From assembly GCF_002161215.1 (NCBI RefSeq), contig NZ_NFMB01000002.1:1-64000 (forward strand): a stretch of DNA of 64,000 bases, written 5' to 3'. The position numbers and the translations under genes were made by a program. The notes under the pieces were generated by a model, which saw only the letters and a list, made by a program, of their open reading frames with translations, ran no database searches and was not told where the DNA came from. Source of the stretch: Flavonifractor sp. An10 (GTDB lineage Bacteria; Bacillota; Clostridia; Oscillospirales; Oscillospiraceae). Position 1 is the stretch's first letter. Each line of letters opens with the position of its first letter. Below are positions 1 through 64,000 of this stretch, piece by piece.

Positions 1-52
1 GCACGGTAACGTGTGAAGCTGACCGATACTAATCCGCCGAGGGCTTGACCTT
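1..52 (+). rRNA. 23S rRNA, 3' end (partial)
   Basis: The window opens inside the last helix region of 23S rRNA. The segment containing ccgatactaatccgccga and ending in gggcttgacc is the typical 23S 3' terminus of Clostridia. The two tRNAs and the 5S gene that follow complete an rRNA operon. The exact mature 3' end is estimated. Confidence 0.85.
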
Positions 53-142
53 AACATGGATGCATGCAGGCGCTTGCAAAGGTACAGCAGAGTTTACATT
101 GTTCGGTTTTGAGGGTGCTGGCACCCTGCGACGCGCATATGT

Positions 143-217
143 GGCCCGTTGGTCAAGCGGTTAAGACGGCGGCCTCTCACGCCGCAAACGTGGGTTCGAT
201 TCCCGCACGGGTCACCA
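143..217 (+). tRNA. tRNA-Glu (anticodon CTC)
   Basis: A full cloverleaf can be folded. The acceptor stem GGCCCGT pairs with ACGGGTC, and the anticodon stem gcggc/gccgc encloses the loop ctctcac, giving anticodon CTC. The T-loop ttcgatt is present and CCA is encoded. It lies in the spacer between 23S and 5S. Confidence 0.93.
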
Positions 218-225
218 TTTCCCAT

Positions 226-301
226 GCGCCTTTAGCTCAGTTGGTAGAGCAACTGACTCTTAATCAGTGGGTCCCGGGTTCGAGTCCCTGAAGGCGCACC
301 A
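226..301 (+). tRNA. tRNA-Lys (anticodon CTT)
   Basis: The cloverleaf has the acceptor stem GCGCCTT/AAGGCGC, the D-loop agctcagttggtagagc, and the anticodon stem actga/tcagt around ctcttaa (anticodon CTT). It ends with an encoded CCA. It follows tRNA-Glu by eight bases. Confidence 0.94.
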
Positions 302-440
302 TTCCTTGTGGGATGCGCTGCGCATCCCACAAGGAAACCCCTGACAAGTGAATGACGACTTATCGTTGAAAAGAACGGTAAGGAGAAGAAAGTTTCATGA
401 AAGTTTCTTTTGCTTACTTTTCTTTTCAAAGAAAAGTAAG
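302..440. repeat. Two strong hairpins between tRNA-Lys and 5S rRNA
   Basis: A near-perfect hairpin spans about 302-335 (arms around cttgtgggatgcg and its complement). An A/T-rich hairpin spans 413-440 (cttacttttctttt against its complement) and runs directly into the 5S gene. The first resembles the terminal hairpin of the insert behind era at 54222-54248. The roles are unknown. RNA processing signals or small inserted palindromes are both possible. Confidence 0.6.
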
Positions 441-441
441 T

Positions 442-556
<115 letters not shown>

Positions 557-588
557 AAAAAACGGACTTCTTCGGAAGTCCGTTTTTT
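557..588 (+). terminator. Rho-independent terminator of the rRNA operon
   Basis: The hairpin aacggacttc-ttcg-gaagtccgtt is followed by a run of T, directly after 5S. Confidence 0.9.
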
Positions 589-617
589 GCTTATACGCAA
601 CAGAAAGGAGCGGCGGT

Positions 618-1319
618 ATGCGCTATTCCAATATCCGGGCGGGCCGCTTTCTGGCCCGGCCCAACCGGTTCGTGGCCCATGTGGAACTGGACGGCGAGAC
701 GGTGGTGTGCCACGTGAAGAATACCGGCCGATGCCGGGAGCTGCTGGTGCCCGGCGCCACCGTCTATCTCCAGGAGAGCGGCAACCCCGCCCGGAAGACC
801 CGGTTTGACCTGATCGCGGTGGACAAGGGCGGCCTGCTGATCAATATGGACGCCCAGGCCCCCAACCAGGTGTTCCGGAAGTGGGCGGAGGCGGGCCAGT
901 TCGTGCCGGGGCTCACCCTGCTGCGGCCAGAGACCACCTGGGGCAAGTCCCGCTTCGATTTTTACTGGGAGTTGTCCACACAACGGCGGGGGTTTGTGGA
1001 AGTAAAGGGGGTTACCCTGGAGGAAAACGGCCACGCCCGCTTCCCCGACGCCCCCACGGAGCGGGGGGTGAAGCACCTGGAGGAGCTGATTGCCTGCCAG
1101 GCAGAAGGCTATGAGGCGGCGGTGTGCTTTGTGATCCAGATGTCCGGCATGAGGGACTTTTCTCCCAACGATGCCACCCACCCGGCCTTCGGGGACGCCC
1201 TGCGGCGGGCGGCGGCGTCCGGCGTCCGGGTGCTGGCCATGGAGTGTCTGGTGGAGCCGGGCGGCCTATGGATCCACAGGTCGGTGCCGGTCAATCTGAA
1301 CATGCAGGATATCATATAA
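618..1319 (+). CDS. sfsA: Sugar fermentation stimulation protein homologue SfsA
   Basis: This 233-residue protein has the full SfsA length and pattern. An N-terminal OB-like part contains VELDGETVVCHVKNTGRC, and a nuclease-like C-terminal part contains RFDFYWE and FVEVKGVTLEENG with the acidic and Lys residues expected of the fold. SfsA proteins are described as DNA-binding or nuclease-like, and their cellular role is poorly defined. The start at 618 is chosen because gaaaggag lies 8 bases upstream and the family begins with MRYSNI-like sequence. An upstream extension into the 5S gene is rejected. It stands alone. Confidence 0.9.
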   Translation: MRYSNIRAGRFLARPNRFVAHVELDGETVVCHVKNTGRCRELLVPGATVYLQESGNPARKTRFDLIAVDKGGLLINMDAQAPNQVFRKWAEAGQFVPGLTLLRPETTWGKSRFDFYWELSTQRRGFVEVKGVTLEENGHARFPDAPTERGVKHLEELIACQAEGYEAAVCFVIQMSGMRDFSPNDATHPAFGDALRRAAASGVRVLAMECLVEPGGLWIHRSVPVNLNMQDII

Positions 1320-1386
1320 AATCCTGCAAAAATGGGAGAAAAACCGGGCCTGATTTGGCACAGGTCATGAAAAACGGCCCGAGCGG

Positions 1387-1415
1387 TTGACAACACCTGC
1401 AAAATAGGCTATTCT
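1387..1415 (+). promoter_or_regulatory. Sigma-A-type promoter of amt
   Basis: TTGACA, a 17-base spacer and TATTCT lie about 135 bases ahead of the amt start, which leaves a long leader. Confidence 0.7.
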
Positions 1416-1430
1416 GTGTCCAAGAGGCAA

Positions 1431-1530
1431 GGGCGCTGCGGATATATCCGCGGCGCCCTTCTCTCGTTCGCAAGGGGGCGAACCCGAGGGGGGACGCCCC
1501 CTCGTTATTTGACGGCCGCCCCGCGGCGGC
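1431..1530 (+). promoter_or_regulatory. Hairpin-rich leader of amt
   Basis: Four stem-loops follow each other between the promoter and the amt ribosome binding site: 1431-1458, 1466-1483, 1485-1504 and 1515-1530. None has a long T-run directly after it, so a plain terminator is not obvious. A regulatory leader or an inserted palindrome cluster are both possible. No known riboswitch consensus was recognised. Confidence 0.5.
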
Positions 1531-1549
1531 TGCGAGGGAGGAAAGTATA

Positions 1550-3294
1550 GTGGATATCACCGTGATTATCGACACCTTTTGGGTTCTGCTGGCCGCCATC
1601 CTGGTATTTTTCATGAACCTGGGATTCGCCTCGGTGGAGGCGGGCCTGGCCAGAGCGAAAACACCGTCAACATCCTGTCCAAAAACTTCATCGTCTTTGC
1701 CGTCTCGTCCCTGGGCTTCATGCTGCTGGGCTGGGGGCTCATGTTCGGCGGCGACAACCCCTTCGTGGGGACGCAGCACCTGTTCATCCTGGGCAGCTCC
1801 GACCTGTCCTTCTACGACGACACCCTGACCTCCAACGTGCCCTTCTGGGGCAAGTTCTTCTTCCAGCTGGTGTTCTGCGGCACCGCCGCCACCATCGTCT
1901 CCGGCGCGGTGGCCGAGCGCATCAAATACCTCTCCTTCATTGTCTTTTCCTTTGTGCTCACCCTGGTGATCTACCCCATCGCGGGCCACTGGATCTGGGG
2001 CGGCGGCTGGCTGGCCGACCTGGGCTTCCTGGACTTCGCCGGCGACTCGGCGGTGCACTCCGTGGGCGGCTGGGCCGCCCTGGCGGGCGCCATGATTCTG
2101 GGCCCGCGCATCGGCAAGTATGACAAGGACGGCAAGCCCCGGGCCATCCCCGGCCACAACATGTCCCTGGCGGTGATCGGCCTGTTTGTGCTGTGGCTGG
2201 GCTGGTTCGGCTTCAACCCGGGCTCCACCATGAGCTTCCAGAACCCCTCCGACGTCATGCACATCCTGGTGACCACCAACACCTCCGCCATTGCGGCGGT
2301 GCTCACCTCCACCGCCACCTCCTGGGTGTTCCTGGGCAAGCCGGATCTGGGCATGACCATCAACGGCTGCCTGGCGGGCCTGGTGGCCATCACCGGCGGC
2401 TGTGCCTACGTCAGCATTGTCAGCTCCCTGATCATCGGCGCCCTCTCCGGCGTGATCGTGGTGTTCGCCGTGGTATTCTTTGACCGCATCCATATTGACG
2501 ACCCGGTGGGGGCCACCTCCGTCCACCTGTGCTGCGGCGTGTTCGGCACCCTCTGCGTGGGCCTCTTCGCCCAGGAGGGGGTCACCACCCTGTCCGGCCG
2601 CAGCGGGCTGCTGTTCGGCGGCGGCGCGGGCCTGCTGGGTGTGGAGCTGCTGGGCATTGCAGCTGTCGGCGCCTTCACCTTCGCCTCCTCTGCCTTGGTG
2701 TGGCTGATCCTGAAGAAGACCATGGGCATCCGGGTGTCCCGGGAGGAGGAGCTCCAGGGTCTGGACATCGGCGAGCACGGCAATGCGGCCTATCCCGACT
2801 TTGCGCCGGCCGCCCCCACGGCGGAGCTGGATGGGGAGCCCGGGATGCCCGCCCCGGCTCCGGCCGCGGCCCCTGCCCCGGCGGAGGCCGTCAGTGCCGA
2901 CGCGGCGGTGCCCGTGGAACACCGGGTGTGCACCGGCCCCAAGCTGACGAAGGTCACCATTGTGGCAAGCCAGGCCAGATTCAGCCAGCTCCAGGAGGCG
3001 CTGGAGAGGCTGGGCATCACCGGCCTGACGGTGACCAATGTGTTCGGCTACGGCGCCCAGAAGGGCCACAGAACCTACTACCGCGGCGCGCCGGTGGAGG
3101 CCCGCCTGCTGCCCAAGCTGAAGGTGGACATCGTGGTGTCCAAGGTGCCGGTGGCCGAGGTGGTGGCGGCCGCCCGCAGAAGCCTGTATACCGGCAGCAT
3201 CGGCGACGGCAAGATCTTCATCTACGACGTGGAAAACGTGGTGAAGGTGCGCACCGGCGAGGAGGGGTACGACGCCCTCCAGGATACGGACTGA
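1550..3294 (+). CDS. amt: Ammonium transporter fused to a PII (GlnK) domain; apparent -1 frameshift
   Basis: The first 37 codons from GTG 1550 (RBS gggaggaaag) read in one frame and end in EAGLARAK. The Amt sequence then continues from about 1660 in another frame with NTVNILSKNF and runs to 3294. One A is missing from the run at 1658-1661 relative to a continuous frame. The rest is a complete Amt/Rh channel of about ten visible membrane segments, followed by an Ala/Pro-rich linker and a PII domain of about 110 residues with a T-loop-like QKGHRTYYRG. Amt imports ammonium and PII proteins gate it according to nitrogen status, so the fusion places the regulator on its target. The gene is either disrupted or misread by one base. 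Confidence 0.85.
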
Positions 3295-3306
3295 TCCGCA
3301 GTATTG

Positions 3307-3338
3307 GCGGCCCCCGGCAGGTGTCCGGGGGCCGCTTT
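3307..3338 (+). terminator. Rho-independent terminator after amt
   Basis: A GC-rich hairpin (gcggcccccgg against ccgggggccgc) is followed by tttt. Confidence 0.85.
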
Positions 3339-3355
3339 TGCGTCCGCCGCCGGAC

Positions 3356-3384
3356 TTGCCATAACCTGGCCCGTATGGTAGAAT
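3356..3384 (+). promoter_or_regulatory. Promoter of the GNAT gene
   Basis: TTGCCA, a 17-base spacer and TAGAAT lie 30 bases ahead of the GTG start at 3414. Confidence 0.65.
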
Positions 3385-3413
3385 GGGAAAAACTGCGCAG
3401 AGGGGGAGGGGCC

Positions 3414-4109
3414 GTGGAGCCGGTGTATGAGCTGGTGACCCGGGAGATCGCCGCAAAAGGGAAGGGATATCTGCTGCTGCGACGCTGTCCGCCCCAGGAG
3501 CTGGGGGAGACCCTGGCCCGCGGGCGGGCGGAGCTGCTGGCGGCCGGTGCCGCGGAGCTCTACGCCGCCTCCGCCGACCCCGCCTGCCCCCTGGACGAGG
3601 GGCGCTGGGAGGGCTTCCGGCTGTCCCATGTGCGGGACATGCTGTGGATGGAACGGCCCCTGGATCAGCTCCCGCCGGCGGAGGGCCTGACTTTGGAGCC
3701 CCTGACCCGGGCCCGGGGCGGGGCCTGGCTGACCCTCCACAACGCCTGCTTTTTCGACATGCCCAACTCGGCCACCTACGGCCTGCGGGAGCTGGAGGAG
3801 GCCCTGGGCGAGGAATGGCGCTGCGGCTTTGCCGCGGCGGACGGCGTGCCGGTGGGGGTGTACGAGCTGGCGCTGGCCGGGGAGATGCCGGAGATTGCGG
3901 GCATTGCCATCCACCCGGATTTCCAGGGAAAAGGACTGGGCCGGGCGCTGCTCCGCGCCGTCCTGGCGGAGCTGGCGGGGCTGGGCTGTGGGCGCTGCCG
4001 CCTGCTGGTGGCCACGGACAATGGGCGGGCCTTCTCCCTCTACCGCAGGGAGGGGTTCAGGGCGGCGGCAGTGAAAAGCCGCTGGTTTCAGATGATAGGA
4101 ACTGCTTAA
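3414..4109 (+). CDS. GNAT-family N-acetyltransferase
   Basis: This 231-residue protein has a C-terminal GNAT domain. The acetyl-CoA loop is seen as QGKGLGRALL after IAGIAIHPDF, and the final strand/helix as LLVATDNGRAFSLYRREGF. The N-terminal 90 residues are not recognisable and may be a degenerate second acetyltransferase fold. The substrate cannot be predicted. GTG 3414 is chosen because agggggaggg lies just upstream. The gene is monocistronic, between its own promoter and a terminator. Confidence 0.85.
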   Translation: MEPVYELVTREIAAKGKGYLLLRRCPPQELGETLARGRAELLAAGAAELYAASADPACPLDEGRWEGFRLSHVRDMLWMERPLDQLPPAEGLTLEPLTRARGGAWLTLHNACFFDMPNSATYGLRELEEALGEEWRCGFAAADGVPVGVYELALAGEMPEIAGIAIHPDFQGKGLGRALLRAVLAELAGLGCGRCRLLVATDNGRAFSLYRREGFRAAAVKSRWFQMIGTA

Positions 4110-4112
4110 GAG

Positions 4113-4140
4113 GGGGAGCCGGAGACGGCTCCCTTTTTTT
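4113..4140 (+). terminator. Rho-independent terminator
   Basis: The hairpin gggagccg-gaga-cggctccc is followed by seven T. Confidence 0.9.
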
Positions 4141-4144
4141 GCTC

Positions 4145-4202
4145 TTGACTTATATCGAATATTGATATAGTATGGTTATGACGATAATCGATATAGTATG
4201 GG
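4145..4202 (+). promoter_or_regulatory. Promoter with overlapping PadR operator candidate
   Basis: TTGACT (4145-4150), a 17-base spacer and TAGTAT (4168-4173) form a promoter. The spacer itself is an imperfect palindrome, tatatc-gaatatt-gatata. A second copy of the half-site and the string gatatagtatg recur at about 4188-4200. PadR proteins usually bind AT-rich palindromes in their own promoters, so autorepression of the regulator and the genes behind it is likely (inference). Confidence 0.65.
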
Positions 4203-4213
4203 AGGTGACTGCC

Positions 4214-4534
4214 GTGGCCCGAAAGAAGCTGGAGACCCTGACGGAGCAGATGTTCTACGTGCTCCTCTCCCTGCGGAGGGAGCGGCACGGCTACGGGATC
4301 ATGCAGGCCATCACCGAGATGACAGGCGGCCGGGTCAGCGTGGGGGCAGGCACCCTGTATGCCCTGCTGGAGCGGTTTGAAAAGGACGGGCTGATCCGCT
4401 TTACCCGGACGGAGGAAAACCGGAAGTACTACCAGATGACGGAGGCGGGGGAACAGGCCCTGGAGGCGGAATACCAGCGTATCCGGCAGCAGGCGGCGGA
4501 CTGGGAGCGGATTATGAAGGAGGAAAAGTCATGA
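4214..4534 (+). CDS. PadR-family transcriptional regulator
   Basis: This 106-residue protein is a standard PadR winged helix. It has EQMFYVLLSLRRERHGYGIM, then GTLYALLERFEKDGLI (recognition helix and wing) and YYQMTEAGEQAL. PadR regulators are usually repressors that bind small molecules. GTG 4214 is preferred over an in-frame ATG at 4172, because the strong ggaggtgact sits 6 bases upstream of GTG while the ATG lies in the promoter. Its stop overlaps the start of the first DUF2812 gene by four bases (ATGA). Regulator and membrane proteins are therefore co-transcribed and translationally coupled. Confidence 0.92.
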   Translation: MARKKLETLTEQMFYVLLSLRRERHGYGIMQAITEMTGGRVSVGAGTLYALLERFEKDGLIRFTRTEENRKYYQMTEAGEQALEAEYQRIRQQAADWERIMKEEKS

Positions 4535-5835
4535 AGCGTCGATTTTCCCTGTTTACTTACCCGGTAATGGACATGAAGGCGGCGGAGGCGGAGCTGAACC
4601 GCCGGGCGGCCAAGGGGTGGCGGCTGGAGAAGATCTGGATGGGCCTCCTGGCGGTGTTTGTACCCGCCCACGTGCCGGTGCGCTACTGCCTGGACTGGTG
4701 CGACAACGTCAAGGATACGGAGCGGATGGACTACAAGGAGCTGCTCGCCCAGGCCGGGTGGGAGCACCGGATGGAGCTGCCCTACTGGAACCTGTACGAG
4801 GCCCCGGCGGGCACGGCCCCCATTCAGACCGACGGGGAGCTGGAGTACCAGCGGTTCCGGGACAAGGTGATGCGGCGGATGGTCAAGGGGATCCCGCTGA
4901 CTCTGCTGGTGGTGGGCATCCAGCTGCTCAACATCATCGCCCAGTCCGGTGAGTTCGGGGCCATGTCCGCCCTGATGTGGGCCTCCACCCTCCATATGAT
5001 GCTGGCGCTCCTGCTCCTCCTGCCCCTGTGGGGGCTGGGGGGCCTGGCCTGGCTGGGGCGGATGGCCCTGCGGCTGCACCAGTGGCGGCAGGCAGCCCGG
5101 GAGGACGGCCCCACCCCCGTGCCCGGCCGGTGGAGCGGCCTGGCGGCGGCCCTGCTCACCCTGGCCGGGTGGCTGTCGGTGGTTCTGGTCTGCGCCGCCG
5201 CGGTGTGGGATATGACCACCAATTGTGTGCCCACCCTGCCGTTTGCCGGGGTGTTCCTGCTGTGCGCGGGCATCCTGTTTGCGCGCTCCCTGTGGGAGCA
5301 GCACCAGACCAAGTTTGTGCGGCGCATGGCATCGCTGTGCCTGGCCACGGCCCTGTGCGGCGGGGCGGGCGGAATGGTCTTTTTCCGGCAGGCGGAGGCC
5401 ACCCTGCTGGAGCCGCCCCTGTCCGATCTCCACCTCCTGCCCGGGGTGACGGAGGTGTGGACGATGTGGGAGGAGCGCAGCCACGCCGCCACCTCCCTGC
5501 TCTCCTGCACCGACTGGGACGAGCTGGAGCCCGACGGGGAAACGGGATTCGGAATTCATGAGACGGTTTTGGGGGTTCGGATGGATGCCCCGGTGCGGGG
5601 CACCGCCTGGCGGGCCCGGTGGCCCTGGATGGCGGAGTGGGCGGCATCCCTCCAGCGGGGCGGCATGGAGCCGGTGGAGGGATACCCCGGCGTGTGGCGC
5701 CGGGAGACCAGGAAGGGGGAGCTGTGGCTTCTCCGCCGGGACACCCTGGTGCTGCGGGTGAAAAACGATCTGGAGCCGCTGGACGAGGACTGGCTGGCGG
5801 ATATGCTGGCCCAAATGGAGGAGGAAGGACGATGA
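4531..5835 (+). CDS. DUF2812 membrane protein, paralogue 1
   Basis: This 434-residue protein starts with a DUF2812 domain (MKRRFSLFTYPVMDMKAAEA, then GWRLEKIWMG, and LLAQAGWEHRMELP), a cytoplasmic domain of about 100 residues found almost only beside PadR genes. It is followed by membrane segments near residues 120-180 and 205-290. A soluble C-terminal half probably lies outside the cell. The start overlaps the padR stop and its own stop overlaps paralogue 2. Function is unknown, and PadR-DUF2812 pairs are thought to respond to envelope or chemical stress (weak inference). Confidence 0.85.
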   Translation: MKRRFSLFTYPVMDMKAAEAELNRRAAKGWRLEKIWMGLLAVFVPAHVPVRYCLDWCDNVKDTERMDYKELLAQAGWEHRMELPYWNLYEAPAGTAPIQTDGELEYQRFRDKVMRRMVKGIPLTLLVVGIQLLNIIAQSGEFGAMSALMWASTLHMMLALLLLLPLWGLGGLAWLGRMALRLHQWRQAAREDGPTPVPGRWSGLAAALLTLAGWLSVVLVCAAAVWDMTTNCVPTLPFAGVFLLCAGILFARSLWEQHQTKFVRRMASLCLATALCGGAGGMVFFRQAEATLLEPPLSDLHLLPGVTEVWTMWEERSHAATSLLSCTDWDELEPDGETGFGIHETVLGVRMDAPVRGTAWRARWPWMAEWAASLQRGGMEPVEGYPGVWRRETRKGELWLLRRDTLVLRVKNDLEPLDEDWLADMLAQMEEEGR

Positions 5836-7118
5836 AGCGTCGATTTTCCCTGTTTACATACCCGGTGATGGACATGAAGGCGGCGGAGGCGGAGCTGAAC
5901 CGCCGGGCGGCGGCGGGCTGGCGGCTGGAGAGGCTCTGGCTGGGTACGCTGGCCTCCTTTGTGCCGGCGGAGGAGCCGGTGTGCTACTGCATGGACTGGC
6001 TGGATCCGCTGAAAACCGACCAGCCTGGCTATGCCTCCCTGCTGGCGGAGGCCGGGTGGACGCGGCGGGCCCTGGTGGGTTATCAGGTGATCTACGAGGC
6101 CCCGGCGGGCACCACCCCCATCCAGACCGACAGCGCTCTGGAGTACCAGCGGTTCCGGAAGAAGGTGCTGCGGCGGATGCTGCTCGGCGGGGGTATCCTG
6201 ACGGCCCTCCTGCTGCTGATTTTTGCGCTGGTGCTGGCGGTATACGGCGGACGCATCTCCTGGGCGGATGTGGTGGGGAGCATGGCGGCCTCCAGCCTGT
6301 CCGCCGTGCTCCAGCTCATGCTGCCGCTGCTCCTGGTGATCGGCGTGCTGTGGCTGGGGCGCATGGCTCTTCGGCTGCGCCAGTGGACGCGGTGCGCCCG
6401 GGAGGGGGAGCCCTTCCCGGTGCCGGGCCGGGTGAGTGCCGGCGCGGCAAAGCTGGGCACCCTGCTGGTCTGGCTGTGCCTCGCCCTCCTGCTGGCGGCC
6501 CTGTGCCTGGACATCCTGGACGGCAAGGTGAACCTGGGCTGGGCCGTGGGCCTGGCCGTCGGCGGCTTTCTCTGCCTGCGGATTTATCCCGGCATGGACG
6601 CGGAGCTCCGGCGGCGGCAGCAGTGGGCAGCCGGGGGAGCGGTGGTGCTGGCCGCCATGGTGCTGCTCGTCCCCCGGCTGACCCCCGACGGGCTCACCGC
6701 ACCCCTCTACCCGGATCGGCCCCTGGCGGAGGCCCGGCTGCTGGAGGGGGAGGACAACTGGTGCGTCCGTCACCCGGACGAGGCCTCCCTGCTGGTGTCC
6801 TGCAGCCGGTGGGAGGAGGGCGCGGAGGACGGCTCCGCCTGGCTGGAGGGCCGGTGCTGGAACATCCGCAGCGATTTCCTGGCCGACCGGGTGGCGACGG
6901 AGTATCTGGAGGAGCTGGGGCCGGAGAACCAGGCCCCTCTGCCCGGCTATGACCAGGTGTGGACGGCACCGGAGGCGCTGCGCTACGCCAACGGAAATAC
7001 GGCGGATCTCTGGCTGCTCCGGCAGGGGAATGTGATTGTGCGGCTGGAGACCACCCCGGGGCTCCTGGAGGAACAGGATCTGGACAACATTCTGACTCAA
7101 CTGGAGGGCGGCGCATGA
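5832..7118 (+). CDS. DUF2812 membrane protein, paralogue 2
   Basis: This 428-residue protein shares its first 20 residues exactly with paralogue 1, and the first bases of the two genes are also nearly identical. That points to recent duplication or conversion. It has the same layout: an N-terminal DUF2812 domain, four or more hydrophobic segments, then a C-terminal soluble region with FLADRVATEYLEELGPE. It overlaps paralogue 1 by four bases (ATGA) and paralogue 3 likewise. Unlike paralogue 1, its C-terminal domain lacks obvious sequence identity, so the outer half evolves faster. Confidence 0.85.
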   Translation: MKRRFSLFTYPVMDMKAAEAELNRRAAAGWRLERLWLGTLASFVPAEEPVCYCMDWLDPLKTDQPGYASLLAEAGWTRRALVGYQVIYEAPAGTTPIQTDSALEYQRFRKKVLRRMLLGGGILTALLLLIFALVLAVYGGRISWADVVGSMAASSLSAVLQLMLPLLLVIGVLWLGRMALRLRQWTRCAREGEPFPVPGRVSAGAAKLGTLLVWLCLALLLAALCLDILDGKVNLGWAVGLAVGGFLCLRIYPGMDAELRRRQQWAAGGAVVLAAMVLLVPRLTPDGLTAPLYPDRPLAEARLLEGEDNWCVRHPDEASLLVSCSRWEEGAEDGSAWLEGRCWNIRSDFLADRVATEYLEELGPENQAPLPGYDQVWTAPEALRYANGNTADLWLLRQGNVIVRLETTPGLLEEQDLDNILTQLEGGA

Positions 7119-8221
7119 AAACGCTGTGGAAAGGCTTTCCCTACGGCTCCGCCGACCGGGAGGCGGCGGAGGCATGGCTCAACGAACTGGGCAGACAGGG
7201 CTGGCGGCTGGAGAAGGTGCGCCTGGGCGTTCTGGCGGTGTTTGTGCAGTCCGGGGAGCCGTGCACCTACTGCGTGTGTACGCAGCCCGGCTCCTTCTAC
7301 GGCCGGGGCCGGGCGGAGTACGAGCAGCTGTGCTGGGACGGGGGCTGGCAGTGGACGGCCAACGTACGGAGCATGGACATCTTTGTCTCCCGGCCGGGGC
7401 ACACCCCCGTGCCCCTCATCACCGACCCGGAGGTGGAGCGGCGGGAGGAGGCCCGGCGGAAGCGGCGGGGGCGGGTGTTCCTGGCCGTACTGCTGGCCCC
7501 GCTGCTGGCGGCCATCGCGTGGAGCTTCCGGCCCGGCGGGCGGCCCTGGCACGCCATTCTGGAGTCCAACCGCCTGCTGGCGTGCCTGCTGGCCCTGGCC
7601 CTGTGCGGCCTGATCCCGGCCGGGGCGGCGGTGTGGAGGAAGCTGCGGCCACCCAGGCCCCGGAGCGGCCGGGCGGTGCGGCGGCGGGCCGCCCTGTGGC
7701 TGGCGGTACTGCCCCTGTGGTATGTCCTCTGCTTTGGACTCGCTTTCACCGAGGGGCTGGCGGAAATCGTGGCGTGGGTGGACGCCCCGCCGGCGGCCCG
7801 GGCGCTGGGGGTGGATGCCCCCGGGGACATGGCGTACCGGCAGGTGCGCGCCTCCGTTCTGGTGGAGGGGGAGCACTACAGCCAGCCCCTGGTGGGGGCG
7901 GATCACACGGAGTATGGCTCCGTGAAGCTGGACCGCTACCGCTGCCGGGGGGAGGGGACGGCCCGCCTGCTGGCGGAGCTGGTGCGGCTGGACGAGACCC
8001 GGGGCTCCCCCGGCCATCTGGACGGCACCCACGGCCCCCTCACCGGCGCGGAGGTGCCCGTAGAGGGCGCCTGGGCGTGGCACGGCCGGGGGGAGGGCCG
8101 CACCTGCCTGATCCTCCGCTGCGGCGAGGGGGTGGCGGTGGCGGAGACTGACCAGCGCGTGCCGCCGCCGGATCACCAGACCTGGGCGGCCCTCCGGGCC
8201 CTGCTGGAGGAATGGCCGTAG
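7115..8221 (+). CDS. DUF2812 membrane protein, paralogue 3
   Basis: This 368-residue protein begins MKTLWKGFPYGSADREAAEA and keeps the DUF2812 markers WLNELGRQGWRLEKV and a Trp-rich second half. Hydrophobic segments near residues 130-150, 165-185 and 210-235 are followed by a soluble C-terminal domain. It is coupled to paralogue 2 by ATGA overlap. Its stop codon TAG is followed directly by ggcgcgccgg, which matches the start of the dispersed GTAG-type palindromes, so the gene end may have been fixed by a REP insertion. Confidence 0.82.
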   Translation: MKTLWKGFPYGSADREAAEAWLNELGRQGWRLEKVRLGVLAVFVQSGEPCTYCVCTQPGSFYGRGRAEYEQLCWDGGWQWTANVRSMDIFVSRPGHTPVPLITDPEVERREEARRKRRGRVFLAVLLAPLLAAIAWSFRPGGRPWHAILESNRLLACLLALALCGLIPAGAAVWRKLRPPRPRSGRAVRRRAALWLAVLPLWYVLCFGLAFTEGLAEIVAWVDAPPAARALGVDAPGDMAYRQVRASVLVEGEHYSQPLVGADHTEYGSVKLDRYRCRGEGTARLLAELVRLDETRGSPGHLDGTHGPLTGAEVPVEGAWAWHGRGEGRTCLILRCGEGVAVAETDQRVPPPDHQTWAALRALLEEWP

Positions 8222-8261
8222 GGCGCGCCGGTTGAGATGCAGATGTAAGGAGGCTTCGGCC

Positions 8262-9383
8262 ATGAGAGAGAAAACCAAATGCACCCGCTGGTTCCGCTAC
8301 ACCATCGAGGACGCCAAGGCGGCCCAGGCGGAGCTGGATCAGCGGGCGGAGCAGGGCTGGGAGCTGGAGGAGGTGGGCCTGTTCACCGCCACCTTCCGCC
8401 GCGCGGAGCACCCCCGCCCCTGCTGGGTGGAGCCCGCCCGGTGGAAGAGCGTGCGGCGGAAGGACGAGGATGCCCGGGCGGACTACCTGGCCCTGTGTGA
8501 CGAGGCCGGGTGGGAGCTGATCAGCGAGGACGGCGGCCTGTTCTACTTCCGGGCCAGGGAGGGGACAGACCCGGCTCCCATCCAGACCGACGCGGGTGTG
8601 GAGTGGGAGGACGTGTGGAAGAAGGCCCTGGCTGACCAGGCGTGGAACCTATTGTATATCGCCGTTTCTTGGGCAATTTGTGCGATCGGGCGGTATCTCA
8701 GAGATCAGCCCCGGCTGTGGGAGCTGTTTCTGTCTAACCTGGCTATGGCGGCCCAACTCCTCCTGCTCCTGTGGCTGGGGATCGACCTGTTCCTGGGCCT
8801 GCGGGTGGTCTTCTACCGGAAGCGGTGCCGCCGGGCGGCGGAGGGGGAGCCCTTCCCCGTGCCCCGGCGGTGGGCCGCCCGGTTCCGGGGGGCCTATCCC
8901 CTGGTCTGCGGGGCACTGATCGCCGCCACCGCCCTGTGCGTCCTGCTGGCCGTGGGGGAGGGGGAGACCAACCACATTGACCATGCGGCCTACACCCAGG
9001 AGCAGCACTCGGTGCTGGGGGACTATTTTGAGTACCGCCGGTTCAGCCAGGCGGAGGGCGATCTGTGGGTGGAGCGGGCGGACTGCCGGGCCGGCTGGCT
9101 GGCGGACTGGATCTGCGGGGACTTCCGGGCCTCCGAGGGGAATGCGGATCGGGTTCACCGGGAGGTTCACCCACACGACGGCGCGGTCATCCCCCGGGAG
9201 GCGGAGCTGGGCTTTGACGAGGCCTGGATCTATTCCATCGGGGAATACAGCGGCCTAATTCTACGGGATGGAGACCAGGTGGCGCGCATCGAGGCCGAGG
9301 AGACCGACTTGACCAGCGCCGAGACCCTGGGGGCCATCCGCGCCTGGCTGGCGGAGTCCCCGGACTGGCAGCCGGAGGCATAG
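8262..9383 (+). CDS. DUF2812 membrane protein, paralogue 4
   Basis: This 373-residue protein starts at ATG 8262 with aaggagg upstream. DUF2812 features include WFRYTIEDAKAAQAELDQRA, GWELEEVGLFTATF and LCDEAGWELISEDGG. Membrane segments lie near residues 130-150, 160-185 and 215-235. A C-terminal soluble domain contains GFDEAWIYSIGEYSGLILRD. It is separated from paralogue 3 by 40 bases with a small REP-like remnant, so translational coupling is lost here. Confidence 0.83.
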   Translation: MREKTKCTRWFRYTIEDAKAAQAELDQRAEQGWELEEVGLFTATFRRAEHPRPCWVEPARWKSVRRKDEDARADYLALCDEAGWELISEDGGLFYFRAREGTDPAPIQTDAGVEWEDVWKKALADQAWNLLYIAVSWAICAIGRYLRDQPRLWELFLSNLAMAAQLLLLLWLGIDLFLGLRVVFYRKRCRRAAEGEPFPVPRRWAARFRGAYPLVCGALIAATALCVLLAVGEGETNHIDHAAYTQEQHSVLGDYFEYRRFSQAEGDLWVERADCRAGWLADWICGDFRASEGNADRVHREVHPHDGAVIPREAELGFDEAWIYSIGEYSGLILRDGDQVARIEAEETDLTSAETLGAIRAWLAESPDWQPEA

Positions 9384-9424
9384 CGGGCGGAGTCCATCCG
9401 CCCGCCGGAGAGAAAGGTGGTAGC

Positions 9425-10057
9425 ATGAAACGGACTTTATGGAAGCTGTTCCCCTTTACCGCCATCGACAGCAAGGCGGCGGAGGCGTGGCTCAACCGGC
9501 TGGGGGAACAGGGCTGGCGGCTGGGCTCCGCCGGGCTGTACACAGCCCGGTTCTGGCAGACCGGGGAGCCGGTATCCTACGCCGTCACTCCGGAGCAGGG
9601 GCGGAGAGAGGACTTTCTTGTCCTTTGCCGGGACGCGGAGTGGGAACTGGCGGCCCGCAGCCGGAAGATGGAGCTGTACGCCTCCCGGGCGGGGGCGCGC
9701 CCGATCCCCCTGGAGACCGACCAGGCGCTGGAGTGCCGCAGCTTCCTCCGCCGGGGAATCCGCTGGCTGGCCCTGGAGGCGGCTTTGACGCTGATGTTCC
9801 TGCTCAATCTGCGGCAGCTCCTGGACATGGGCGGGCCCACGGACTGGCCGGCGCTGGCTCTGTGGCTGGGGGAGCTGGCCCTGTGGGGCGGGTGCCTGGC
9901 TGGGGATGGGATTTACTGGCTCCGGGTTCGCCGGGCCGGTGAGCTGCTCCCCCGCTCCATGGCGGGGGTCTGGTTGCGGTGGTGGGCCGTATGGGCGCTG
10001 GTGCTCCTGGGTGCGGGGCTGCTGGCTGTCATGTGGCTCCGGCCCGCATACCTGTGA
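9425..10057 (+). CDS. DUF2812 membrane protein, paralogue 5 (short form)
   Basis: This 210-residue protein starts MKRTLWKLFPFTAIDSKAAE and has a full DUF2812 domain plus two or three hydrophobic segments. It stops at LLAVMWLRPAYL, where the longer paralogues continue into an outer domain of more than 130 residues. The missing half may reflect truncation or a specialised short form. A strong RBS (gagagaaaggtgg) and an open frame argue that it is expressed. Confidence 0.78.
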   Translation: MKRTLWKLFPFTAIDSKAAEAWLNRLGEQGWRLGSAGLYTARFWQTGEPVSYAVTPEQGRREDFLVLCRDAEWELAARSRKMELYASRAGARPIPLETDQALECRSFLRRGIRWLALEAALTLMFLLNLRQLLDMGGPTDWPALALWLGELALWGGCLAGDGIYWLRVRRAGELLPRSMAGVWLRWWAVWALVLLGAGLLAVMWLRPAYL

Positions 10058-10071
10058 GGGAGGGGGATAGG

Positions 10072-10481
10072 ATGGACGGGATCCGGATGGAGCAGTTCCC
10101 CTTCCGGGTATTGGACTACAAGGCTGGGGAGGCGTGGCTCAACGAGCTGGGGGCGGCTGGCTGGCCCTGACAGTGCTGCCACAGCTCCTGAGGGTGCTCC
10201 TCTTCCCCAGACAGGAGCTGCACCGGGTTCTGACCCTGCCGGGCTACGGCCTGCTGCTGTCGGCCTATGTGCTGGCCCTCCTCACGCCTGCCGCCGCGGA
10301 GGGACGGGATGTGGTGTGGCTGCTGCGCTGCCGCCGGGCGGGGCGGCTTCTGGCCCGCAGCCCGGCGGCGGTACGCCGGTGGAGGCGGGCGGCACTGGCC
10401 GCCCTGGGAGCGGCGCTGCTGCTGGCGGCTGTGGGGATGGTGGAGCTTGTGCCCGCTCTTGCATCCCGCATCGGCTTGTGA
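10072..10481 (+). pseudogene. DUF2812 paralogue 6, broken by internal deletion
   Basis: The start MDGIRMEQFPFRVLDYKAGE and WLNELGAAGW match the DUF2812 N terminus, but a stop follows at 10168-10170. From about 10150 a different frame carries the membrane part seen in paralogue 5, with RRAGRLLARS matching RRAGELLPRS and a final hydrophobic helix. About 80 codons between the two blocks are missing and the frame is changed. It is a genuine remnant at the tail of the array. Confidence 0.75.
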
Positions 10482-10487
10482 TAGGAT
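10459..10487 (+). promoter_or_regulatory. Promoter of the azoreductase-asparaginase-GNAT genes
   Basis: TTGCAT, 17 bases and TAGGAT lie about 40 bases before ATG 10529. The site overlaps the end of the broken DUF2812 paralogue. Confidence 0.55.
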
Positions 10488-10528
10488 AGGGGCAGTGTGG
10501 AAAACTTCTGTTCAGGAGTGTGAACGAT

Positions 10529-11125
10529 ATGGAAAACCTGCTGTTTATCAACGCCTGTGTGCGGGGGGAGCGCTCCCGCACCCTCAGGCTGGCCCGCCGT
10601 TTTCTGGACGCCTATCAGGCCAGGCACCCGGACACGGTGATCACCGAGCGTAATCTCTGCGCCGAGCGATTACAGCCCCAGTACCCCGAGGTGCTGGAGG
10701 AGCGGGACGCCCTGTGGAACGCGGGCAGGCTGGATCAGCCCATGTTCGACCCGGCCCGGCAGTTCGCCGCGGCGGACAGGATTGTCATCGCCGCCCCCTT
10801 CTGGGATCTCTGCTTCCCCGCCATTCTGAAGATCTATCTGGAGCGCATCTCCGTCACCGACATCACCTTCGGCTACGACGAACAGGGGGCCATGGTGGGG
10901 CTGTGCAGGGCCTCCAAGCTGCTGCTCATCACCACCCGGGGGGGCAACTACGCCGGCACCGAGCTGGAGATGGGCACCCCCCTGCTGAAGGCCCTGTGCG
11001 TCATGTACGGCATCCCGCAGTTTGCCTGCCTGGACGCCGAGGGCCTGGACGACGTACGCAACGACAAGGCCGCCATTCTGGCCGACGCGGAGCGCCGGGC
11101 GGACGCGCTGGCGGAGGAATTTTAA
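10529..11125 (+). CDS. Flavodoxin-like NAD(P)H-dependent oxidoreductase (azoreductase/AcpD type)
   Basis: This 198-residue protein has the flavodoxin_2 fold of FMN-dependent NADH-azoreductases. LLFINACVRGERSRTLRLAR is the FMN phosphate loop region, IVIAAPFWDLCFPAILKIYL the second FMN contact, and LLLITTRGGNY the third. The family reduces quinones, azo dyes and nitro compounds. ATG 10529 is preferred to GTG 10520 because aggag at 10514-10518 is too close to the GTG. The stop abuts the asparaginase start with no gap, so the two are coupled. Confidence 0.82.
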   Translation: MENLLFINACVRGERSRTLRLARRFLDAYQARHPDTVITERNLCAERLQPQYPEVLEERDALWNAGRLDQPMFDPARQFAAADRIVIAAPFWDLCFPAILKIYLERISVTDITFGYDEQGAMVGLCRASKLLLITTRGGNYAGTELEMGTPLLKALCVMYGIPQFACLDAEGLDDVRNDKAAILADAERRADALAEEF

Positions 11126-12121
11126 GTGCGGGCCCGGATTCTGCTCCTCACCACCGGGGGCACCATCGCCTCCCTGCCCACGGCGGAGGGCCTGGCCCCC
11201 GGCCTGGACGGGGAGGAGCTGGCCCGGATGCTGCCCCAGGGCATCCTGGAGCACTACGACGTCACCGTCCGGGACATCCTCCACCTGGACTCCTCCAACA
11301 TCCAGCCGGAGGAGTGGCAGACCATCGCCCGCCACGTGTTTGATAACCGGACGGAATATGACGGCATCGTGATTACCCACGGTACCGACACCATGGCCTA
11401 CACCGCCTCCGTCCTCTCCTTCATGCTGCGGGGCATCGCCATCCCGGTGGTGCTCACCGGGGCCCAGCTGCCCATGGCCCACCCCTTAAGCGACGGCATG
11501 GAGAACCTGCGTACCGCCCTGGCCATGGCGGCCTCCGGCGCGGCGGGGGTGTTCCTGGCCTTCGACCGGAAGGTGATGCTGGGCTGCCGGGCGGTAAAGA
11601 TCCGCACCACCGACTTCGACGCCTTTGAGAGCGTCAACTGGCCCCTGGCCGCCAGCGTGGACGGAAAGGGCCTCCAGCTCCACCCGGAGGCCATCCCCCG
11701 GCAGACCGGGGAGTGCGCCCTGCGGGACAGGCTGTGCGACAAGGTGTTCCTCATCAAGCTCACCCCCGGCCTGGATCCGGAGATCTTCGACATGCTGCTC
11801 CAGATGCACTACCGGGGCATCGTTATCGAGGCCTTCGGCGCCGGCGGGCTCCACTTCGTCCGGCGGGATCTGATCGCCAAGCTCCAGGCCGCCGCCCGGG
11901 CGGGCATCACCGTGGTGGTGTGCTCCCAGTGCCTCTACGAGCCCAGCGACTTCTCCGTCTACGAGGTGGGCCAGAAGGCCCTGGAGCAGGGGGTGATCCA
12001 GGGCCGGGACATGACCACCGAGGCGGCGGTGACCAAGCTCATGTGGGCCCTGGGCCAGACCGACGACACCGAGATCGTCCGGGACTACATGGAGCGCTCC
12101 CTGGCCGGGGAGATGGCGTAA
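11126..12121 (+). CDS. ansA: L-asparaginase (type I-like)
   Basis: This 331-residue enzyme hydrolyses asparagine to aspartate and ammonia. The first catalytic block TTGGTIAS holds the nucleophile Thr-13. The second block THGTDTMAY near residue 85 supplies the Thr-Asp pair. GAQLPMAHPLSDG and IVIEAFGAGG are typical of the family. No signal peptide is seen, so it is cytoplasmic. GTG 11126 follows the previous stop directly. Release of ammonia may link it to nitrogen supply, but no regulatory site is visible. Confidence 0.92.
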   Translation: MRARILLLTTGGTIASLPTAEGLAPGLDGEELARMLPQGILEHYDVTVRDILHLDSSNIQPEEWQTIARHVFDNRTEYDGIVITHGTDTMAYTASVLSFMLRGIAIPVVLTGAQLPMAHPLSDGMENLRTALAMAASGAAGVFLAFDRKVMLGCRAVKIRTTDFDAFESVNWPLAASVDGKGLQLHPEAIPRQTGECALRDRLCDKVFLIKLTPGLDPEIFDMLLQMHYRGIVIEAFGAGGLHFVRRDLIAKLQAAARAGITVVVCSQCLYEPSDFSVYEVGQKALEQGVIQGRDMTTEAAVTKLMWALGQTDDTEIVRDYMERSLAGEMA

Positions 12122-12134
12122 GGAGGCGCGAAGG

Positions 12135-12665
12135 GTGGACAGGCTTGACATCCGCCCGGCGACGGAGGGGGACTACCCCGCCGTCCGGGACTTTTACTAC
12201 GCCCTCACCGACGAGATGGCGGACGCGCCCTACCGCCCCGGCTGGGAGAAGGACGTGTACCCCACCCAGGACTTCCTCAAGGACTCCATCCGGCGGGGGG
12301 AGCTGTACCTGGGGTATCTGGACGGTGCGCCGGCGGCCTGCATGGTGGTCAACCACGCTTACAACGAGGGCTACCGCTCCGTGGCCTGGGGGGTGGAGGC
12401 GGCGGACGACGAGTTGCTGGTGATCCACGCCCTGGGGGTGCGCCGGGCCTGCTCCGGCCGGGGGCTGGCCAGGGAGATGGCCCGCCGCGTCCTCCGGATG
12501 GCCCGGGCCCGGGGACTGAAAACCGTCCGCCTGGACGTGCTGGGGGGCAACCTCCCCGCCGAGCGGGCCTATACCGCCGTGGGCTTCCGCCATGTGGACA
12601 CCCTGCGCATGTTCTACGAGGATACGGGCTGGACGGACTATAAGGCCTTTGAATATCTCCTCTGA
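12135..12665 (+). CDS. GNAT-family N-acetyltransferase
   Basis: This 176-residue GNAT protein has the order typical of the fold: LDIRPATEGDYPAVRDF at the N terminus, LLVIHALGVRRACSGRGLAR as the acetyl-CoA loop, and LDVLGGNLPAERAYTAVGF at the C terminus. GTG 12135 has aggaggcgcg upstream. It is the last gene of a three-gene run and is followed by a terminator. The substrate is unknown. Confidence 0.87.
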   Translation: MDRLDIRPATEGDYPAVRDFYYALTDEMADAPYRPGWEKDVYPTQDFLKDSIRRGELYLGYLDGAPAACMVVNHAYNEGYRSVAWGVEAADDELLVIHALGVRRACSGRGLAREMARRVLRMARARGLKTVRLDVLGGNLPAERAYTAVGFRHVDTLRMFYEDTGWTDYKAFEYLL

Positions 12666-12680
12666 AACCGAGCTGCAGCA

Positions 12681-12721
12681 AAAAAACGTCCCCGGAATCG
12701 AGAGATTCCGGGGACGTTTTT
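12681..12721. terminator. Bidirectional terminator between convergent genes
   Basis: The hairpin gtccccggaatc-gaga-gattccggggac is flanked by A-run and T-run, serving the GNAT gene (+) and the nucleotidyltransferase (-). Confidence 0.9.
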
Positions 12722-12733
12722 CATGGCAGGCAG

Positions 12734-13353
12734 TTATTGCGGCCCGTCCAGCAGGGCCTCCAGGTACGCCACCCACCGCTCCAGGGCGGCGGCGTCCAGG
12801 CGGGAGAGGGCGTCTGTGTAGAGGGCGTACCCCTCCGGGCGGGCCGTTTCCAGCCAGCGCAGGCTCTTCTTGGGCCCCTGGTAGAGGTGTCCGCAGAGGT
12901 CGCAGCAGATCTCCAGGCTGTCTGTCAGCAGCCAGTGCCAGCGGAACAGCCCCTCCGCGTCCCCACGGCCGGCCCGCAGCAGCATCTTGCGGCACCAGGC
13001 CGCCTGGGCGCGGTTCTCCTCCGGCGTCCTGGGGGGCAGGCTGTCCCGATAGGCGCCAGCTTCTCCAGCAGGGCCTTTCCGGAGCCGTCCCGATCCCACA
13101 CCAGCTTCCCGTCCAGCAGGCGGAGAAACTCCGCCATGGGGAAGTCCCCCTGAAAGTCGGCGGCGGGGTGGACGAACAGATCAAGCCGCACCCCGTCCAC
13201 GAGGGACACGTCGCGGCGGGCCGGGCCGTCCGCCGTCAGGGCCAGGGCGTCAAAGTCGCTGTCCGGGCCGTTGGAGCCGTCGGCATAGGAGCCGTAGACA
13301 AACAGGGCGGCGGGGGCATAGGTATCTTCGATATAGCTCAGAATTTTCTCCAT
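12734..13353 (-). pseudogene. Nucleotidyltransferase-domain protein, frameshifted
   Basis: The N-terminal part (start 13353) carries the polymerase-beta-type motif FVYGSYADGSNGPDSDFDAL and a second Asp strand RLDLFVHP. The frame is lost near 13050-13058 after LLEKLA. The next frame continues a sensible protein (YRDSLPPRTPEENRAQ to LEALLDGPQ), giving about 206 residues in total. Adding one G near gcgcc restores one frame. The product would be a small nucleotidyltransferase of unknown substrate. It overlaps the upstream kinase-like gene by 16 bases. Confidence 0.75.
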
Positions 13354-13865
13354 GCCTGGCCCTCCCGTTCCAGCTTAGCCAGGAAGCCCGCGCAGGCGCA
13401 GGGGGAGCGGAACACGCGGAGCTCCCCCGTCCAGCCGTCCAGCAGCTCCAGCACCTGGGGCCGCTGGGTGCGGTGGAACTCCCAGATCCAGCGGACAAAT
13501 TCACCGTCCAGCCGCTCCGGGCAGTCCGCCGCCATATCGGGGCGGGTGCGCCCCCGCCAGGTGAGGATCCGCCGCAGGGCCCGGAGCAGGCACACCCGCC
13601 GGGGGTAGTCCAGCAGCACCACGGCGTCGCACCGCTCCAGCCGCCGGGGGAGCGTGCGCAGGTAGTTGCCGTCGATCACCCACTCCTCCCCCAGCAGGAC
13701 GGCGTCCAGCAGGGCGTCAAACTCCCCCTCGGTGCGGTTGACCCACCCGGACTTCCACCACAGCTTGTCCAGATGCACCACCGGCAGGGAGAGGGCCTCC
13801 CCCAGAGACCGGGCCAGGGTGGACTTCCCCGCGCCGGGGCAGCCCAGCACCAGCACCCGGCGCAT
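13338..13865 (-). CDS. P-loop kinase-like protein (topology modulation/adenylate-kinase-like)
   Basis: This 175-residue protein begins MRRVLVLGCPGAGKSTLARS, a Walker A loop. It then has LPVVHLDKLWWKSGW and EEWVIDGNYLRTLPRRLERC, which is the layout of the small AAA or FlaR-like kinases annotated as DNA topology modulation proteins. A nucleotide-binding role is clear and the substrate is not. ATG 13865 overlaps the recR stop (TGATG), so it is translated from the recR message. Confidence 0.8.
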   Translation of the reverse strand: MRRVLVLGCPGAGKSTLARSLGEALSLPVVHLDKLWWKSGWVNRTEGEFDALLDAVLLGEEWVIDGNYLRTLPRRLERCDAVVLLDYPRRVCLLRALRRILTWRGRTRPDMAADCPERLDGEFVRWIWEFHRTQRPQVLELLDGWTGELRVFRSPCACAGFLAKLEREGQAWRKF

Positions 13866-14467
13866 CACATCTCCCTCCGGCCCTCCAGGGCCCGCATGAG
13901 GGTGGCGTCGTCGGCGTACTCCAGGTGGCTGCCCACCGGGATGCCGTAGGCCAGCCGGGTCACCTTCACCTGGAAGGGCTTGAGGAGCCGGGACAGGTAC
14001 ATGGCGGTGGCCTCCCCCTCGGTGTCCGGGTTGGTGGCCATGATTACCTCGGCCACGCCCCCCTTGGCCACCCGGTCTACCAGCTCCTTCACCCGGATGT
14101 CGTCGGGGCCCACGTGGTTCATGGGGGAGATCACCCCGTGGAGCACGTGGTAGAGGCCGGGGTACTCCCGGGAGCGCTCCATGGCCACCACGTCCTTGGG
14201 GTCGGCCACCACGCAGATCACCGAGGTGTCCCGCTTGGGATCCTGGCAGATGGGGCACAGCCCCTCCCCCTCGGAGAAGTTCTGGCACACGGGGCAGCAG
14301 TGGATGGAGGCTTTGGCGCTGACGATGGCGTCGGCAAAGGCGGCAGCGTCCTCCTCCGGCAGGGAGAGGACGAAGAAGGCCAGCCGCTGGGCGGTCTTGC
14401 GGCCGATGCCGGGCAGGCGGGCGAACTGCTCCACCAGCCGCTCCAGCGCGGGCGGAAGGTACTGCAT
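13865..14467 (-). CDS. recR: Recombination protein RecR
   Basis: This 200-residue protein has the complete RecR plan: an N-terminal helix-hairpin-helix (LARLPGIGRK-type, seen as FARLPGIGRKTAQRLAFFVL), a four-Cys zinc finger CCPVCQNFSEGEGLCPIC, and a Toprim domain from VICVVADPKD to VIMATNPDTEGEATAMYL. RecR works with RecO and RecF to load RecA at gaps, and recO is in this same window. It starts four bases after the rpe stop, which suggests one operon. Confidence 0.96.
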   Translation of the reverse strand: MQYLPPALERLVEQFARLPGIGRKTAQRLAFFVLSLPEEDAAAFADAIVSAKASIHCCPVCQNFSEGEGLCPICQDPKRDTSVICVVADPKDVVAMERSREYPGLYHVLHGVISPMNHVGPDDIRVKELVDRVAKGGVAEVIMATNPDTEGEATAMYLSRLLKPFQVKVTRLAYGIPVGSHLEYADDATLMRALEGRREM

Positions 14468-14470
14468 CGG

Positions 14471-15118
14471 TCACACCCCCCGCAGGGCGGCGATGGCCGC
14501 CGCCGGATCTTCCGCGCCGTACACGGCGGAGCCGGCCACCAGGGTGTCCGCCCCGGCGGCAATCACCGCCGCCGCCGTCTTGGGGCCGATGCCGCCGTCC
14601 ACCTCCAGCCGGCAGGCGGGGTTGTACTTTTCAATCAGCTCCCGCACCTGGCGGATGGTGTCCAGCTGGTTCTCCAGGAAGGCCTGGCCGCCGAAGCCGG
14701 GCTCCACCGTCATCACCAGCACCATGTCCAGCCCCTCCAGGTAGGGCAGCACCGCCCGGGCGGAGGTGATGGGCCGCAGGGCCACCGCCTTCTTGACCTT
14801 GCAGGCCTCCATGCGCCGCAGGGCCTCGGCGATGCCGGTGGGGTGGTCGGCCTCCAGGTGGACGGACAGGAGATCCGCCCCCGCCCGGGCAAAGGCCTCC
14901 ACATACCGCACCGGCTTGTCGATCATCAGGTGCACGTCCAGGAACAGGTCGGTGCATCTGCGGATAGACTTTACCACCGGCACGCCGATGGTGATGTTGG
15001 GCACAAAGCAGCCGTCCATCACGTCCACGTGGAGCCAGTCGGCGGAGGACACCCGGTGAATGTCCCGCTCCAGGTTGGCAAAATCTGCCGAGAGGATGGA
15101 CGGGGCAATTTTAATCAT
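14471..15118 (-). CDS. rpe: Ribulose-phosphate 3-epimerase
   Basis: This 215-residue TIM-barrel enzyme interconverts ribulose-5-phosphate and xylulose-5-phosphate in the pentose phosphate pathway. The family markers IAPSILSADFANL, HVDVMDGCFVPNIT, DVHLMIDKP and VEPGFGGQAF, and the phosphate site VDGGI, are intact. The start at 15118 has AAGGAG 9 bases upstream on the minus strand. It heads a minus-strand run with recR, the kinase-like gene and the nucleotidyltransferase. Confidence 0.96.
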   Translation of the reverse strand: MIKIAPSILSADFANLERDIHRVSSADWLHVDVMDGCFVPNITIGVPVVKSIRRCTDLFLDVHLMIDKPVRYVEAFARAGADLLSVHLEADHPTGIAEALRRMEACKVKKAVALRPITSARAVLPYLEGLDMVLVMTVEPGFGGQAFLENQLDTIRQVRELIEKYNPACRLEVDGGIGPKTAAAVIAAGADTLVAGSAVYGAEDPAAAIAALRGV

Positions 15119-15408
15119 TTTTTTACCACTCCTTGAAGGGAAGTTCAGAATTGTGTGGTAGGATAAGCCGTGGCGCCCGGGACAGGCCCGGGGCAAACTG
15201 GGGGCGGGGCACATAGGATACGGCAAGCGGACGCCGCCCGGGGCCCCGCCGGGGCTCCCCTCCGCCCACGGGCGCCGGCCCGGCGGCCCCTGCCCCGGGG
15301 GAAACGGCACCGCATCATATAACCCGGTCTAGGGGGGATTTCATCCCCCCTAGATACGGGGAGGCCGCGCCGCATATGCGGCACAGCCTCCCCGATACCC
15401 CCCTCAAA
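15119..15408. other. Non-coding stretch upstream of rpe
   Basis: No gene is supported. The stretch is very GC-rich and holds two large hairpins, 15329-15353 ([17 protein letters not shown] its complement) and 15358-15393 (ggggaggc against gcctcccc around a gccgcatatgcggc core). The rpe promoter should lie just above 15130, but no clear -35/-10 pair was found. Confidence 0.6.
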
Positions 15409-15511
15409 GGCGCGGAGGCTTTCTGCGGAAAGCCTGTCGCTTCGCTCCGAGCCGCGCCTCGCGGGCGGGAACCAGTTCCCCCCGCGTGCCCCCCTCCGCT
15501 CTCCGAGGGGG
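15409..15511 (-). repeat. Structured element family B, solitary copy
   Basis: It has the same architecture as the inserts behind mutS2 and pyrE. A stem ggcgcgg (15409-15415)/ccgcgcc (15452-15458) encloses the small hairpin 15417-15434, followed by a GC palindrome around gggaaccagttccc and a ccccct/aggggg hairpin. About 50 bases are an exact reverse complement of 59060-59109. No duplicated gene end is found next to this copy. Confidence 0.75.
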
Positions 15512-15633
15512 CAGGGGCGGCCTGCGGCCGCCCGCGTAGGGTGCGACGACCCGGCGCGCCGCGGCAACCTGCCGGCAGTGTAGGGCGCGGCATCCCTGAC
15601 GCGCCGCAGCAGGGCGGGGGCTTGCCCCCGCCG
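15511..15633 (+). repeat. Cluster of four REP-type palindromes
   Basis: Four short palindromes lie head to tail: 15511-15536 (GCAGGGGCGG type), 15536-15561 (GTAGGGTGCGACGACC type), 15580-15606 (GTAGGGCGCGGCATCC type) and 15609-15633 (gggcgggggcttgcccccgcc type). The second is close to the sequence embedded twice in the RAYT gene at 34593 and 34763. They sit directly behind ilvA. Confidence 0.8.
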
Positions 15634-15637
15634 CCCG

Positions 15638-16858
15638 TCAGTCATAGACGTTCTTGGTGCTGCACTCCCGGGCCTGATACCCGGCGGCGCGGAGGGCCTC
15701 CAGGATGGTTTTCTTATGGGCGTGGCCGAAGGCCTCCAGGGTGACCCGCAGCTCCACGCCGCTCTGGCGGTTGATGTTGACGAACTGGTTGTGCTCCAGC
15801 CGGATGACGTTGCCGTTGGCCTCGGCCACAATCTGGGCCACCCGCAGCAGCTCGCCGGGACGGTCGGGTAGCTGGACGGAGAAGGTGAACACCCGGCCCC
15901 GGTTGATCAGCCCGTGCTGCACCAGGGAGGCCACGGTGATCACGTCCATGTTGCCGCCGGAGAGGACAGGCACCACGTTCTTGCCCTTGCACTTCAGGTG
16001 GTACAGGGCGGCGATGGGCAGCAGGCCGGCGTTCTCCACGATCATCTTGTGCTTCTCCATCATGTCCAGGAAGGCGTCCACCAGCTCGTCGTCGTCGATG
16101 GTGATGATGTCGTCGATATTCTTCTGGATATAGGGGAAGATCTGGTCACCGGGGGTTTTCACCGCCACGCCGTCGGCAATGGTCTCCACCCTGTCCAGGG
16201 TGACCACGTGGCCCGCCTCCACGCTGGCCTTCATGGAGGCCGCGCCGGTGGGCTCCACGCCGATCACCGTCACGTTGGGGTTGAGCAGCTTGGCCAGGGT
16301 GGACACGCCGGAGGCCAGCCCGCCGCCGCCGATGGGCACCAGGATCACGTCCACATCGGGGAGATCCTGGAAGATCTCGTAGGAGATGGTGCCCTGTCCG
16401 GTGGCCAGGGCGGGGTCGTTGAAGGGGTGGACGTAGGTGAGCCCCTCCTCCTGGGCCAGCTTAGAGGCCAGCTCGGCGGCGTCGTCGAAGGTCTCCCCGT
16501 GGAGCACCACCTTGGCCCCGTAGTCCTTGGTGTTGTTCACCTTCACCAGGGGGGTGGTGGTGGGCATGACGATGGTGGCCTCCACCCCGGCGTGCTGGGC
16601 GGCGTAGGCCACGCCTTGGGCGTGGTTGCCGGCGGAGGCGGTGACCAGCCCGCGGGCCTTCTCCTCGTCGCTGAGGGTGCTGATCTTATAGTAGGCGCCC
16701 CGGATCTTGTACGCGCCGGTGAGCTGCATGTTCTCCGGCTTGATGTACACCTGATTGCCGGTGGCCTTGGAAAAGGCGGGGCTGTAGACCAGCGGGGTGT
16801 CCCGGATCACACCGGAGAGCACGCCGCGGGCCTCTTTGAAATCTTTGAGTGTGAGCAT
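15638..16858 (-). CDS. ilvA: Threonine ammonia-lyase with C-terminal ACT domain
   Basis: This 406-residue PLP enzyme deaminates threonine to 2-oxobutanoate, the entry to isoleucine synthesis or to threonine catabolism. The PLP lysine is expected at Lys-51 in GAYKIRGA, and the phosphate loop is seen as PIGGGGLASG. A single ACT domain occupies about residues 326-402, the length of the short allosteric form rather than the long IlvA with two ACT repeats. It is transcribed alone from a divergent promoter region. ilvD lies 7 kb away, which supports a biosynthetic role, but the catabolic TdcB role cannot be excluded. Confidence 0.92.
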   Translation of the reverse strand: MLTLKDFKEARGVLSGVIRDTPLVYSPAFSKATGNQVYIKPENMQLTGAYKIRGAYYKISTLSDEEKARGLVTASAGNHAQGVAYAAQHAGVEATIVMPTTTPLVKVNNTKDYGAKVVLHGETFDDAAELASKLAQEEGLTYVHPFNDPALATGQGTISYEIFQDLPDVDVILVPIGGGGLASGVSTLAKLLNPNVTVIGVEPTGAASMKASVEAGHVVTLDRVETIADGVAVKTPGDQIFPYIQKNIDDIITIDDDELVDAFLDMMEKHKMIVENAGLLPIAALYHLKCKGKNVVPVLSGGNMDVITVASLVQHGLINRGRVFTFSVQLPDRPGELLRVAQIVAEANGNVIRLEHNQFVNINRQSGVELRVTLEAFGHAHKKTILEALRAAGYQARECSTKNVYD

Positions 16859-16909
16859 GGCGCAGACTTCCTCTCTGTTGGCTGAAACCTTTTTTTCTCA
16901 ATAGATATA

Positions 16910-16938
16910 ATGATAATAACTTTTCCCCCTAAAGTCAA
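16910..16938 (-). promoter_or_regulatory. Promoter of ilvA
   Basis: On the minus strand TTGACT (16938-16933), 17 bases and TATCAT (16915-16910) lie about 50 bases ahead of the ilvA start. The region is notably A/T-rich. Confidence 0.7.
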
Positions 16939-16947
16939 CGTGTTTTC

Positions 16948-16976
16948 TTGACACCCGGAGACGGGAAAGGTAGAAT
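16948..16976 (+). promoter_or_regulatory. Promoter of the xpaC-telA genes
   Basis: TTGACA, 17 bases and TAGAAT form a near-consensus promoter 30 bases before ATG 17007, divergent from that of ilvA. Confidence 0.75.
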
Positions 16977-17006
16977 AAAACCATCCCCAGGTCTGGAGGA
17001 GATCCC

Positions 17007-17675
17007 ATGGCAAAAATCGTGAAAAAATCGCCCATACCGCTGTACGGCGCGGCGGCGGTGTGGCTTTTGTGGGCCGTTTTCCTGCCCATGTATGCCCTGT
17101 GGCACTTTGCGCTGGTGGCCGCCGCGTCGCTGCTGGTGTGGTTCGGCCTGAAAAAGCTGTGCCCCGACAAGGTGCTGAACCTGCCGGATCCGGAGTCTCA
17201 GCCGGAACCTGAGCCCCAGCCGGAGCCGGCCAGACAGGCGCCGGAGGATCCCATCGCCGCCGAGCGGGCGCGGGCTCTGTCCGAGCTGCGGCGGCTGGAC
17301 GACAACATCGAGGACGAGAAGATCTCCGCCCAGATCGTCCACATGGAGGAGGTCACCGGCAAGATCTTTGACATCGTGGCCGGGCAGCCCGCCAAGCTGC
17401 CCCAGATCCGCCGGTTTTTGAACTACTACCTGCCCACCACCCTGAAGCTGCTCAACGCCTATGACCGGATGGGCAGCGCCGGGGTGGAGGGGGCCAACAT
17501 CGACGGCACCATGGGGCGCATCGACGCCATGATGGACAAGGTGGTTCAGGCCTTTGACAAGCAGCTGGACGCCCTCTTTGCCGACGAGGCGCTGGATATT
17601 TCAACCGACATCACCGTCCTGGAGCAGATGCTGGCCCGGGAGGGCCTGGGCGGCATGCAGATGGGACAATCATAA
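17007..17675 (+). CDS. XpaC-like protein (5-bromo-4-chloroindolyl phosphate hydrolysis family)
   Basis: This 222-residue protein has two N-terminal membrane helices (about residues 11-30 and 33-50), a Pro/Glu-rich linker (PEPEPQPEP) and a helical cytoplasmic domain containing FLNYYLPTTLKLLNAYDRM, the signature of the XpaC family. Despite the family name no hydrolase site is evident. XpaC and TelA are commonly neighbours and are linked to envelope or toxic-anion stress. RBS ggaggaga precedes ATG 17007. telA follows after 18 bases. Confidence 0.82.
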   Translation: MAKIVKKSPIPLYGAAAVWLLWAVFLPMYALWHFALVAAASLLVWFGLKKLCPDKVLNLPDPESQPEPEPQPEPARQAPEDPIAAERARALSELRRLDDNIEDEKISAQIVHMEEVTGKIFDIVAGQPAKLPQIRRFLNYYLPTTLKLLNAYDRMGSAGVEGANIDGTMGRIDAMMDKVVQAFDKQLDALFADEALDISTDITVLEQMLAREGLGGMQMGQS

Positions 17676-17693
17676 CGAGGAGGAAGGAAAACC

Positions 17694-18899
17694 ATGGCTG
17701 ATCAAACTGATTTCACCCCGGAGCTCACCCTGACCCCCAATCTGGACACCGCCGCTGCGGCGGCGGAGGCCCCCAAGGCCCCGGAGGCGCCCACCCTCAC
17801 CCTGGATCCCACCGGCGCGGCGGCCGCGGCGGCCGCCCAGCAGGACAAGGATGCCCAGGCCATCCAGCTGGACGAGAGCCAGCTCACCGAGGCCGAGCGC
17901 AAGATGGTGGACGACTTTGCCAAGCAGATCGACATCACCGACGCCAACCTGGTGCTCCAGTACGGCGCGGCGGCCCAGAAGAACATCGCCGGCTTCTCCG
18001 AGAGCACTCTCAACTCGGTGCGCACCAAGGATCTGGGGGAGATCGGCCAGGCCCTGTCCTCCCTGGTGGTGGAGCTGAAGGGCTTCGGCAAGGAGGAGGA
18101 CGAGAAGGGCATCTTCGGGTTCTTCAAGAAGAAGCGCAACGAGCTGGAGGCCATGAAGGTGGCCTACACCAAGGCCGAGGCCAATGTGGACAAGATCGTG
18201 GAGGTGCTGGAGGGCCACCAGGTGACCCTGATGAAGGACATCGCCATGCTGGATCAGATGTACGAGCTCAACACCAAGTATTACAAAGAGCTGACCATGT
18301 ATATCCTGGCGGGCAAGAAGCGGCTCAAGCAGGTGCGGGAGGAGGATCTGGCCCAGCTCCAGAAGAAGGCCGCCCAGTCCGGCACCCAGGAGGACGCCCA
18401 GGCGTACAACGACCTGGCCAACATGATCTCCCGGTTTGAAAAGAAGCTCCACGATCTGGAGCTGACCCGCATGATCTCCATCCAGATGGGCCCCCAGACC
18501 CGCCTGATCCAGAACAACGACACCCTGATGCTGGAGAAGATCCAGTCCTCCCTGGTGAACACCATCCCCCTGTGGAAGAGCCAGATGGTGCTCTCCCTGG
18601 GCCTGGAGCACTCCCGTCAGGCCACCGCCGCCCAGAGCGCGGTGACCAACATGACCAACGAGCTGCTGCAGAAGAACGCCGACATGCTGAAGATGGGCAC
18701 CATCGAGACCGCCAAGGAGGCCGAGCGCAGCGTGGTGGACATCCAGACCCTCCAGCACACCAACGAGCAGCTCATCTCCACCCTGGACGAGGTGATGAAC
18801 ATCCAGCGGGAGGGCGCCCAGAAGCGCCGGGAGGCCGAGGCCGAGCTGGGCAAGATCGAGGGCCAGCTCAAGCAGAAGCTGTTGGAACTGCGTGGCTGA
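17694..18899 (+). CDS. telA: TelA-family toxic anion resistance protein
   Basis: This 401-residue, mostly alpha-helical protein has no membrane segment. The N-terminal 60 residues are Ala/Pro-rich and probably disordered. The TelA domain follows, with GIFGFFKKKRNELEAMKVAY, LDQMYELNTKYYKELTMYIL and VNTIPLWKSQMVLSLGLEHS. TelA/KlaA proteins are tied to tellurite and other stress resistance in operons with XpaC-like partners. ATG 17694 follows aggaggaagg. A REP palindrome lies right behind the stop. Confidence 0.9.
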   Translation: MADQTDFTPELTLTPNLDTAAAAAEAPKAPEAPTLTLDPTGAAAAAAAQQDKDAQAIQLDESQLTEAERKMVDDFAKQIDITDANLVLQYGAAAQKNIAGFSESTLNSVRTKDLGEIGQALSSLVVELKGFGKEEDEKGIFGFFKKKRNELEAMKVAYTKAEANVDKIVEVLEGHQVTLMKDIAMLDQMYELNTKYYKELTMYILAGKKRLKQVREEDLAQLQKKAAQSGTQEDAQAYNDLANMISRFEKKLHDLELTRMISIQMGPQTRLIQNNDTLMLEKIQSSLVNTIPLWKSQMVLSLGLEHSRQATAAQSAVTNMTNELLQKNADMLKMGTIETAKEAERSVVDIQTLQHTNEQLISTLDEVMNIQREGAQKRREAEAELGKIEGQLKQKLLELRG

Positions 18900-18905
18900 C
18901 AGCGC

Positions 18906-18929
18906 GTAGGGGCGGATAGTATCCGCCCG
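18906..18929 (+). repeat. REP-type palindrome (GTAG start)
   Basis: GTAGGGGCGGAT-agt-ATCCGCCC lies seven bases behind the telA stop. It is the same type as 23870, 42880 and 52545. Confidence 0.8.
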
Positions 18930-18973
18930 TCCGGTGTGCAAACCACCCGCTGTTTTGAAAATGAGGTAATCCC

Positions 18974-19495
18974 ATGAAATTTCTCAAAACCCACACCGGC
19001 GCCATGGTGGTGCTGGCGGTGGTGATTGTGCTGTCCACCCTGCTGGGCTCCCACCGCTCCCTGGTGCAGGCCAGGGCGCAGGTGGAGGCGCAGTTCGCCC
19101 CCATCGCCGGGGATCTCCAGGACTGCGTGGACATCACCGCCAACCTGCTCACCGTGGCGGGGCGCTACCTGGATCAGGGCGAGCTGACCGACCTGACAGC
19201 CAGCCGGGAGGCCCTGGCGGGGAGCACCGGCATCTCCGACGCCTACGCGGCCTACCAGCGGCTGCTGGGGGACGCGGAGACCGTGTTCCTCAAGCTGGAG
19301 GACGAGAGCCTGACGGAGCGGGACGCCGACTATGTCCAGGGCTTCCGCACCGACCTGGCCTCTGAGCAGGACACCATCTCCCGGGACGGCTACAACGCCG
19401 CGGCGGAGGACTTCAACACCCGGGTGCTGGGGGGCTTCCCCGCCGGCATCCTGGGTACGCTCACCTTCGTCCAGCCGGCGGAGATCTTCCAGTGA
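18974..19495 (+). CDS. LemA-family protein
   Basis: This 173-residue protein has one N-terminal membrane helix (about residues 9-25). A helical domain ends with YNAAAEDFNTRVLGGFPAGI, the LemA hallmark. LemA proteins expose the helical domain outside the membrane and often pair with TPM-domain proteins. Here the TPM gene follows, overlapping by four bases in the open frame. RBS gaggtaatccc precedes ATG 18974. The role is unknown beyond envelope association. Confidence 0.82.
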   Translation: MKFLKTHTGAMVVLAVVIVLSTLLGSHRSLVQARAQVEAQFAPIAGDLQDCVDITANLLTVAGRYLDQGELTDLTASREALAGSTGISDAYAAYQRLLGDAETVFLKLEDESLTERDADYVQGFRTDLASEQDTISRDGYNAAAEDFNTRVLGGFPAGILGTLTFVQPAEIFQ

Positions 19496-19509
19496 GAGGA
19501 GAGGAAGCC

Positions 19510-20445
19510 ATGAAAAAGCTGCTGACCGCCGCCCTGCTGGGGGCGGCCCTGCTCACCGGCACGGCCGGCGCGGTGGTGGAGCCCACCGACGCCTTCTATG
19601 TGGCCGACTACGCCGACGTGCTCAGCGAGGAGACCGAGCAGTACATCATCGACCAGAACGAGGCCCTCTTCGAGGCCACCGGCGGCCAGATCGTGGTGGT
19701 GGCGGTGGACTTCATGGACGGCATGGACTCCGCCGACTACGCCATGGCCGTGGCGGAGAAGTGGGGCGGCATCGGCGACGCGGAGCGGAACAACGGCTTT
19801 CTGCTGGTGTACGCCGTGGGGGAGAACAAGGTGTGGGCCATGGCGGGCACCGGCATTGAGGACGCCCTGTCCGCCTCCACCATCGAGGGCTGGCTGGAGG
19901 AGGACTTCTACGACGGCTACGACGCCGGGGAGTACGACAGCGCCACCCGGGCCTTCTTCGACGACGTCTATGGCTGGTATGAGAGCTATTACGCCACCTC
20001 CGCCACGGGGGGCGCGGCCCAGCCGGGTTACGAATATCTCCCCCAGCCGGAGAACGACCATTTCTATGCCCACACGGGCTCCAGCCTGATCGGGACGCTG
20101 CTGTCCCTGTTCCTGGCGCCGCTGATCGTGGTGATCATCGTGGTGGCGATTCTGGCCGACGGCTGGCGCTACCGCCGCTATCACCGGCGGTACATGGGGC
20201 CCGGCATGCCGCCCCGCCCTATGTGTACCGGCCCTTCATCTTCGCTGGCCCCACCGGCCCAGGCCGCCCGCCCGCCCAGAGGCCCGCCCCCATGGGCGGC
20301 GGCTTCAACGGCGGGGCTTCGGGCGGCGGGCGGGCGCTCCGGCGGAGGCTTCTCCCGGGGCGGCGGCTTCGGCGGCAGATCCCGCGGGGGAGGTGGCTTC
20401 TCCCGCGGCGGCGGGTTCCGCGGCGGCGGAGCCGGACGCCGGTAA
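19510..20445 (+). CDS. TPM-domain membrane protein with Gly/Arg-rich tail; two compensating indels suspected
   Basis: This protein of about 311 residues has a signal peptide (MKKLLTAALLGAALLTGTAG), a TPM domain (residues about 25-150, with FLLVYAVGENKVWAMAGTGI), one transmembrane helix near 200-220 and a Gly-rich tail. Between about 20215 and 20335 the annotated frame gives an atypical Ala/Pro stretch. The neighbouring frame reads YRPFIFAGPTG and MGGGFNGGASGGGR, which is what tails of this family look like. One base missing near 20217 and one extra near 20334 would explain this. The start is placed at ATG 19510 after gagaggaagcc. Confidence 0.8.
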   Translation: MKKLLTAALLGAALLTGTAGAVVEPTDAFYVADYADVLSEETEQYIIDQNEALFEATGGQIVVVAVDFMDGMDSADYAMAVAEKWGGIGDAERNNGFLLVYAVGENKVWAMAGTGIEDALSASTIEGWLEEDFYDGYDAGEYDSATRAFFDDVYGWYESYYATSATGGAAQPGYEYLPQPENDHFYAHTGSSLIGTLLSLFLAPLIVVIIVVAILADGWRYRRYHRRYMGPGMPPRPMCTGPSSSLAPPAQAARPPRGPPPWAAASTAGLRAAGGRSGGGFSRGGGFGGRSRGGGGFSRGGGFRGGGAGRR

Positions 20446-20462
20446 GCATTCTTTCATCAAAC

Positions 20463-20493
20463 AAGGCCCTGGAGTGCCCCTCCAGGGCCTTTG
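20463..20493 (+). terminator. Terminator after the TPM gene
   Basis: The hairpin aaggccctggag-tgcc-cctccagggcctt is followed by a short T-rich tail. Confidence 0.75.
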
Positions 20494-20551
20494 TCATAAC
20501 TCCGACACATCTGGGGGTTAGACTGTGGGCGGAAACAGAGGAGGGGAGACC

Positions 20552-21229
20552 ATGGACGGCCATGTGCTGATCGTGGAGGATGAACAGCGCCTGCGGGACA
20601 TCATCCGGGACTACTTCACCGCCCACGGGGCGGACTGCGACCTGGCCCGGGACGGGGCGGAGGCCCTGGAGCTGCTGCGGGAGAACGACTACGACGCCAT
20701 CCTGCTGGATGTGCTCATGCCCAACCTGGACGGCTTTGCCGTGTGCCGGGCGGTGCGGGAGCACAGCGGGGTGCCCATTTTGTTCCTCACCGCCCTGGGG
20801 GGCGAGGAGGACGTGCTGCGGGGCTACGCCCTGGGGGCGGACGACTACGTGACCAAGCCCTTCTCCCTGGCGGTGCTGCTGGCTAAGACCGGGGCGCTGA
20901 TCCGCCGCAGCCGGGGCGGCCCGGGGACGGAAACCCTCACCTGCGGGGTCATCACTCTGGAGCCGGGCCGCCGGGCCTGCACCGTGGACGGCCGGGCGGT
21001 GGAGCTGCCGCCCCGGGAGTACGAGTTGCTGCTCTGCCTCATGCGCCACCAAGGGCAGGTGCTCAGCCGGAGCCAGCTGCTGGACCGGGTGTGGGGCATC
21101 GACTTCGAGGGGGGCGACCGGGCGGTGGACGGCCGGATCAAGGCCCTCCGGGCCGCCCTGGGCCCGGCAGGAAAGCAGATTAAGACGGTGTTCAAGGCGG
21201 GCTACAAGCTGGAGGAGGGAGCGTCGTGA
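20552..21229 (+). CDS. OmpR-family response regulator
   Basis: This 225-residue protein has a receiver domain with the phospho-Asp in ILLDVLMPNLDG, the Thr/Lys switch residues in LFLTALGG and VTKPF, and a C-terminal winged helix (REYELLLCLMRHQGQVLSRS, then VFKAGYKLEEG). It pairs with the histidine kinase that overlaps its stop by four bases. ATG 20552 is chosen after gaggggagacc. The target genes are unknown, and the DUF975 gene downstream is one candidate. Confidence 0.93.
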   Translation: MDGHVLIVEDEQRLRDIIRDYFTAHGADCDLARDGAEALELLRENDYDAILLDVLMPNLDGFAVCRAVREHSGVPILFLTALGGEEDVLRGYALGADDYVTKPFSLAVLLAKTGALIRRSRGGPGTETLTCGVITLEPGRRACTVDGRAVELPPREYELLLCLMRHQGQVLSRSQLLDRVWGIDFEGGDRAVDGRIKALRAALGPAGKQIKTVFKAGYKLEEGAS

Positions 21230-22839
21230 AAGACAGGCTTCTGTTTCTGCGGGCCTTTGCCCGGACGCTGTGCATCTGCCTGGCCGTCTGGGCGGCGGCC
21301 ATGGCGGCGCTGGTGTGGCTCAACGGACGGTGGAGCGCGGAGGACATTCTCACCAACGAATATGAGGCGCGCCGGTCGGCCGGTTCCCTGAATGGGGAAG
21401 AGATGGATTTCTCGGTCGATCTGAGCATGATCGCCTGTGAAGAGCTAGAGCGCTATGGGGGCCAGATGCTCCTGCGGATCTATGACGAGGAAGGCGGTGT
21501 GCTGGGGCAGAGCCAGCTGTTGATGGCCCGGATCGCCAAGGACGGCTTCCTCCAATACGTCCTGTTTGACGCCGCCATGACCGACGCCGAGCAGCTGGCC
21601 GCCGCCCGGGTGTTCATGGAATATCCATGGCTCAGGGTCTATCAGCTCTATGACGAGGCGTCTGCCGCCTTTGAGAGCCTGGAGATGACCGGCTGGACGG
21701 AGGGGGAGGCGTTCTTCCCCATCCGAGCGGTGCTCCACCTGGACGGGGAGGAGATCACCCTGGTGGACGCCGATCCGGCCCGCTTTCCGGGGAAAACCAT
21801 GGAGAACATCCAGACGCCCCATGTGCAATTTTATTCCGCCCTGGCGGGGCGGGGCGGGCCGGAAATGCGGCTGGAGCAGTACCGGACTCTGGAGGCGGAG
21901 ATGGACGCCTGGATCAAGCAGCTGCTGACCCAGGATCCCCGCACCGGCCTGACCTATGATCAGATGATCATGACCGCCGGGGGAACGGCACCCCGCACAT
22001 TTCCAAATATGTCCATGGACGGCTCCATGGAGCAGATTGTGGTAAGCAATTATGCGCTTCCCCCGTTCTACCTGCTCTACGGCCTGGAGCCCGCCATCCT
22101 GCTCACCCTGGCGGCGGCGGTGGCCCTGGCCTGTTGGCTGACCTGGCTGGAGACCCGGGCCATCCGCCGGGAGCGGAATTTTACCCGGGCGGCGGCCCAC
22201 GAGCTGAAAACGCCCCTGGCGGTGCTCCGCTCCCACGCGGAGGCCCTGCGGGAAGACATCGACCCGGCCAAGCGGGAACAGTACCTGGACGTGGTGCTGG
22301 ACGAGAGCGACCGCATGGCGGCCCTGGTGGGGCAGCTGCTGGATCTGTCCCGGCTGGAGCGGGGCGTCCCCCTCAAACGGGAGCGGGTGGACTTTGCCGC
22401 TCTGGTGCGGGCGTGCTTTGACCGCCTGTCCCTGTCCGCGGGGGAGCGGGATCTCCATGTGACCCTGAACCTGACAGAGGGGGCGGTGTCCGGCGACCGG
22501 GCCCGGCTGGAGGAGGCGGTGGGCAATCTGGCGTCCAACGCCCTGCGGTACACCCCGGCGGGGGGCAGCATATCGGTACGGCTGGAGAACAGCCGGGGGA
22601 AGCTGTGGCTTGCGGTGGACAACGACGGCCAGGGATTTACCCCCAGGGAGCTTTCCCGCCTGTGGGAGCCCTTTTACCGGGGCGACCCGGCCCGCAGCCG
22701 GGACACCGGCGGGGCCGGCCTGGGCCTGGCCATCGTCCGGGCGGCGGTGCGCGCCCACGGCGGCACCTGCGGGGCGGAGAACCGGGCCGGCGGGGTGCGC
22801 TTCTGGCTGGAATTGCCCGCCTTGCAATCAGACGGCTGA
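21226..22839 (+). CDS. Sensor histidine kinase
   Basis: This 537-residue kinase has an N-terminal membrane helix (about 10-30), an extracellular sensor of about 250 residues of no recognised fold, and a second helix near 285-305. The catalytic core follows: H-box AAAHELKTPLAVLRSH, N-box AVGNLASNALRYTPAGG, G-box GGAGLGLAIVRAAV. No HAMP domain is obvious between the second helix and the H-box. GTG 21226 overlaps the regulator stop. Confidence 0.92.
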   Translation: MKDRLLFLRAFARTLCICLAVWAAAMAALVWLNGRWSAEDILTNEYEARRSAGSLNGEEMDFSVDLSMIACEELERYGGQMLLRIYDEEGGVLGQSQLLMARIAKDGFLQYVLFDAAMTDAEQLAAARVFMEYPWLRVYQLYDEASAAFESLEMTGWTEGEAFFPIRAVLHLDGEEITLVDADPARFPGKTMENIQTPHVQFYSALAGRGGPEMRLEQYRTLEAEMDAWIKQLLTQDPRTGLTYDQMIMTAGGTAPRTFPNMSMDGSMEQIVVSNYALPPFYLLYGLEPAILLTLAAAVALACWLTWLETRAIRRERNFTRAAAHELKTPLAVLRSHAEALREDIDPAKREQYLDVVLDESDRMAALVGQLLDLSRLERGVPLKRERVDFAALVRACFDRLSLSAGERDLHVTLNLTEGAVSGDRARLEEAVGNLASNALRYTPAGGSISVRLENSRGKLWLAVDNDGQGFTPRELSRLWEPFYRGDPARSRDTGGAGLGLAIVRAAVRAHGGTCGAENRAGGVRFWLELPALQSDG

Positions 22840-22850
22840 TATGATAGAAT
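22822..22850 (+). promoter_or_regulatory. Promoter of the DUF975 gene
   Basis: TTGCAA, 17 bases and TAGAAT lie 40 bases before ATG 22892 and overlap the end of the kinase gene. Confidence 0.6.
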
Positions 22851-22891
22851 GATTCCACCAATCAAGAAACAGAGATTGCGAGGAATTTTCT

Positions 22892-23803
22892 ATGGGCTAT
22901 AACCGGCCGGAGGCCAAGGCGCTGGCCAAGCAGGCCATGCGCACCACCTATCCCCACCCCATGCTGGTGACCCTGGTGTATGTACTGCTTGCCTCGGTGC
23001 TCACCAACATGGTGTCCAAACTGGTGACCAACCCATTTGGCGCCTTTTACCTGTATGTGCTGGACAGAAGCTACGACATTGAGGATCTGATCCGCGTGCT
23101 GCTCGTCCCCCGCACCGTGGCGGCCTTCCTGGTGATACAGCTGCTCATCACCGTCTATCAGTGGATCATGAGCTTCGGCTACACCTCCTACGTCCTGCGC
23201 ATGGCGCGGAACGAGCAGCCCAACTACTGGAATCTGCTGGACGGCTTCCGCACCATCGGCCGGGCCTTCCTGGTGTATCTGCTGATCTATATCTTCACCA
23301 CACTGTGGAGCCTGCTGTTTTTGGTGCCCGCCTTTATCGTGATGCTGGTGTCGGCAATGGGCGGCCCGATGCTGATGTTCCTGGCCCTCCTGCTGGTGAT
23401 CGCCGCGGCCATCCTGTCCGTCATTGTCACCTACCGCTACCGCCTGGCGGTGTATTTCCTGCTGGACAACCCGGAGATGGGGGCCCTGGCCGCCATCACC
23501 GAGAGCAAGAGGGCCATGATGGGCTGGAAGGGCGAGCTGTTCATCCAGGATCTGTCCTTCCTGGGCTGGTGGCTTCTGCTCAGCCTTGCCTCGCTGCTGG
23601 CGTTCTCCCTGGGCTCGATTTTTGGGCTCGGCGTTGGGGGCCTGCTGTCCTTTCTTACCGTGAAGATCGCATCGCTGTGGTTCAGCCCTTACATCTGGGG
23701 TACCGAGGCCAACTTTTACGACTGGGTGGTGCATGGCCGCTACTCCTATCGGGACAACAGCGGCCCTGATGCCGGCTACCAGAGTCCCTACAGCAATTTC
23801 TGA
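22892..23803 (+). CDS. DUF975 family membrane protein
   Basis: This 303-residue integral membrane protein has about six hydrophobic segments. Its start NRPEAKALAKQAMRTTYPHP and the stretch ESKRAMMGWKGELFIQDLSF, followed by NFYDWVV near the end, are typical of DUF975 (YciC-like). Function is unknown. Relatives are thought to act in the envelope. It has its own promoter and a strong terminator. Confidence 0.85.
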   Translation: MGYNRPEAKALAKQAMRTTYPHPMLVTLVYVLLASVLTNMVSKLVTNPFGAFYLYVLDRSYDIEDLIRVLLVPRTVAAFLVIQLLITVYQWIMSFGYTSYVLRMARNEQPNYWNLLDGFRTIGRAFLVYLLIYIFTTLWSLLFLVPAFIVMLVSAMGGPMLMFLALLLVIAAAILSVIVTYRYRLAVYFLLDNPEMGALAAITESKRAMMGWKGELFIQDLSFLGWWLLLSLASLLAFSLGSIFGLGVGGLLSFLTVKIASLWFSPYIWGTEANFYDWVVHGRYSYRDNSGPDAGYQSPYSNF

Positions 23804-23810
23804 ATCAAAC

Positions 23811-23849
23811 AAACATCCCGGCCCTCCGAGCGGAGGGCCGGGATGTTTG
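23811..23849. terminator. Terminator after DUF975
   Basis: The long hairpin aaacatcccggccctccg against its complement carries a T-rich tail. Confidence 0.88.
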
Positions 23850-23869
23850 TATAGCGGAAAGGGGCGAAG

Positions 23870-23956
23870 CGGGCGGATGCTATCCGCCCCTACAGGGCAG
23901 GTGGTTCCCGCCCCCGGACACCCCGGACGTAGGGCGCGGTATCCTTGACGCGCCGG
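23870..23956. repeat. Two REP-type palindromes facing each other
   Basis: One copy at 23870-23893 is in reverse orientation (ends ...CCCCTAC) and one at 23929-23956 is forward (GTAGGGCGCGGTATCC...). They lie behind the displaced ilvD 3' end. The stretch 23850-23980 holds no gene. Confidence 0.8.
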
Positions 23957-23980
23957 GCAGAGGCGGGCGGAAACCCGCGC

Positions 23981-24049
23981 TTACTCCAGGACGGCGCCGC
24001 GAGCGGCGCTGGTGACCAGCTTGGCATACCGGGCCAGATACCCGGTCTT
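23981..24049 (-). pseudogene. Displaced copy of the ilvD 3' end
   Basis: These 69 bases encode [22 protein letters not shown] and a TAA stop, the same 22 residues as the true end of ilvD at 24206-24274. Nine bases differ, every one at a third codon position. It lies behind a 156-base hairpin-rich insert. It has no start of its own and should not be translated. Confidence 0.9.
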
Positions 24050-24205
24050 GCATGCCCCATGGGCCGGCGCAGCCGCCTCATGGGGGCCCAAGTGAGGATA
24101 AAATCTGCCCGGCGGAAGTGAATCCCGCCGGGCATCAAGGTTTTGCCTGGGGCAAAACGCTTGGGACGCGCTGACGCGCGGGGCAAGGTCAAGACCGCCG
24201 AAGGC
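24050..24205 (-). mobile_element. Structured insert family A behind ilvD
   Basis: Read in the ilvD direction it contains ccaagcg, hairpin 1 (24158-24140, gttttgcc/ggcaaaac), the linker cttgat, hairpin 2 (24133-24107, gcccggcgg/ccgccgggc around attcac), a linker with gatttt, and hairpin 3 (24085-24055, ccccatg/catgggg). Hairpin 3 ends five bases from the displaced ilvD end. The inserts behind uvrA and era show the same order. No protein is encoded. Confidence 0.7.
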
Positions 24206-25867
24206 TTACTCCAGCACAGCACCCCGTGCGGCGCTCGTTACCAGCTTGGCATACCGGGCCAGGTAGCCGGTCTTGACCTTGGGTTCGGGACAGACCCACT
24301 TGGCGCGCCGCGCGGCCAGGGCGGCCTCGTCCACCTGGACGTCGATCCTGTTGGCGGGGATGTCGATGGAGATGATGTCCCCCTCCTCCACCAGGGCGAT
24401 GGGGCCGCCCTGGGCGGCCTCGGGGCAGACGTGGCCGATGGCGGCGCCCCGGGTGGCGCCGGAGAACCGGCCGTCGGTGATCAGGGCCACGGACTCGCCC
24501 AGGCCCATGCCCACAATGGCGGAGGTGGGGTTGAGCATCTCCCGCATGCCGGGGCCGCCCTTGGGGCCCTCGTAGCGGATGACCACCACGTCGCCGGGGA
24601 CGATCTTGCCGGCGTAGATGGCGGCGATGGCCTCCTCCTCGCCGTCAAACACCCGGGCGGGGCCGGTGTGGGCCATCATCTCGGGGGCGACGGCGGAGCG
24701 CTTGACCACGCAGCCCTCGGGGGCCAGGTTGCCCTTGAGCACGGCGATGCCGCCGTCCTGGGAGTAGGGGTTGTCGATGGGGCGGATGATCTCGGGGTTG
24801 CGGTTGACCACCCCCTCCAGGTTCTCGGCCATGGTCTTGCCGGTGACGGTCATGACGGAGGTGTCCAGCAGGCCCTTTTTCGTCAGCTCCTTCATGACGG
24901 CGTACACGCCGCCGGCGCCCTCCAGATCCTCCATGAAGGTGTCCCCGGCGGGGGCCAGGTGGCACAGGTTGGGGGTCTTGGCGGAGATGGCGTTGGACAT
25001 GTCCAGATCCAGCTCGATGCCGCACTCGTGGGCGATGGCGGGCAGGTGGAGCATGGTGTTGGTGGAGCAGCCCAGGGCCATGTCCACCGTCTCGGCGTTG
25101 TGGAAGGCGGCGGGGGTCATGATGTCCCGGGGCTTGATGTCCTTCTCCACCAGCTCCATGATCTGCATGCCCGCGTGCTTGGCCAGCCGCAGGCGGGCCG
25201 ACCACACGGCGGGAATGGTGCCGTTGCCCCGCAGGCCCATGCCGATGGCCTCGGTGAGGCAGTTCATGGAGTTGGCGGTGTACATGCCGGAGCAGGAGCC
25301 GCAGGAGGGGCAGGCGTTGTTCTCATAGTCCTCCACGCCGGCCTCGTCCAGCTTGCCGGCCTTGTAGGCGCCCACGGCCTCGAACATGTGGCTCAGGCAG
25401 GAGCGGCGGCCGTCCTCCAGCCTTCCGGCCAGCATGGGGCCGCCGGAGACGAAGATGGTGGGGATGTTCACCCGGGCGGCGGCCATGAGCAGGCCGGGCA
25501 CGTTCTTGTCGCAGTTGGGGATCATCACCAGGCCGTCGAACTGGTGGGCGATGGCCATGGCCTCGGTGGAGTCGGCGATCAGATCCCGGGTGACCAGGGA
25601 GTATTTCATGCCGATGTGGCCCATGGCGATGCCGTCGCACACGGCGATGGCGGGGAACTCCACCGGGGTGCCGCCGGCGGCCCGGACGCCGGCCTTCACC
25701 GCCTCGGCGATCTTGTCCAGGTTCATGTGGCCGGGGACGATCTCGTTGTAGGAGCACACCACGCCGATGAGGGGCCGCTCCAGCTCCTCCTTGGTGTAGC
25801 CCAGGGCATAGAACAGGGAGCGGTTGGGGGCGCGCTCCACGCCCTTCGTCACGTTGTCGCTGCGCAT
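24206..25867 (-). CDS. ilvD: Dihydroxy-acid dehydratase
   Basis: This 553-residue enzyme carries out the third step of valine and isoleucine synthesis, dehydrating dihydroxy-acids to 2-oxoacids with an Fe-S cluster. Cluster cysteines are seen in PNCDKNVPG and [19 protein letters not shown]. The start [20 protein letters not shown] is normal. The last 22 codons and the stop are duplicated behind the gene on the far side of a hairpin-rich insert. The copy fused to the gene uses rarer codons (GTA, ACG, GCA, GGT), unlike the displaced copy. A divergent GntR regulator shares its upstream region. Confidence 0.96.
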
Positions 25868-25902
25868 AGGGAAAACCTCCTCCAGAAAAATGGGTACAAG
25901 TT

Positions 25903-25943
25903 GTATGATAATACTTGCATTGTCTGACTATATATTATAGGAT
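25903..25943. promoter_or_regulatory. Divergent ilvD/gntR control region
   Basis: On the plus strand TTGCAT (25915-25920), 17 bases and TAGGAT (25938-25943) form a promoter for gntR. Just beside it, gtatgataatac (25903-25914) is an inverted repeat (GTAT-gata-ATAC) placed between the two divergent genes. It is a fair operator candidate for the FCD-type regulator (inference). Confidence 0.5.
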
Positions 25944-25987
25944 AGAGGAGAGGCTGTCAAGGACTGACTGAAAGGAAAGTGAGATCC

Positions 25988-26665
25988 ATGGAGAAAAAAA
26001 GCCTGGCCCAGCAGACCGCCGAGCGGCTCTACGGCCAGATTGTGGTGGAGAAGGCCCTGGCGCCGGGGGAGAAGCTGCCCAACGAGGTGGAGCTGTCCGC
26101 CGCCCTGGGGGTGAGCCGGGCCACCCTGCGGGAGGCCATCCGCACCCTGTCCGCCGAGGGGGTGCTGGAGGTACGCCGGGGCAAGGGCACCTTTGTGTCC
26201 GGACGGGTGGAGGAGATTGACGACTTCGGCTTCTCCGGCCTGGAGCGGGTGAAGGGTCAGCTGCGGGATCTCTTCGAGCTGCGGGCCATGTTCGAGCCCC
26301 GGGCCGCCGCCCTGGCCTGCCGCCGGGCCACGGAGGCCCAGCGGGCGGAGATCCTGGAGAAGGGCCGGGCGGTGGAGGAGTGCATCCGGGCGGGCAGAGA
26401 CCGCACCGCCGCAGACCGGGCCTTCCACGCCGCCATCGTCCGGGCCGCCCACAACGAGTTCCTCATGCGCCTGCTGCCCCTCATTGACCAGGCGGTGGCC
26501 GCCGCCCTGACGGCGGGGGAGCACCAGGAGCAGCTGGCGGAGGACACCCTGCGGGATCACGCCCTGCTGATGGAGTTCTTCCAGCGGGGGGACGCCGAGG
26601 GCGCGGAGCACGCCATGGCCATCCACATGCGCCACAGCATGGACGTGATGGGGCTGAAAGAGTAA
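25988..26665 (+). CDS. GntR-family regulator, FCD (FadR) subfamily
   Basis: This 225-residue protein has an N-terminal winged helix ([20 protein letters not shown], then [20 protein letters not shown]) and the basic hairpin [11 protein letters not shown]. The C-terminal helical FCD domain contains [30 protein letters not shown] and HMRHSMDVM, whose His and Asp residues usually bind a metal and a carboxylate ligand. ATG 25988 follows aaaggaaagtg. Its divergent position suggests it controls ilvD, itself, or both. Confidence 0.9.
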
Positions 26666-26705
26666 AACACGGAGCGCCGCCCGGTTCGGGCGGCGCTCCT
26701 GTGTT
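26666..26705 (+). terminator. Terminator after gntR
   Basis: The hairpin cacggagcgccgcccg-gttc-gggcggcgctcctgtg lies directly behind the stop. Its T-run is weak. Confidence 0.75.
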
Positions 26706-26717
26706 CTGCGGCAGAGG

Positions 26718-26975
26718 TCACTCGCACTCCCAGTGCCGGTCGGTTTCCAGCCCGGCCTCATGCCAGGCGCTCACAATGGCGTCGATGCGCTGAAAGCAGG
26801 TGGGATCGTCCAGTGCCTCATCGTCCAAAATCTCCTTGATCCGGCGGAGCAGCTGAACCGCGCAGAGCTCTGTCATATGGGCAATGGCTTCATCGCTCAG
26901 ACAGTCCAGATATGTTATGATATAGCTGCCGATGGCGTTTGCACAGAGCTGCCTGGCCGTTTGATCGAAATTCAT
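26718..26975 (-). CDS. Small protein of unknown function
   Basis: This 85-residue acidic, helical protein (MNFDQTARQLCANAIGSYI at the start, WHEAGLETDRHWECE at the end) has no recognised family. The start at 26975 is chosen because AGAGGTGAG precedes it on the minus strand. It is divergent from an XRE regulator and shares an operator-like region with it, so it may be one of that regulator's targets. Confidence 0.6.
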   Translation of the reverse strand: MNFDQTARQLCANAIGSYIITYLDCLSDEAIAHMTELCAVQLLRRIKEILDDEALDDPTCFQRIDAIVSAWHEAGLETDRHWECE

Positions 26976-26997
26976 TGCACTCACCTCTGCCTCAATT

Positions 26998-27030
26998 ATA
27001 GGTCAAAATCACCCTATTTTCAATAGGTCA
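26998..27030. promoter_or_regulatory. Operator-like repeats between divergent genes
   Basis: CCTATT-ttc-AATAGG (27013-27027) is a perfect palindrome. Its half-site also occurs as ataggtcaa at about 26999 and 27024, giving a direct-repeat arrangement. The block lies between the 26718-26975 gene and the XRE gene and is a good candidate for XRE autoregulation (inference). Confidence 0.55.
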
Positions 27031-27059
27031 ATTTGCCATACTGTCTTTGGGTGATGATG

Positions 27060-27284
27060 ATGTCAAGACTGAGACAGCTGAGAGATGCGCTGGGTTATTC
27101 TCAGGTGAAGATCCAGATGCTGACAGGGATTGACCAGAGCGATTACTCCAAAATTGAGAACGGGAAGCGGCACATGTCCTTTGAACAGTGCAAGCGGCTG
27201 GCGGTGGCCTTAAAGACCAGCATGGACTACCTGGCCGGTCTGACCGACAAGCCAGATCCCTATCCTCCTGCTCGACGGAGGTGA
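27060..27284 (+). CDS. XRE-family helix-turn-helix regulator
   Basis: This 74-residue protein is a single HTH_3 domain (LRQLRDALGYSQVKIQMLTG, IDQSDYSKIENGKRHMSFEQ, LAVALKTSMDYLAGLTD). Four in-frame starts (GTG 27051, ATG 27054, 27057, 27060) lie together. 27060 is preferred because gggtga is then at a workable distance. A second XRE gene follows at 8 bases. Confidence 0.8.
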   Translation: MSRLRQLRDALGYSQVKIQMLTGIDQSDYSKIENGKRHMSFEQCKRLAVALKTSMDYLAGLTDKPDPYPPARRR

Positions 27285-27291
27285 CGATGCC

Positions 27292-27537
27292 ATGTACAAG
27301 AACCGGGGGCCGGACGGGAGATGCAACCTGTGCGGCCAGCGGGTGGCCCAGCTCCGCAAGTCCATGAAGCCGAAGGTCTCCCAGCGGGCGCTGGCCGATA
27401 TGCTCCAGCTGGCCGGGGTAGACGTGGATAAGAATGCGATTCAGCGAATTGAGTGTGGAAAACGGTTTGTCACAGACGTTGAGTTGAAGATTCTGGCCCA
27501 GGTGCTGGGCGTGACTGCGGACGAGCTTCTGCAATAG
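27292..27537 (+). CDS. XRE-family regulator with N-terminal Cys pair
   Basis: This 81-residue protein has NLCGQRVAQLRKSM at the start, followed by a helix-turn-helix (SQRALADMLQLAGVDVDKNA, IQRIECGKRFVTDVELKILA). The form with a CNLCG start is common in Firmicutes. It is co-transcribed with the XRE gene just upstream. The target is unknown. Confidence 0.78.
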   Translation: MYKNRGPDGRCNLCGQRVAQLRKSMKPKVSQRALADMLQLAGVDVDKNAIQRIECGKRFVTDVELKILAQVLGVTADELLQ

Positions 27538-27680
27538 AGGGGGAAGCAGGTTCCCTGCCGGGCAATGGGCCGCACCCTGCGCAGAGGCCGCAAAGCCCTG
27601 GGGGAGAAGGACTCTACCGCTGGTCGGTTGACGGGGGCGCCTCTTTCGGCTAGGCTGGAGGGGCGAAGGAGGAAACCGAT

Positions 27681-28451
27681 ATGAGCGAGAACCATGAGAT
27701 CGACAAGGAAAAATTCGGGGCCTTTCTGGCCCGGCTGCGGAAGGAGAAGGGCCTGACCCAGAAGGAGCTGGCGGAGCGGCTGTTTGTCTCCGACAAGGCG
27801 GTGAGCAAGTGGGAGCGGAGCCTGAGCCTGCCCGACGTGGCCCTGTTGCTCCCCCTGGCGGACTGCCTGGGGGTGAGCGTCACCGAGCTGCTGCGGGGGG
27901 AGCGCACCACCCAGCCCCAGCTTCCGGTGGAGGAGGTGGAGGCCCTGGTGGGCTCCGCCCTCCGCATGGGCGGGGAGGAGCAGGCAGAGCGCCGGACAGA
28001 CCGCCGGCGGTGGCGGCTGGCCTGCGTGCTGTGCGTGCTGGCCGGGGCGGCGGAGACGCTTGCGCTCCGGGCCCTGGGCTTTTCCTGGGCGGAGCTGGGC
28101 CCCGCCGTGCTGCTGGTGGAGGGGATGAGCCTGGTTTTCGCCCTGTGGCTGTGCTTCTGGGTAAAGGAGCGCCTGCCCGCCTACTACGACGAGAACCGCA
28201 TCAGCATCTACAGCGACGGGGTGTTCCGCCTGAGCCTGCCGGGGGTGCACATCAACAACAGCAACTGGCCCCATATCCTGCGGGCCATGCGGGTGTGGCT
28301 GCTGGGGGCCATGGTGCTCTTCCCCCTGCTCTGGGGGGCGCTGGCCGCCCTGTGGCCGGGGCGGCTTTCCGCCGTCAGGCTGGCCCTGGTGCTGGTATTC
28401 TGCCTGGGCCTCTTTGTCCCCGCCATGCTCGCCGCCAGGCGGCACGCATGA
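27681..28451 (+). CDS. XRE regulator fused to membrane segments
   Basis: This 256-residue protein has an N-terminal helix-turn-helix (FLARLRKEKGLTQKELAERL, SDKAVSKWERSLSLPDVALL) and four hydrophobic helices (about residues 113-132, 137-158, 205-225 and 232-250). DNA-binding domains anchored in the membrane in this way are widespread in Clostridia and may sense envelope state (inference). RBS gcgaaggagg precedes ATG 27681. A terminator follows. Confidence 0.83.
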   Translation: MSENHEIDKEKFGAFLARLRKEKGLTQKELAERLFVSDKAVSKWERSLSLPDVALLLPLADCLGVSVTELLRGERTTQPQLPVEEVEALVGSALRMGGEEQAERRTDRRRWRLACVLCVLAGAAETLALRALGFSWAELGPAVLLVEGMSLVFALWLCFWVKERLPAYYDENRISIYSDGVFRLSLPGVHINNSNWPHILRAMRVWLLGAMVLFPLLWGALAALWPGRLSAVRLALVLVFCLGLFVPAMLAARRHA

Positions 28452-28452
28452 T

Positions 28453-28489
28453 AAAAAAACTCCGCCTGCTGTGCAGGCGGAGTTTTTTC
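28453..28489. terminator. Bidirectional terminator
   Basis: The hairpin aactccgcctgc-tgt-gcaggcggagtt has A and T runs on both sides, between the convergent XRE gene and the hotdog-fold gene. Confidence 0.92.
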
Positions 28490-28501
28490 CCGGTGAAATG
28501 A

Positions 28502-28903
28502 TTAGTGAGGAATGCGCTGGCAGTCCTTGGGGGTCACGCAGGTGCCCTCGGCAATGCACACCACCACGGGCTCGGCCAGGAAGTCGGCGGCGGAGGGGCT
28601 GATGTCCGGGCGGGACACGGCCACCTTGCGGGCCTCGAACTTCATCTTGCGGGAGGTGTTGCCGATGTGGGTGATCTCACCGTAGGCCTCGATGTAGTCG
28701 CCGGCGTAGACAGGCGCCTTGAACTCGATGTTGTTGTACGCGCAGAACAGGCCCTCATCGCCGTCGCACTGGATCAGCAGCTCGGTGGCCACGTCGCCGA
28801 ACAGGTGAACCATGTGGGCGCCGTCCACCAGGTTGCCGCCGTAGTGGGCGTCCTTGGCGGACATGCGCAGGCGGATCATAGAGGTATACTTCTTCTCTTC
28901 CAT
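28502..28903 (-). CDS. kal: 3-aminobutyryl-CoA ammonia-lyase-like hotdog protein
   Basis: This 133-residue hotdog-fold protein has the pattern of Kal from lysine fermentation: [60 protein letters not shown] and [14 protein letters not shown]. Kal removes ammonia from 3-aminobutyryl-CoA to give crotonyl-CoA in the lysine-to-butyrate route. The usual partners (kamA, kamDE, kdd, kce) are not in this window, so the assignment rests on sequence pattern alone. A related hotdog thioesterase is the main alternative. Confidence 0.65.
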
Positions 28904-29004
28904 GTCATTCCACTCCTAAACTTTTTTTGGGAAATTTGATGAAATGGTACGTGAAATTGCGCAGATCTATTGTACGGCTTTGGACGGAACTTGTCAACAC
29001 CGGC

Positions 29005-29574
29005 TTACGCCAGAGGCAGGTGGGCCCGCTTCATGGCGGAGCGGATGGCCAGGTACAGGGGCGGAGCCGCCGCCACCGCCGCCGCCCCATTGAACAGGGA
29101 GGCGGGGATTTTCAGGGGCAGCAGGGCCGCCGCCGCGGCAAAGGGCAGGCCGCCCACCAGCATGTTGTCGTAGAGCAGGGACTTTCCGAAGTAAAGCGCG
29201 TAATAGACCAGACAGCCCGTCAGGGCCGCCGCCAGACAGCGGGGATAGCCCAGACGTTCCCGCCGCTGGGCGTTTCCGGCCACCAGTCCGGCCCCCAGGC
29301 CCATGGCCCCCTTGGTCAGGAAGGTGAGCCAGCACTCCGGGGCAAAGACCGGGTTGGTCAGGTCGTACAGGGCGGAGCCCAGGCCGGAGGCCAGGCCGCC
29401 CACGGGCCCCAGCAGCAGCCCGGACAGGACACAGGCGATGTTGGCCAGGGTGAAGGAGGTCTCGCCGGTGGGCAGGGGGATGATGATTCTGGGGTAGTTG
29501 ACGGCGAACACCACCGCCGTCATCATGGCCAGCATGACCAGCCGCTGGGTGGTGAAGCCCTTTTGTCCAGACAT
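29005..29574 (-). CDS. ECF transporter substrate-binding (S) component
   Basis: This 189-residue protein has six hydrophobic segments. A start like TQRLVMLAMMTAVVFAVNYP, followed by IPLPTGETSFTLANIACVLS and GPVGGLASGLGSALYDL, is typical of ECF S components, which bind a vitamin and dock to a shared energising module. The vitamin cannot be told. The module genes are not nearby. ATG 29574 is preferred because gaggtg is then 7 bases upstream. Confidence 0.83.
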   Translation of the reverse strand: MSGQKGFTTQRLVMLAMMTAVVFAVNYPRIIIPLPTGETSFTLANIACVLSGLLLGPVGGLASGLGSALYDLTNPVFAPECWLTFLTKGAMGLGAGLVAGNAQRRERLGYPRCLAAALTGCLVYYALYFGKSLLYDNMLVGGLPFAAAAALLPLKIPASLFNGAAAVAAAPPLYLAIRSAMKRAHLPLA

Positions 29575-29608
29575 GGGACGCACCTCGCTGTCATTGACTT
29601 GCGGGATC

Positions 29609-29637
29609 AGTATAACACCGGACTGACCTTAAAACAA
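29609..29637 (-). promoter_or_regulatory. Promoter of the ECF S gene
   Basis: On the minus strand TTGTTT (29637-29632), 17 bases and TATACT (29614-29609) precede the gene by about 35 bases. No riboswitch was recognised. Confidence 0.55.
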
Positions 29638-29725
29638 AATCCAGATTCAGAAAATAGAGCAAGGTCAGACAGGACGCAGAGCCGCCGCGAGAACTCGCGG
29701 CGGCTCTGTATTTCAGGCAGGCGGG

Positions 29726-29824
29726 TCACAGCATGCGCTTGAGGTACTGCCCGGTATAGGACGCCTCACAGGCGGCCACCTCTTCGGGGGTGCCCGTGAC
29801 AACGATGTTTCCGCCGCCGTCGCC
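29726..29824 (-). pseudogene. Displaced copy of the uvrA 3' end
   Basis: These 99 bases encode 32 residues and a TGA stop that match the last 32 residues of uvrA at 30 positions ([17 protein letters not shown] at the start, [11 protein letters not shown] at the end). Most base differences are at third codon positions. A long hairpin at about 29680-29712 beyond it looks like the original end structure of uvrA. Confidence 0.9.
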
Positions 29825-29951
29825 AATCCCCACGCGGCAGGCCGCGCGGGGGCCCCGGATTGATTTTATCTGCTCGGGCGGAGTGAATCCGCCCGGCATC
29901 AAGGTTTTGCCAGAGGCAAAACGCTTGGTGGGCGGCGGCGACGGCCGCTTT
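29825..29951 (-). mobile_element. Structured insert family A behind uvrA
   Basis: In the uvrA direction it contains ccaagcg, hairpin 1 (29922-29904, gttttgcc/ggcaaaac), cttgatgcc, hairpin 2 (29894-29876, gggcgga/tccgccc around ttcac), gcagataaaatc, and hairpin 3 (29851-29828, ccccgcgcggc/gccgcgtgggg). Hairpin 3 ends three bases from the displaced uvrA end. Hairpins 1 and 2 nearly match the ilvD insert. Hairpin 3 has a different sequence but the same place and shape. Confidence 0.7.
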
Positions 29952-32774
29952 TTACAGCATCCGCTTGAGATACTGCCCGGTGTAAGAGGCGGCGCACTGC
30001 GCCACCTCTTCGGGGGTGCCCGTGACGACGATGTTTCCGCCGCCGTCGCCGCCCTCGGGGCCCAGGTCGATGATGTGGTCGGCGGTCTTGATCACGTCCA
30101 GGTTGTGCTCGATGACCACCACGGTGTTGCCCACCTCCACCAGCTTCTGGAGCACCTCGATGAGCTTGTGCACGTCGGCGGTGTGCAGGCCGGTGGTGGG
30201 CTCGTCCAGGATATAGATGGTCTGGCCGGTGGAGCGCTTGGCCAGCTCGGTGGCCAGCTTGACCCGCTGGGCCTCGCCGCCGGACAGGGTGGTGGAGGGC
30301 TGGCCCAGCTTCACGTACCCCAGGCCCACCTCGTAGAGGGTCTGGAGCTTGTTGTACAGCTTGGGCAGGTTCTCGAAGAAGGGGAGGGCCTCCTCCACCG
30401 TCATCTCCAGCACCTCGTAAATGTTCTTGCCCTTGTAGCGCACCTCCAGGGTCTCCCGGTTGTACCGCTTGCCCTTGCACACCTCGCAGGGCACGTAGAT
30501 GTCGGGGAGAAAGTGCATCTCGATTTTCAGCAGGCCGTCGCCCTGGCAGGCCTCGCACCGGCCGCCCCGCACATTGAAGGAGAACCGCCCGGCGTTGTAG
30601 CCCCGGCTCTTGGCGTCGGGGGTGGAGGCGAACAGCTCCCGGATGTCGTTGAACAGCCCGGTGTAGGTGGCCGGGTTGGAGCGGGGGGTGCGGCCGATGG
30701 GGGACTGGTCGATGTCGATCACCTTGTCCAGGAATTCCTCCCCCTCAATGGAGGCGTGCTTGCCCGGCCGGGTCTTGGCCCGGTTCAGATCGGCGGCCAG
30801 CCGCTTGAAGAGGATCTCGTTGACCAGGGAGGATTTTCCGCTGCCGGACACGCCGGTGACGCAGGTGAAGGTGCCCAGGGGGATGGACACGTCCACATTC
30901 TGCAGGTTGTTCTCCGCCGCGCCCCGGATGGTGAGGAAATTTCCATTGCCCTTCCGCCGCTCGCTGGGCACGGGGATCTTCTTCCGGCCCGACAGGTAGT
31001 CGCCGGTGATGGAGCCGGGGGTGTTCATGACCTCCTCGGCGGTGCCGCAGGCCACCACCTGGCCGCCGTGGACGCCGGCGCCGGGGCCGATGTCCACGAT
31101 GTAGTCGGCGGCGCGCATGGTGTCCTCGTCGTGCTCCACCACCAGCAGGGTGTTGCCCAGATCCCGCAGGTGCTTCATGGTGTCCAGCAGCATGTCGTTG
31201 TCCCGCTGGTGCAGGCCGATGGAGGGCTCGTCCAGGATGTAGAGCACCCCCATGAGGGAGGAGCCGATCTGGGTAGCCAGGCGGATGCGCTGGCTCTCGC
31301 CGCCGGACAGGGTGGCGGCGGCCCGGCTCAGGGTCAGGTACTGGAGCCCCACGCTCTGGAGGAAGCCCAGCCGGCTCTTGATCTCCTTGAGGATCCGGCC
31401 GGCAATCATCATCTTCTGCTCGCTCAGCTCCAGGTGCTCGATGAAGTCCAGTGCCTCGGTCACCGACTTGTGGCAGAAGGCGTCGATGTTGATGTCCCCC
31501 ACCGTGACGGCCAGGGCCTCCTTGCGCAGGCGCTTGCCGCCGCAGTCGGGACAGGGGTGCTCGGCCATGCACTCCTCCAGCTCCCGCCGCATGGCGTCGC
31601 TCTGGGTCTCCTTGTAGCGGCGCTCCAGGTTGTTGACCACGCCCTCGAAGGCCTGCATCAGGGTGCCCTTGCCGTTGGCCCGGTCGTAGGTCAGCTTCAG
31701 CTTCTCCCCGCGGGTGCCGTAGAGGATTACGTCCATGACCTCCGGGGGAAGCTCCTCCACCGGGGTGGTGAGCTTGAAGCCGTACTGCTTGGACAGGGCG
31801 TCGAAGTACATCCGGGAGATGGAGTCCCCCTTGATGTTGTTCCAGCCGGAGGCGGTGATGGCCCCGTCCAGGATGGACAGCTTCTTGTTGGGGATGATCA
31901 GGTCGGGATCCACCTTCAGCTGGGAGCCCAGGCCGGTGCAGGTGGGGCAGGCGCCGAAGGGGTTGTTGAAGGAGAACATGCGGGGGGACAGCTCCTCGAT
32001 GGAAATGCCGCAGTCCTCACAGGCGTAGTTCTGGGAGAACAGGATGTCCCGATCCTCGTTCACGATGTTGATCACCACCAGGCCGCCGGCCAGGGCGGCG
32101 GCGGTCTCCACGCTGTCGGTGAGGCGGCGGTGGATGTCCTCCTTGATCACCAGGCGATCCACCACGATCTCGATGTTGTGCTTCTTATTCTTGTCCAGGG
32201 GGATCTCTTCGGTGAGGTCATAGAGGGAGCCGTCGGCCCGGCAGCGGACGTAGCCCGACTTGCGGGCGTCCTCAAAGATCTTCTGGTGGGTGCCCTTCTT
32301 GCCCCGCACCACCGGGGCCATGACCTGGATGCGGGTGGCCTCGGGCAGGGCCATCACCTGGTCGATGATCTGGTCGATGGTCTGCTGCTGGATCTCCTTG
32401 CCGCACTTGGGGCAGTGGGGGGTGCCCACCCGGGCCCACAGCAGGCGCAGGTAGTCGTAGATCTCCGTCACCGTGCCCACGGTGGAGCGGGGGTTCTTGG
32501 AGGTGGTCTTCTGGTCGATGGAGATGGCGGGGGACAGGCCGTCGATGTAGTCCACGTCGGGCTTCTCCATCTGGCCCAGGAACATCCGGGCGTAGGAGGA
32601 CAGGGACTCCACATAGCGGCGCTGGCCCTCGGCGTAGATGGTGTCAAAGGCCAGGGAGGACTTGCCGGAGCCGGACAGGCCGGTGAGCACCACCAGCTTG
32701 TCCCGGGGAATGTCCACGTCGATGTTTTTCAGGTTGTTCTCCCGTGCGCCTTTGACAAAAATATGGTCGAGCAT
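29952..32774 (-). CDS. uvrA: Excinuclease ABC subunit A
   Basis: This 940-residue damage-recognition ATPase of nucleotide excision repair has two ABC modules: Walker [15 protein letters not shown] near residue 31 and [14 protein letters not shown] near 640, with [12 protein letters not shown] and [12 protein letters not shown] signatures. Two zinc fingers are visible (CEDCG...CPTC and CEACQ...CEVC). ATG 32774 is chosen after aaaggagaaacc. uvrB lies upstream in the same direction, with four other genes between. Its last 32 codons are duplicated behind the gene across a hairpin insert. Confidence 0.97.
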
Positions 32775-32821
32775 AGGTTTGGTTTCTCCTTTGAAATGGC
32801 AATCAGCCCGGCGGGCCGGAC

Positions 32822-33019
32822 TCAGAACAGGGGGCGGAGGATAACATGCCACAGGGCCCACAGCAGAAGGGCGGCGCCCAGCACCCCGGCGGGCAGGCGC
32901 ACCCGCTTGGGCGGCCTGGGCCAGGCGGCCAGACAGATCAGGGCGAAGGATGCCAGCCCCAGCAGCAAGGGGGCATAGATGGTCAGCAGCACGCCCCAGT
33001 CCACATCCCACCGGCCCAT
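32822..33019 (-). CDS. Small membrane protein of unknown function
   Basis: This 65-residue protein ([20 protein letters not shown] at the start) has two hydrophobic helices separated by a basic loop ([11 protein letters not shown]). It starts one base after the stop of the aldo/keto reductase and ends 47 bases before uvrA. No family is recognised. Confidence 0.6.
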
Positions 33020-33020
33020 G

Positions 33021-34031
33021 TCAGCGGCCGAAGATCCTGGCCACATCCATCAGCATGTCCCGGATGGGCAGGCCGTAGGGGCAGCGCTTTTCGCAGGCGC
33101 CGCACATGACGCAGGAGCCGGCGTGGTAGGGCATGGCGTCGTAGCGGGCCCTGGCCCAGTCGGCCAGGCCGTACTTTTTGGTGTAGTTGGCCATGAGGAA
33201 GCAGCTGGGGATGTCGATGCCGTTGGGGCAGGGGGCGCAGTAGTTGCACCGGCGGCAGAACTGGGTGCCCAGCTCCTTGCGGACGGCGGCACACTGCTCC
33301 AGCTCCGCCTCGGTGAAGGAAGTTTCCAGATCCACGGCGGCGTTGCGATCCACCTCCTCGGGGGAGCCCATGCCGGGGATCATCACGTCGCACACGCCGC
33401 TGGCGGCGATGTACCGCAGGGCCAGGGCGTAGTCGTCCAGGTTGCCCCCCGCCAGGGGCTTCATGGCGATGGTGCCCATGCCCTTCTCCCGGGCCAGGGC
33501 CAGCACGTCCCTGCCCTGATCCTCCACAATATTATAGGGGAACATGACGGTCTCCAGACGGTCGGAATACTGCTCCACCAGGATTTTCAGGGCGTCGGCG
33601 CTGTGGGCGGTGACGCCGATGTGGCCGATCTTCCCGGCGGCCTTGGCCTCCGCCAGGGCCTCCCAGGCGCCGCCGGGGCCGAACACCTTCCCGATGTCCT
33701 TCTCCGGCAGGTTGTGGAGCTGGTAGAGCTCAATGTGGCCGGTGCGCAGGTTGGACAGGCTGGTCTCGATGTCCCTGGCCATGCTCTCCCTGTCCCGGCT
33801 CATGCTCTTGGTGGCCAGGATGAACTTGTCCCGCCGGCCCTCCAGCGCCGCGCCCAGGTACTCCTCGGACACGGTATAGCCCCGGGCGGTGTCGATGTAG
33901 TTGATGCCGTACTCCTCCAGCTTGTCCACCACGGCCTTTGTGTTGGCCGCGTCGGCCCGCTGGATGGGGATGCCCCCGAAGGAGAGCTGGGAGACGTTCA
34001 GGCCGGTGCGGCCAAGGGTGACGTATTTCAT
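33021..34031 (-). CDS. Aldo/keto reductase with C-terminal 4Fe-4S region
   Basis: This 336-residue protein has an aldo/keto reductase barrel with MKYVTLGRTGLNVSQLSFGG, the catalytic Asp/Tyr stretch YIDTARGYTVSEEYLG, and LYQLHNLPEKD. A cysteine-rich tail (CRRCNYCAPCPNGIDIP and CVMCGACEKRCPYGLPI) resembles ferredoxin-type cluster sites. This AKR-ferredoxin form is common in anaerobes. The substrate is unknown. It starts one base after the MmcQ-like gene. Confidence 0.9.
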   Translation of the reverse strand: MKYVTLGRTGLNVSQLSFGGIPIQRADAANTKAVVDKLEEYGINYIDTARGYTVSEEYLGAALEGRRDKFILATKSMSRDRESMARDIETSLSNLRTGHIELYQLHNLPEKDIGKVFGPGGAWEALAEAKAAGKIGHIGVTAHSADALKILVEQYSDRLETVMFPYNIVEDQGRDVLALAREKGMGTIAMKPLAGGNLDDYALALRYIAASGVCDVMIPGMGSPEEVDRNAAVDLETSFTEAELEQCAAVRKELGTQFCRRCNYCAPCPNGIDIPSCFLMANYTKKYGLADWARARYDAMPYHAGSCVMCGACEKRCPYGLPIRDMLMDVARIFGR

Positions 34032-34032
34032 A

Positions 34033-34419
34033 TCAGATAACCTCTTTCTTCGTGCCCAGCTCCCGCTGGACGTATTTGGGCAGCTTTTCCACCACCAGCC
34101 GGTGGGAGAGCGCGCACAAGTCCCGCAGCACCTGGTCGGGCAGTTCCCCGTCCAGCAGCACCGCGATCCAGGTGCGCTTGTCGCAGTAAAAGCCGGGGAG
34201 GATCTCGGGGTACTGCTCCCGCAGGCCCTCCGTCAGCCGGGGGTCGCATTTCAGGTTCACCAGGGGATGGCCGCCGTAGACCTTGTATTTTGAGTCTGGC
34301 GTGCACAGGGCAGCGAAGTGCCTGCCGCGCACGGTGTAGCGGTGCCAGTTCCACTCCTCCTTGTAGCCGTGCTCCGCCCCGGGCAGGGCCCGCAGCCAGC
34401 CGTCCAGCCAGTCATACAT
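34033..34419 (-). CDS. MmcQ/YjbR-family protein
   Basis: This 128-residue protein has the YjbR pattern: YTVRGRHFAALCTPDSKYKV, LVNLKCDPRLTEGLREQYP and LPGFYCDKRTWIAVLLDG. YjbR proteins adopt a CyaY-like DNA-binding fold of unknown role. Its start overlaps the end of the RAYT transposase by eight bases, and it ends just before the aldo/keto reductase. Confidence 0.85.
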   Translation of the reverse strand: MYDWLDGWLRALPGAEHGYKEEWNWHRYTVRGRHFAALCTPDSKYKVYGGHPLVNLKCDPRLTEGLREQYPEILPGFYCDKRTWIAVLLDGELPDQVLRDLCALSHRLVVEKLPKYVQRELGTKKEVI

Positions 34420-34909
34420 AGTAGCAGTCCTCCCGCCATTTCAGTGGATTGGTGTCAATGTAATCCCATACGCGCAGATAATCCGCCTCATTGCGGATCA
34501 CATGGTCGTGAAAAGTAGATTGCCACAGATTTGTTCCGGCATTTTGGTTGGTAAACCGCTTCAGGGCGGCAATCATGCGGGAAACCTGCTGCGTGGGGCG
34601 CGACGACCCCGGCGCGCCCGGTTCCGGGGTGTCAATCGAGAGCAGCAGGTGAACATGATTGGGCATGATGACAAAATGATGGAGCGTCACATTTGGATAG
34701 GCCACGGAAAGTGTGTTCAGGAAAGAGTGCAGGGAACGGCCATAGGCGGTGAGGACAACAGAGGGCGCGCCGGGGTCGTCGCGCCCCACGATTTGAGAGA
34801 GAATGCACCGGCGCTCCCTCGTGCAGAAGGTCAAAAAATAGCAGCCGGCGGAGCCATAATCCCAATGGGGCAGCCGGCCAGGGCGGCCCTTTTTTGTGTC
34901 AGATTTCAA
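34412..34909 (-). CDS. REP-associated tyrosine transposase (RAYT, Y1 family)
   Basis: This protein of about 165 residues is an HUH single-strand DNA nuclease related to IS200 transposases. It has CYFLTFCTRERRCILSQIVG at the start, the metal-binding HVH in VIMPNHVHLLLSID, and the nucleophile helix in RNEADYLRVWDYIDTNPLKW. RAYTs cut and join REP palindromes at a GTAG mark. TTG 34909 is chosen with GAGGGG overlapping the uvrB stop. The gene lies eight bases behind uvrB and its end overlaps yjbR. Two REP-like stretches are built into its reading frame in opposite orientation. Confidence 0.9.
   Translation of the reverse strand: MKSDTKKGRPGRLPHWDYGSAGCYFLTFCTRERRCILSQIVGRDDPGAPSVVLTAYGRSLHSFLNTLSVAYPNVTLHHFVIMPNHVHLLLSIDTPEPGAPGSSRPTQQVSRMIAALKRFTNQNAGTNLWQSTFHDHVIRNEADYLRVWDYIDTNPLKWREDCYYV
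34593..34789. repeat. Perfect 27-bp inverted pair inside the RAYT gene
   Basis: The arm at 34593-34619 begins gtggggcgcgacgacc and ends ggcgcgccc. The arm at 34763-34789 is its exact reverse complement. They encode GRDDPGAP and GAPGSSRPT in the RAYT protein. The same core (gcgacgaccc-ggcgcgcc) occurs as a free palindrome at 15536-15561. The first four bases are GTGG rather than the GTAG of intergenic copies. Confidence 0.85.
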
Positions 34910-34916
34910 CAGCCCC

Positions 34917-36878
34917 TCACCCCTGCCCCCGCAGCTCGATGATGCGGTCGCGGAGGACGGCGGCGTACTCGAACTCCAGCCGCTTGGAAGCCTCCCGCAT
35001 CTCCTTCTCCAGCTTGGCGATGGCGGCCTCCTTCTCCTTTTTGGACAGGTTCTTGGCGGAGTGGGGCAGCTCGTCCTTCTCCTCGGACAGGTCGATCACA
35101 TCCCGCACCGACTTGATGACCGTCTTGGGCACGATGCCGTGCTCCTTGTTGAAGGCATCCTGCTTGGCGCGCCTCCGCTCGGTCTCGTCGATGGCCCGGC
35201 GCATGGAGGGGGTGATGGCGTCGGCGTACATGACCACCATGCCCTGGGCGTTTCGCGCGGCCCGGCCGATGGTCTGGATAAGGGAGGTCTCGGAGCGGAG
35301 GAAGCCCTCCTTATCCGCGTCCAGGATGGCCACCAGGGACACCTCGGGCAGATCCAGGCCCTCCCGGAGCAGGTTGATGCCCACCAGCACGTCGAAGGTG
35401 CCCAGGCGGAGATCCCGGATGATCTCCATGCGCTCGATGGTGTCGATGTCGTGGTGCATGTAGCGCACCTTGATGCCCGCGTTGGTCAGGTAGGCGGTGA
35501 GATCCTCCGCCATCTTCTTGGTGAGGGTGGTGACCAGCACCCGCTCCCCACGCTGGGTGCGGGTGTTGATCTCCCCGATGAGGTCGTCGATCTGCCCCTC
35601 CACCGGCCGCACCTCGATCTTGGGATCCAGCAGGCCGGTGGGGCGGATCACCTGCTCCACGATCTGGCCCGACCGCTCCCGCTCATAGTCGCCGGGGGTG
35701 GCGGAGACGTAGATCACCTGGTTGAGCCGCTTCTGGAACTCCTCAAACTTCAGGGGCCGGTTGTCAAAGGCGCAGGGCAGGCGGAAGCCGTAGTCCACCA
35801 GGGTGGTCTTGCGGGCCCGGTCGCCGTTGTACATGGCCCGCACCTGGGGGAGGGTGACGTGGCTCTCGTCGATGAACAGCAGGAAGTCCTTGGGGAAGAA
35901 GTCCAGCAGGGTGTGGGGGGGCGAGCCGGCGGGCCGGCCCTCGATCACCCTGGAGTAGTTCTCAATGCCGGAGCAGTAGCCCAGCTCCTGCATCATCTCC
36001 ACGTCGTACATGGTGCGCTGCTTGAGGCGCTGGGCCTCCACCAGCATGTTGTTGGCCTGGAAGTAGGCCACCCGCTCCTCCAGCTCCTTATAGATCTCCT
36101 GGATGGCGGCGTCCATCTTCTCCTTGGGGGTGACGTAGTGGGTGGCGGGCCAGATGGGGATGGTGTCCAGCCGGCGGATGGTGCTGCCGGTGACCACGTT
36201 GATCTCACTGATGCGGTCGATCTCGTCCCCGAAAAACTCCACCCGGATGGCGTGATCCTTCCAGTAGGCGGGGAAGATCTCCACCGTGTCCCCCCGCACC
36301 CGGAACATATTGCGCTCAAAGGCGATGTCGTTGCGCTCGTAGCGGATGGCCACCAGCTTTTTCAGCAGCTCGTCCCGCTCCATGGTGCTCCCCACCCGCA
36401 GGGAGACCATCATCTTGGCAAAGTCCTCCGGCTCGCCCAGACCGTAGATGCAGGACACTGAGGACACCACGATCACGTCCCGCCGCTCCATCAGGGAGGC
36501 GGTGGCCGCCAGCCGCAGCCGGTCGATCTCCTCGTTCACCGCCGAGTCCTTCTCGATGAAGGTGTCGGTGTGGGGGATATAGGCCTCGGGCTGGTAGTAG
36601 TCGTAGTAGGAGACGAAGTACTCCACCGCGTTGTTGGGGAAGAACTCCTTGAACTCGGCGCACAGCTGGGCGGCCAGGGTCTTGTTGTGGGCCAGCACCA
36701 GGGTGGGCCGCTGGACGGCCTCGATCACCTTGGCCATGGTGAAGGTCTTGCCCGAGCCGGTGACCCCCAGCAGGGTCTGCTCGTCCAGGCCGTTCTCCAC
36801 CCCCGCCGCCAGGGCGGCGATGGCCTCCGGCTGGTCGCCGGCCGGCTGATATTCGCTGACGACTTCAAATTTGGGCAT
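34917..36878 (-). CDS. uvrB: Excinuclease ABC subunit B
   Basis: This 653-residue helicase-like subunit verifies damage and recruits UvrC. Walker [15 protein letters not shown], the beta-hairpin region [24 protein letters not shown]-like FIDESHV, the motif [12 protein letters not shown] and a C-terminal UVR domain ([20 protein letters not shown]) are intact. ATG 36878 follows GAGGTGAGGGT. The RAYT gene follows at once, and uvrA is five genes downstream in the same direction. Confidence 0.97.
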
Positions 36879-36929
36879 ACCCTCACCTCGTAAGATGATA
36901 ATACCAAAACATATGTTCGATTGCAACCC

Positions 36930-37144
36930 CTTGAAAAGATCTGGGACGGAATCGTCTACAAGCGCCTCGAAGAGTTCCGACGCCCGCAGGCGGCGGAAAC
37001 AAATTAGAACCCGTCATTTCCGGCGACATGTGCGTCGGAAATGACACTTCTCATGGCGGAGGGGACGACTATTTCCTGAGAAATCGAGCCCCCTCCGCCA
37101 TGCAAACTCCCTCGAATCAGTGGCAAAGCCACTGATTCGACGTT
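36930..37144. repeat. Hairpin cluster between radC and uvrB
   Basis: No gene is supported. Three large hairpins follow one another: about 37012-37043 (gtcatttccg/cggaaatgac), about 37052-37103 (catggcggagggg against its complement) and about 37113-37139 (cgaatcagtggc-aaa-gccactgattcg). Ahead of them the plus strand reads [11 protein letters not shown], which may be a gene fragment. The region sits directly behind the radC stop. Confidence 0.55.
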
Positions 37145-37819
37145 TTATGGCCGGTAAAACCCGCTGTCCCGGAGGGACACCATGTCGTCATCCACGAAGA
37201 TCAGATGATCCACCAGCTCCACGCCCAGGCGGGCCAGGAGCGGGGCCAGGCTGTCGGTGGTGGCCACGTCGTCCTCCGAGGGGAAGGCGATGCCGGAGAC
37301 GTGGTTGTGGGCCAGCACCACCGCCGCGGCATTGAGGGAGAGGGCGGCCTCCGCCACCAGCCGGGTGGTGATGGACACGGTGTTGACGTTGCCCTCCCCC
37401 AGCTTCCGGATGCCCAGCACCTTGCCCTTGCCGTCCAGGCACAAAAGGCACAGCTGCTCGTTCCGCGCCCCGAAGAAGTAGGGCCGCAGCAGGGCGTAGT
37501 AGTCCCGGCTGTTCCGGGCGATGTCGTCCACCCGGGTGCGGGCGGTGAGGTAGCGTCCGGCCAGCTCCTTGACCGTCTTGAAGAGCACCGCCCCGTGCTC
37601 CCCCATGCCCCTGACCTTGCACAGCTCCTCGGGCGTGGCGTCCAGCACCCCGGACAGGGAGCCGAAGCGATCCAGCAGCTCGTGGGCCAGGGGATTGGTG
37701 TCGCTGCGGGGGTTGGCGTAGAACAGCAGCAGCTCCAGCAGCTTGTGATCCGGGAAGGAGTCCGGCCGGGCCAGAAATTCAGTTTTCATACGCTGGCGGT
37801 GGCCGTCGTGGGTGCCCAT
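37145..37819 (-). CDS. radC: RadC/JAB-domain protein
   Basis: This 224-residue protein has an N-terminal helix-hairpin-helix part (LDATPEELCKVRGMG) and a C-terminal JAB/MPN domain with the metal triad in VVLAHNHVSGIAFPSEDDVA. RadC is widespread and was named for a repair phenotype that is not well supported. The metal site suggests a hydrolase. Start 37819 is preferred because ggaggg lies upstream and the family begins near this point. Confidence 0.92.
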   Translation of the reverse strand: MGTHDGHRQRMKTEFLARPDSFPDHKLLELLLFYANPRSDTNPLAHELLDRFGSLSGVLDATPEELCKVRGMGEHGAVLFKTVKELAGRYLTARTRVDDIARNSRDYYALLRPYFFGARNEQLCLLCLDGKGKVLGIRKLGEGNVNTVSITTRLVAEAALSLNAAAVVLAHNHVSGIAFPSEDDVATTDSLAPLLARLGVELVDHLIFVDDDMVSLRDSGFYRP

Positions 37820-37859
37820 AAACCGCTCCCTCCCATTCATCGTGTTCCAGCCTGTCCCG

Positions 37860-37932
37860 GTAGGGCGGGGGCTTGCCCCCGCCGCGCCGCCCATAGAGTC
37901 CACGATCCGGCGGGAGCAAGCTCCCGCCCTAC
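37860..37932. repeat. Inverted pair of REP-type palindromes
   Basis: The forward copy at 37860-37884 (gtagggcggg-ggcttgcc...) and the reverse copy at 37908-37932 (...gctcccgccctac) face each other over 23 bases. The reverse copy supplies the TAG stop of the displaced pyrE end. Confidence 0.82.
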
Positions 37933-37970
37933 TGCCTGGCTCCGTACTGCTCCAGACACCCCTCCATCCA
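37929..37970 (-). pseudogene. Displaced, diverged copy of the pyrE 3' end
   Basis: These 42 bases encode WMEGCLEQYGARQ and a TAG stop. The true pyrE end reads KMEAYLEQYGAKK. The block CTGGAGCAGTACGG is identical. It lies across a 110-base structured insert from pyrE. Confidence 0.8.
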
Positions 37971-38080
37971 ACACGCGGACTTTTCCTGCGGGAAAAATAT
38001 GCGCTTCGCGCGCCGCGTGTTCCGGGGGGAATCGATTCCCCCCGGAAGCCCCCCACGCTCTCCGAGGGGGACGGGGGGGT
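37971..38080 (-). mobile_element. Structured insert family B behind pyrE
   Basis: In the pyrE direction it holds a ccccc/ggggg hairpin, the 26-base palindrome 38046-38021 (tccggggggaatc core) and a closing stem ccgcgtgt (38020-38013, read on plus)/acacgcgg (37978-37971) around two small hairpins, one with a cgca loop. The closing stem touches the displaced pyrE end with no gap. The mutS2 insert is its match. Confidence 0.72.
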
Positions 38081-38755
38081 TTATTTTTTGGCCCCGTACT
38101 GCTCCAGATAGGCCTCCATTTTCGCCTTCATCCCATCGTCGATATACACACTGCCGTCGATCTCCCGGTTGTGGAGGAAGGAGATGATCTCCCGGACGGT
38201 GACGATGGGGTAGACGGCGATGCCGTAGTCCTCCCGCAGCTCGTCCAGGGTGGAGCACTCCCGGGTGCCACGCTCCATCCGGTCAACGGAGACGATGAGG
38301 GCCTTCATATTCACCTTGGCCACGTGCTTGAAGAGCTCGATGGTCTCCCGCACGGCGGTGCCGGCGGTGACCACGTCCTCCACGATCACCACGCTGTCCC
38401 CATCCTGGGGCTTGTAGCCCACCATGGTTCCCCCCTCACCGTGATCCTTGGCCTCCTTGCGGTTGAAGCAGTAAGGGAGATCCCGGTCGTAGTTGCGGTA
38501 CAGGGAGGCGGCGGCGGACACCGCCAGGGGGATGCCCTTGTAGGCGGGCCCGAACAGGCAGTCCACCCCGTCGGGCAGGTTGTGCTGGATGCAGGCGGCG
38601 TAGTAGTCGCCCAGCTTGGCGGCCTGGGCGCCGGTCTTGTAGTTGCCGGTGTTGATGAAGTAGGGGGTCTTGCGGCCGGACTTTGTGGTGAAGTCGCCGA
38701 AGGTGAGCACGCCGGCGCGCACCATGAAGGTGATGAATTCCTCCTGATAGGTCAT
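38081..38755 (-). CDS. pyrE: Orotate phosphoribosyltransferase
   Basis: This 224-residue enzyme joins orotate to PRPP to give OMP in pyrimidine synthesis. The PRPP loop VVIVEDVVTAGTA, the substrate stretch FINTGNYKTG and CLFGPAYKGIPLAVS are intact. Start 38755 lies after GCGAGGTTTCAG. It stands alone. The last 13 codons recur behind the gene in diverged form, across a family B insert. Confidence 0.94.
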   Translation of the reverse strand: MTYQEEFITFMVRAGVLTFGDFTTKSGRKTPYFINTGNYKTGAQAAKLGDYYAACIQHNLPDGVDCLFGPAYKGIPLAVSAAASLYRNYDRDLPYCFNRKEAKDHGEGGTMVGYKPQDGDSVVIVEDVVTAGTAVRETIELFKHVAKVNMKALIVSVDRMERGTRECSTLDELREDYGIAVYPIVTVREIISFLHNREIDGSVYIDDGMKAKMEAYLEQYGAKK

Positions 38756-38958
38756 GATCTGAAACCTCGCTTCCTTCAAAATGTCAAATCGTATTATTAT
38801 ACCACGCCGGGGCACGGGGGACAAGGGCGGAGCCGGGGAGAAAAATTCCCTTTTTCATCAAAAAAGAATACCCTTCCTTTCCCCAATATGGTACAATGTC
38901 AGCAATGCCCCTCGGCGGGGAACTGCCTGCGGAGTGACGGCGGAAAGGAGCTTTCAGG

Positions 38959-39450
38959 TTGGAACTGTTTGATTGGCTGACCTCCACCACGTGGGGGGAG
39001 AGCCTGCTGACCATGCTGGTGTCCATGGTGCCGGTGATCGAGCTGCGGGGCGGCGTGCCCTTCGGCACCGCTCTGGGCCTGGCCCCCCTCCACGCCCTGG
39101 TGGTGTGCATCATCGGCAATATGATCCCCATCCCCTTTATCATTGTCTATATCCGCCGCATTTTTCTGTGGATGCGCCGGAAATCCCCCAGGCTCAACGG
39201 CCTTGTGGACAGACTGGAGAAGAAGGCCCACCTGAAGGGCCAGAAGGTGACCAAGTATAAGTATATCGGACTTTGGCTCTTCGTGGCCATCCCCCTGCCG
39301 GGCACGGGGGCGTGGACGGGGGCGCTGATCGCCGCCCTGCTGGACATGCCGCTGCGCAAGGCGGTGCCCTCCATCTTCCTGGGGGTGGTGACCGCCGGGC
39401 TGATCATGACCCTGGCCACCGGCACGGTGGTGGCCATTTTCGCCCCCTGA
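38959..39450 (+). CDS. Small multidrug export protein family (COG2426)
   Basis: This 163-residue membrane protein has about four helices. The stretch SMVPVIELRGGVPFGTALGL and the loop AIPLPGTGAWTGALIAALLD are the family marks. Despite the name, the substrate is not established. A TTG start at 38959 is used because aaaggag is 8 bases upstream and the alignment begins there. The next gene follows by 49 bases. Confidence 0.85.
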   Translation: MELFDWLTSTTWGESLLTMLVSMVPVIELRGGVPFGTALGLAPLHALVVCIIGNMIPIPFIIVYIRRIFLWMRRKSPRLNGLVDRLEKKAHLKGQKVTKYKYIGLWLFVAIPLPGTGAWTGALIAALLDMPLRKAVPSIFLGVVTAGLIMTLATGTVVAIFAP

Positions 39451-39499
39451 GGGGCCGTTTCCCGCCGCCGGGCATAGAATGGCCCGGAGGTGAGCGGAA

Positions 39500-39838
39500 T
39501 TGAACGCGATCTGGCAAGTGCTCCTGGCCCTGCTGGCCGTGGTGGGTCTGCTGGCCCTGGGGTGGCTGCTCTTTGGAAAGCTGGTGACCCCGGTGGGGGG
39601 CGGCGGAGGCGGTCCGGTGTACGCCGTGGTGCCCGCCGCCGGAGACGGGGAACACCTGGAGCAGGATGTGAAGGGCCTGCTGTGGCTCCGGGGCGGGGAG
39701 CTGGCCCGCTTCACTATTGTCATCGCCGACAGCGGCCTCAACGACACCGGCCGCCGGGTGGCCGCCGCCCTGCTCACCGGGAGCCGGGGGATGGTGCTCT
39801 GTCCCATGGAACAGCTGGAGACCTACCTGAGAACCTGA
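39500..39838 (+). CDS. Membrane-anchored protein of unknown function
   Basis: This 112-residue protein starts at TTG 39500 after cggaggtgag. It has one N-terminal membrane helix (about residues 6-25), a Gly-rich turn (VGGGGGGP) and an alpha/beta domain (VYAVVPAAGDGEHLEQDVKG, FTIVIADSGLNDTGRRVAAA). No family was recognised. The second half resembles small nucleotide-fold domains only loosely. Confidence 0.7.
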   Translation: MNAIWQVLLALLAVVGLLALGWLLFGKLVTPVGGGGGGPVYAVVPAAGDGEHLEQDVKGLLWLRGGELARFTIVIADSGLNDTGRRVAAALLTGSRGMVLCPMEQLETYLRT

Positions 39839-39870
39839 AAAAAGTCCGCCTCGGGCGGACTTTTTTCAGG
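39838..39870 (+). terminator. Rho-independent terminator
   Basis: The hairpin aaagtccgcc-tcg-ggcggactttt has six T, just behind the stop. Confidence 0.92.
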
Positions 39871-39936
39871 CTTGGATTCGACAAACGGCGCAGAAGATGG
39901 TAAGATAGAGAGAATGAGACGGGAGGGAGAGCGGCC

Positions 39937-42153
39937 ATGCAGGAGGCGGAGCGGAGCTTGATCGAGGGCACCGTGGAGAGCGTGATCTACCAGAACCAGG
40001 AGAACGGCTACACGGTGCTGCGGCTGGACGGCGGGGAAGGGCAGACCCTGACGGTGGTGGGCTGCATGCCCGGCGTGGCCCCCGGCGAGAGCATCGCGGT
40101 GGAGGGCACATGGACTCGCCACACCTCCTACGGGGAGCAGTTCAAGGCCGAGGCGGTGGAGCGCCGCACCCCGGCGGGCACCAAGGCCATCTTCGACTAT
40201 CTCTCCTCCGGCGCGGTGAAGGGCATCGGCGCCGCCACCGCCAGGCGCATGGTGGAGGAGTTCGGGGAGGAGACCCTGACGGTGCTGGAGGAGTACCCGG
40301 AGCGGCTCACCCAGATCCGGGGCATCACCCGCAAGAAGGCCCTGGCCATGGGGGAGAACTTCCGCCTCCAGATGGGCATGCGCCGCCTGCTGGAGTTTTT
40401 GGGGGAGCATGAGGTGCCCCTCCAGCTGGCCATGCCCTTGTACCGCAAGTACGGCGACCGGGCCCTGGAGATCATCCGGGGCAACCCCTACCTGCTGGTG
40501 GACGGGGAGCTGGGGGTGGAGTTCTCCACCGCCGACAAGCTGGCCCTGTCCATGGGCATGGAGGGGGACGACCCCCAGCGCATCGAGGCCGGGCTGCTCT
40601 TCGAGCTGGCCCACAACCTGGACAACGGCCACGCCTTTCTGCCCCGGCGCAAGCTGCTTCCGGCCACGGCCCAGCTCATCGAGCTGGAGGGGGAGACGGA
40701 GGCCCTGGAGGACGCCCTGGAGGCCCTGCTGGAGCGGGGCGAGGTGATCCAGGAGACGGTGGCCAATGAGGAGGCGGTATACCTCCACGACCTCTACGAG
40801 GCGGAGCAGTACGTGGCCTTCCGCCTGTCCGAGATGGCTCGGGGGGAGCAGGTGCCCCCCGCCGGGCTGGACGGGCTCATCGACCGCATCCAGGCCGAGC
40901 AGGGCATCGTCTACGCCCCCCAGCAGCGCCAGGCGGTGGAGCTGGCCGCCGCCAGCCAGGTGATGCTCCTCACCGGCGGCCCCGGCACCGGCAAGACCAC
41001 CTCCCTGCGGGGGGTGCTGGCCCTCTTTGACCAGCTGGGGCTGGAGACCGCCCTGGCCGCCCCCACCGGCCGGGCCGCCAAGCGGCTGGGGGAGCTGTGC
41101 GGCATGGAGGCCGCCACCATCCACCGCCTGCTGGAGACCCAGTACGACCCCCGCTCCGGCCGACTGGTGTTCGCACGCGATGAGGACGATCCCCTCCGGG
41201 CCGACGCGGTGATCGTGGACGAGACCTCCATGGTGGACATCCTCCTCATGCGGGGGCTGCTCTCCGCCCTGCGGCCGGAGTGCCGCCTGATCCTGGTGGG
41301 GGATCCGGATCAGCTGCCCAGCGTGGGGCCGGGCAACCTGTTCTCCGACCTGATCCGCAGCGGGGTCGTGCCCATGGTGCGCCTCACGGAGATCTTCCGC
41401 CAGGCCGCCGAGAGCGCCATCGTCCGCAATGCCCACGGGGTCAACCGGGGGGAGTTGCCCGACCTGCGGGACAACAAGCACGACTTCTTCTTTCTCCGCC
41501 GGAAGGATCCCGCCCGGGCGGCGGAGACCATCGTGGAGCTGGTGCAGACCCGCCTGCCCAACAACATGGGCATCCCGCCGGAGCAGATCCAGGTGCTCTC
41601 CCCCACCCGCAAGCGGGTGACGGGCACCGCCGCCCTCAACCGGGCCATCCAGGAGGCGGTGAATCCCCCCGCCCCCGACCGGCCGGAGCGCCGCTTCGGG
41701 GAGTACGTGTTCCGCCAGGGCGACCGGGTCATGCAGGTGCGCAACAACTACGACGTGATCTGGAAGGACGGCCTCACCACCGGCATGGGGGTGTTCAACG
41801 GGGACATCGGCCGGATCGTGGAGGTGGACAACCGCTCCGAGCTCATCACCGTGGACTTTGAGGGCCGCCTGGTGGAGTATACCCCCGACATGCTGGGGGA
41901 GCTGGAGCCGGCCTACGCCATCACCGTCCACAAGGCCCAGGGCAGCGAGTATCGGGCGGTGATCCTGTCGGTCAGCGACGGGGCTCCCGTGCTCCTCACC
42001 CGGGGGGTGCTCTACACCGCCATCACCCGCGCCCGGGAGCTTTTGATCCTGGTGGGCGACGAGGACGTGGTGGCCCGCATGACCGCCAACGACCGCCAGC
42101 AGCGCCGCTACTCCGGCCTGCGCTGGCGGCTGGTGCAGATCGCCAACTCGTAG
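39937..42153 (+). CDS. recD2: RecD2-type ATP-dependent 5'-3' DNA helicase
   Basis: This 738-residue SF1B helicase has the long N-terminal region of RecD2: an OB part, then HhH motifs around GAVKGIGAATARRMVEEFG and IRGITRKKALAMG. Walker A MLLTGGPGTGKTTSLRG is near residue 350, with VIVDETSMVD, LVGDPDQLPSVGPG and the motif VI region AITVHKAQGSEYRAVILSVS. RecD2 acts alone, without RecBC, in repair. The TAG stop is the first triplet of a REP palindrome after G. Confidence 0.95.
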   Translation: MQEAERSLIEGTVESVIYQNQENGYTVLRLDGGEGQTLTVVGCMPGVAPGESIAVEGTWTRHTSYGEQFKAEAVERRTPAGTKAIFDYLSSGAVKGIGAATARRMVEEFGEETLTVLEEYPERLTQIRGITRKKALAMGENFRLQMGMRRLLEFLGEHEVPLQLAMPLYRKYGDRALEIIRGNPYLLVDGELGVEFSTADKLALSMGMEGDDPQRIEAGLLFELAHNLDNGHAFLPRRKLLPATAQLIELEGETEALEDALEALLERGEVIQETVANEEAVYLHDLYEAEQYVAFRLSEMARGEQVPPAGLDGLIDRIQAEQGIVYAPQQRQAVELAAASQVMLLTGGPGTGKTTSLRGVLALFDQLGLETALAAPTGRAAKRLGELCGMEAATIHRLLETQYDPRSGRLVFARDEDDPLRADAVIVDETSMVDILLMRGLLSALRPECRLILVGDPDQLPSVGPGNLFSDLIRSGVVPMVRLTEIFRQAAESAIVRNAHGVNRGELPDLRDNKHDFFFLRRKDPARAAETIVELVQTRLPNNMGIPPEQIQVLSPTRKRVTGTAALNRAIQEAVNPPAPDRPERRFGEYVFRQGDRVMQVRNNYDVIWKDGLTTGMGVFNGDIGRIVEVDNRSELITVDFEGRLVEYTPDMLGELEPAYAITVHKAQGSEYRAVILSVSDGAPVLLTRGVLYTAITRARELLILVGDEDVVARMTANDRQQRRYSGLRWRLVQIANS

Positions 42154-42436
42154 GGGCGACCTGTGGTCGCGCGTTGTCCGCCGGGATGCCCCCGGGGGCG
42201 GGCCTACCCGGCCGGGGCCCCGCTTTTGGTGTCAAAAGCGGGGGGAAAACCAGCAGGGCGGGGGATTTCGATTTCCCCCGCCCTGCACCCACCCCTTAAA
42301 ACGACCAAGAAGGGGAATTGCGATTCCCCCTTCTTGGAACTTCCCCCGAGCTGTTCTACAGGCAGCTTTCCGGCCGAGGGGGCTTACGCTGTAACGCCCC
42401 CTCGGCTCGGGGCGGGCGACCACAGGTCGCCCCTAC
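42150..42436. repeat. Four-hairpin array bounded by inverted REPs
   Basis: A forward REP (42150, gtaggggcgacctgtggtcg) and a reverse REP (42412-42436, cgaccacaggtcgcccctac) enclose four hairpins: ccccgctttt/aaaagcgggg (about 42221-42246), gcagggcggggga/tcccccgccctgc, ccaagaagggggaa/ttcccccttcttgg, and ccgagggggc/gccccctcgg. No protein is encoded. The layout resembles a composite BIME. Confidence 0.7.
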
Positions 42437-42437
42437 A

Positions 42438-42464
42438 GTAGGGCGCGGCATCCTTGACGCGCTG
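42438..42464 (+). repeat. REP-type palindrome
   Basis: GTAGGGCGCGGCATCCTTGA... is the same type as 15580, 23929 and 52417. Confidence 0.78.
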
Positions 42465-42472
42465 TTTCCAAG

Positions 42473-42762
42473 CCACCATAAACACCACGGTATTTCAGCG
42501 GCATGGCACCGGCGGCGGCCCGGCGGGCCAAGTTGGTACAGCGCAGCAACTTTCAGGGCTTGCAAGGTAATCCCGATGCGTGCCGCCCGAGGCGCGGCAG
42601 CGCCTGCAACAAAATCGCCAGGAAAACGGGCGGCAATGCACGCCCGGCCTCTGCCCTGTCCGTACAGCCCACCGCCGCCATGAACCCCCGTACTGGGGGG
42701 CCCAGGGTGGGCGAAGCCCCCCGGCCCTTCTTTTCCCCTATTTCTTCGGGAAGAAATAGGGG
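42473..42762 (-). repeat. Long dispersed repeat, copy 1
   Basis: It is reverse-complement related to 52752-53097. It begins with the hairpin cccctatttcttc/gaagaaatagggg (42762-42735), then ggccccccagtacgggggtt, and a tail of about 230 bases including ggcggcacgcatcgggatta. No start codon or conserved frame supports a protein. The remaining bases of 42763-42879 hold two more hairpins (catttgc/gcaaatg and ccttcccccc/ggggggaagg). Confidence 0.7.
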
Positions 42763-42879
42763 CGCCCGCCGCGCAGGCGCGCCCCGCGGGGGGGGGGTAC
42801 CCCGGCGCGAGAACGAGGAACCCCTCATCCGTCATTTGCTCCGCAAATGCCACCTTCCCCCCAAAAGGGGGGAAGGCTT

Positions 42880-42903
42880 CGGGCGGATGATATCCGCCCC
42901 TAC
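42880..42903 (-). repeat. REP-type palindrome, reverse orientation
   Basis: CGGGCGGATgatATCCGCCCC ends in CTAC, so GTAG is on the minus strand. Confidence 0.78.
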
Positions 42904-43042
42904 AGAGCATGGTAGCTGCCAGCCAGCCTCAGATTATCAAAGGGGGTGAGAATATTTCTTGCCGTAAAAATGCACTAAAAATAAACTAAGATTAGGACAC
43001 ACAGGATATGCTTTGTTTACCGACAAGCAGGGGGCAGAGCAT

Positions 43043-43219
43043 ATGGAAAAGACGAATCATCTCAGTATCCGTACAGACAAGGAGCTCCACGACAAGTTTA
43101 AGTATGTAGCGGCGTATGAGGGACGCTCCATGAGCGGGCAGATTCTATACTTGATCCAGAGCTGCATCCGCGAGTTTGAAAAGGAGCACGGCCCCATACA
43201 GCTTGAGGAAGAGCCATGA
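43043..43219 (+). CDS. Ribbon-helix-helix (Arc-like) DNA-binding protein
   Basis: This 58-residue protein is HLSIRTDKELHDKFKYVAAY, then EGRSMSGQILYLIQSCIREF, the beta-strand plus two helices of Arc/MetJ-type repressors. RBS gggggcagagc precedes ATG 43043. It overlaps comF by four bases (ATGA), so the two are coupled. Such small proteins often regulate their own operon. Confidence 0.8.
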   Translation: MEKTNHLSIRTDKELHDKFKYVAAYEGRSMSGQILYLIQSCIREFEKEHGPIQLEEEP

Positions 43220-43884
43220 GCGGGCCGGTGAGCTGGCTGCTGGATCTGCTCTTCCCGCCCAAGTGCGTATTCTGCGGGAAGGTGCTCTCCGGCGGTGAGC
43301 GGGGCTTCTGCGCCCGCTGTCAGAAGGAGCTGCCCTGGCTGACGGGGGAGGCGGCGGAGCAGACGGGGGAATTTTTCTCCCTGTGCGCCTCGCCCCTGGC
43401 CTATCGGGATCAGGTGCGGGACTCCATCCGCCGCTACAAGTTCAAGGGGCGGCAGGGCTACCACAAGACCTACGGCCGCCTGGTGGCCCAGTGCGTCCAC
43501 GACCACCTGGCGGGGCGCTATGACCTCATCACCTGGGTGCCCCTGTCGGACAAGCGGAAGAAGGAGCGGGGGTATGACCAGGCCTTCCTGCTCTCCAGCG
43601 CCGCGGCGCTGGAGCTGGACGACGTGGCGGTGGAGACCCTGCGCAAGGGCCGCAACACTCAGGCCCAGTCCGGCCTGGACGACGACGCGGCCCGCCGGGC
43701 CAACGTGCTGGGGGCCTATACCATTGTGGATCCCGAGCTGGTGGAGGGGAAGCGGGTGCTCCTCATTGACGACGTGATCACCACCGGCTCCACCATCTCC
43801 GAATGTGCCCGCGTGCTGCGCTCCGCCGGGGCCGCCGACGTGGTGTGCGCCACTCTGGCCCGGGCGCGGGGAGAAAAGACATAA
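43216..43884 (+). CDS. comF: ComF-family phosphoribosyltransferase-like protein
   Basis: This 222-residue protein has an N-terminal four-Cys zinc site (CVFCGK...CARCQ) and a type I phosphoribosyltransferase fold with KERGYDQAFLLSSAAA and the PRPP loop RVLLIDDVITTGSTISE. ComF proteins help DNA uptake or processing during competence, and many non-competent species keep them. No late competence genes are visible here. Confidence 0.9.
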   Translation: MSGPVSWLLDLLFPPKCVFCGKVLSGGERGFCARCQKELPWLTGEAAEQTGEFFSLCASPLAYRDQVRDSIRRYKFKGRQGYHKTYGRLVAQCVHDHLAGRYDLITWVPLSDKRKKERGYDQAFLLSSAAALELDDVAVETLRKGRNTQAQSGLDDDAARRANVLGAYTIVDPELVEGKRVLLIDDVITTGSTISECARVLRSAGAADVVCATLARARGEKT

Positions 43885-43914
43885 AATTTGTGAAAAATGG
43901 CGTGGAAAATGCCG

Positions 43915-43943
43915 TTGAAATAGGTCTGATACTTAGGTATAAT
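43915..43943 (+). promoter_or_regulatory. Promoter of mreB
   Basis: TTGAAA, 17 bases and a perfect TATAAT. The predicted transcription start is about 43950. Confidence 0.8.
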
Positions 43944-44011
43944 ATAGGGGATTATTCATGAGATTTTGGGACAAAATAAAGCGAAAGCTATCAAGACTTC
44001 GAGGTGCGGGT

Positions 44012-45034
44012 ATGTTCAGTAAAGACATTGGAATCGACCTGGGTACGGCTTCGATCCTGGTTTACGTAAAAGGCAAGGGCGTGGTGCTGCGGGAGCCCTC
44101 CGTGGTGGCCATCGACAAGAATACGGGCAAGCTGCTGAAGGTGGGCACCGAGGCCCAGCAGATGCTGGGGCGCACCCCCGGCAACATCGTGGCCATCCGT
44201 CCCCTGCGGGAGGGTGTCATCTCCGACTACGACATGACCGAGCGGATGCTCAAGGAGTTCATCCGCAAGGTGACCTCCTTCCGTCTCTTCAAGCCCCGCA
44301 TCGTCATCTGCGTCCCCTCCGGCATCACCGAGGTGGAGGAGCGCGCCGTCATCGACGCGGGCATCCAGGCCGGCGCCCGGCGGGTGTACCTGATTGAGGA
44401 GCCCGTGGCCGCCGCCATCGGCGCGGGCATCGACATCGCCAAGCCCGACGGCCACATGATCGTGGACATCGGCGGCGGCACCACCGATATCGCTGTCATC
44501 TCCCTGTCCGGCATCGTGGAGTCCACCTCCATCAAGATCGCCGGCGACCAGTTTGACGAGGCCATCGTGAAGTACATACGGCGCAAGCACAATGTACTCA
44601 TCGGTGAGCGTACCGCGGAAGAGCTGAAGATGCAGATCGGCTGCGTGTTCCCCCGGCCGGAGGAGCAGACCGTGGAGATCAAGGGCCGCTGCCTGATGAC
44701 CGGCCTGCCCCGGGTGTTCTCCGTGTCCTCCAGCGAGATGATCGAGGCCTTCGAGGAGGTCTCCACCCGTATCCTGGAGGCCATCCACGGCGTGCTGGAG
44801 CGCACCCCCCCGGAGCTGGTGGCCGACATCTCCACCAACGGCATCTGCATGACCGGCGGCGGCTCCCTGGTCTGGGGCTTCGACAAGCTCATCGAGTCCC
44901 ACACCGGCATCGAGACCCACGTGGCCGACGACGCCATCTCCTGCGTGGCCTACGGCACCGGCAAGAGCCTGGACGACGTGGACTCCATGCAGGACGGCAC
45001 CATCAACCTGTCCCGCCGCAAGCAGATGAACTGA
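44012..45034 (+). CDS. mreB: Rod-shape determining protein MreB/Mbl
   Basis: This 340-residue bacterial actin polymerises under the membrane and guides cell-wall synthesis. The nucleotide-binding segments are IGIDLGTASILVYVKGKG, MIVDIGGGTTDIAVISLSG and ICMTGGGSLVWG. ATG 44012 (RBS gaggtgcggg) is preferred over ATG 43958, because the promoter places the RNA start only about 8 bases before 43958. The extended form would add a basic segment (KIKRKLSRLRG). It stands apart from mreC/D, so it may be an Mbl-type paralogue. Confidence 0.93.
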   Translation: MFSKDIGIDLGTASILVYVKGKGVVLREPSVVAIDKNTGKLLKVGTEAQQMLGRTPGNIVAIRPLREGVISDYDMTERMLKEFIRKVTSFRLFKPRIVICVPSGITEVEERAVIDAGIQAGARRVYLIEEPVAAAIGAGIDIAKPDGHMIVDIGGGTTDIAVISLSGIVESTSIKIAGDQFDEAIVKYIRRKHNVLIGERTAEELKMQIGCVFPRPEEQTVEIKGRCLMTGLPRVFSVSSSEMIEAFEEVSTRILEAIHGVLERTPPELVADISTNGICMTGGGSLVWGFDKLIESHTGIETHVADDAISCVAYGTGKSLDDVDSMQDGTINLSRRKQMN

Positions 45035-45046
45035 ATGAGAGACGAA

Positions 45047-45083
45047 ACACCCCCGTGCGCCGTACTGCGGCGCCCGGGGGTGT
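45047..45083 (+). terminator. Terminator after mreB
   Basis: The hairpin acacccccgtgcgcc against ggcgcccgggggtgt is followed by a weak T-rich tail. Confidence 0.75.
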
Positions 45084-45102
45084 CTGCTTGTGATGCCGGG
45101 AC

Positions 45103-45131
45103 TTGAAAACCAATCGGATTTATGATATGGT
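45103..45131 (+). promoter_or_regulatory. Promoter of the 45168 gene
   Basis: TTGAAA, 17 bases and TATGGT. Confidence 0.45.
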
Positions 45132-45167
45132 TGGAAAAAAGCGGAGGGCGCAGTCTGGAGGCGAAAC

Positions 45168-45470
45168 ATGGATTTCTCCAAATTCTGGATTCCGTTTCTG
45201 GCATCAGCGGTCATTATTCTCCTGCGGAACTACTTTCCCAAAACCTGGGAGAGGCTCTACGTCCCGTTTCTGGTGGTGGGCAGCGTGCTGACCCTGCTGC
45301 TGGTCTGCTTGATGCTGGGTGCCGCCTATGTGATGGTGTTTCACAGAACCTTTTCCGCCGGGAAAAAGATCCTGTACTGCCTTGTTGACGCGGCGATGGT
45401 CGGCTTTCTTGTCTGGCTCGACATTGCCGGTTGGAAAAAGTGGAGGCGGGAGCACGGAGAAAAGAAGTGA
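45168..45470 (+). CDS. Small membrane protein of unknown function
   Basis: This 100-residue protein has three hydrophobic helices (about 8-20, 33-60 and 70-88) and a basic C-terminal tail (WKKWRREHGEKK). RBS ctggaggcg precedes ATG 45168. No family was recognised. It is a single gene between mreB and murC with its own terminator. Confidence 0.7.
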   Translation: MDFSKFWIPFLASAVIILLRNYFPKTWERLYVPFLVVGSVLTLLLVCLMLGAAYVMVFHRTFSAGKKILYCLVDAAMVGFLVWLDIAGWKKWRREHGEKK

Positions 45471-45499
45471 GCGTTTTCCACAGTGCGGTGATAACAAAG

Positions 45500-45534
45500 A
45501 GGAAGCGGTCAGTGACAAACACTGACCGCTTCCT
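45500..45534. terminator. Bidirectional terminator
   Basis: The hairpin aggaagcggtcagt-gacaa-actgaccgcttcct lies between convergent genes. Confidence 0.85.
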
Positions 45535-45558
45535 GCTGTTCAGAAAAGATACAGAGGC

Positions 45559-46932
45559 TCAGCTCTCCCGCACCAGGGCCTCGCCCACGGTGAAGATGTC
45601 TCCGGCCCCCACGGTGAGAATCAGATCCCCGGGCCGGGCCAGCTCCTTGAGGCGCTCGGTCACCTCGGGCAGGGTGGCGCAGTACTCGCTGCCGGGAATC
45701 TGCTCCGCCAGATCCCTGGAGGAGATGCCGATGTCATTGACCTCCCGGGCGGCGAAGATCTCCGCCAGGATGGTGATGTCCGGCTCCTTCAGCACCCGCA
45801 CGAAGTCGTCGAACAGGGCCTTGGTGCGGGTGTAGGTGTGGGGCTGGAAGGCGCAGATGATCCGCTCATACCCCAGGGTGCGGGCGGCGGACAGCAGGGC
45901 CTGGAGCTCCCCGGGGTGGTGGGCGTAGTCGTCGTACACCTCCGCCCCGTGGTAGGTGCCCTTGTGCTCGAACCGGCGGCCGGCGCCCCGGAAGGCGGCC
46001 AGGCCGTCGCGCACCGCCTGGGGCTCCACCGCCAGGGCGATGGCGGCCGCTGCGGCGGCCAGGGCGTTTTTCACGTTGTGCTCGCCGGGCACCCGCAGGG
46101 AGACGTGGGTAAAGACCTCCCCCCGGTAGATCACGTCGAAGGAGGGCAGGCCCTTCTCCCAGGTCAGGTTGGCAGCGTGGACGTCGCCCTGCTCCAGGCC
46201 GAAGGTGAGGATGGGCCGGGCCTCCCCCTCCAAAGTGTGCATGGTGTTGGCGTCGTCGGCGTTGGCCACGATCAGGCCGTTCTCCGGCACCCGGTCGGCG
46301 AAGGCCCGGAAGGAGTGCTCCACGTCCTCCAGATCCTTGAAGAAGTCCAGGTGGTCGGCCTCGATGTTGAGGATCACCGCCACGGTGGGGAAAAAGGACA
46401 GGAAGGAGTTGCAGTACTCGCAGCTCTCCAGGATGATGGTGTCCCCGTGGCCCACCCGGTAGCCGGAGCCCAGCAGGGGCAGGGTGCCGCCGATCATGAC
46501 GGTGGGATCCATCTGGGCGGCCATGATGATGTGGGTGCACATGGAGGTGGTGGTGGTCTTGCCGTGGGTGCCCGAGATGCACAGGGCGTTCTTGTACCCC
46601 CGCATGATGGAGCCCCAGGCCTGGGCCCGCTCAAAGACGGGGATGCCCTGGGCGTGGGCGGCGGCGATCTCGGGGTTGGAGTCGTGGACGGCGGCGGTGC
46701 GGATCACCAGCTCCGCCCCCTGAATGTTCTCGGCCCGGTGGCCGATGGCCACGGGGATGCCCAGGGAGCGCAGGTGCTCCACCGTGGCGCTGTTGCGCAT
46801 GTCGGAGCCGGTGATCACCATGCCCGCCTTGTGGAGCACCTCGGCCAGGGGGGACATGGACACCCCGCCGATGCCCACCAGGTGGGCCCGGCGGCCGGGG
46901 GCGATGTAATCGTGAATGTCGGCGCTTGCCAT
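45559..46932 (-). CDS. murC: UDP-N-acetylmuramate--L-alanine ligase
   Basis: This 457-residue cytoplasmic enzyme adds the first amino acid of the peptidoglycan stem peptide. The three Mur ligase domains are present: RAHLVGIGGVSMSPLAEVLH (UDP site), the ATP loop CISGTHGKTTTTSMCTHI, and YDDYAHHPGELQALLSAART followed by FQPHTYTRTKALFDDF (C-terminal). It is divergent from the cca gene. It stands alone, outside a dcw cluster. Confidence 0.96.
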   Translation of the reverse strand: MASADIHDYIAPGRRAHLVGIGGVSMSPLAEVLHKAGMVITGSDMRNSATVEHLRSLGIPVAIGHRAENIQGAELVIRTAAVHDSNPEIAAAHAQGIPVFERAQAWGSIMRGYKNALCISGTHGKTTTTSMCTHIIMAAQMDPTVMIGGTLPLLGSGYRVGHGDTIILESCEYCNSFLSFFPTVAVILNIEADHLDFFKDLEDVEHSFRAFADRVPENGLIVANADDANTMHTLEGEARPILTFGLEQGDVHAANLTWEKGLPSFDVIYRGEVFTHVSLRVPGEHNVKNALAAAAAAIALAVEPQAVRDGLAAFRGAGRRFEHKGTYHGAEVYDDYAHHPGELQALLSAARTLGYERIICAFQPHTYTRTKALFDDFVRVLKEPDITILAEIFAAREVNDIGISSRDLAEQIPGSEYCATLPEVTERLKELARPGDLILTVGAGDIFTVGEALVRES

Positions 46933-46988
46933 GGGGTTTACACACCCTTCACAGTAGATTATAATGCAGGAGGAATTGCAGGTATTAT

Positions 46989-47016
46989 ATTATATACCAT
47001 TATAGGCGAATGGCAA
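46989..47016 (-). promoter_or_regulatory. Putative promoter of murC
   Basis: On the minus strand TTGCCA, 16 bases and TATAAT. Several overlapping TATA boxes make the exact choice uncertain. Confidence 0.45.
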
Positions 47017-47052
47017 GCACAAAATACCAAAAAGAGCCGGGAGGCGGAGAAA

Positions 47053-48471
47053 ATGATGGGAAAGGACGGCTCCTTCGTGCGGTGGACGCCCCACCCGCGG
47101 ACAGAGAGGATGTACGATCTGGACAAGGTGGAGTTCCGGGATGACGGCTTGGTGTTCACCATGCTCCAGGACGACGACTGGCGTCATGACCACCGGCTGC
47201 GCCTCACCTGGATCTGGGGGACGGTGATCAGTTACCAGGTCAGCGAGGAGACCTACCGGGAGGACTGCTGGTGCCAGCCGGGGGAGGAGCCCTGGAGCTT
47301 CTTCGTCAGCGACGCCTCCCCCTGGCTGGAGGAGTACCGGGCCAACAGCACTCTCCTGCTGGAGGGCACCCGCCACTACCTGCTGAAGGGCACCAACCTG
47401 ATCGCCGATGTGCTGGCCTCTGAGCCGCCCCGGGTGGAGCGGCTGGAGGGCGGCCTGCCCACGGTGGACTGGCCCATCCCCGCCGGGGTGCGGCAATGCC
47501 TGGAGACCCTGGATCGGGAGCTTTACTACGCCTACCCGGTGGGGGGCTGCGTGCGGGATCTCCTGCTGGGCCGGACGCCGGGGGACTGGGATGTGTGTAC
47601 CGACGCCAGGCCGGAGCGGGTGATGGAGCTCTTTCCCCGCACGGTGCCCACCGGCCTGAAGCACGGCACGGTCACGGTGCTGACGGAGGACGGGCCGGTG
47701 GAGGTGACCACCTTCCGCCGGGAGGGGGGCTACGCCGACGGCCGCCACCCGGACGAAGTGGACTTCGACGCCACCCTGGCGGAGGATCTGGCCCGGCGGG
47801 ACTTCACCGTCAACGCCATGGCCCTGGATGAGCGCGGCATGGTGATCGACCTGTACGGCGGACAGCTGGATCTGTTCCGCAGGCTGATCCGCTGCGTGGG
47901 CGACCCGGACACCCGCTTTGCCGAGGACGCCCTGCGGATGCTGCGGGCGGTGCGCTTCGCCGCCCAGCTGGGCTTTTCCATCGAGGAGGGCACCCTGGCT
48001 GCCATCAAGCGCAATGCCCGCCGGGCGGAAAACCTGTCCGGGGAGCGGATCAAGGCGGAGCTGGAGAAGATCCTTCTCTCTCCCCGGCCGGAAAAAGCCG
48101 TGGATGCCCTGAGGCTGGGCCTGCTCTCCCACCTGGGGGGGAGCCCGGACTGCCCCGACCTGTCCCCCCTGCGGGATGTGCCCGCCGCCCCCATCCCCCG
48201 GTGGCGGGAATTCTGCCGCCTCACCGGCTTCCCCATCACAGCCCTGCCGGTGGAGCGCTCCCTCCGCCGGGGGGTGCTCCACCCGGAGGCGGAGGCGGTG
48301 CGGGAGCTGGCGATCTCCGGCGGGGAGCTGGCCGCCCTGGGGCTGGAGGGGGAGGCTATCGGGGCCATGCAGCGCCGCCTGGCGGCCCACATCCTGGCCC
48401 ACCCGGAGGACAACACCCGGGAAAAGCTGCTGGCCCTTGTGAGCGGGGGACAGAGCACGGAAACCCCGTAG
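47053..48471 (+). CDS. cca: CCA-adding tRNA nucleotidyltransferase with extra N-terminal domain
   Basis: This 472-residue protein adds or repairs the 3' CCA of tRNA. The class II core starts near residue 155 with YAYPVGGCVRDLLLGRTPGD, followed by RRDFTVNAMALDERG and RFAEDALRMLRAVRFAAQLG, then the helical neck. The first 140 residues (YDLDKVEFRDDGLVFTMLQD, DHRLRLTWIWGTVISYQVSE) are not part of Cca and are not recognised. No strong internal RBS separates the parts. RBS ggaggcggag precedes ATG 47053. The TAG stop is the start of a REP palindrome. Confidence 0.88.
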   Translation: MMGKDGSFVRWTPHPRTERMYDLDKVEFRDDGLVFTMLQDDDWRHDHRLRLTWIWGTVISYQVSEETYREDCWCQPGEEPWSFFVSDASPWLEEYRANSTLLLEGTRHYLLKGTNLIADVLASEPPRVERLEGGLPTVDWPIPAGVRQCLETLDRELYYAYPVGGCVRDLLLGRTPGDWDVCTDARPERVMELFPRTVPTGLKHGTVTVLTEDGPVEVTTFRREGGYADGRHPDEVDFDATLAEDLARRDFTVNAMALDERGMVIDLYGGQLDLFRRLIRCVGDPDTRFAEDALRMLRAVRFAAQLGFSIEEGTLAAIKRNARRAENLSGERIKAELEKILLSPRPEKAVDALRLGLLSHLGGSPDCPDLSPLRDVPAAPIPRWREFCRLTGFPITALPVERSLRRGVLHPEAEAVRELAISGGELAALGLEGEAIGAMQRRLAAHILAHPEDNTREKLLALVSGGQSTETP

Positions 48472-48499
48472 GGGCGGCGGGGGCAAGCTCCCGCCCTAC
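48468..48499 (+). repeat. REP-type palindrome at the cca stop codon
   Basis: GTAGGGGCGGCGGGGGC... ends ...GCTCCCGCCCTAC, so it carries CTAC as well as GTAG, a hybrid of two REP halves. The first TAG is the cca stop. Confidence 0.78.
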
Positions 48500-48573
48500 A
48501 GAGAGGCACACCGTCCCTACGGAGCGTACCAGGGACGCGCGCAGGCAGGCCCAGCGCCAATTTACCGGGCCCT

Positions 48574-48621
48574 GTAGGGGCGACCTGTGGTCGCCCGCGG
48601 GCGGTCGCAGACCGCCCCTAC
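48574..48621. repeat. Inverted REP pair (BIME-like)
   Basis: The forward copy at 48574-48598 (gtaggggcgacctgtggtcg) and the reverse copy at 48598-48621 (ggtcgcagaccgcccctac) are joined at their inner ends, so the pair as a whole starts GTAG and ends CTAC. Confidence 0.8.
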
Positions 48622-48711
48622 AAAAATGCTCCGGTGTTGCCTTCATTTTCCCCGGGACAGGCAAGATCGTCCCCCCTCTCTCATAAGCATGGAGGACGAG
48701 GGGGGACTGCC

Positions 48712-48993
48712 ATGGATCGGAGCGGAAAAAAGGAGGGCCTACTGGAAAAGACGGCGGAGGTGTTCGACCTGCCCGGAGACGTGGTGGCGGGCCTGCCCCG
48801 CATCGAGCTGACGGGCAGCCGGGAGCTGCGGATGGAGAACCACAAGGGGATTCTCTCCTACGGCGACGACGAGATCCACATATCCGGCGGAAAGCTGGTG
48901 GTGAAGGTGCGGGGGGCGGGGCTGGAGCTGAAGAGCATGAACGCCAGCCAGCTATTGATCACCGGCGCCATCCGGGCCGTGGAGCTGGAATAG
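48712..48993 (+). CDS. yqfC: Sporulation protein YqfC
   Basis: This 93-residue protein has LPRIELTGSRELRMENHKGI and YGDDEIHISGGKLVVKVRG, the YqfC/YabP-like beta repeat. YqfC and YqfD are made in the mother cell during sporulation. It heads the operon yqfC-yqfD-phoH-ybeY-era-recO, a conserved Clostridia order. ATG 48712 follows gaggggggactgcc. Confidence 0.88.
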   Translation: MDRSGKKEGLLEKTAEVFDLPGDVVAGLPRIELTGSRELRMENHKGILSYGDDEIHISGGKLVVKVRGAGLELKSMNASQLLITGAIRAVELE

Positions 48994-49005
48994 GGGGGCG
49001 GGGCG

Positions 49006-50244
49006 ATGCTGAAGCGGCTGATCAACGTCCTGCGGGGGAGCGTCCGGCTGGAGGTGACGGGGGCCTTTCCCGAGCGGCTCCTCAACCTGTGCGCCCAGAA
49101 GGGGATCCAGTTCTGGAACGTGGAGTGGCTGGAGCCCACCCGCCTCCGCCTCACTGTCACCCGGCAGGGCAGCGGCCCGGCCCGCAGGCTGGGGGAGAAG
49201 GTGCAGTGCACCGTCACCCCGGAGGGGCGGTCGGGGGTGCCCTTTTTCCTGGCCCGGTTCCGGCGGCGGTACGCCCTGCTGGTGGGGCTGGCCCTGTCCC
49301 TGACGGCGGTGTGCGTGCTGTCCCAGTTCATTCTCACCGTGGAGGTGGAGGGCAACCAGAGCGTCACCACGGCGGAGATCCTCACCGAGCTGCGGCGGCA
49401 GGGGCTGGGCGTGGGGGCCTACGGCCCCGGCCTGGACGCCGACGAGGTGGGGCGGCGGGCGCTGATGAACCTGCCGGGGCTGTCCTGGCTGTCGGTCAAC
49501 CTCCACGGCACCCGGGCGGAGGTGCTGGTGCGGGAGGCGGTGGAGACCCCGGAGTCCGTGGACGGGACGGAGCTGGGGGACATCGTGGCCCGGGCCTCGG
49601 GGATCATCACCGGCATCGACGCCCTGTCCGGCGAGGCCCGCTTCGCCGTGGGGGACACGGTGGTGGAGGGGGATGTGCTCATCTCCGGCTCGGTGATCCT
49701 GGACGCCCCTATGTACAGCGAGCGGGAGAACCTGGGCACCATGGAGGTGCGGGCCCAGGGGCAGGTGTACGCCCGCACCTGGCGCACCCTCACCGCCGCC
49801 CTCCCCCTGGAGGCCCCGGTGAAGGCCTACACCGGGGAGGAGCACAGCCGCTGGGCCCTGACCCTGTTCGGCCGGCGGATCGATTTTTTCGGAAAGAGTG
49901 GAATTTCCTTCCCGGAGTATGATAAAATAAGCCGTACCTGGACATTGACGCTGCCGGGCGGCCGGGAGATGCCCCTGGCCCTCACCCGGGAGACCTGCCG
50001 GGCCTACACCCTGGAGAGCGCCCCCGTGGAGACGGAGGCGGCCCGGGCCCTGCTGGAGGAGGAGCTGCTGGCGGCCCTCCGGGAGAGCGTGGGGGAGGGG
50101 GAGATTCTGAACGCCTCCTTTGCCGCCGCGGAGCGGGACGGCCTGCTCACGGTCACCCTCCAGGCCGAGTGCACCGAGGAGATCGGGCGGTTTGTGCCCA
50201 GAGAACATGCAGACTTTACACAGGAAAACGAGGCCGATTCATGA
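49006..50244 (+). CDS. yqfD: Sporulation protein YqfD
   Basis: This 412-residue protein has one membrane helix (about residues 88-108) after a small cytoplasmic domain. A POTRA-like and beta-rich outer part carries FILTVEVEGNQSVTTAEILT and RASGIITGIDALSGEARFAV. It starts 12 bases after yqfC, and its stop overlaps phoH (ATGA). It acts in the forespore/mother-cell envelope during spore formation (family knowledge). Confidence 0.9.
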   Translation: MLKRLINVLRGSVRLEVTGAFPERLLNLCAQKGIQFWNVEWLEPTRLRLTVTRQGSGPARRLGEKVQCTVTPEGRSGVPFFLARFRRRYALLVGLALSLTAVCVLSQFILTVEVEGNQSVTTAEILTELRRQGLGVGAYGPGLDADEVGRRALMNLPGLSWLSVNLHGTRAEVLVREAVETPESVDGTELGDIVARASGIITGIDALSGEARFAVGDTVVEGDVLISGSVILDAPMYSERENLGTMEVRAQGQVYARTWRTLTAALPLEAPVKAYTGEEHSRWALTLFGRRIDFFGKSGISFPEYDKISRTWTLTLPGGREMPLALTRETCRAYTLESAPVETEAARALLEEELLAALRESVGEGEILNASFAAAERDGLLTVTLQAECTEEIGRFVPREHADFTQENEADS

Positions 50245-51227
50245 TCGAACAGAGCATCAACGTGGAACGTATTGAGGACGCCATTGACATCTTCGGCTCC
50301 TTTGACGAGAACATCAAGCTCATTGAGCGGGAGCTGGGCGTCACGGTGGTCAACCGGGACTCTGAGCTGAAAATCTCCGGCGAGGCGGAGAACGTGCTCT
50401 ACGCCGTCAAGGCCGTCCAGGGCCTGCTCAACCTGGCGGGCCGCAAGGAGACCATCACCGAGCAGAACGTGCGCTACATCATCAACCTGGTGAAGGCGGG
50501 CAACGAGGAGCACATCGGCGACATCGCCCGGGATGTGCTGTGCGTCACCGCCAAGGGCAAGCCCATCAAGGCCAAGACCCTGGGCCAGAAGCGGTATGTG
50601 GACGCCATCAAGAAGAACACCATCACCCTGGGCATCGGCCCGGCGGGCACCGGCAAGACCTATCTGGCGGTGGCCGCCGCCGTGGCCGCCTTCCGGGACA
50701 AGCAGGTCAACCGCATCATCCTCACCCGCCCGGCGGTGGAGGCGGGGGAGCGGCTGGGCTTCCTGCCCGGCGACCTCCAGTCCAAGGTGGATCCCTACCT
50801 GCGGCCCCTGTACGACGCCCTCTTTGAGATGCTGGGGGCGGAGACCTACAACAAGTACCTGGAGCGGGGCAACATCGAGGTGGCCCCCCTGGCCTACATG
50901 CGGGGCCGCACCCTGGACGACTCCTTCATCATCCTGGACGAGGCCCAGAACACCTCCCGGGAGCAGATGAAGATGTTCCTCACCCGCCTGGGCTTCGGCT
51001 CCAAGATCGTCATCACCGGCGACATCACCCAGATCGACCTGCCCCGGGACACCATGTCCGGCCTGAAGGAGGCCATGCGGGTGCTGGACGGGGTGGAGGA
51101 CATCGCCATCTGCAAGCTGGGCGAGGCCGACGTGGTGCGCCATGTGATTGTCCAGCGCATCATCAGGGCCTATGAGGCCGACGAGGCCCGCCGGGCCAAA
51201 AAGGAGAACCGGGAGGCGCGCAAGTGA
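50241..51227 (+). CDS. phoH: PhoH-family ATPase
   Basis: This 328-residue P-loop ATPase has an N-terminal KH-like part and the helicase-type core [40 protein letters not shown] and [12 protein letters not shown]. PhoH is tied to RNA metabolism, in keeping with its neighbour ybeY. It overlaps yqfD and the next gene by four bases each. Confidence 0.94.
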
Positions 51228-51706
51228 CGGAATTCGCTTGGCACGGCTACACCGTGGAGGTGGACGAGCCCGCCACCCGGGCCTGGTACGCCCAGGCCGG
51301 GGGCTGGAGCTGTACCTGCGGCCACTGCCGGAATTTTCTGGCGTTGGCGAAAGAGCGGCGGCTGCCGGAGGAGCTTCTGAACATCCTGGACGGGCTGGGT
51401 ATCCCGCCGGAGAAGGCCACCTACGTCTGCGAGCTCTACCACGACGAGAGCTGGCAGGAGAAGGGGCTGCTCTATCAGCTCTGCTGGCGCGTTGCCGGAA
51501 AGATCACGGGCAGGCCCGCCGGGGCGGACGACGGCCCCACCTGGGGCCCCCGGGTGGAATTTCCCTGGGGCGGGCTGGAGCTGGGGCATGAGACCTTTCC
51601 AGTGGAAAATGAATTTCCCGCGCCCCACTTTGACCTGGGGTGTGACATGTTCCTGCCCTGGGTGCTGGACGAGCCCATTGACGGCCCGGAGGAGGAGAGA
51701 AAATGA
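51224..51706 (+). CDS. Cysteine-motif protein of unknown function
   Basis: This 160-residue protein lies between phoH and ybeY and overlaps both by four bases. It has GGWSCTCGHCRNFLAL, a possible zinc or redox Cys cluster (CxCxxC), an acidic C-terminal part rich in aromatic residues (PRVEFPWGGLELGHETFP) and no membrane helix. No family was recognised. Its tight coupling suggests it is made with the RNA-processing proteins. Confidence 0.75.
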   Translation: MTEFAWHGYTVEVDEPATRAWYAQAGGWSCTCGHCRNFLALAKERRLPEELLNILDGLGIPPEKATYVCELYHDESWQEKGLLYQLCWRVAGKITGRPAGADDGPTWGPRVEFPWGGLELGHETFPVENEFPAPHFDLGCDMFLPWVLDEPIDGPEEERK

Positions 51707-52212
51707 ACCACGAAATTCTCATCGAGACCGAGGTGGACGGGGCGGAGCCCTACGCCGCGCTGCTGCGGCGGGTGATCCCCGCTGCCCTGGAGGCGGAGGG
51801 GGTGCCCTTCCCCTGCGAGGTGGACGTGCTGTTCACCGACGACGAGGGCATCCAGGCCATCAACAGGGAGCAGCGGGACGTAGACCGGCCCACCGACGTG
51901 CTGAGCTTCCCCATGTTCAACCTGACCCCCGGCGCGCCGCCCACCCTGGACGACGTGGAGGCGGATCCCGGCACCGGCCTGGTGCCCCTGGGGGACATGG
52001 TGCTCTCCCTGGAGCGGGCCCAGGCCCAGGGGGCGGAGTACGGCCACGGAGCGGAGCGGGAGGCGGCCTATCTGGCCGTCCACTCGGTGCTCCACCTGCT
52101 GGGCTACGACCACCTGGACGAGGGGCCCATGAAGGCCCAGATGCGGGCCCGGGAGGAGGCCATCCTGAACGGGCTGGGCATCACCCGGGGGGAGGAGACC
52201 GGCCGTGCATAA
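51703..52212 (+). CDS. ybeY: Endoribonuclease YbeY
   Basis: This 169-residue enzyme takes part in 16S rRNA 3' maturation and ribosome quality control. The zinc site HSVLHLLGYDH is complete and preceded by DVLSFPMFN, with the usual spacing. It is coupled to the upstream gene (ATGA) and overlaps the next small gene by eight bases. Confidence 0.95.
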   Translation: MNHEILIETEVDGAEPYAALLRRVIPAALEAEGVPFPCEVDVLFTDDEGIQAINREQRDVDRPTDVLSFPMFNLTPGAPPTLDDVEADPGTGLVPLGDMVLSLERAQAQGAEYGHGAEREAAYLAVHSVLHLLGYDHLDEGPMKAQMRAREEAILNGLGITRGEETGRA

Positions 52213-52420
52213 CCTGTGGCGCTATGTGATCGGCGGTGGGGCCATCTCCGTGGCTGCCTGCGTGGTGCTGGTCATGGTGCTGGAGAGCCTGCCGGGCTTA
52301 GATGGAGATGGGCTGAAGCTGCTGGTGACCGGCCTGCTGTTCGCCCTGCCCGGCATCGTGATAGGCTGTGCCATCTGGCTGTATGAGTCTCTGAAAGGCG
52401 GAGACGGGCCGGAATCGTAG
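52205..52420 (+). CDS. Small membrane protein of unknown function
   Basis: This 71-residue protein starts at GTG 52205 inside the end of ybeY. It has two hydrophobic helices (about 5-27 and 38-60). In many Clostridia this position is held by a diacylglycerol kinase gene, which this is not. The TAG stop is the start of a REP palindrome. Confidence 0.68.
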   Translation: MHNLWRYVIGGGAISVAACVVLVMVLESLPGLDGDGLKLLVTGLLFALPGIVIGCAIWLYESLKGGDGPES

Positions 52421-52599
52421 GGCGCGGCATCCCTGACGCACCGCCCGTTCCCCTGTTCGTAGGGCGGGGGCTTGCCCCCGCCGTCATTTACCGGGCCCAC
52501 CGGGGGACGGGTCTGCCCGGCACGGTATGTCAACTGCCCGGCCCGTAGGGGCGGATATCATCCGCCCGCATCCGCAGGGGCGACCTGTGGTCGCCCGCC
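52417..52599 (+). repeat. Cluster of four REP-type palindromes
   Basis: 52417-52443 (gtagggcgcggcatcc type, overlapping the stop codon), 52459-52483 (gggcgggggcttgcc type), 52545-52569 (gtaggggcggatatc type) and 52574-52599 (gcaggggcgacctgtgg type). All are in the same direction. 52600-52750 holds no recognised gene. Confidence 0.8.
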
Positions 52600-52751
52600 A
52601 TTTGCTGGGGAATCCCCCGGGGACGCGCCCAATGGGGCCCCCGCGGCGACCCAACGGAGTGGTCGTCGTGGGGAGAGGAGGCCCAGCGGAGGGAATGAGC
52701 TTTCGGGCCTGCCCGGAAGCGAACGAACCGCAGCTTGGGCCGACGACGGCG

Positions 52752-53097
52752 CCCCCATTTCTTCCCGAAGAAATGGGGGGAAAGAAGGGCCGGGGGGCTT
52801 TCCGCCTTTTCAAAAAGGAGGCTTCGCATGGATTTTCATCGAAGGCGCCCCCGGCGCCTTCGACCCCGGCCCCCCAGTACGGGGGCTCATGGCGGCGGGG
52901 GGCTGTACGGACAGGGCAAAGACCGGGCCCGCATTGCCGCAAGTTTTTCAGGCAGTTTCGTCACAGGCGCTGCCGCGCCTTGGGCGGCACGCATCGGGAT
53001 TACCCCGCAGGCCCTGACAGCCGCCGCGCTGTACCGGCTTGGCCCGCCGGGCCGCCATCGGTGCCATGCCGCTGAATTGCTCCGGTGATTGTGGCAG
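52752..53097 (+). repeat. Long dispersed repeat, copy 2
   Basis: It starts with the hairpin cccccatttcttc/gaagaaatggggg (52752-52779), then aaagaagggccggggggctt. An extra hairpin block (about 52800-52870) is absent from copy 1. It then matches copy 1 from ggccccccagtacgggggct to the end. Copies differ at many first and second codon positions in every frame, so it is probably non-coding. Confidence 0.7.
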
Positions 53098-53110
53098 ATG
53101 TGCCGACGCC

Positions 53111-53135
53111 GTAGGGCGGGGGCTTGCCCCCGCCG
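53111..53135 (+). repeat. REP-type palindrome
   Basis: GTAGGGCGGGGGC-ttg-CCCCCGCC lies ahead of era. Identical palindromes lie at 37860 and 52459. Confidence 0.82.
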
Positions 53136-53195
53136 CCTGCTGCCTCTGTTTGAAAATACCATCATAAAACTGCTCAAGAAAGTTGAGGATTACCT

Positions 53196-54089
53196 ATGGA
53201 CATCAAGAAATCCGGCATGATCGCCATTGTGGGCCGGCCCAACGTGGGCAAGTCCACCCTGACCAACGCCCTGGTGGGGGAGAAGATCGCCATCGTCACC
53301 AACAAGCCCCAGACCACCCGCAACCGCATCTGCGCGGTGGTGAACAAAAACGGCTGCCAGTACGTGTTTCTGGACACGCCGGGCCTGCACAAGGCCCGCA
53401 CCCGGCTGGGGGACTACATGGTGAAGGTGGTGCGGGAGAGCGTGGCCGACGTGGACGCGGTGCTCCTGCTGGTGGAGCCCATCGACCACATCGGCGGCCC
53501 CGAGGCGGAGCTGATCCAGCGCATCAAGAGCCTGCATGTGCCCGCCGTGCTGGTGATCAACAAGATCGACACGGTGGAGAAGGAGAAGCTGCTCTCCGTC
53601 ATGCAGGTATACGGAGCGGCCCACGACTTCGCCGCCATCCTGCCCATCTCCGCCAAAAACGGTGAAGGGGTGGACGAGCTGCTGGAGCTGCTCTCCCAGT
53701 TCCTGCCCGAGGGGCCCCAGCTTTTCCCCGAGGACATGATCACCGACCAGCCGGAGCGGCAGATCTGCGCCGAGATTTTGCGGGAGAAGCTGCTGCTCTG
53801 CCTGGACAAGGAGATCCCCCACGGCACCGCCGTGGAGTTGACCCGCTTCTCCGAGCGGGAGGACGGGGTGGTGGAGCTGGACGCCACCATCTACTGCGAG
53901 AAGGCCAGCCACAAGGGCATCATCATCGGAAAGGGGGGTGCCATGCTCAAGAAGATCTCCTCCCTGGCCCGCTCGGACATGGAGCGGTTCCTGGACGCCA
54001 AGGTGTTCCTCCAGACCTGGGTAAAGGTGAAGGAGAACTGGCGCGACAACTTGAATTTGATCCATAACTTCGGATACCGGGACGAATGA
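53196..54089 (+). CDS. era: GTPase Era
   Basis: This 297-residue GTPase binds the 3' end of 16S rRNA and assists 30S assembly. G1 GRPNVGKSTLTNAL, G3 DTPGLHKART, G4 NKIDTVEKEK and the KH domain IIIGKGGAMLKKISSLARSD are intact. Its last 17 codons and stop recur at 54251-54304 across a 161-base structured insert. They differ there only by one Arg codon (CGC versus AGG). In the ancestral order the era stop probably overlapped the recO start directly. Confidence 0.96.
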   Translation: MDIKKSGMIAIVGRPNVGKSTLTNALVGEKIAIVTNKPQTTRNRICAVVNKNGCQYVFLDTPGLHKARTRLGDYMVKVVRESVADVDAVLLLVEPIDHIGGPEAELIQRIKSLHVPAVLVINKIDTVEKEKLLSVMQVYGAAHDFAAILPISAKNGEGVDELLELLSQFLPEGPQLFPEDMITDQPERQICAEILREKLLLCLDKEIPHGTAVELTRFSEREDGVVELDATIYCEKASHKGIIIGKGGAMLKKISSLARSDMERFLDAKVFLQTWVKVKENWRDNLNLIHNFGYRDE

Positions 54090-54250
54090 GCGCAAGGCAG
54101 GGGTTGCAGGCCAGTTCTCCGCGAGCGGGAGCGAGCTGCGCCTGCGGCGCGCCAAGCGTTTGCGAAGCAAACCTTGCCGCAGGGCGGATTTACTCCGCCC
54201 GAGGAAGAGAAGGAAAAGGGTTCCCACAGGATGGGACATCCTGTGGGAGG
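54090..54250 (+). mobile_element. Structured insert family A behind era
   Basis: After about 60 bases it reads gccaagcg, hairpin 1 (54158-54172, gtttgc-gaa-gcaaac), ccttgccg, hairpin 2 (54182-54200, gggcgga-tttac-tccgccc), gaggaag, and hairpin 3 (54222-54248, cccacaggatg/catcctgtggg). Hairpin 3 ends two bases before the displaced era end. The order is the same as behind ilvD and uvrA. Confidence 0.72.
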
Positions 54251-54304
54251 AACTGGAGGGACAACTTGAATTTGATCCATAACTTCGGATACCGGGACGA
54301 ATGA
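54251..54304 (+). pseudogene. Displaced copy of the era 3' end
   Basis: These 54 bases encode NWRDNLNLIHNFGYRDE and TGA and differ from the true era end at two bases in one Arg codon. The final ATGA still provides the recO start codon, so this copy keeps the original era-recO junction. Confidence 0.93.
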
Positions 54305-55053
54305 GCGGCGCGCACATCAGCACCCAGGGGCTGGTGCTCCGGGAGGTCAACTACAAAGAGGCGGACAAGATTCTCACCGTCCTCACCGCCGAGGGGGGCA
54401 GGCGCACCGTCAAGGCCCGGGGCTGCCGCCGGAAGGGGAGCCCTCTGGCCGCCTCGGCCCAGCTGCTGGTCTACTCGGACATGACCCTGTTCGAGTACCG
54501 GGATCACTTCACCCTCAACGAGGCGGAATCCCTCCAGCAGTTCTGGCACATGAAGTCCGACGTGGTGAAGCTGAGCCTGGCCTCCTACTTCGCGGAGGTG
54601 ATGGAGGCCGTGGCGGTGGAGGGGCGGCCCGACCCGGCGGCCCTGTCGCTGATCCTCAACGCCCTGTACGCCCTGGATCAGCTCAACAAGCCCCTGGCCC
54701 TGGTAAAGGCGGCCTACGAGCTGCGCCTCATGTGCCTGGCGGGGTATGAGCCCCTGGTGGACGCCTGCGCTGTCTGCGGCGTGTCTGAGCCGGAACAGCC
54801 CCGCTTCCACCTGACCGAGGGGGTGCTCCACTGCGCGTCCTGCCGGGTGGGGGAGGGGGACGACCTGCCCCTGACAACCGGGGCGGTGGCCGCCATGCGC
54901 CACATCGTCTACGGCAATCCCAAGCGGCTGTTCTCCTTCCAGGCGGACGGGGACAGCCTGGCCCGCCTGGGGCGGGCCTGCGAGCAGTTTCTCACCACAC
55001 AGCTCGACCGGGGGTTTCGCACCCTGGATTTTTATCATCAATGGGGGAATTGA
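54301..55053 (+). CDS. recO: DNA repair protein RecO
   Basis: This 250-residue protein has an N-terminal OB fold (STQGLVLREVNYKEADKILT, GGRRTVKARGCRRKGSPL) and a helical domain with four cysteines (CAVCG...CASC) for zinc. RecO anneals single strands and loads RecA with RecR. The start overlaps the displaced era stop. The insert between era and recO means that recO translation can no longer be coupled to full-length Era. Confidence 0.93.
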   Translation: MSGAHISTQGLVLREVNYKEADKILTVLTAEGGRRTVKARGCRRKGSPLAASAQLLVYSDMTLFEYRDHFTLNEAESLQQFWHMKSDVVKLSLASYFAEVMEAVAVEGRPDPAALSLILNALYALDQLNKPLALVKAAYELRLMCLAGYEPLVDACAVCGVSEPEQPRFHLTEGVLHCASCRVGEGDDLPLTTGAVAAMRHIVYGNPKRLFSFQADGDSLARLGRACEQFLTTQLDRGFRTLDFYHQWGN

Positions 55054-55055
55054 CT

Positions 55056-55916
55056 ATGAAGCTGTACGTCGCGGACGCTTTTACCACCCGGCGCTTTTCC
55101 GGCAACCAGGCCGGCGTGGCCCTGCTGGGAGGGGATCCCTTCCCGGAGGAGGGCCTGATGCGCGCCCTGGCCGGGGAATTGAAGCACTCGGAGACCGCCT
55201 TTGTGCGGCAGACGGGGGAGAGAGCCTTCCACATCCGCTACTTCACCCCGGCGGAGGAGGTGGATCTCTGCGGCCACGCCACCATCGCTTCCTTCACCGT
55301 CCTGCGGGACACTGGGGCCATCGGGCCCGGCGACTACGCCCTCCACACCCGCTCCGGCGATCTCACCATCCAGGTGGGGGCGGACTCGGTGTGGATGGAC
55401 ATGGCGCCCCCCACCGACGGCCGGGGCTTCTCGGAGAAGGAGCAGGCGGAGCTCTACGCCGCCTACGGCCTGTCCCTGGCCGACCGGCCTGACGGCCTGG
55501 AGGCCCAGGCGGTGAGCACCGGCCTGCTGGACATTCTCCTGCCCGTGAAGGATCTGGACGCCCTGGAGCGGGCCGTGCAGAACGAGGGGGAGGTCACCCG
55601 CCTGTCGGAGCACTACGGCGTGGTGGGCGTCCACATGTTCTGCGCCGGTACGGCGGACGCCACCGCCCACTGCCGCAACTTCGCCCCCCTGTACGCCATC
55701 CCGGAGGAGGCCGCCACCGGCACCTCCAACGGGGCCCTGACCTACTACCTGTTCCGCCGGGGCCTGGTGGCCGCCGGGGCGGACAACCGCTTCGTCCAGG
55801 GGGAGAAGATGGGCAAGCCCTCGGAGATCCTCAGCCGCCTCACCGAAGCAGAGGGCGGCGTGAAGGTGCAGGTGGGCGGCCGGGCGGTGCTCACCCTGCG
55901 GTGTGAGCTGCTGTAA
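55056..55916 (+). CDS. PhzF-family isomerase/epimerase-like protein
   Basis: This 286-residue protein has the PhzF double hot-dog-like fold: YVADAFTTRRFSGNQAGVAL, the acidic catalytic stretch LKHSETAFV, VDLCGHATIASFTVL and the GTSNGALTYYL motif. Substrates vary widely. ATG 55056 is preferred to ATG 55041, because ggggga is then properly spaced. It follows recO by two bases but belongs to no recognised pathway here. Confidence 0.87.
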   Translation: MKLYVADAFTTRRFSGNQAGVALLGGDPFPEEGLMRALAGELKHSETAFVRQTGERAFHIRYFTPAEEVDLCGHATIASFTVLRDTGAIGPGDYALHTRSGDLTIQVGADSVWMDMAPPTDGRGFSEKEQAELYAAYGLSLADRPDGLEAQAVSTGLLDILLPVKDLDALERAVQNEGEVTRLSEHYGVVGVHMFCAGTADATAHCRNFAPLYAIPEEAATGTSNGALTYYLFRRGLVAAGADNRFVQGEKMGKPSEILSRLTEAEGGVKVQVGGRAVLTLRCELL

Positions 55917-55937
55917 ACACCTGCTGAGGGACAGAAA

Positions 55938-55963
55938 AGCGCCGCGGGTACAGCCCGCGGCGT
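55938..55963. terminator. Hairpin between convergent genes
   Basis: gccgcggg-tacag-cccgcggc lies between the phzF-like gene and the minus-strand gene at 55970. The T-run is poor. Confidence 0.5.
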
Positions 55964-55969
55964 CGGTTC

Positions 55970-56527
55970 TCAGGCCACGCCGAACTGCCGGATGATGCCG
56001 GTGGCCATGTACTCCCCCATCTCCTGGGCCAGCCGATCCAGCAGCAGGTAGGAGGAGCTGATGGCCCGGTAGTTGCCCAGGAGATCCTGATCCGCGGCCT
56101 GGCAGAGCAGATTGGTGTTGTGGGTGAACATGGAGCCCCAAAGGCTGCTCTCCCAGTGGGGGTTGAGCTCCGCCAGCCGCTGGGCGGTGAGGCGGTTGAG
56201 CTCCAGCCACTGCTGGCGGATCTGCTCGGCCTGCCGGCGCTGGCGCTGCTTCAGATACTCCAGGTAGGTGTCGTAGTAGTGATAGAGGGGGGAGCCGTCC
56301 GCGGCCGCCCCGCTGGTCAGGCTGACGCCGTAGTACCGCTCCATGATCTGGTCGTAGTGGGCGGGCTGGGCCTGGAGCTCTTGGTAGATGCTGTCCGCGT
56401 TTTCCGCGTCGAACAGGCGGCTCTGCATATACATGAGGGCCCAGAAGGAGCTGCCCCGCCAGGCGTTGACGCTGGCGTTGAGCAGGATCAGCTGGGCCTC
56501 CGTGAAGGTGTAGGAATCAGTTTCCAT
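55970..56527 (-). CDS. Helical protein of unknown function
   Basis: This 185-residue protein is almost entirely helical and rich in Gln, Tyr and Leu (YDTYLEYLKQRQRRQAEQIR, QQWLELNRLTAQRLAELNPH). It has no signal peptide or membrane helix. No family was recognised. The start at 56527 has a plausible GGAGGGATTCCC upstream. It stands alone, convergent with the phzF-like gene. Confidence 0.65.
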   Translation of the reverse strand: METDSYTFTEAQLILLNASVNAWRGSSFWALMYMQSRLFDAENADSIYQELQAQPAHYDQIMERYYGVSLTSGAAADGSPLYHYYDTYLEYLKQRQRRQAEQIRQQWLELNRLTAQRLAELNPHWESSLWGSMFTHNTNLLCQAADQDLLGNYRAISSSYLLLDRLAQEMGEYMATGIIRQFGVA

Positions 56528-56622
56528 GGGAATCCCTCCTGCCCCAGCCTACGCGCCGGAGGGCGCATCTGTGCGGCGGGACGGCTCTCCCGAGAAATTT
56601 CAAATAGGATGAACAAGACGAT

Positions 56623-58995
56623 ATGACCGATTTATTTGAGAAATCCATACAGACCTTAGAGCTGCCCAAGGTGCTGGAGCGCCTGGCGGAGCAGGCGGTG
56701 ACGGAGGAGGGCAAGGAGCGCTGCCTGGCTCTGCGCCCCCTGACCGACGCCGACGACGTGCAGCGGGCCCTGGACGAGACCAGCGCCGCCGTCCAGATGA
56801 CCGCCCTGCGGGGCAGTCCCTCCCTGTCCGGCGTCAAGCCGGTTGCCCCCTCCCTCCAGCGGGCCCACATGGGGGGCGCGCTGAACACCCGGGAGCTGCT
56901 GGACATCGCCGCCGTGCTGCGGGCGGCCCGCTCCGCCAAGGAGTACGGCGAGGGGGAGGGCGACCGGGCCAAGACCTGCATCGACCACCTGTTCCGCTCC
57001 CTGACGGCCAACCGCTTCCTGGAGGAGAAGATCACCGGCTCCATCCTGGGGGAGGACGAGATCGCCGACGCGGCCAGCCCGGAGCTGGCCTCCATCCGGC
57101 GGCACATCCGGGCCACCGCCTCCAAGGTGCGGGACATCCTGAACAAGCTGATCTCCTCCAACCAGGCCAAGTACCTCCAGGAGGCCATCATCACCCAGCG
57201 CAACGACCGCTTCGTGGTGCCGGTGAAGTCGGAGCACAAGAACGACGTGCCCGGCCTGGTTCACGACGTGTCCTCCTCCGGCTCCACCTTCTTCATCGAG
57301 CCCATGGGGGTGGTGAAGGCCAACAACGAGCTGAAGGAGCTCCAGTCCCGGGAGGAGAAGGAGATCGAGCGGATCCTGGCGGAGCTGTCCGCCGACTGCG
57401 CCCAGTTCGGGGAGGACATCGCCCAGGACTACCGCCTGCTGATCTTCCTGGACGTGATCTTCGCCAAGGCCCAGCTGTCCTACCGGATGCGCGCCTGCGC
57501 GCCCAAAATCGCGGAGAAGGGCCTCTACCTGCGCAAGGCCCGCCACCCCCTGCTGGATCCGGACAAGGCGGTGGCCAACGACCTGATGCTGGGGGAGGAC
57601 TTCGACACCCTGGTGATCACCGGCCCCAACACCGGCGGCAAGACCGTCACCCTCAAGACCATCGGCCTGCTTACCCTCATGGCCCAGTGCGGCCTCCACA
57701 TCCCCGTGGGAGACGACAGCCGCGTCAGGGTATTCGACCGGGTGCTGGCCGACGTGGGGGACGAGCAGTCCATCGCCCAGAGCCTGTCCACCTTCTCCTC
57801 CCACATGGTGAACATCGTGGGGATCCTGAAAGAGGCGGACGACCGCACCCTGATCCTCTTTGACGAGCTGGGGGCGGGCACCGACCCCATCGAGGGCGCG
57901 GCCCTGGCCGCCGCCGTCATCGACAGCGCCCGGGAGATGGGGGCCCTGGTGGCCGCCACCACCCACTACGCCGAGCTGAAGGTGTACGCCATGACCACCC
58001 CGGGGGTGGAGAACGCCTCCTGCGAGTTCAACGTGGACTCCCTGGCCCCCACCTACCGGCTCCTTATAGGCATACCCGGCAAGTCCAACGCCTTCGCCAT
58101 CTCGGAGCGGCTGGGCCTGCCCAAATCCATCATCCAGAAGGCCGCCGCCCGCATCGACGCGGAGAACGTGCGGTTTGAGGACGTGCTCACCCAGCTGGAC
58201 GAGCAGCGCCACCAGATGGAGAAAGAGAAGGAGGCCGCGGCAAAGCTCCGCCGGGAGATGGAGGAGACCGCCAAGGCCAGCCGGGAGTACAAGGCCCAGC
58301 TGGAGGCCCAGCGGGCCAAGGCGGTGGAGAAGGCCCAGGCGGAGGCCCGGGCTATCCTGGACGAGGCCCGGGACACCGCCGAGCAGACCTTCCGGGAGCT
58401 GAACGAGATGCGCCGCCGCCAGCGTAAGGAGGAGGACTGGCAGCGGGTCAACGACGAGCGCTCCGCCCTGCTCCACAGCCTCAACCAGGCGGAGGGCAAG
58501 CTGGGTCAGCGGCCCCAGGAGCCCGCGCCGCCCCCCACCCGCCCGGCCAGGGCGGGGGACACGGTGGAGCTGGTGAAGATGGGCACCCAGGCCACCGTCC
58601 TCAGCGTGAACAAGGACGGCTCCCTCCAGCTCCAGGCCGGCATCCTGAAGATCTCCGCCAAGCAGGACGAGGTTCGGGTGGTGGAGGGGGAGACCCAGAA
58701 AGCCGCCAAGAAGGTGGTTCAGCGGGCGGAGCACAAGCTGCGCGCCATGGGGGCCTCTCCGGAGGTGGATCTCCGGGGCATGACGGCGGACGAGGCCATC
58801 GGCGCCCTGGATCTCTTCCTGGACAGCGCGGTGCTGGGCAAGCTCAACGAGGTGCGCATCATCCACGGCAAGGGCACCGGCGCGGTGCGCCGCGCGGTGC
58901 GGGAGCACCTGAAGCGCAGCCGCTATATCAAGTCCTTCCGCCCCGGCCGCTACGGCGAAGGGGAGGATGGCGTAACCATTGCCGAGCTGCGATAG
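56623..58995 (+). CDS. mutS2: MutS2 (endonuclease/ribosome-rescue ATPase)
   Basis: This 790-residue protein has a MutS core and clamp, the ATPase loop VITGPNTGGKTVTLKTIGLL, LFDELGAGTDPIEGAALAAA, a long coiled coil (about residues 520-630) and a C-terminal Smr nuclease domain with VDLRGMTADEAIGALDLFLD and IIHGKGTGAVRRAVREHL. MutS2 has been linked to suppression of recombination and to collided-ribosome rescue. The last 10 codons and the stop are repeated at 59112-59144 across a family B insert, with only synonymous changes. Confidence 0.95.
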   Translation: MTDLFEKSIQTLELPKVLERLAEQAVTEEGKERCLALRPLTDADDVQRALDETSAAVQMTALRGSPSLSGVKPVAPSLQRAHMGGALNTRELLDIAAVLRAARSAKEYGEGEGDRAKTCIDHLFRSLTANRFLEEKITGSILGEDEIADAASPELASIRRHIRATASKVRDILNKLISSNQAKYLQEAIITQRNDRFVVPVKSEHKNDVPGLVHDVSSSGSTFFIEPMGVVKANNELKELQSREEKEIERILAELSADCAQFGEDIAQDYRLLIFLDVIFAKAQLSYRMRACAPKIAEKGLYLRKARHPLLDPDKAVANDLMLGEDFDTLVITGPNTGGKTVTLKTIGLLTLMAQCGLHIPVGDDSRVRVFDRVLADVGDEQSIAQSLSTFSSHMVNIVGILKEADDRTLILFDELGAGTDPIEGAALAAAVIDSAREMGALVAATTHYAELKVYAMTTPGVENASCEFNVDSLAPTYRLLIGIPGKSNAFAISERLGLPKSIIQKAAARIDAENVRFEDVLTQLDEQRHQMEKEKEAAAKLRREMEETAKASREYKAQLEAQRAKAVEKAQAEARAILDEARDTAEQTFRELNEMRRRQRKEEDWQRVNDERSALLHSLNQAEGKLGQRPQEPAPPPTRPARAGDTVELVKMGTQATVLSVNKDGSLQLQAGILKISAKQDEVRVVEGETQKAAKKVVQRAEHKLRAMGASPEVDLRGMTADEAIGALDLFLDSAVLGKLNEVRIIHGKGTGAVRRAVREHLKRSRYIKSFRPGRYGEGEDGVTIAELR

Positions 58996-59111
58996 GACAG
59001 CCCCCGTCCCCCGCGGGAGCGCGTGGGGGGCCTCCGGGGGGAATCGATTCCCCCCGGAAGGCGCGGCTCGGAGCGAAGCGACAGGCTTTCCGCAGAAAGC
59101 CTCCGCGCCGT
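58996..59111 (+). mobile_element. Structured insert family B behind mutS2
   Basis: It contains a ccccc/ggggg hairpin, the palindrome 59033-59058 (tccggggggaatc core), and a stem ggcgcgg (59060-59066)/ccgcgcc (59103-59109) around a gagcgaagc loop region and the hairpin 59084-59101 (ggctttc-cgca-gaaagcc). The stem ends two bases before the displaced mutS2 end. The pyrE insert has the same palindrome and loop, but different, still pairing stems. Confidence 0.75.
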
Positions 59112-59144
59112 GAGGATGGCGTGACCATCGCCGAGCTGCGGTGA
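59112..59144 (+). pseudogene. Displaced copy of the mutS2 3' end
   Basis: These 33 bases encode EDGVTIAELR and TGA. The end fused to mutS2 encodes the same residues with GTA, ATT, CGA and TAG in place of GTG, ATC, CGG and TGA. A terminator follows, as expected of an original gene end. Confidence 0.9.
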
Positions 59145-59184
59145 CACTGTCCGTGCTGCACGGACAACAGGACGCCAAAAGGTG

Positions 59185-59210
59185 GACGAACGGCGCCGAT
59201 TCGTCTTTTT
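59185..59210 (+). terminator. Rho-independent terminator of mutS2
   Basis: The hairpin gacgaa-cggcgccga-ttcgtc is followed by ttttt, beyond the displaced gene end. Confidence 0.75.
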
Positions 59211-59246
59211 CTACAGTCCATTCCATGTTATTTGTGCATTTTGATA

Positions 59247-59275
59247 TTGACGGTTTGGGATAAATTTGCTATCCT
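59247..59275 (+). promoter_or_regulatory. Promoter of the HPr gene
   Basis: TTGACG, 17 bases and TATCCT in an A/T-rich stretch, 43 bases before ATG 59318. Confidence 0.75.
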
Positions 59276-59317
59276 ATAGTACGTAGTATGCGAATGCATC
59301 TTTGGGGGGAAAACGCT

Positions 59318-59581
59318 ATGTATATGAAAGAGGCAGTTGTGAACAACCAGGTCGGTCTGCACGCCAGACCCGCCACGTTTTTCATCCAGAAAGCCAATGA
59401 GTTCAAGAGCTCCATTTGGGTGGAGAAGGACGAGCGCCGGGTGAATGCCAAGAGCCTGCTGGGTGTGCTCTCTCTGGGGATCGTGAAGGGGACTTCCATC
59501 AACCTCATCGCGGACGGCCCCGACGAGAAGGAGGCCGTGGAGGCGCTCATCGAGCTGATCTCCTCCAACTTCGCTGAGTAA
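59318..59581 (+). CDS. ptsH: HPr family phosphocarrier protein
   Basis: This 87-residue protein has the active His-15 in NQVGLHARPATFF and Ser-46 in RVNAKSLLGVLSLG, the site of HPr kinase in Firmicutes. It may serve sugar uptake or, like Crh, regulation only. The presence of His-15 favours phosphotransfer. ATG 59318 follows ggggggaaaa. It is transcribed alone between its promoter and a strong terminator, without ptsI. Confidence 0.9.
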   Translation: MYMKEAVVNNQVGLHARPATFFIQKANEFKSSIWVEKDERRVNAKSLLGVLSLGIVKGTSINLIADGPDEKEAVEALIELISSNFAE

Positions 59582-59600
59582 GTCAAACGAGCGAGAGAAA

Positions 59601-59628
59601 AAAGCGCCGCAGCTGCGGCGCTTTTTTT
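59601..59628. terminator. Bidirectional terminator
   Basis: The perfect hairpin aaagcgccgc-agct-gcggcgcttt carries a T-run. Confidence 0.93.
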
Positions 59629-59648
59629 GATAGACAGAGAAACCGGAT

Positions 59649-60197
59649 TTACAGATCCAGACGGTAGACAAGGCTGGGGAAGGTGCGGGCGCCGTCGAAG
59701 CTGGTATAGGAGCCCCTCCCCACGCAGTGCAGGCCCGCATGGCGCATCACCGCGCCGGAAGCGGGGTTGTCCGGGGCGTGTTCCCCGGTAAAGTGCCGCA
59801 CGCCCACGGTGTGGATCAGGTGCTCCATGGCACAGATAAGGGCCTCGGTGACAAGCCCCTGCCCCCACCAGGCCCGGCCGATGGCGTAACCCACGTCCGC
59901 AGCCTCCCGGGACGGGCCGTCCCCCTGAAGGCGGAGGCTGATGGAGCCGACAGGGACACCGGCCGCCTTCGGCACAATGGCCCACTCGTAGTGGCACGGC
60001 TTCCGGTAATCCTGCTCGCACTGGGCCAGCCAGGAGCGGGTCTCCTCCACGCTGGTGTGGGGGTTCCAGCGCATAAAGCGGGCCACTTGGGCGTCGCTTG
60101 TCCAGTTGGCAAAAGCGGCCTCCGCGTCGGCGGTGGTCAGGGGGCGCAGGATCAGCCGGCCGCTCTCCAGACGCACCGAGCCCGTGTGATGCAGCAT
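59649..60197 (-). CDS. RimJ/RimL-type GNAT acetyltransferase
   Basis: This 182-residue protein has LESGRLILRPLTTADAEAAF at the start, VGYAIGRAWWGQGLVTEALI as the acetyl-CoA loop, and ASGAVMRHAGLHCVGRG near the end. This group modifies ribosomal proteins or small amines, and the substrate is unknown. It is convergent with the HPr gene and divergent from uvrC. Confidence 0.87.
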   Translation of the reverse strand: MLHHTGSVRLESGRLILRPLTTADAEAAFANWTSDAQVARFMRWNPHTSVEETRSWLAQCEQDYRKPCHYEWAIVPKAAGVPVGSISLRLQGDGPSREAADVGYAIGRAWWGQGLVTEALICAMEHLIHTVGVRHFTGEHAPDNPASGAVMRHAGLHCVGRGSYTSFDGARTFPSLVYRLDL

Positions 60198-60324
60198 GTG
60201 ACCGTCCCCTTCCTGTAAAGGCTGAGAGAATGGTAACAGAGACTGCGCGGTTTGTCAATCGCGCCGGCCGCCCGGCGGCAGGGCGTAAAAACCACCGGCA
60301 AGAGGGAGGATAACTACTCCGAAC

Positions 60325-62163
60325 ATGACTTTCGACGAGTTAAAAGAAAAGGCCCACGCCCTGCCGCTGAAGCCGGGCGTGTATATCATGCAGGATGCCA
60401 GGAACGAGGTCATCTACGTGGGCAAGGCCAAGGCCCTGAAGAACCGGGTGAGCCAGTACTTCGCCAACCTGGCCTCCCACACGGAGAAGACCCGGGCCAT
60501 GGTGAGCCAGATCGACCACTTCGACGTGATCGTGGCCGACTCGGAGTTTGAGGCCCTGGTGCTGGAGAACTCGCTGATCAAGCGGCACCAGCCCCGGTAC
60601 AACATCCTGCTCAAGGACGACAAGGGCTACCCCTACATCCGCCTGACGGTGAAGGACCCCTATCCCCGGTTCTCCCTGGCCAACCGGGCGGCGGAGGACG
60701 GGGCCCGGTACTTCGGCCCCTACGGCAGCCGGGGGGCCACCCAGAACATTGTGGACGCCCTGCGGGTGGCGCTGAAGCTCCCCTCCTGCAGCCGGAAATT
60801 CCCCCGGGACATCGGGAAGGAGCGACCCTGCCTCAACTACCACATGGGACAGTGCGACGGCTACTGCCGCAAGGAGATGGATCAGTCCCGCTACCGGGAG
60901 GCCATCGACCAGGCCGTCCGCCTGCTGGAGGGCAAGTTCCAGGAGGTGGGGGAGGAGCTCCAGGCGGAGATGGAGCAGGCGGCGGAGGAGCTGCGCTTTG
61001 AGAAGGCCGCCGAGCTGCGGGATCGCTACCGGGCCATCGAGCTGCTGGGCAAGCGGCAGAAGGTGGTGGCCGGCTCCCTGGCGGACACCGATGTGGTGGG
61101 CTTCTTCCAGGGGGAGGCAACAAAAAGCTGCTTTGTGGTGCTCCACTTCGCCGGGGGCGACCTGGCCGCCAAGGACTGGGAGCTCATCGACACCCCCATG
61201 GAGGAGGACAGGGCGGACATCCTGTCCGCCCTGGTGCGGCAGTACTACGCCCCCCGGGGGCAGCTGCCCAGGCAGATTTTGCTGCCCTGCGCCCTGGAGG
61301 ACGAGGTGCCCCTGATGCGCCTGTTCTCCCAGCAGGCGGGCCACAGGGTGGAGCTGGTCACCCCCCAGCGGGGGGCCAAGATGGATCTCATCCGCCTGGC
61401 CAACAAAAACGCGGCGGAGGAGGTGGAGCGCTGGACGACCCGGGAGGAGCGGCAGAGCAAGCTGATGGAGCTGCTGGGCCGCATGCTGGGGCTGGAGGCG
61501 CCCCCCCGGCGCATCGAGTCCTACGACATCTCCAACCAGGGGGCCGACGACATCGTGGCCTCCATGGTGGTGTACGTCAACGCCAGGCCGTTGAAGCGGG
61601 GCTACCGCCGTTTCAAGCTCAAGGACATGGACGGCCCCGACGACTACGCCTCCATGGATCAGGTGCTCCGCCGCCGGTTCCAGCGGTACCTGGACGGGGA
61701 CGAGAAGTTCGCGGACAAGCCCGACCTGCTCCTCATCGACGGCGGCGTCAACCACGCTAACGTGGCGGTGCGGGTGCTGGAGGAGCTGGGCCTGTCCGTT
61801 CCCGTGTTCGGCATGGTGAAGGACGACCGCCACCGCACCCGGGCCCTGGTCACCCCCGAGGGCCGGGAGATCGGCATCCAGGCCAATCAGGCCGTCTTCT
61901 CCCTGATCGGCCAGATCCAGGAGGAGACCCACCGCTTCGCCATCGAGTTCCACCGCCAGCAGCAGAACCAGCGGGTAAAGGGCTCGGTGCTGGACAAAAT
62001 ACCGGGCGTGGGGGAGAAGCGGCGGGCCGACCTGCTGAAGCACTTCAAGAGCGTGAAAAATATCAAGGCCGCCTCCCTGGCGGAGCTGGAGGAGGCCGTG
62101 CCCAAAAACACCGCCCGGGCGGTGTACGAATATTTCAATCAGAAAACGGAGGAACCGTCATGA
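60325..62163 (+). CDS. uvrC: Excinuclease ABC subunit C
   Basis: This 612-residue subunit makes both cuts in nucleotide excision repair. The GIY-YIG domain (KPGVYIMQDARNEVIYVGKA), a Cys site (CSRKF...CLNYHMGQCDGYC), a UVR domain (ELRFEKAAELRDRYRAIELL), an RNase H-like domain (RIESYDISNQGADDIVASMV, DLLLIDGGVNHANVAV) and terminal HhH motifs (IPGVGEKRRADLLKHF) are all present. The stop overlaps rsmD (ATGA). Confidence 0.97.
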   Translation: MTFDELKEKAHALPLKPGVYIMQDARNEVIYVGKAKALKNRVSQYFANLASHTEKTRAMVSQIDHFDVIVADSEFEALVLENSLIKRHQPRYNILLKDDKGYPYIRLTVKDPYPRFSLANRAAEDGARYFGPYGSRGATQNIVDALRVALKLPSCSRKFPRDIGKERPCLNYHMGQCDGYCRKEMDQSRYREAIDQAVRLLEGKFQEVGEELQAEMEQAAEELRFEKAAELRDRYRAIELLGKRQKVVAGSLADTDVVGFFQGEATKSCFVVLHFAGGDLAAKDWELIDTPMEEDRADILSALVRQYYAPRGQLPRQILLPCALEDEVPLMRLFSQQAGHRVELVTPQRGAKMDLIRLANKNAAEEVERWTTREERQSKLMELLGRMLGLEAPPRRIESYDISNQGADDIVASMVVYVNARPLKRGYRRFKLKDMDGPDDYASMDQVLRRRFQRYLDGDEKFADKPDLLLIDGGVNHANVAVRVLEELGLSVPVFGMVKDDRHRTRALVTPEGREIGIQANQAVFSLIGQIQEETHRFAIEFHRQQQNQRVKGSVLDKIPGVGEKRRADLLKHFKSVKNIKAASLAELEEAVPKNTARAVYEYFNQKTEEPS

Positions 62164-62705
62164 GAGTGATTACCGGCATTGCCCGGGGGCGGAAGCTCAA
62201 GGAGCTGCCCGGCCTGGAGACCCGTCCCACCACCGACAAGGTGAAGGAGTCGGTGTTCAACATCGTCCAGTTTGACATCGAGGGCCGGAGGGTGCTGGAT
62301 CTCTTCGGCGGCACCGGCCAGATGGGCATCGAGGCCCTGTCCCGTGGGGCGGCGGCCTGTACCTTTGTGGACGTGCGGAAGGAGGCCGCCGGGGTGATCC
62401 GGGCCAACCTGGAGCACACCGGCCTGGCGGGCCTGGCAAAGGTGGTGCAGGGGGACTATCTGGCCTTCCTCACCGGCTGCCGGGAGAAATTTGACCTGAT
62501 TTTCCTGGATCCCCCCTACGGCACCGGCATGCTGGAAAAGGCCCTGGAGATGATTGCCAAGATTGACATCGTCACGGAACATGGTATAATAGTGTGCGAA
62601 AGTGCCGCGGAGGCGGCGCTGCCGGAGCTGGCGCCCCCCTATCAGAAGGGCCGGGACTACCGCTACGGCAAGATCAAGATCACGCTTTACCACCGTGCGG
62701 TCTGA
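62160..62705 (+). CDS. rsmD: 16S rRNA (guanine-966-N2) methyltransferase RsmD
   Basis: This 181-residue SAM enzyme modifies G966 of 16S rRNA. MRVITGIARGRKLKELPGLE, RPTTDKVKESVFNIV, the SAM site VLDLFGGTGQMGIEALSRGA and the catalytic DPPYGTG are typical. It is coupled to uvrC and followed by coaD, a pair conserved in many Firmicutes. Confidence 0.95.
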   Translation: MRVITGIARGRKLKELPGLETRPTTDKVKESVFNIVQFDIEGRRVLDLFGGTGQMGIEALSRGAAACTFVDVRKEAAGVIRANLEHTGLAGLAKVVQGDYLAFLTGCREKFDLIFLDPPYGTGMLEKALEMIAKIDIVTEHGIIVCESAAEAALPELAPPYQKGRDYRYGKIKITLYHRAV

Positions 62706-62736
62706 GGGCTGTGCGAACATAAGGGAGTGAGCCCCC

Positions 62737-63234
62737 ATGAAAACCGCCATCTACCCGGGCAGCTTTGACCCCATTACCCTGGGGCATCTGAACATCATCA
62801 AGCGGGCCGCCGTGTGCTTTGACAAGCTGATCGTGTGCGTCATGGTCAACTCGGAGAAGGTGAACCGGGGCCTGTTCACCGAGGCGGAGCGGGTGGAGCT
62901 CATCCGCCGGGTGGTGGCCAAGCTGCCCAATGTGGAGGTGGACAGCTCCTCCACCCTCATTGCCGAGTACGCCCGGCAGAAGAAGGCGTGTACCCTGGTG
63001 AAGGGGCTGCGGGCGGTGTCCGACTATGAGAACGAGCTGCAGATGGCCCTCATCAACCGGAAGCTCAACCCCCGGCTGGAGACCATGTTCCTCCCCTCCA
63101 GCACCAAGTACACCTATGTCAGCTCCAGCATGGTGAAGGAGATGGCCCGCTACGGGGCGGATCTGTCCGACTTCGTGCCGCGGGAGATCATCGCGGACAT
63201 TCAGGAAAAAATGAACGGCAGGAGGGATGGCTGA
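62737..63234 (+). CDS. coaD: Phosphopantetheine adenylyltransferase
   Basis: This 165-residue enzyme makes dephospho-CoA, the fourth step of CoA synthesis. AIYPGSFDPITLGHLNIIKR contains the nucleotidyl-transfer HxGH-like motif TLGHL, and LVKGLRAVSDYENELQMALI and STKYTYVSSSMVKEMA are conserved. The stop overlaps the next gene by one base. Confidence 0.96.
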   Translation: MKTAIYPGSFDPITLGHLNIIKRAAVCFDKLIVCVMVNSEKVNRGLFTEAERVELIRRVVAKLPNVEVDSSSTLIAEYARQKKACTLVKGLRAVSDYENELQMALINRKLNPRLETMFLPSSTKYTYVSSSMVKEMARYGADLSDFVPREIIADIQEKMNGRRDG

Positions 63235-63740
63235 TGGCCACCGGCGTGGAAGAATTACTGGACATGCTCTTTGAGATGATCGACGAGGCCAAGAGCATGC
63301 CTCTGAGCAGCGACAAGTGCATTCTGGAGCGGGACAAGGCCCTGGATCTGCTGGACGAGATCCGCGCCCAGTTCCCCATGGAGCTGGCCGAGGCCAAGAA
63401 GCTCATCGCCGCCCGCACGGAGTATATCGCCTCCGCCAAGCGGGAGGGGGAGCTCATCCGCAAGCAGGCGGAGGACAAGGCCAAGCAGATCGTGTCGGAG
63501 GACGAGCTGCTGGCCCAGGCCAAGCAGAAGGCCAACGAGCTGATGCGCACCGCCGAGGAGCGCAGCCGGGATCTCCGCAAGGCCGCCAACGACTACTGCG
63601 AGGACGCCCTGCGCCGCACCGAGGAGGCGGTGGCCGAGGCCTACGACGAGATCAAGAAGTCCCGGGCCCGGTTCCGCGCCCTGGCGGGGGGCGCGGCCCA
63701 GGCCGGCCGCCAGCCCTACGACGTGGAGGCCGAGGAGTGA
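63234..63740 (+). CDS. Coiled-coil protein (DivIVA/ATPase-like, unknown role)
   Basis: This 168-residue, highly charged helical protein has VEELLDMLFEMIDEAKSMPL at the start and long heptad-rich stretches (REGELIRKQAEDKAKQIVSE, KQKANELMRTAEERSRDLRK). It matches the small coiled-coil proteins found behind coaD in Clostridia, often annotated as vacuolar-type ATPase subunit or DivIVA-like. No enzymatic site is seen. It is coupled to coaD by a shared base. Confidence 0.75.
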   Translation: MATGVEELLDMLFEMIDEAKSMPLSSDKCILERDKALDLLDEIRAQFPMELAEAKKLIAARTEYIASAKREGELIRKQAEDKAKQIVSEDELLAQAKQKANELMRTAEERSRDLRKAANDYCEDALRRTEEAVAEAYDEIKKSRARFRALAGGAAQAGRQPYDVEAEE

Positions 63741-63749
63741 CAAGACAGA

Positions 63750-63786
63750 ACAGCCGGAGGGGAACCCCCTCCGGCTGTTTTCTTTT
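63750..63786 (+). terminator. Terminator of the uvrC-coaD operon
   Basis: The hairpin acagccggaggggg-type stem (cagccggagggg/ccccctccggctg) is followed by a T-rich tail. Confidence 0.92.
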
Positions 63787-63790
63787 CATG

Positions 63791-63969
63791 GAAACCGGCT
63801 GGCAAAAGGTGTACTTATTGACAAATGTGGGTGCGGCGGAGGACGGTAATGAAAATAAAAATTATGTGCGCAAAATAAAGGCTAAAGTTATTGATATTAC
63901 TGAACTAACGTGCTACAATGGAGCCAAGAAACCGGCTGGCAAAAAGTACACTTTTTGCAAAATGTGGGT
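63791..63969 (+). repeat. 42-bp direct repeats flanking a promoter
   Basis: 63791-63832 and 63928-63969 both start gaaaccggctggcaaaa and end caaaatgtgggt or a close match, with the same length. The second contains the hairpin gcaaaaagt-aca-ctttttgc. The region between is A/T-rich, unlike the rest of the window. Confidence 0.8.
63891..63919 (+). promoter_or_regulatory. Promoter of the last, truncated gene
   Basis: TTGATA, 17 bases and TACAAT. The second 42-bp repeat would lie at the start of the transcript. Confidence 0.7.
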
Positions 63970-63992
63970 CGGAAAGATGAGGAGGAAAACAA

Positions 63993-64000
63993 ATGAAAAA
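63993..64000 (+). CDS. Start of a gene cut by the window end
   Basis: atgaaaaa follows a strong RBS (gatgaggagg) and a clear promoter. Only two and a half codons are visible (MK...). The Met-Lys start is compatible with a signal peptide, but nothing more can be said. Confidence 0.6.

Follow-up and report, generated by a model that had tools for sequence, protein, structure and literature searches.

The era–recO junction and two sister sites in the window

The DNA analysed here, a stretch of 64,000 nt from Flavonifractor sp. An10 (the window), carries era and recO on the forward strand with an insert between them (Table 1). Both genes, as well as uvrA, ilvD and uvrB in the same window, have NCBIfam matches above the cut-offs. 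As the initial annotation had claimed, the end of era is duplicated around the insert: 58 nt are present twice, with a spacing of 215 nt and 97% identity, and both differences fall in a single Arg codon (CGC/AGG). The same annotation was right about the displaced copy, which contains the recO start and is adjoined by a perfect hairpin (TCCCACAGGATG/CATCCTGTGGGA, 54222–54248) that stops 1 base short of it. The recO start is indeed kept, which follows from a long duplication spanning the junction. Terminal inverted repeats of at least 12 nt were sought in the era insert and none was found. The RNA fold of 54086–54304 beats 200 of 200 shuffles on both strands (z −3.55 and −4.55).

Two features go beyond the initial annotation, namely an 11-nt reverse complement of the left boundary (L') and a genome-wide family of similar inserts. 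In the sense of the element, the order is landing site (L), first copy of the gene end (E1), filler, L', hairpins A, B and C, linker, hairpin D and second copy of the gene end (E2); the part from L' to D measures ~120–160 nt and has no ORF. Two further cases with the same anatomy lie in the window, where uvrA and ilvD end on the minus strand. Because this anatomy is shared by uvrA, ilvD and most copies of the family, the repeat at era is beyond chance.

Table 1. Positions of the era, uvrA and ilvD features in the window
Feature	Position	Strand	Remark
era CDS	53196..54089	+	final 55 nt now inside copy 1
L, landing-site stretch GGAGAACTGGC	54032..54042	+	spans left duplication boundary; copy 1 starts at 54035
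E1, era-end copy 1	54035..54092	+	in frame with era
L' GCCAGTTCTCC	54110..54120	+	11-nt reverse complement of L; proposed guide
Hairpin A region	54121..54150	+	directly 3' of L'
Conserved core of era insert	54151..54214	+	model R1, 68.8 bits
Parts of era-insert core	hairpin B 54153..54176; hairpin C 54182..54200	+	followed by start of linker
3' terminal hairpin D, GGGTTCCC lead	54217..54249	+	arms 54222..54233 and 54237..54248
E2, copy 2, displaced era end	54250..54307	+	holds recO start
recO	54301..55053	+	NCBIfam
uvrA E1 (copy 1)	29954..30050	-	repeat pair with 29728..29824
uvrA L' GCCGTCGCCGCC	29934..29945	-	
uvrA element core	29862..29929	-	R1, 81.2 bits
uvrA E2 (copy 2)	29728..29824	-	
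ilvD E1 (copy 1)	24204..24275	-	repeat pair with 23979..24050
ilvD L' CGGTCTTGACCTTG	24184..24197	-	
ilvD element core	24097..24165	-	R1, 67.9 bits
ilvD E2 (copy 2)	23979..24050	-	

An element family and its site-complementary stretch

A BLAST search with the era insert gave 19 matches in the own genome, itself included. Model R1, built from 17 core sequences, extended this to 56 matches at E ≤ 0.01. Across 40 genomes, R1 matched in 21: the own genome, all 19 congeners (6–54 copies) and one of 15 genomes of the order (G030); none of the five genomes from other genera of the family had a match. Core matches numbered 93 in G030, 44 in G008, 35 in G019 and 12 in G018. G030 belongs to another family of the same order, and its hairpin B differs (e.g., L069). 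Its copies showed short repeats only (18–32 nt), in 3 of the 13 examined, which speaks against the explanation favoured below.

One search pattern had no match in viral contigs and a second had one; phage records queried with the era insert, and plasmid records queried with the element of L020, each returned one partial match. A viral contig (L229, 4964–5127) carries two tandem element-like units scoring 41 and 35 bits with R1. At L024/L010, a transposase-like reading frame, which we take to be of the mutator/IS256 type, lies just behind an element core without hairpin D.

L', which follows E1, matches in reverse complement the landing site that spans the left boundary. The sample comprised 107 copies of the genus (56 own, 51 congener), with 13 copies of G030 kept apart; a copy was tested if a duplication of at least 30 nt began 20–60 nt past the core, which gave 74 tested copies and left out 33 of the 107. 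An L' score of at least 9 was reached by 67 of these 74, as against 5% for swapped sites (20 swaps per copy) and 8% for the sense orientation. Complementarity to positions −3 to +6 is 88–94%, and the partner of +1 lies 70–113 nt downstream in 56 copies and 47–57 nt downstream in 11; a fixed helical spacing was rejected, the distances being spread too widely. Two observations run against the explanation favoured below: seven of the 74 copies (L027, L039, L145:3750, L137, L050, L146:9640 and L061) lack a convincing L', and the uvrA L' of G019 and G014 does not fit the present site.

Among 56 non-tandem copies, the mismatch of L' stays at 9–12% in all four classes of E1/E2 divergence, which run from 1% to 24%. 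Such flatness is expected if L' arrived with the element. We also considered, and rejected, selection keeping L and L' paired. The ilvD site of G008 looked compensatory, yet its two copies are near-identical there, and re-insertion or correction is as likely as selection; the misfits at uvrA of G019 and G014 undercut the idea further. In two loci with a gene ending in ADAMIWQGVSY (L145, 1112–1328, and L065), presumably dehydrogenase-like, L' starts right after an apparent native terminator, and the extra length of E1 is about that of the hairpin.

Filled and empty sites and the origin of the gene-end copies

No R1 match was found at the era end in the 17 congener loci in view, the other two of the 19 congeners giving no proper era match, and in 8 of these loci the first base of recO comes 1 nt after the era stop. 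Empty junctions in relatives, which the initial annotation had proposed to look for, do exist, and all 17 agree with its account of an insertion that preserved the era end as well as the start of recO. The other two sites are mostly empty as well: an R1 match is present at the ilvD end in 2 of 18 congener loci (G019 and G008; 16 empty) and at the uvrA end in 3 of 19 (G019, G014 and G001; 16 empty). The own genome is filled at all three genes alike; related species carry filled and empty alleles of the same site, as is expected of an allele-specific homing element.

The same position of era is filled in 5 of 80 era loci besides the own one, some of the 80 being incomplete. A spacer shared by all related genera, which had been named as fatal to recent insertion, is accordingly not what these loci display. 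The five loci lie outside the genus: L153 (Candidatus Intestinimonas stercoravium), L156 (Clostridiales CCNA10), L201, L209 and L227. Their elements are diverged relatives, and by eye each L' resembles its own era, as in L153 (GGCCAGTTTTCTT vs own era AAGAAAACTGGC) and L156 (GCCAATTTTCTTT vs AAAGAAAATTGG). In L201, L' fits the own era over ~10 nt; in L209 and L227 there is one mismatch, which would be a G.U pair. L153 also carries a tandem second unit at era (2962–3254), whose decay, mostly A-to-G and T-to-C, appears by eye alike across gene end, L' and hairpins.

The era insertion is recent only in the sense that no congener in view has it. The initial annotation had based recency on the near-identity of the two era ends, and here it found no support: the mismatch of L' is no greater in copies whose E1 and E2 are more diverged, and copy 1 can be native in one part and element-borne in another. 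As a clock, near-identity is unreliable here, and by itself it is weak evidence of age, since E1 may be native for the most part and the copies may be corrected mutually (ilvD of G008; the uvrA L' of the own genome vs G014). If the explanation favoured below is right, gene-end duplications in this genus should not be taken as simple insertion clocks.

The duplications measure 31–123 nt, with a median of 63 (60 non-tandem of the 74 tested copies). Sense copies at gene ends make up 45 of 60, and antisense copies at gene starts the other 15. E1 keeps the stop codon of the host gene or, in the antisense copies, its start codon; by eye, E1/E2 identity often ends at this codon, with each copy having a different but working end. 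At L017/L039 (minus strand), an antisense case at a gene start, copy 1 has by eye an apparent ribosome site of its own and a TTG start, and copy 2 has an ATG start. Of 62 copies, 60 have an ungapped duplication and a frame that can be assigned; between their E1 and E2, 172 codons differ synonymously and 49 non-synonymously, with 23% synonymous expected at random. Judged from the sequences, this is a pattern as between orthologues.

That E2 looks coding, with an internal stop in 1 of 60 copies, could reflect translation of both gene ends, each of them conserved, the segment from E1 to D being removed from the mRNA like an intron so that L is joined to E2. L' would then align both exon ends. We regard this as quite improbable: the one internal E2 stop (L053), a start codon lost from E2 at the L018/L042 site, and changes in E2 of L153 and L156 that are, by eye, mis-sense all count against it, and a foreign E1 accounts for the synonymous pattern without splicing. 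Translation of both ends was ranked low after the uvrA phylogeny and the single decayed E2 copies.

Support for a foreign E1 comes from uvrA of one congener, G001. Its E2 is nearest to the element-free species G015, G009 and G010 (8–10 of 88 differences), and the sequence after E2 is nearly the same as in G015 and G009. Within E1, positions 0 to +48 are nearest to G009, and positions +48 to +96 are nearest to the E1 of the own genome, G019 and G014 (4–5 of 48). These affinities support a mosaic E1 beside a native E2, the right half of E1 being of the element type, at one site in one species. Against it, two empty species, G004 and G011, differ from the right half of E1 at 6 of 48 positions and are thus almost as near, the windows upstream have varying nearest neighbours, and in the uvrA tree the E2 of the own genome and of G014 cluster with the E1s. 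L123 and L138 look like further cases of an E1 that is native, then foreign. Across copies, E1/E2 mismatch is modestly higher farther in (240/1708 at 8–47 nt, 174/878 beyond), a difference confounded by proximity to non-coding sequence.

A mosaic E1 also fits recombination, and one might argue for an ordinary insertion with an unusually long target duplication that spread from species to species by plain homologous recombination, L' being a by-product of fold-back repair. Long duplications occur throughout the family, and L' can be rewritten to fit (uvrA, own genome vs G014). This account has little probability in our view: it sits badly with the presence of L' in 67 of 74 copies, its distance being roughly set, with diverged elements found repeatedly at the same position of era, and with the era insert having no terminal inverted repeat as long as 12 nt.

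Proposed homing, candidate enzymes and known systems

The sequences show the anatomy, recurrence at one position of era, alleles with and without the element and, at a single site, support for a mosaic E1. Guided by them, we lean, with some reserve, towards reading the era–recO insert as a copy of a mobile mini-element, non-coding and non-autonomous, whose homing is directed at a single place in a single gene. L' would serve as a guide, base-pairing over the point of cleavage in the target, from about −3 to +6, and tolerating ~10% mismatch. As the anatomy suggests, an enzyme would join the end after hairpin D to the native gene end, always at the same nucleotide, and this native end would then be the displaced E2. 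The left joint would form through homology inside the gene end, so that E1 is native at its left and element-borne at its right; uvrA of one congener supports this step, and a few further copies hint at it. E1 would act both as a homology arm and as a spare gene end, and the host gene would survive, E1 retaining in the sequences its stop (or start) codon.

Dozens of relatives with a shared design suggest a new kind of self-targeting mobile element. Tentatively, and with confidence falling somewhat short of even, we would generalise this to a new class based on guide-programmed homing: a coding-free unit of ~120–160 nt would pair over ~10–14 nt across the cut point, have its 3' hairpin joined there and bring a spare gene end, and every lineage, whether of era, uvrA, ilvD or another gene, would have its own guide and spread between species separately. 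The homing explanation gives no account of the first colonisation of a new gene, with a new L' and E1. A search of the open-access literature, with preprints outside its scope, found no similar element, and this is the sole basis for calling it undescribed. If the explanation is true, bacteria harbour tiny elements that choose chromosomal sites by base pairing, with a spare end protecting the host gene, a natural counterpart of gene-drive designs that carry the target's end along. Testable questions follow, on the enzyme that reads L', on the moving nucleic acid (RNA or DNA) and on the way in which a further gene comes by its own guide.

Hairpins B and C show covariation. The alignment used for this has 115 matches in 106 distinct rows, with two truncated fragments and five loci from beyond the genus among them; it was fitted to the model and hence leans toward structure. 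In it, 97.9% of cells are paired and both-side changes occur in 16 of 19 pairs (278 cells). None of 500 shuffles reaches any of five measures, and in the initial 17 sequences, aligned without the model, 12 of 19 pairs show both-side changes. Hairpin D is variable among the family copies. Wobble is rare in helices 1 and 3, with 14 G.T and 8 A.C cells (p = 0.29).

One version of the homing explanation, which we rate as rather unlikely, builds on these covarying hairpins and has RNA as the moving form: L' would resemble the internal guide of an intron, and an RNA ending at hairpin D would be reverse transcribed at a nick between L and E2 (target-primed reverse transcription), with the flank converted. 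It would explain a 3' end fixed after hairpin D, the geometry of a long staggered duplication and, at the one gene end of L145 and L065, an L' starting right after the apparent native terminator. It is weakened by G.U being not clearly above A.C in the counts just given and by the 15 of 60 copies that lie antisense at gene starts. Nor does a reverse transcriptase keep company with the element: RVT_1 (PF00078) was not found in 13 of 19 congeners, G008 (44 copies) and G019 (35) among them, nor in G030 (93), many of these genomes being incomplete (G008 and G019 are ~80% complete), and none of 24 reverse transcriptase loci contains an element core. Reverse transcriptase was rejected as the mobiliser, PF00078 not following copy number across the 40 genomes, although an enzyme supplied in trans from beyond these genomes is conceivable.

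Another version, about as improbable as the RNA-based one, names a different enzyme: an IS200/IS605-type single-stranded DNA element would be moved in trans by a Y1 transposase, with L' as the guide next to the base of the left hairpin, and precise excision of the unit between the L/E1 and D/E2 boundaries would restore the gene. Almost wobble-free stems and 12 Y1_Tnp matches in the own genome agree with this. So does the topology of IS608, whose guide lies 5' of the hairpin base and pairs with a cleavage site kept in the left flank, according to passages of two papers (PMC5934647, PMC6006769); passages from the same source place IS608 insertion 3' of a target tetranucleotide, which does not match. 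The orientation of the element showed no relation to local GC skew (20 of 42 placements agree, the skew being weak), and no replication-strand bias was seen, which would be another point against a Y1 mechanism. PF01797 was missing in 10 of the 19 congeners and in G030, many genomes being incomplete. Neither PF01797 nor NF047646 matched in G018, G019 (81% complete) or G030, despite their 12, 35 and 93 core matches, respectively.

RAYT-like genes occur in 8 of 20 genomes of the genus, all under the curated cut-off, the single match of G004 having been excluded as IS200-like; they follow copy number only loosely (p = 0.10). Y1 transposase and RAYT were both rejected as mobilisers for want of a clean link with the copies, and among RVT_1, Y1_Tnp and RAYT no partner protein tracks the element.

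By analogy, the topology appears nearest to IS608, as far as the passages cited go: in both, a guide beside a subterminal hairpin matches the left cleavage site (a predicted pairing in our case), and hairpins lie near both ends. The element differs in a site-specific guide of ~10–14 nt, as against 4 nt in IS608, in its gene-end duplication of 31–123 nt, and in that no linked transposase was found and no strand bias was seen. Elements of the IS200/IS605 family, IS608 included, are not known to duplicate their target on insertion, a further difficulty for the Y1-based version. IS1634 does make an unusually long target duplication, and the MITEs of IS1634-type elements likewise are non-autonomous and have long, variable ones. 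Setting the family apart from these are the absence of terminal inverted repeats of at least 12 nt at the era insert, the guide and an E1 that is apparently partly foreign.

Group I and II introns and inteins, too, are found at a single site of a single gene in different species, some alleles being filled and others empty. They carry flanking sequence along on transfer, for which support here comes from uvrA of G001 only, and the proposed pairing of L' resembles the internal guide or EBS pairing of such introns. The element, at ~120–160 nt from L' to D, has no ORF, and Rfam 15 returned chance-level matches only, none credible, for one window stretch and six loci. The host gene, moreover, would be kept by a spare gene end, and intron-like removal enters here only as the rival reading weighed above.

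REP sequences and REPINs with their RAYT share with the family small size, many hairpins, lack of autonomy, high copy number and a place at gene ends, and the genome does have RAYT-like genes. They differ from it in that GTAG occurs anywhere in only 2 of 62 elements, in the long duplication and site-complementary L' of the latter, and in RAYT-like genes not clearly tracking its copies; the genome has separate GTAG-led repeats. In the window, a RAYT-like transposase gene (34412–34909, minus strand; NF047646, 69.4 bits vs a cut-off of 80) lies directly after the uvrB stop and by eye contains an inverted repeat within its own reading frame. Palindromic repeats of families D7, D10 and D11, several of them GTAG-led, are found at 15602, 37853, 42149, 48573, 52452, 52573 and 53104, and look like classical REP-like sequences distinct from the era-type family. 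Finally, repeat families D1–D4, at 4514–10165, correspond to several diverged tandem paralogues of one protein.
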